DNA of 9,125 bases from Chitinophagaceae bacterium. GTDB taxonomy: Bacteria; Bacteroidota; Bacteroidia; Chitinophagales; Chitinophagaceae. The translations under genes and the position numbers were made by a program. How positions within the stretch are numbered: position 1 is the first letter of the stretch; each line of letters begins with the position of its first letter. The DNA lies in NCBI GenBank assembly GCA_003132765.1, contig PKYU01000099.1, forward strand, positions 3,068-12,192. The letters run 5' to 3'. Shown here piece after piece: positions 1-9,125 of this stretch. The notes beneath the pieces are model-generated. The model saw only the letters and a list, made by a program, of their open reading frames with translations, ran no database searches and was not told the DNA's origin.

Positions 1-2
1 TG

Positions 3-158
3 CCGCAGTATTATGCAGGGCGTACATTGTTAAATGAAATAATTCTGCCGGAGGATATTGCCAATGCCTGTTTTGCGTTTGTGGGTGGCTTGTTAGAAAA
101 GTCAACAGGCAATGTTTTGAATGTTGATGGAGGGGTAGCGATGGCGTTTGTAAGATAA
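3..158 (+). CDS. Bifunctional rhamnulose-1-phosphate aldolase / short-chain dehydrogenase, C-terminal end only (partial)
   Basis: Only the last 51 codons are inside the window; the reading frame is open from the left edge and stops with TAA at 156-158. The visible part is the end of a Rossmann-fold short-chain dehydrogenase (SDR). It has the 'PEDIANACFAFV' helix and then the family's terminal signature 'TGNVLNVDGG', finishing in AMAFVR. In Bacteroidota rhamnose loci this position is usually held by a fusion of a class II aldolase domain (rhamnulose-1-phosphate to DHAP and L-lactaldehyde) with a C-terminal SDR domain acting on lactaldehyde. The fused aldolase half is inferred from the rhaM-rhaI-kinase neighbours and cannot be seen here. 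A stand-alone SDR is the alternative. The next gene, rhaM, starts 41 bases downstream, so the two are probably co-transcribed. Confidence 0.7.
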   Translation, partial: PQYYAGRTLLNEIILPEDIANACFAFVGGLLEKSTGNVLNVDGGVAMAFVR

Positions 159-199
159 AGCATCATGCCCCCAACGGGTCAAATAAAAATTATAAAACT

Positions 200-514
200 A
201 TGCAACGTGTTGCTTTCAAAATGAAATTGAATAAAGGTTGTGAGGAAGAATACAAAAAGCGACATGATGCATTGTGGCCGGAGCTAAAAACATTATTAAG
301 AAAAGCAGGTATAATAAGCTACTCCATTTTTCTTGACAAAGCGACAAATATTTTGTTCGCTTACCTTACAATAGCAGATGCAAAACGATTGGATGAGTTG
401 CCACAGCATGAGGCCATGAAAAAATGGTGGGATTACATGAAAGACATGATGGAAACAAATGAAAACAATTCGCCGGTGAGTATCCCCTTGCAGGAAGTTT
501 TTTACCTGGAATGA
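200..514 (+). CDS. rhaM: L-rhamnose mutarotase RhaM
   Basis: RhaM interconverts the alpha and beta anomers of L-rhamnose in the cytoplasm, which speeds supply of the anomer used by the isomerase. The 104-residue product has the same length as the E. coli enzyme and lines up with it without gaps as I remember that sequence. It has EEYKKRHDALWPEL (residues 16-29) with the catalytic His22 and Tyr18, Tyr41 in 'YSIFLDKA', the Trp76-Trp77 pair in 'KWWDYM', and the C-terminal signature 'NSPVSIPLQEVFYLE'. It is a small ferredoxin-like alpha/beta-barrel protein that dimerises. The ATG at 200 gives exactly the family N-terminus, so the start is secure. The gene lies 41 bases after the upstream SDR and 59 bases before rhaI. 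No Shine-Dalgarno sequence is visible, as is usual in Bacteroidota. Confidence 0.96.
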   Translation: MQRVAFKMKLNKGCEEEYKKRHDALWPELKTLLRKAGIISYSIFLDKATNILFAYLTIADAKRLDELPQHEAMKKWWDYMKDMMETNENNSPVSIPLQEVFYLE

Positions 515-573
515 TGAGCCACTATTCAATTTAAATATTTATTAATACTCTTAATATTTTTTAACCTTGATAA

Positions 574-1848
574 ATGAAAGTTGAAAAAAATAATATTGAC
601 AGCCATAATCAGTCCTTGCTGAAAGAACATCAGCGCAAATTTGATTTTGTTGCTGCTAATATTCAAAACACGGAAAGAGTAATTCAAAAACTGATTGATT
701 TTAACGTGGCGATTCCGAGCTGGGCGCTCGGTACGGGCGGAACAAGGTTTGGCAGATTCTCCGGATCGGGAGAACCCCGTTCACTGGAAGAGAAACTGGA
801 GGATGTTGGATTGTTGCATGCATTGAATCAATCAAGCGGGTCCATCTCCCTGCATATTCCATGGGATATTCCTGAAAATTATGTCGCAATAAAATCTTTA
901 GCTGCCCAACTTGGATTGAAGTTTGATGCCATTAATTCCAATACATTCCAGGATCAAAAGAACCAGCCACTGAGTTACAAATTCGGTTCATTGCAAAATG
1001 TAAATACAGCCATTCGCAGGCAGGCGATTGAACATAATATCGAAGTAATAAAGCATGGCGCTGAACTCGGTTCCAAAGCGCTGACTGTTTGGTTGAGCGA
1101 TGGCAGTTGTTTTCCCGGGCAATTGAATTTTCGAAAAGCATTTCAAAATACCCTGGAAAGTTTGCAGGAGATCTATGCCGCATTGCCCAACGACTGGAAA
1201 GTATTTATAGAATACAAGGCTTACGAACCTAATTTTTATTCGATGACCGTTGGTGATTGGGGACAATCATTATTATATACCAGTAAACTGGGCCCTAAAG
1301 CTTTTACGCTTGTTGACCTTGGCCATCATTTGCCCAATGCCAATATTGAACAGGTCGTCGCTTTATTATTAATGGAAGGCAAACTTGCAGGCTTCCATTT
1401 TAATGATAGTAAATATGGTGATGATGATTTAACGGTGGGTAGTATTAAACCCTATCAATTGTTCTTAATTTTTAATGAGCTGGTAGAAGGAATGGATGCC
1501 AGAGGAATGGATCACGCGAAAGATTTAGGATGGATGATTGATGCCAGCCACAATGTGAAGGATCCATTGGAAGATTTATTGCAATCTGTTGAAGCTATTA
1601 TGATAGCATATGCGCAATCCTTATTGGTTGACAGGAAAAAACTGGATGCGTCACAGGATAGTAATGATGTAGCCGGGGCACAGGAAATTTTGCAAGATAC
1701 ATTTCGCACAGATATAAGAGCTATTGTGGCAGAAGCAAGATTGAGAAGCGGCGGCGCATTGAATCACATACAATTTTTCAGGGAACAAAAGATTAGAGAA
1801 CAATTAACTAAAGAAAGAGGAAGTAAAACAGTAGCGACAGGATTGTGA
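574..1848 (+). CDS. rhaI: L-rhamnose isomerase, Pseudomonas stutzeri subtype
   Basis: This cytoplasmic, metal-dependent TIM-barrel enzyme converts L-rhamnose to L-rhamnulose, the first committed step of the pathway. The 424-residue product belongs to the P. stutzeri/rhizobial subtype, not to the E. coli RhaA type. The expected metal and substrate residues are present: Glu213 and Lys215 in 'FIEYKAYEPNF', Asp248 and His251 in 'VDLGHHLPN', His275 in 'GFHFNDSKYGDDDL' with Asp283/Asp285, and Asp323 in 'GWMIDASHNVKDP'. Their spacing fits the P. stutzeri set (Glu219, Asp254, His257, His281, Asp289, Asp327) with a small constant offset. The N-terminal 'GTGGTRFGRFSGSGEPR' (residues 53-69) is also typical. 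The stop codon TGA (1846-1848) is itself part of the first heptad of the repeat array that follows, so an insertion ends exactly here. An AT-rich gap of 59 bases separates the gene from rhaM. Confidence 0.95.
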   Translation: MKVEKNNIDSHNQSLLKEHQRKFDFVAANIQNTERVIQKLIDFNVAIPSWALGTGGTRFGRFSGSGEPRSLEEKLEDVGLLHALNQSSGSISLHIPWDIPENYVAIKSLAAQLGLKFDAINSNTFQDQKNQPLSYKFGSLQNVNTAIRRQAIEHNIEVIKHGAELGSKALTVWLSDGSCFPGQLNFRKAFQNTLESLQEIYAALPNDWKVFIEYKAYEPNFYSMTVGDWGQSLLYTSKLGPKAFTLVDLGHHLPNANIEQVVALLLMEGKLAGFHFNDSKYGDDDLTVGSIKPYQLFLIFNELVEGMDARGMDHAKDLGWMIDASHNVKDPLEDLLQSVEAIMIAYAQSLLVDRKKLDASQDSNDVAGAQEILQDTFRTDIRAIVAEARLRSGGALNHIQFFREQKIREQLTKERGSKTVATGL

Positions 1849-1885
1849 GTTGTCAGTGGTGAATGGTGAGTGGTGAGAGGAGAGT
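1844..1885 (+). repeat. Left array of degenerate heptanucleotides (six units)
   Basis: There are six head-to-tail 7-mers: TGTGAGT, TGTCAGT, GGTGAAT, GGTGAGT, GGTGAGA, GGAGAGT. The consensus is roughly KGTGAGT. The first unit includes the TGA stop of rhaI. The array is the inverse of the one at 2299-2354. Short tandem heptanucleotide repeats are known from filamentous cyanobacteria; these resemble them in unit length only. Confidence 0.85.
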
Positions 1886-1934
1886 AATTAGGGTTGTGTA
1901 TTTTTATACAAATCTATTATTCAACCCTTTAATT
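1886..1934 (+). other. Hairpin-forming leader upstream of the four-helix-bundle ORF
   Basis: AATTAGGGTTG (1886-1896) can pair with CAACCC (1922-1927) and TAATT (1930-1934), giving an 11-bp stem with a two-base bulge. Inside the loop GTAT (1898-1901) can pair with ATAC (1906-1909). The stem ends eight bases before the ATG at 1943. No T-run follows it directly, so it does not look like a terminator; it could be a leader structure or an element-specific RNA fold. No function is known. Confidence 0.35.
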
Positions 1935-1942
1935 ATGAAGCT

Positions 1943-2310
1943 ATGTTTTTAGAACTTGCACACACAAAATTAAATGTTTACCAGTTTTCACAGGAATTAG
2001 CTCTTGAATGTTACCGTGTGACAAAAAAATTTCCTTCAGACGAAAAATTTGCTATGATTTCGCAAATAAGGAGAGCAGCGGTTTCGGTTCACCTGAATAT
2101 CGCTGAAGGATGTTCAAGAAAATCACAAAAGGAACGAAACAGTATTTTGAAATCGTCAGGGGATCAGTGATTGAAATTGATAGCGCTATTGGAATCGCAA
2201 ACAGACTGGAATATGCGAGCCTTGAACAACTGCAGCCATTAGGAGAGTCAATAATAAAGACATTTAAACTAATAAGTGGTATGATAAAAAATGAGGACAT
2301 TCACAACTGA
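1943..2310 (+). pseudogene. Four-helix-bundle protein (S23 / 23S rRNA intervening-sequence family), frameshifted
   Basis: The first frame (1943 to about 2140) encodes the N-terminal half: MFLELAHTKLNVYQF, then 'SQIRRAAVSVHLNIAEG' and 'CSRKSQKER', the hallmark of this family. The second frame (about 2140-2310) continues with QYFEIVRGSVIEIDSAIGIA and ends 'GESIIKTFKLISGMI', again exactly as the family does. Adding one A to the AAA at 2137-2139 would read ERKQYFEIVRG and restore a protein of about 122 residues, the normal length. As given, the first frame stops at 2168-2170 after 75 residues. The last codons (Asp-Ile-His-Asn-stop) run into the right repeat array. Members are small all-helical proteins that form oligomers. 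They resemble the Avd accessory protein of diversity-generating retroelements, and their cellular role is mostly unknown. An ATG at 2110 could start the second half alone, but would give an incomplete bundle. Confidence 0.85.
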
Positions 2311-2354
2311 CCACTCACAACTCACAACTCAAACTGACCATTCACAATTCACAA
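2299..2354 (-). repeat. Right array of degenerate heptanucleotides (eight units, inverted relative to the left array)
   Basis: On the + strand the units are ATTCACA, ACTGACC, ACTCACA, ACTCACA, ACTCAA (one base short), ACTGACC, ATTCACA, ATTCACA, then a final A. On the other strand they read as the same KGTSARt heptads seen at 1844-1885. The array contains the last codons and the TGA stop (2308-2310) of the four-helix-bundle reading frame and runs up to the kinase start codon at 2355. Confidence 0.88.
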
Positions 2355-3701
2355 ATGAAAAGAACCCCTGTCATAGCAATCTTTGATATAGGCAAGACGA
2401 ATAAAAAATTATTATTGTTTGATGAGGGTTATAAATTGGTTTATGAAGAAAGTGTACAGTTGGAGGAAACAATAGACGAAGATGGTTTTTCCTGTGAGGA
2501 CATTCATTTATTGACTCAATGGATAAAAGATTCATTTGACACAATAACAAATAATGAAAAATTTCAAATAAAAGCTGTCAACTTTACTGCTTATGGTGCC
2601 AGTTTTGTTAATTTTGATGAATCCCGGAATGTAATACCTCCATTATATAATTATCTAAAACCATTTCCTGACAAGTTGCGGGAACGATTCTATAATAAGT
2701 ATGGCGGTGAAAGTAATTTTTCTAAAATAACAGCATCACCTGTTTTAGGGAATCTAAATTCAGGCATGCAATTGTATCGCTTGAAATATGAAAAGCCGGA
2801 AATGTTTTCTAAAATAAAATATGCTTTACATCTACCTCAGTATATAAGTTTTGTTCTTACAGGAAAAATATTTTCTGATATTACCAGTATTGGCTGCCAT
2901 ACGAATTTGTGGGATTTTCAAAAGAATACTTATCATGCCTGGGTTAAAAAAGAAGGTATAGAAAAAATATTGGCCCCAATTATCCGAAGTGATAAAATTG
3001 CCGATTTTATCAATGAAAACATTCCTGCCGGCATTGGATTGCACGATAGTTCTGCCGCATTAATCCCATATTTAATTTCATTCAGTGAGCCATTCATATT
3101 AATTTCAACCGGAACCTGGTGTATTACACTCAATCCATTCAATAATCAACCGTTAACCGATGACGAACTGAAACAGGATTGCCTTTGCTATTTAACCTAT
3201 GAGGGAAAGCCGGTGAAAGCCTCCCGGTTATTTGCTGGTAACGAACATGAAATAGAAGTAAAAAGATTGTCGGAGCATTTTGGAAAATCTTTTGATTGTT
3301 ATAAAAATGTACATTTCGATTCTGAAATCATAAAGAGAACTTTCCCTTTTAAAAATGAGTCAATGCGGGATTTAAATTTGTTTGCCAGTTATGAAGAAGC
3401 CTATCATCAATTAATGGGGAATATTATTGCACAGCAGGTTACCAACACCAATCTTATATTTAAACGTACAGCGTGCAAACGGATTTTTGTAGATGGCGGG
3501 TTTAGTAGTAATCCGGTTTATATGAATTTGCTATCCGGGGCATTTCCCCGCATGGAAGTATTTGCTGCAATGGTTCCTCAGGCTTCTGCATTAGGTGCCG
3601 CTTTCGTTCTGCACCAGCACTGGAATAGTAAAGCTTTACCTACTGATCTTATTGAATTGAAATATTATCCAACGAAAAAAAAAACAACTATCTCTAAATA
3701 A
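2355..3701 (+). CDS. rhaB: FGGY-family carbohydrate kinase, probable L-rhamnulokinase
   Basis: It probably phosphorylates L-rhamnulose to L-rhamnulose-1-phosphate in the cytoplasm using ATP. The 448-residue product has the two actin-like domains of FGGY kinases. Phosphate-1 loop: 'IFDIGKTNKKLLLFD' (residues 9-23). The catalytic aspartate is probably Asp231 in 'GIGLHDSSAAL'; this HD-(T/S)-x-(S/A)-A form is the one in rhamnulokinases. Phosphate-2 loop: 'LISTGTWCITLNPF' (249-262). Adenosine site: 'VDGGFSSNPVY' (379-389), then 'PQASALGAAF' (408-417). It is about 40 residues shorter than E. coli RhaB. The rhamnulose assignment rests on that motif and on its place between rhaI and a rhamnosidase; the symbol is given on that basis, and B. 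thetaiotaomicron uses rhaK. The bases before the ATG are entirely repeat sequence, so its translation start region came with the insert. The GH78 gene follows after 14 bases. Confidence 0.85.
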   Translation: MKRTPVIAIFDIGKTNKKLLLFDEGYKLVYEESVQLEETIDEDGFSCEDIHLLTQWIKDSFDTITNNEKFQIKAVNFTAYGASFVNFDESRNVIPPLYNYLKPFPDKLRERFYNKYGGESNFSKITASPVLGNLNSGMQLYRLKYEKPEMFSKIKYALHLPQYISFVLTGKIFSDITSIGCHTNLWDFQKNTYHAWVKKEGIEKILAPIIRSDKIADFINENIPAGIGLHDSSAALIPYLISFSEPFILISTGTWCITLNPFNNQPLTDDELKQDCLCYLTYEGKPVKASRLFAGNEHEIEVKRLSEHFGKSFDCYKNVHFDSEIIKRTFPFKNESMRDLNLFASYEEAYHQLMGNIIAQQVTNTNLIFKRTACKRIFVDGGFSSNPVYMNLLSGAFPRMEVFAAMVPQASALGAAFVLHQHWNSKALPTDLIELKYYPTKKKTTISK

Positions 3702-3715
3702 CCTTAACATGTTTT

Positions 3716-6409
3716 ATGAAGAAAATAATTTCCATACTGGCTTTTCAGTTTTTAGTATTAATAAGTTACCCGCAGGTAACTGTTACCAATCTATTGATTG
3801 AAAACCGTTCCGATCCAATAGGAATAGACGCAGTAAAACCAAGATTCAGCTGGCAATTGATTTCCGGTATGCGTAATGAACAACAAATAACCTATGAAAT
3901 AAAAGTGGAACAGGCAAAGGAAACCGTTTGGTGCAGTGGTAAAGTGAATTCTGATCAGTCAGTTCAAATTGACTATGCGGGTAAAGTATTACAATCAGGA
4001 AAAAAATATACATGGCAGGTAAGGGTTTGGGATAATAAAGGAAAAACGTCTTCGTGGAGTAAGGCCGCATTCTTTCAGATGGGATTATTGGATACGACAG
4101 ACTGGAAAGCGAAATGGATAATGCCCGGATACGAGGAAGATCCTATGCGGGCCAGCCCTTTGCTCAGAAAACAATTCAATGCAAATAAAAGAATATTTTC
4201 TGCAACGGCTTATATTTCCGCACATGGCTTATATGAGGCGAAGATAAACGGCGAGAGAGTAGGTGATGGCTATCTTACTCCCGGCTGGACATCGTATCAT
4301 AAAAGATTACAATACCAGGTTTATGATGTTACCAATCTTATAAGAAATGGCTCCAATGCTATAGGCGTTGCGCTGGGAAGTGGATGGTATAGAGGGATCA
4401 TTGGGTTTTCAAATAATATAAATATTTATGGGAAAGACATTGCGTTATTATTCCAATTAGATATAAAGTACAGCGATGGCACTACAGCATCTGTCGTTTC
4501 CGATGGTAGCTGGAAATCTTCAACAGGTTCCATTGTATATGCTGAAATTTATAATGGCGAAACCATTGATGCACGGAAGGAAAAGACAGGTTGGTTATTG
4601 CCGAGATATAACGATTCGGCATGGACGCCGGCGAGGATAACAGATTTTTCATTGGCAAATCTGGTTGCCACCCAAAACGAAATAGTAAAGAAACATGAAA
4701 CTTTTACCCCGGTAAGAATTTTTACAACTCCAAAAGGTGAGAAGGTCGTTGACTTCGGGCAGAACCTTGTGGGGTGGGTGATGATGAAGGTTAAAGGAAA
4801 TGCCGGTGATAAAATAACATTATCTCATGCAGAGGTGCTGGATAAATTTGGAAATTTTTATACTTTGAATCTTCGCGAAGCCAAAGCGCAGGATACTTAT
4901 ATATTAAAGGGAGGTGCGGAAGAAAGTTTTGAACCTCATTTTACCTGGCAGGGATTCCGTTATTTGAAAGTGAAAGGTTATCCTGGAGACCTAAAACCTG
5001 AAGATTTTACAGCAGTGGCCTTGTATTCTGATATGCAGCCAACAGGAACATTTACCTCCTCCAATCCTTTAATCAATCAATTGCAGCACAATATTCAATG
5101 GGGGCAAAAAGGAAATTTTCTCGATATACCGACTGACTGTCCACAAAGAGATGAACGTCTCGGCTGGACCGGCGATGCGCAGGTATTCTCTCGCTCTGCT
5201 TCGTTCAATATGAACGTTAATAATTTTTTCACCAAATGGTTGAAAGATGTTACTGCAGACCAGCAAAACGGTGTCGTACCCTTTGTTATTCCCAATGTGT
5301 TAGGACCGGCCACCAACAGCGCCGGTTGGGCAGATGTGGCTACGATCATCCCATGGAATATGTACCTCGCTTATGGCGATAAGCAAATACTGGAAAACCA
5401 ATATGCCAGCATGAAGGCCTATGTGGAAAGCATACGAAGGGTTGCTAAAAATGATTTATGGAATAGCGGCTTTCATTTCGGTGACTGGCTGTTTTATCGT
5501 CCTGATGATGATAATGATGGAAGAGCGGCTGTTACTGATAAATATTTAATCGCCCAATGTTTCTATGCACACTCCACACAATTGTTAATCAATGTGGCGA
5601 AGGTATTAGGGAATACAGAAGATGCGGAAAGTTATATGCAATCGCTACGCAAAATAAAAGCTGCTTACATGAAGGAATATGTTACACCTAACGGTCGGCT
5701 TGTTTCGGGTACACAAACTGCTTATGTGCTTGCATTAAACTTTGATATGCTTCCTGATTCTTTAAGGCCACAAGCTGCAAAACGTTTGGTGGATAACATA
5801 AAGAGCTATGGCAATCATTTAACCACCGGGTTTTTGGGGACGCCTTATTTATGTCATATGCTTACGCGTTTCGGATATACTGATGTTGCGTATAAATTAT
5901 TATTGCAGGATACTTATCCTTCCTGGCTTTATCCGGTAAAAATGGGTGCTACTACTATTTGGGAAAGATGGGACGGTGAAAAGCCCGACAGTACATTTGA
6001 AACGCCGGGAATGAATTCCTTTAACCATTATTCTTATGGTGCTATTGGCGACTGGATGTACCGAAAAATGGTTGGCCTGGATACTTATGAAGATGGCGTT
6101 GGTTATCAGCACATAAAAATTCAACCACACATTGGCGGCGGTTTCTCTTTTGCTTCTGCCAGCCTTCAGACTTATTATGGAAAATTAAGCTGCGGATGGA
6201 AAGTGGAAAAGGATAGGATAAGTATGGATATTGAAATTCCCGCAAATACTACTGCTACTATTTTTATACCAGCGGCAAAAGCAGATGATATAACAGAAAG
6301 TGGGAAAGCGCTGTCAGTTGTAAGCGACATTAGGGTGACTGGCACCGAAGGTGATTATGTGATATTAAATGTAGGTTCTGGTGTTTATCATTTTTCTGCT
6401 ATTAAATAG
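3716..6409 (+). CDS. Exported alpha-L-rhamnosidase, glycoside hydrolase family 78
   Basis: It hydrolyses terminal alpha-L-rhamnosyl residues from plant polysaccharides or glycosides by an inverting mechanism and so feeds the rhamnose operon. The 897-residue product begins with a Sec signal peptide (MKKIISILAFQFLVLIS), without a lipobox cysteine, so a soluble periplasmic or secreted enzyme is likely. Domains in order: an Ig/fibronectin-like domain ('YTWQVRVWDNKGKTSSWS', to about 120), the N-terminal rhamnosidase beta domain (about 150-320), the concanavalin-like domain ('VVDFGQNLVGWV', about 330-440), the (alpha/alpha)6 catalytic barrel (about 445-790), and a C-terminal beta domain ending 'NVGSGVYHFSAIK'. 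The general acid is probably Glu480 in 'DCPQRDERLGWTGDAQVF', with Asp474, Asp479 and Asp487 nearby; the base is probably Glu750 in 'TTIWERWDG'. All parts of a complete GH78 are present. Oddly, the frame stays open beyond its TAG stop. Confidence 0.95.
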   Translation: MKKIISILAFQFLVLISYPQVTVTNLLIENRSDPIGIDAVKPRFSWQLISGMRNEQQITYEIKVEQAKETVWCSGKVNSDQSVQIDYAGKVLQSGKKYTWQVRVWDNKGKTSSWSKAAFFQMGLLDTTDWKAKWIMPGYEEDPMRASPLLRKQFNANKRIFSATAYISAHGLYEAKINGERVGDGYLTPGWTSYHKRLQYQVYDVTNLIRNGSNAIGVALGSGWYRGIIGFSNNINIYGKDIALLFQLDIKYSDGTTASVVSDGSWKSSTGSIVYAEIYNGETIDARKEKTGWLLPRYNDSAWTPARITDFSLANLVATQNEIVKKHETFTPVRIFTTPKGEKVVDFGQNLVGWVMMKVKGNAGDKITLSHAEVLDKFGNFYTLNLREAKAQDTYILKGGAEESFEPHFTWQGFRYLKVKGYPGDLKPEDFTAVALYSDMQPTGTFTSSNPLINQLQHNIQWGQKGNFLDIPTDCPQRDERLGWTGDAQVFSRSASFNMNVNNFFTKWLKDVTADQQNGVVPFVIPNVLGPATNSAGWADVATIIPWNMYLAYGDKQILENQYASMKAYVESIRRVAKNDLWNSGFHFGDWLFYRPDDDNDGRAAVTDKYLIAQCFYAHSTQLLINVAKVLGNTEDAESYMQSLRKIKAAYMKEYVTPNGRLVSGTQTAYVLALNFDMLPDSLRPQAAKRLVDNIKSYGNHLTTGFLGTPYLCHMLTRFGYTDVAYKLLLQDTYPSWLYPVKMGATTIWERWDGEKPDSTFETPGMNSFNHYSYGAIGDWMYRKMVGLDTYEDGVGYQHIKIQPHIGGGFSFASASLQTYYGKLSCGWKVEKDRISMDIEIPANTTATIFIPAAKADDITESGKALSVVSDIRVTGTEGDYVILNVGSGVYHFSAIK

Positions 6410-6460
6410 AAAGATGATAATACTGCAATTAATTTTCATCAATATGGAGGTAAATACGCG

Positions 6461-6685
6461 GTGGAAAGTAGTATGATAAAAATGATAGAAATAAAAGTGA
6501 AAGATGATATGTTGATTGCAGTAGTCTATAATAATAACGGCGAACTTGATCCTGTTAAAAATATTAAAGATCAATTTATCAGGGCTGATGGTTCAACGGT
6601 TAATTTTATTCGTGATGAAAATGGTAACATTATAAAAGTAAAAATGAATGCGTTGGGGATGACCTTCGAGGGGAACAAACAATAA
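6461..6685 (+). CDS. DUF3471-like beta-domain tail, in frame with the rhamnosidase after its TAG stop
   Basis: The nominal GTG start gives 74 residues; an in-frame ATG at 6473 gives 70. The sequence resembles the small DUF3471-type C-terminal domain found on various hydrolases: alternating strands 'IEIKVKDDMLIAVVY', then 'STVNFIRDENGNIIKVKM' and 'LGMTFEGNK'. The match seems to begin earlier, at 'QYGGKYAV' (6440-6463), which lies upstream of both starts. This frame is the rhamnosidase frame: after TAG at 6407-6409 it is open for 91 codons (6410-6682). GGAGG at 6446-6450 lies 10 bases before the GTG, but in this phylum that counts for little. It could be a readthrough tail, a remnant of a larger enzyme or a short real gene. 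The family assignment is from memory and moderately sure. Confidence 0.45.
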   Translation: MESSMIKMIEIKVKDDMLIAVVYNNNGELDPVKNIKDQFIRADGSTVNFIRDENGNIIKVKMNALGMTFEGNKQ

Positions 6686-7861
6686 TTACATCCGTTCAAT
6701 CAATAATTGCAAACTCATGCATAACATAATTGCGACTACGATCCATCCGGTTATGGAAAGCCATATTGGATGGTTATAATCTTTAAATAATCTTTTCTTA
6801 TTCACTGCCCAAAGCATAAGTCCCAATGATACAGGTAAAATAAAACCGTTAATGGTTCCCGCCCAGATAAGGATTACAATTGATTGCCCCCAAAAAATAA
6901 AAATGATAGTGGATATAAGTATAAATAGTATTGTAAGCTGGTTACTCCTACTTTCAAAAGATGGGTGTATTGTCTTGAAAAAACTAATGGAAGTATAAGC
7001 AGAACCCACCACTGAAGTAATAGAAGCTGCCCACATAACAATGCCGAAAATTTTATAACCAATCTTACCTGCAGCAATTTCAAAAACAGATGCAGCAGGA
7101 TTGCCGGCGCTCAATTGGTATCCTTTTACCACAACGCCTAAAGCTGCGAGGAATAAAATAACACGCATTAAAGAAGCAAGCAAGATGGCGGTAAGGGAAC
7201 TGCGTGTTACAAATGGAATTGAATCTTTTCCTTTAACGCCTGCGTCTAACAACCGATGTGCTCCTGCAAATGTTATATATCCTCCTACAGTTCCACCCAC
7301 TAAAGTAATTACGGATATCAAGCTGAATTTGTCGGGGAGAATAGATTTTACGGCAACTTCCTTTAATGGCGGGTTTGTAATTATGGCAATATACAAGGTC
7401 AAGCCTATCATTAGCACACCCAATATTTTTACAAACCAATCCATTACCTTACCTGCTTCTTTTAAAATGAAAACAAGAATGGCGATTACTGCGCTGATAG
7501 CAGCCCCTTCCTGAACATTTATTCCAAATAAAACATTTAACCCCAGTCCGGCTCCTGAAATATTTCCGATGTTAAATGCGAGGCCTCCAAATACGATTAA
7601 TATTGTGAGGAAATTGCCGGCTCCGGGCAATAATTTATTGGCCAATACAGGCGCCCTCATACCGCTGACTGCTATGATTCTCCAGGTATTTAGTTGGGCG
7701 AATACATCAATGATAACCGATAAAAGAATTACCGCAGCGCAACTGGCAAGCAACTTATTTGTAAAAACTACAGTTTGGGTCAGAAAGCCGGGACCAACAG
7801 CAGAGGTGGCCATCAGGAATGCAGCACCTAATAAGACTTGCCGGTTTATTTTTTTTTGCAA
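6686..7861 (-). CDS. NRAMP-fold transporter of the YcsG type, probably for 5-oxoproline or a related substrate
   Basis: This is an inner-membrane protein of 391 residues with about 11 hydrophobic segments (roughly 10-30, 38-58, 82-112, 118-135, 141-162, 181-202, 221-246, 268-292, 307-325, 327-352, 366-387). Segment 1, 'LMATSAVGPGFLTQT', corresponds to the NRAMP metal-site helix, but the usual Asp-Pro-Gly-Asn is Gly-Pro-Gly-Phe. Segment 6, 'GGTVGGYITFAGAHR', has no Met-Pro-His. Divalent metal transport is therefore doubtful despite the fold. It follows pxpA by six bases; in Bacillus the related ycsG also lies next to ycsF (pxpA), which suggests uptake of the substrate of the pxp enzymes (inference). 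The only usable start is TTG at 7861: an in-frame TAA, the pxpA stop, lies three codons upstream, and the next ATG is residue 17, inside segment 1. A run of nine A follows the start. Confidence 0.82.
   Translation of the reverse strand: MQKKINRQVLLGAAFLMATSAVGPGFLTQTVVFTNKLLASCAAVILLSVIIDVFAQLNTWRIIAVSGMRAPVLANKLLPGAGNFLTILIVFGGLAFNIGNISGAGLGLNVLFGINVQEGAAISAVIAILVFILKEAGKVMDWFVKILGVLMIGLTLYIAIITNPPLKEVAVKSILPDKFSLISVITLVGGTVGGYITFAGAHRLLDAGVKGKDSIPFVTRSSLTAILLASLMRVILFLAALGVVVKGYQLSAGNPAASVFEIAAGKIGYKIFGIVMWAASITSVVGSAYTSISFFKTIHPSFESRSNQLTILFILISTIIFIFWGQSIVILIWAGTINGFILPVSLGLMLWAVNKKRLFKDYNHPIWLSITGWIVVAIMLCMSLQLLIERM
7849..7857 (-). repeat. A9 homopolymer run at codons 2-5 of the transporter
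   Basis: On the coding strand the gene opens TTG CAA AAA AAA ATA AAC, with nine consecutive A. A run of this length so close to a weak start codon is prone to replication or transcription slippage and to sequencing error. In the given sequence the frame is intact. Confidence 0.8.
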
Positions 7862-7867
7862 AAGATT

Positions 7868-8611
7868 TTATTTAGGTGATTGAATGGTAAGACCGGAATT
7901 TTTCAAATGGTTGTATAGGGCACGGGCAAACCTCACTGCATGTTTTCCATCACCATGAATACATATGGTTTCAGCTTTCAGGGGAATTATTTCTCCTGTT
8001 ACACAAGTGACAGCTTTGTTATTAATAATTTGAAATACCTGCCGGATACTTTCTTCCTCATCTTCTATTAATGAACCAGCCTGTGTCCTCGGGGTCAGGC
8101 TTCCATCGGCTTGATACGTTCTGTCGGCAAAGGCCTCTCCAATGAATTTAATATGATTTATGCCGGCAGCTTTTTCTATAGCACTTCCCGACAATCCATA
8201 AAGAAAAATCTTTTCATCAAAATCTTTTGCAGCTTTCACAATGGCATTCGCAATAGAAATATTTTTCGCCGCCATATTATATAAAGTCCCGTGTGGTTTT
8301 ATATGATGTAATTGCTGCCCCAATGATTTTACAATAGCCGATAAAGAATGAACCTGCTGTAAAACCAATAAATAAATTTCCGCTACAGGCAAATCCATAT
8401 TCATTCTTCCAAAATTTTCTTTATCAGGGAAAGAAGGATGTGCCCCGATAGCAACATTATGTTTTAAACATAGCACTGTTGTTTCTTTAATTGTTTCATG
8501 ATCGCCTGCATGAAAACCACAGGCAATATTAGCAGATGAAATGAAAGGCATTATCGCTTCATCATTACCAATTCCTTCACCCAAATCACAATTAAAGTCA
8601 ATGACCGGCAT
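7868..8611 (-). CDS. pxpA: 5-oxoprolinase subunit A (LamB/YcsF family)
   Basis: PxpA is a cytoplasmic subunit of the ATP-dependent 5-oxoprolinase PxpABC, which opens 5-oxo-L-proline (pyroglutamate) to L-glutamate. The 247-residue length is normal. The whole set of family motifs is visible: 'DFNCDLGEGIGND' (residues 5-17), 'SANIACGFHAGDHETI' (26-41), 'GAHPSFPDKENFGR' (56-69), 'HIKPHGTLYN' (103-112), 'EAFADRTYQADGSLTPR' (159-175) and 'ETICIHGDGKHAV' (214-226). The Asp and His residues in these motifs belong to the conserved active-site region. The ATG at 8611 gives the canonical N-terminus and overlaps the last 14 bases of pxpC, so the two are translationally coupled. The stop is followed six bases later by the transporter start. 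PxpB is expected upstream, beyond the right edge. Confidence 0.95.
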   Translation of the reverse strand: MPVIDFNCDLGEGIGNDEAIMPFISSANIACGFHAGDHETIKETTVLCLKHNVAIGAHPSFPDKENFGRMNMDLPVAEIYLLVLQQVHSLSAIVKSLGQQLHHIKPHGTLYNMAAKNISIANAIVKAAKDFDEKIFLYGLSGSAIEKAAGINHIKFIGEAFADRTYQADGSLTPRTQAGSLIEDEEESIRQVFQIINNKAVTCVTGEIIPLKAETICIHGDGKHAVRFARALYNHLKNSGLTIQSPK

Positions 8612-9125
8612 TTGAAAAAATTTGATTTACAGATCCCTGAATCTGAAGTATTCTTTGCTCCTGCTCCAAATATAATTCTTCGGCTTCCCCCAATGAAACA
8701 AGGGAGAAAGAAATTTGATCTCCCGGTTTTAACTGGGCGCAAATGCAAAGATCGGATTCAATAATTTTAGCTATTCGCGGATAGCCTCCGATAGTCTGGC
8801 AATCGGCCATTAAGGCTGCAGTTTGCCCATCCGGAAATAACTGCATTATCCCTTTACAAACGGCAGTTGATATCATTTCTTTTTTTTTCAGAAAGCATAA
8901 GGGGTTCACTCTTCAACCGATACCCCATTCGATTATATTCATTTCCGATTGTAAAAGTGTTTGAAATTAATTTTTGCCTGGATTCTTCTGAAAGCAGCTC
9001 ATATTCCGGACCTGATATAATGCGTATTTTTTTTGAAAATATTTTTGGGGAAAGTGATTTATCAATATGGAAATAAACATTCTTCTTTAAAAGATCTTTT
9101 ATGTTTTCTGAGAGTTCAGATGGGT
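8598..9125 (-). pseudogene. pxpC: 5-oxoprolinase subunit C (biotin-dependent carboxyltransferase/KipA family), C-terminal part, frameshifted at an A9 run
   Basis: PxpC works with PxpA and PxpB in 5-oxoproline hydrolysis. The gene enters from the right edge. In the first frame the residues read 'KKIRIISGPEYELLSEES', 'GNEYNRMGYRLKSEPL' and then MLSEKK, which is typical of the family. At the run of nine A (8880-8888) this frame goes wrong and stops at 8854-8856. The family sequence continues in another frame: 'EMISTAVCKGIMQLFPDG', 'ALMADCQTIGGYPRIAKI', 'AQLKPGDQISFSLVSLGEAE', ending at TGA 8598-8600. With eight A instead of nine the join would be LSEKKEMISTAV, uninterrupted. Without repair, about the last 95 residues, including the conserved GGYPR and LKPGD motifs, are lost. 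An M at 8909 opens the second frame but is not a natural start. Sequencing error, slippage or true decay are all possible. Confidence 0.88.
8880..8888 (-). repeat. A9 homopolymer run at the pxpC frameshift
   Basis: The coding strand reads TCT G, then nine A, then GAAATG. One base too many for the frame that makes full-length PxpC; eight A would keep the family reading frame throughout. This run is the only place where the two frames can be joined without inserting a stop or losing conserved residues. Confidence 0.85.

Follow-up and report, generated by a model that had tools for sequence, protein, structure and literature searches.

A block of 512 bases, built of heptad arrays that are inverted at its two ends and a gene of the S23 family between them, takes up the whole junction between two rhamnose genes (rhaI and an FGGY kinase gene) in a Chitinophagaceae bacterium. 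It lies in a 9,125-nt stretch of contig PKYU01000099.1 (the window, by which we mean the whole stretch analysed). The block is likely a DNA element, kin to the intervening sequences (IVS) of 23S rRNA genes, with a putative action of S23 in trans on heptad ends. Judging from sequence comparison, we tentatively favor the more specific reading that the S23 protein probably recognises the arrays and would help heptad-bounded elements to insert or persist at gene junctions.

Anatomy of the block

The features of the block and its neighbors are:

574..1848, + strand: rhaI, TIM-barrel isomerase, upstream neighbor (name from the original prediction; Pfam match just below cut-off)
1843..1885, + strand: left heptad array, six KGTSART-type units, G-rich strand reading inward; covers the last codon and stop of rhaI
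1943..2170, + strand: N-terminal part of the S23/PF05635 gene, read from ATG 1943 and ending at a premature stop
2131..2310, + strand: S23 gene, C-terminal part, in the -1 frame; one-base frameshift placed by eye near 2131-2140
2299..2354, - strand: right heptad array made of eight inverted units, of which one has 6 nt; ends at the base preceding the kinase ATG
2355..3701, + strand: FGGY kinase, downstream neighbor, at most 22 nt from rhaI in 6 of 8 related junctions

The original prediction, made from the window alone, described six heptads on the left, an S23-type gene, eight inverted heptads on the right, and complementary outer ends, and all of this is borne out. TRF calls the left array at 1845-1885 (period 7, 5.9 copies) and the right array at 2301-2354 (period 7, 7.9 copies), and their period-7 scores (14 and 13) were reached by none of 1000 dinucleotide shuffles of the flanks. 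The arms are complementary over 31 nt at 84%, and the inverted-repeat score of the flanks is 17, where the best of 1000 dinucleotide shuffles scored 14. The block was also said to fit exactly between a stop and a start codon. At the right end the kinase ATG at 2355 directly follows the array; at the left end the rhaI stop is 1846-1848, so the array runs over it and over the last rhaI codon.

The S23 gene scores 76.3 bits against PF05635 (cut-off 33.8) over profile positions 2-63 only, and 67.6 against TIGR02436, four helix bundle protein (cut-off 24), again over the N-terminal part only. It lacks a full-length single open frame; its two halves lie in two frames. The frame of ATG 1943 covers positions 2-64 of a custom profile and ends at the stop 2168-2170, and profile positions 54-104 are found in the -1 frame, ending at 2310. 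This break is new here, having been overlooked earlier. It could represent decay or an assembly error, the latter being possible because the assembly is in 623 contigs and 72% complete. Unless the assembly is wrong, the window’s own copy has likely decayed.

Unlike an IVS, the block is not located in a 23S rRNA gene but between rhaI and the FGGY kinase; like an IVS, it has complementary ends that are capable of forming a stem.

Unoccupied sites in relatives and plasmids

The rhaI gene occurs in 8 of 20 genomes of the genus, the window’s own included, and eight rhaI-kinase junctions could be read in six other genomes. At six of the eight (five genomes) the block is absent and the gap measures -4 to +22 nt, compared with 506 nt in the window, which makes a gain the simplest account of the block. 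The two rhaI copies of genome G005 (L056, L061) have similar kinase gaps of 162-164 nt, without clear heptads and of another kind. Genome G012 combines two of the tight junctions (L055, L060) with an intact S23 gene elsewhere (L038) that has the same heptad word as the window.

Insertion, as originally predicted, is upheld by these tight junctions and also by unoccupied plasmid sites. In Picosynechococcus PCC 7003 an element lies in sense within a CRISPR-cas operon (cas10-S23-cmr3, L166), and PCC 7002 has a 12-nt junction at the same place. One Nostoc plasmid site holds an S23 element in two plasmids (L163, L292) and a 52-nt spacer in two others (L291, L293), the plasmids compared being those of Nostoc edaphicum or C052 against C057. 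At the same site, Nostoc sp. ATCC 53789 pNsp_c (L290, 724-985) shows similar heptads of GGGAAC type as an inverted pair, and no S23 gene.

A further element sits in sense orientation within a CRISPR-cas operon of Anabaena sp. 90 pANA02 (cas6-S23-cas4, L164). The pairing of Anabaena 90 with Dolichospermum was rejected as not cleanly unoccupied, because Dolichospermum has a 245-nt sequence without heptads and a differing annotated downstream start. No target duplication, the short direct repeat expected of an IS or MITE of that type, was seen by eye at the PCC 7003/7002 and Nostoc junctions, where the spacer is replaced instead.

A class of S23 elements across hosts

Flanks were compared by the best ungapped complementarity within 300 nt on each side of a gene (+1/-2, threshold score 13). 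In the first set, 32 of 48 S23 genes reach 13, as do 1.3% of 300 mismatched flank pairs, and in direct orientation 1 of 48 does so. Among other genes the threshold was reached by 7 of 280 in tiles of genome G023 and by 1 of 36 beside the 48 loci, thus 8 of 316 (Fisher p 1.4e-26 against S23 genes), and by none of a further 64 genes located no more than 300 nt from an S23 gene. A second set, the best-scoring loci of 20 genomes chosen for many KGTSART arrays, gave 24 of 30. Later sets gave 9 of 10 in relatives and 5 of 6 in viral contigs.

Pooling the earlier sets with 80 named loci, 40 loci from six relatives and six chosen plasmid loci gave, after de-duplication, 201 distinct S23 genes. Matches above E 1e-6, flanks shorter than 150 nt, loci identical in their first 180 nt and same-strand second matches within 500 nt were left out. 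Complementary flanks are present at 141 of the 201, a sample that is not random because most loci were chosen by best score, versus 14 of 600 mismatched flank pairs; the remaining 60 give no signal at threshold 13. By source, the counts are 1/1 for the window, 78/108 for relatives, 56/86 for named loci and 6/6 for plasmids.

The family is widespread, with PF05635 matches in 50 of 59 genomes, the window’s own included. By record title, the named set is mostly from Bacteroidota, with others from Treponema, Clostridia, Planctomycetes, SAR324 and elsewhere; the plasmid loci comprise five from cyanobacteria and one from Bernardetia. S23 genes flanked on both sides by very regular ACGTTCA/ACGTTGA arrays were seen on two IMG/VR contigs (L359, L360).

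S23 genes generally lie in sense between co-directional neighbors. Where an ORF of at least 90 aa was present within 700 nt on both sides (194 of the 201), both neighbors are on the S23 strand at 175 loci and both on the opposite strand at 6. Both neighbors share the strand for 31 of 92 control genes of 90-250 aa in G023. The arms fit closely between the neighbors, with a median of 4 nt from the upstream stop to the left arm (10-90%: -9 to 19) and of 12 nt from the right arm to the downstream start (0 to 49). In Flavobacterium columnare, a four helix bundle gene is listed between the genes for guanylate kinase and nicotinic acid mononucleotide adenylyltransferase (PMC5524665, Table 5), which is another housekeeping-gene junction.

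S23 proteins are under purifying selection: all 56 pairs compared at 70-98.5% identity have a pN lower than pS, and among 25 of these pairs dN/dS, where defined, is 0.03-0.13. S23 copies that share a genome have mostly diverged far from one another (median identity 0.28-0.32 in four genomes, highest 0.84), so there is no sign of recent bursts. Scanned S23 proteins gave matches to PF05635, TIGR02436 and two hypothetical-protein models, and to Avd models below cut-off. No known nuclease or transposase domain was detected in them, nor an HuH tyrosine transposase. Structures have been solved (2gsc, 2rld), and the protein is described as lacking a known function in the excerpt of the Coxiella IVS paper that we draw on (PMC4990558).

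Words and periods of the arms

Period 7 is the strongest at 147 of the 201 S23 loci and period 8 at 26. On the sense strand, the left arm is rich in G (0.277, versus 0.093 for C), with a positive skew in 123 and a negative one in 8 of the 141 elements; from either end, therefore, it is the G-rich strand that reads inward.

Heptad words vary between loci: the two arms at a locus match, and matches with arms at other loci are rare. Word sharing between loci in the same orientation increases with S23 protein identity, from <1% of pairs below 45% to 3% at 50-60%, 20% at 60-70% and 61% above 70%, and in the opposite orientation it is at most 0.3%. Since only 20% of pairs share a word at 60-70% identity, strict recognition of a word by its protein is unsupported. 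We accordingly rejected strict word-protein co-evolution: word turnover outpaces the proteins, and words are looser than the period. KGTSART was likewise rejected as an S23 signature, as a perfect tandem pair occurs in the 300-nt flanks of only 6 of the 201 loci (the window, L038, L149, L252, L273 and L186), three of which (L273, L252, L149) are from KGTSART-rich genomes. Among the 30 best-scoring S23 loci of the 20 genomes chosen for KGTSART arrays, a single one bears the word.

The period follows the S23 protein tree. In a tree restricted to 108 proteins whose period is clear, built on few columns and with bootstrap not settled, the 15 period-8 rows require 8 changes compared with 14.4 in shuffles, and 0 of 500 shuffles were as low. 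Period clusters with S23 clade between host families too.

Arrays away from S23 genes

Many arrays lie away from S23 genes. In 400 kb of G023 without S23, 20 period-7 arrays score at least 12, versus 10 for the other periods from 4 to 13 together, and several are inverted pairs with short spacers. In S23-bearing tiles, period 7 is also the commonest of periods 4-13. S23-less arrays are found in all gene orientations. In tiles of five genomes, the coding strand of arrays within 50 nt of a stop is G-rich in 25, C-rich in 9 and tied in 3; for arrays at most 50 nt from a start, these counts are 5, 15 and 3.

Genomes that carry S23 are richer in these arrays. Tiles without S23 genes contain 46 period-7 arrays in 800 kb for 5 S23-bearing genomes, versus 4 in 580 kb for 7 S23-free genomes (p 0.013 by genome). 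The word counts that follow take in arrays flanking S23 genes and come from the 64 genomes, within three id ranges, that had counts of both S23 and words, with array-rich genomes included only if inside those ranges; these genomes are not statistically independent, and several of them are incomplete. KGTSART is present in 23 of 47 S23-bearing genomes, at 506 places, and in none of 17 S23-free genomes. AAGTNNT is present in 15/47 versus 1/17, and either word in 28/47 versus 1/17 (p 1.2e-4). At least 10 word places occur in 12/47 versus 0/17 genomes (p 0.026) and at least 20 in 9/47 versus 0/17 (p 0.098), and word places correlate with S23 number (Spearman 0.66). In within-genus comparisons for 26 genera, the genome richer in arrays has more S23 genes in 17, fewer in 7 and equal numbers in 2 (p 0.064).

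The original prediction would fail if heptad arrays of this type were as frequent away from S23-type genes as beside them. Taken literally, it does so for the KGTSART word, as an S23 gene lies within ~1.5 kb at only one of 29 loci newly fetched around KGTSART arrays, and few S23 loci bear the word (above); the word is nevertheless absent from the 17 S23-free genomes. In the window’s genome all five KGTSART places belong to the 1843-2354 block, and there is one further KGTSART array only, of 3 units. In four genomes, 14/40, 4/9, 2/5 and 0/8 of the arrays lying away from S23 genes resemble S23 flanks of the same genome; summed over three other genomes each, the matches number 15, 2, 0 and 2. The own-genome match exceeds that to other genomes in three of the four and failed to do so in one.

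In some genomes, word places far exceed the number of S23 genes. Genome G112 has 339 KGTSART places, and G022 has 454 AAGTNNT places and an S23 locus (L032) that bears AAGTNNT. In another genome (G092:C1:19944-20228), five AAGTNNT arrays are exactly 65 nt apart, as if the heptad unit itself were tandem-repeated.

A putative role of S23 in trans

We infer a putative trans role of S23 from the co-occurrence of gene and arrays, the words they share and the clade-bound period. The element would move as DNA, and S23 expressed from the host operon transcript would bind heptad arrays and act in trans on elements with or without their own S23 gene. Expression from the host transcript would explain the sense orientation. 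The words may be renewed by slippage together with copying between arms.

Alternatively, a host factor inserts and renews the arrays, and S23 is a passenger, or protects the host, and tolerates them, the link arising through shared lineage habits. The lack of a known catalytic domain in S23, a word turnover faster than protein change and the excess of word places over S23 genes would all suit this alternative. S23-free genomes from many genera are poor in arrays, though, and the period clusters by S23 clade even between host families, and we regard a passenger role as somewhat unlikely.

RNA pairing or a DNA element

The original prediction went on to propose that the block is the mRNA or intergenic counterpart of an rRNA IVS, whose arms could pair in the operon transcript and so split rhaM-rhaI from the kinase-rhamnosidase message. 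In the fuller form of this explanation considered here, RNase III would cut the stem and free the S23 message, and the stem would be what selection maintains. The arms do pair in the predicted fold of the window (z -2.41), the sense orientation of the class fits, and in the Coxiella IVS, a substrate of RNase III, heptamers adjoin S23, according to the excerpt of PMC4990558. The antisense strand of the window folds equally well, however (z -2.57), and S23-less arrays do not keep to one gene orientation. We reasoned that selected pairing of the sense RNA should raise G-U above A-C, and that mutation alone should leave the two alike. The arm pairs of the 141 elements comprise 3463 Watson-Crick, 90 G-U, 109 A-C and 255 other pairs, so selection for pairing of the operon RNA is unsupported, and an RNA stem was rejected as a conserved feature. 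With no RNA-type wobble excess, this explanation is unlikely. The result counts against selection on the stem, not against incidental cutting; by analogy with rRNA IVS, it is possible that the ends pair and are cut by RNase III as a side effect.

The idea that arrays are slippage-made intergenic clutter, with S23 genes as ordinary small operon genes among them by chance, would suit the prevalence of period 7 in S23-bearing tiles and of KGTSART arrays away from S23 genes, but is improbable given how rarely other genes have complementary flanks, the matching of arms within and rarely across loci, the poverty of S23-free genomes in arrays and a period that follows the S23 protein tree.

Relation to known systems

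By its protein, ends and heptamers, the block groups with a class of S23 elements that includes the rRNA IVS, in keeping with the kinship first proposed. The resemblance to the 23S rRNA IVS extends to the S23 family, complementary ends, sense orientation and, in the Coxiella IVS, heptamers beside the ORF (excerpt of PMC4990558). Unlike the IVS, the block occupies a stop/start junction of protein genes, without sign of selected RNA pairing. No rRNA was found around S23 in 16 chosen loci scanned with Rfam, which returned one match, Flavo-1.

Avd/bAvd proteins of diversity-generating retroelements show distant similarity to one S23 protein (L022, E 3.5e-6), but S23 scores below both cut-offs, and no reverse transcriptase domain was found in four window neighbors scanned with Pfam. 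REP elements and their RAYT proteins occur as many short, dispersed, gene-free repeats and few gene-bearing copies per genome. S23 elements similarly combine gene-free repeats with few gene-bearing copies in one genome. They differ in lacking an HuH tyrosine transposase and in having tandem units of 7 or 8 bases, whose words change fast.

Intergenic heptamers are described for Xanthomonas (GGGAATC) and Nostoc (GGGGA(C/T)T) in excerpts of PMC4692102, for Beggiatoaceae (TAACTGA) in those of PMC4679880 and, as tandem heptamers, for prokaryotes at large in those of PMC6344855. The Xanthomonas and Nostoc heptamers are reported to lie on the coding strand directly downstream of stops and on the non-coding strand directly upstream of starts (excerpts of PMC4692102), and thus share period 7, intergenic location and stop/start polarity with the arrays here. 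Inverted heptamer pairs are also reported in Xanthomonas, in the part of that literature we draw on. The excerpts of these three papers, unlike the present analysis, draw no link to S23; they settle on no function. In the parts of the open-licence literature covered, the Coxiella IVS paper was the only one found to connect S23 or four-helix-bundle proteins with heptamers.

The S23-heptad link joins two puzzles, the function of S23 and the heptamer repeats. It offers a protein that can be tested for action on a nucleic-acid site, and it predicts which genomes should hold arrays. A broader proposal, possible though on the doubtful side, is that S23 proteins are the trans agents behind a large share of bacterial intergenic heptamers, with each cassette bearing heptad ends of its own and seeding gene-free elements at stop/start junctions throughout the genome, and the protein fold setting the period (7 or 8). 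If true, the 23S rRNA IVS would be the rRNA-borne minority of the class.
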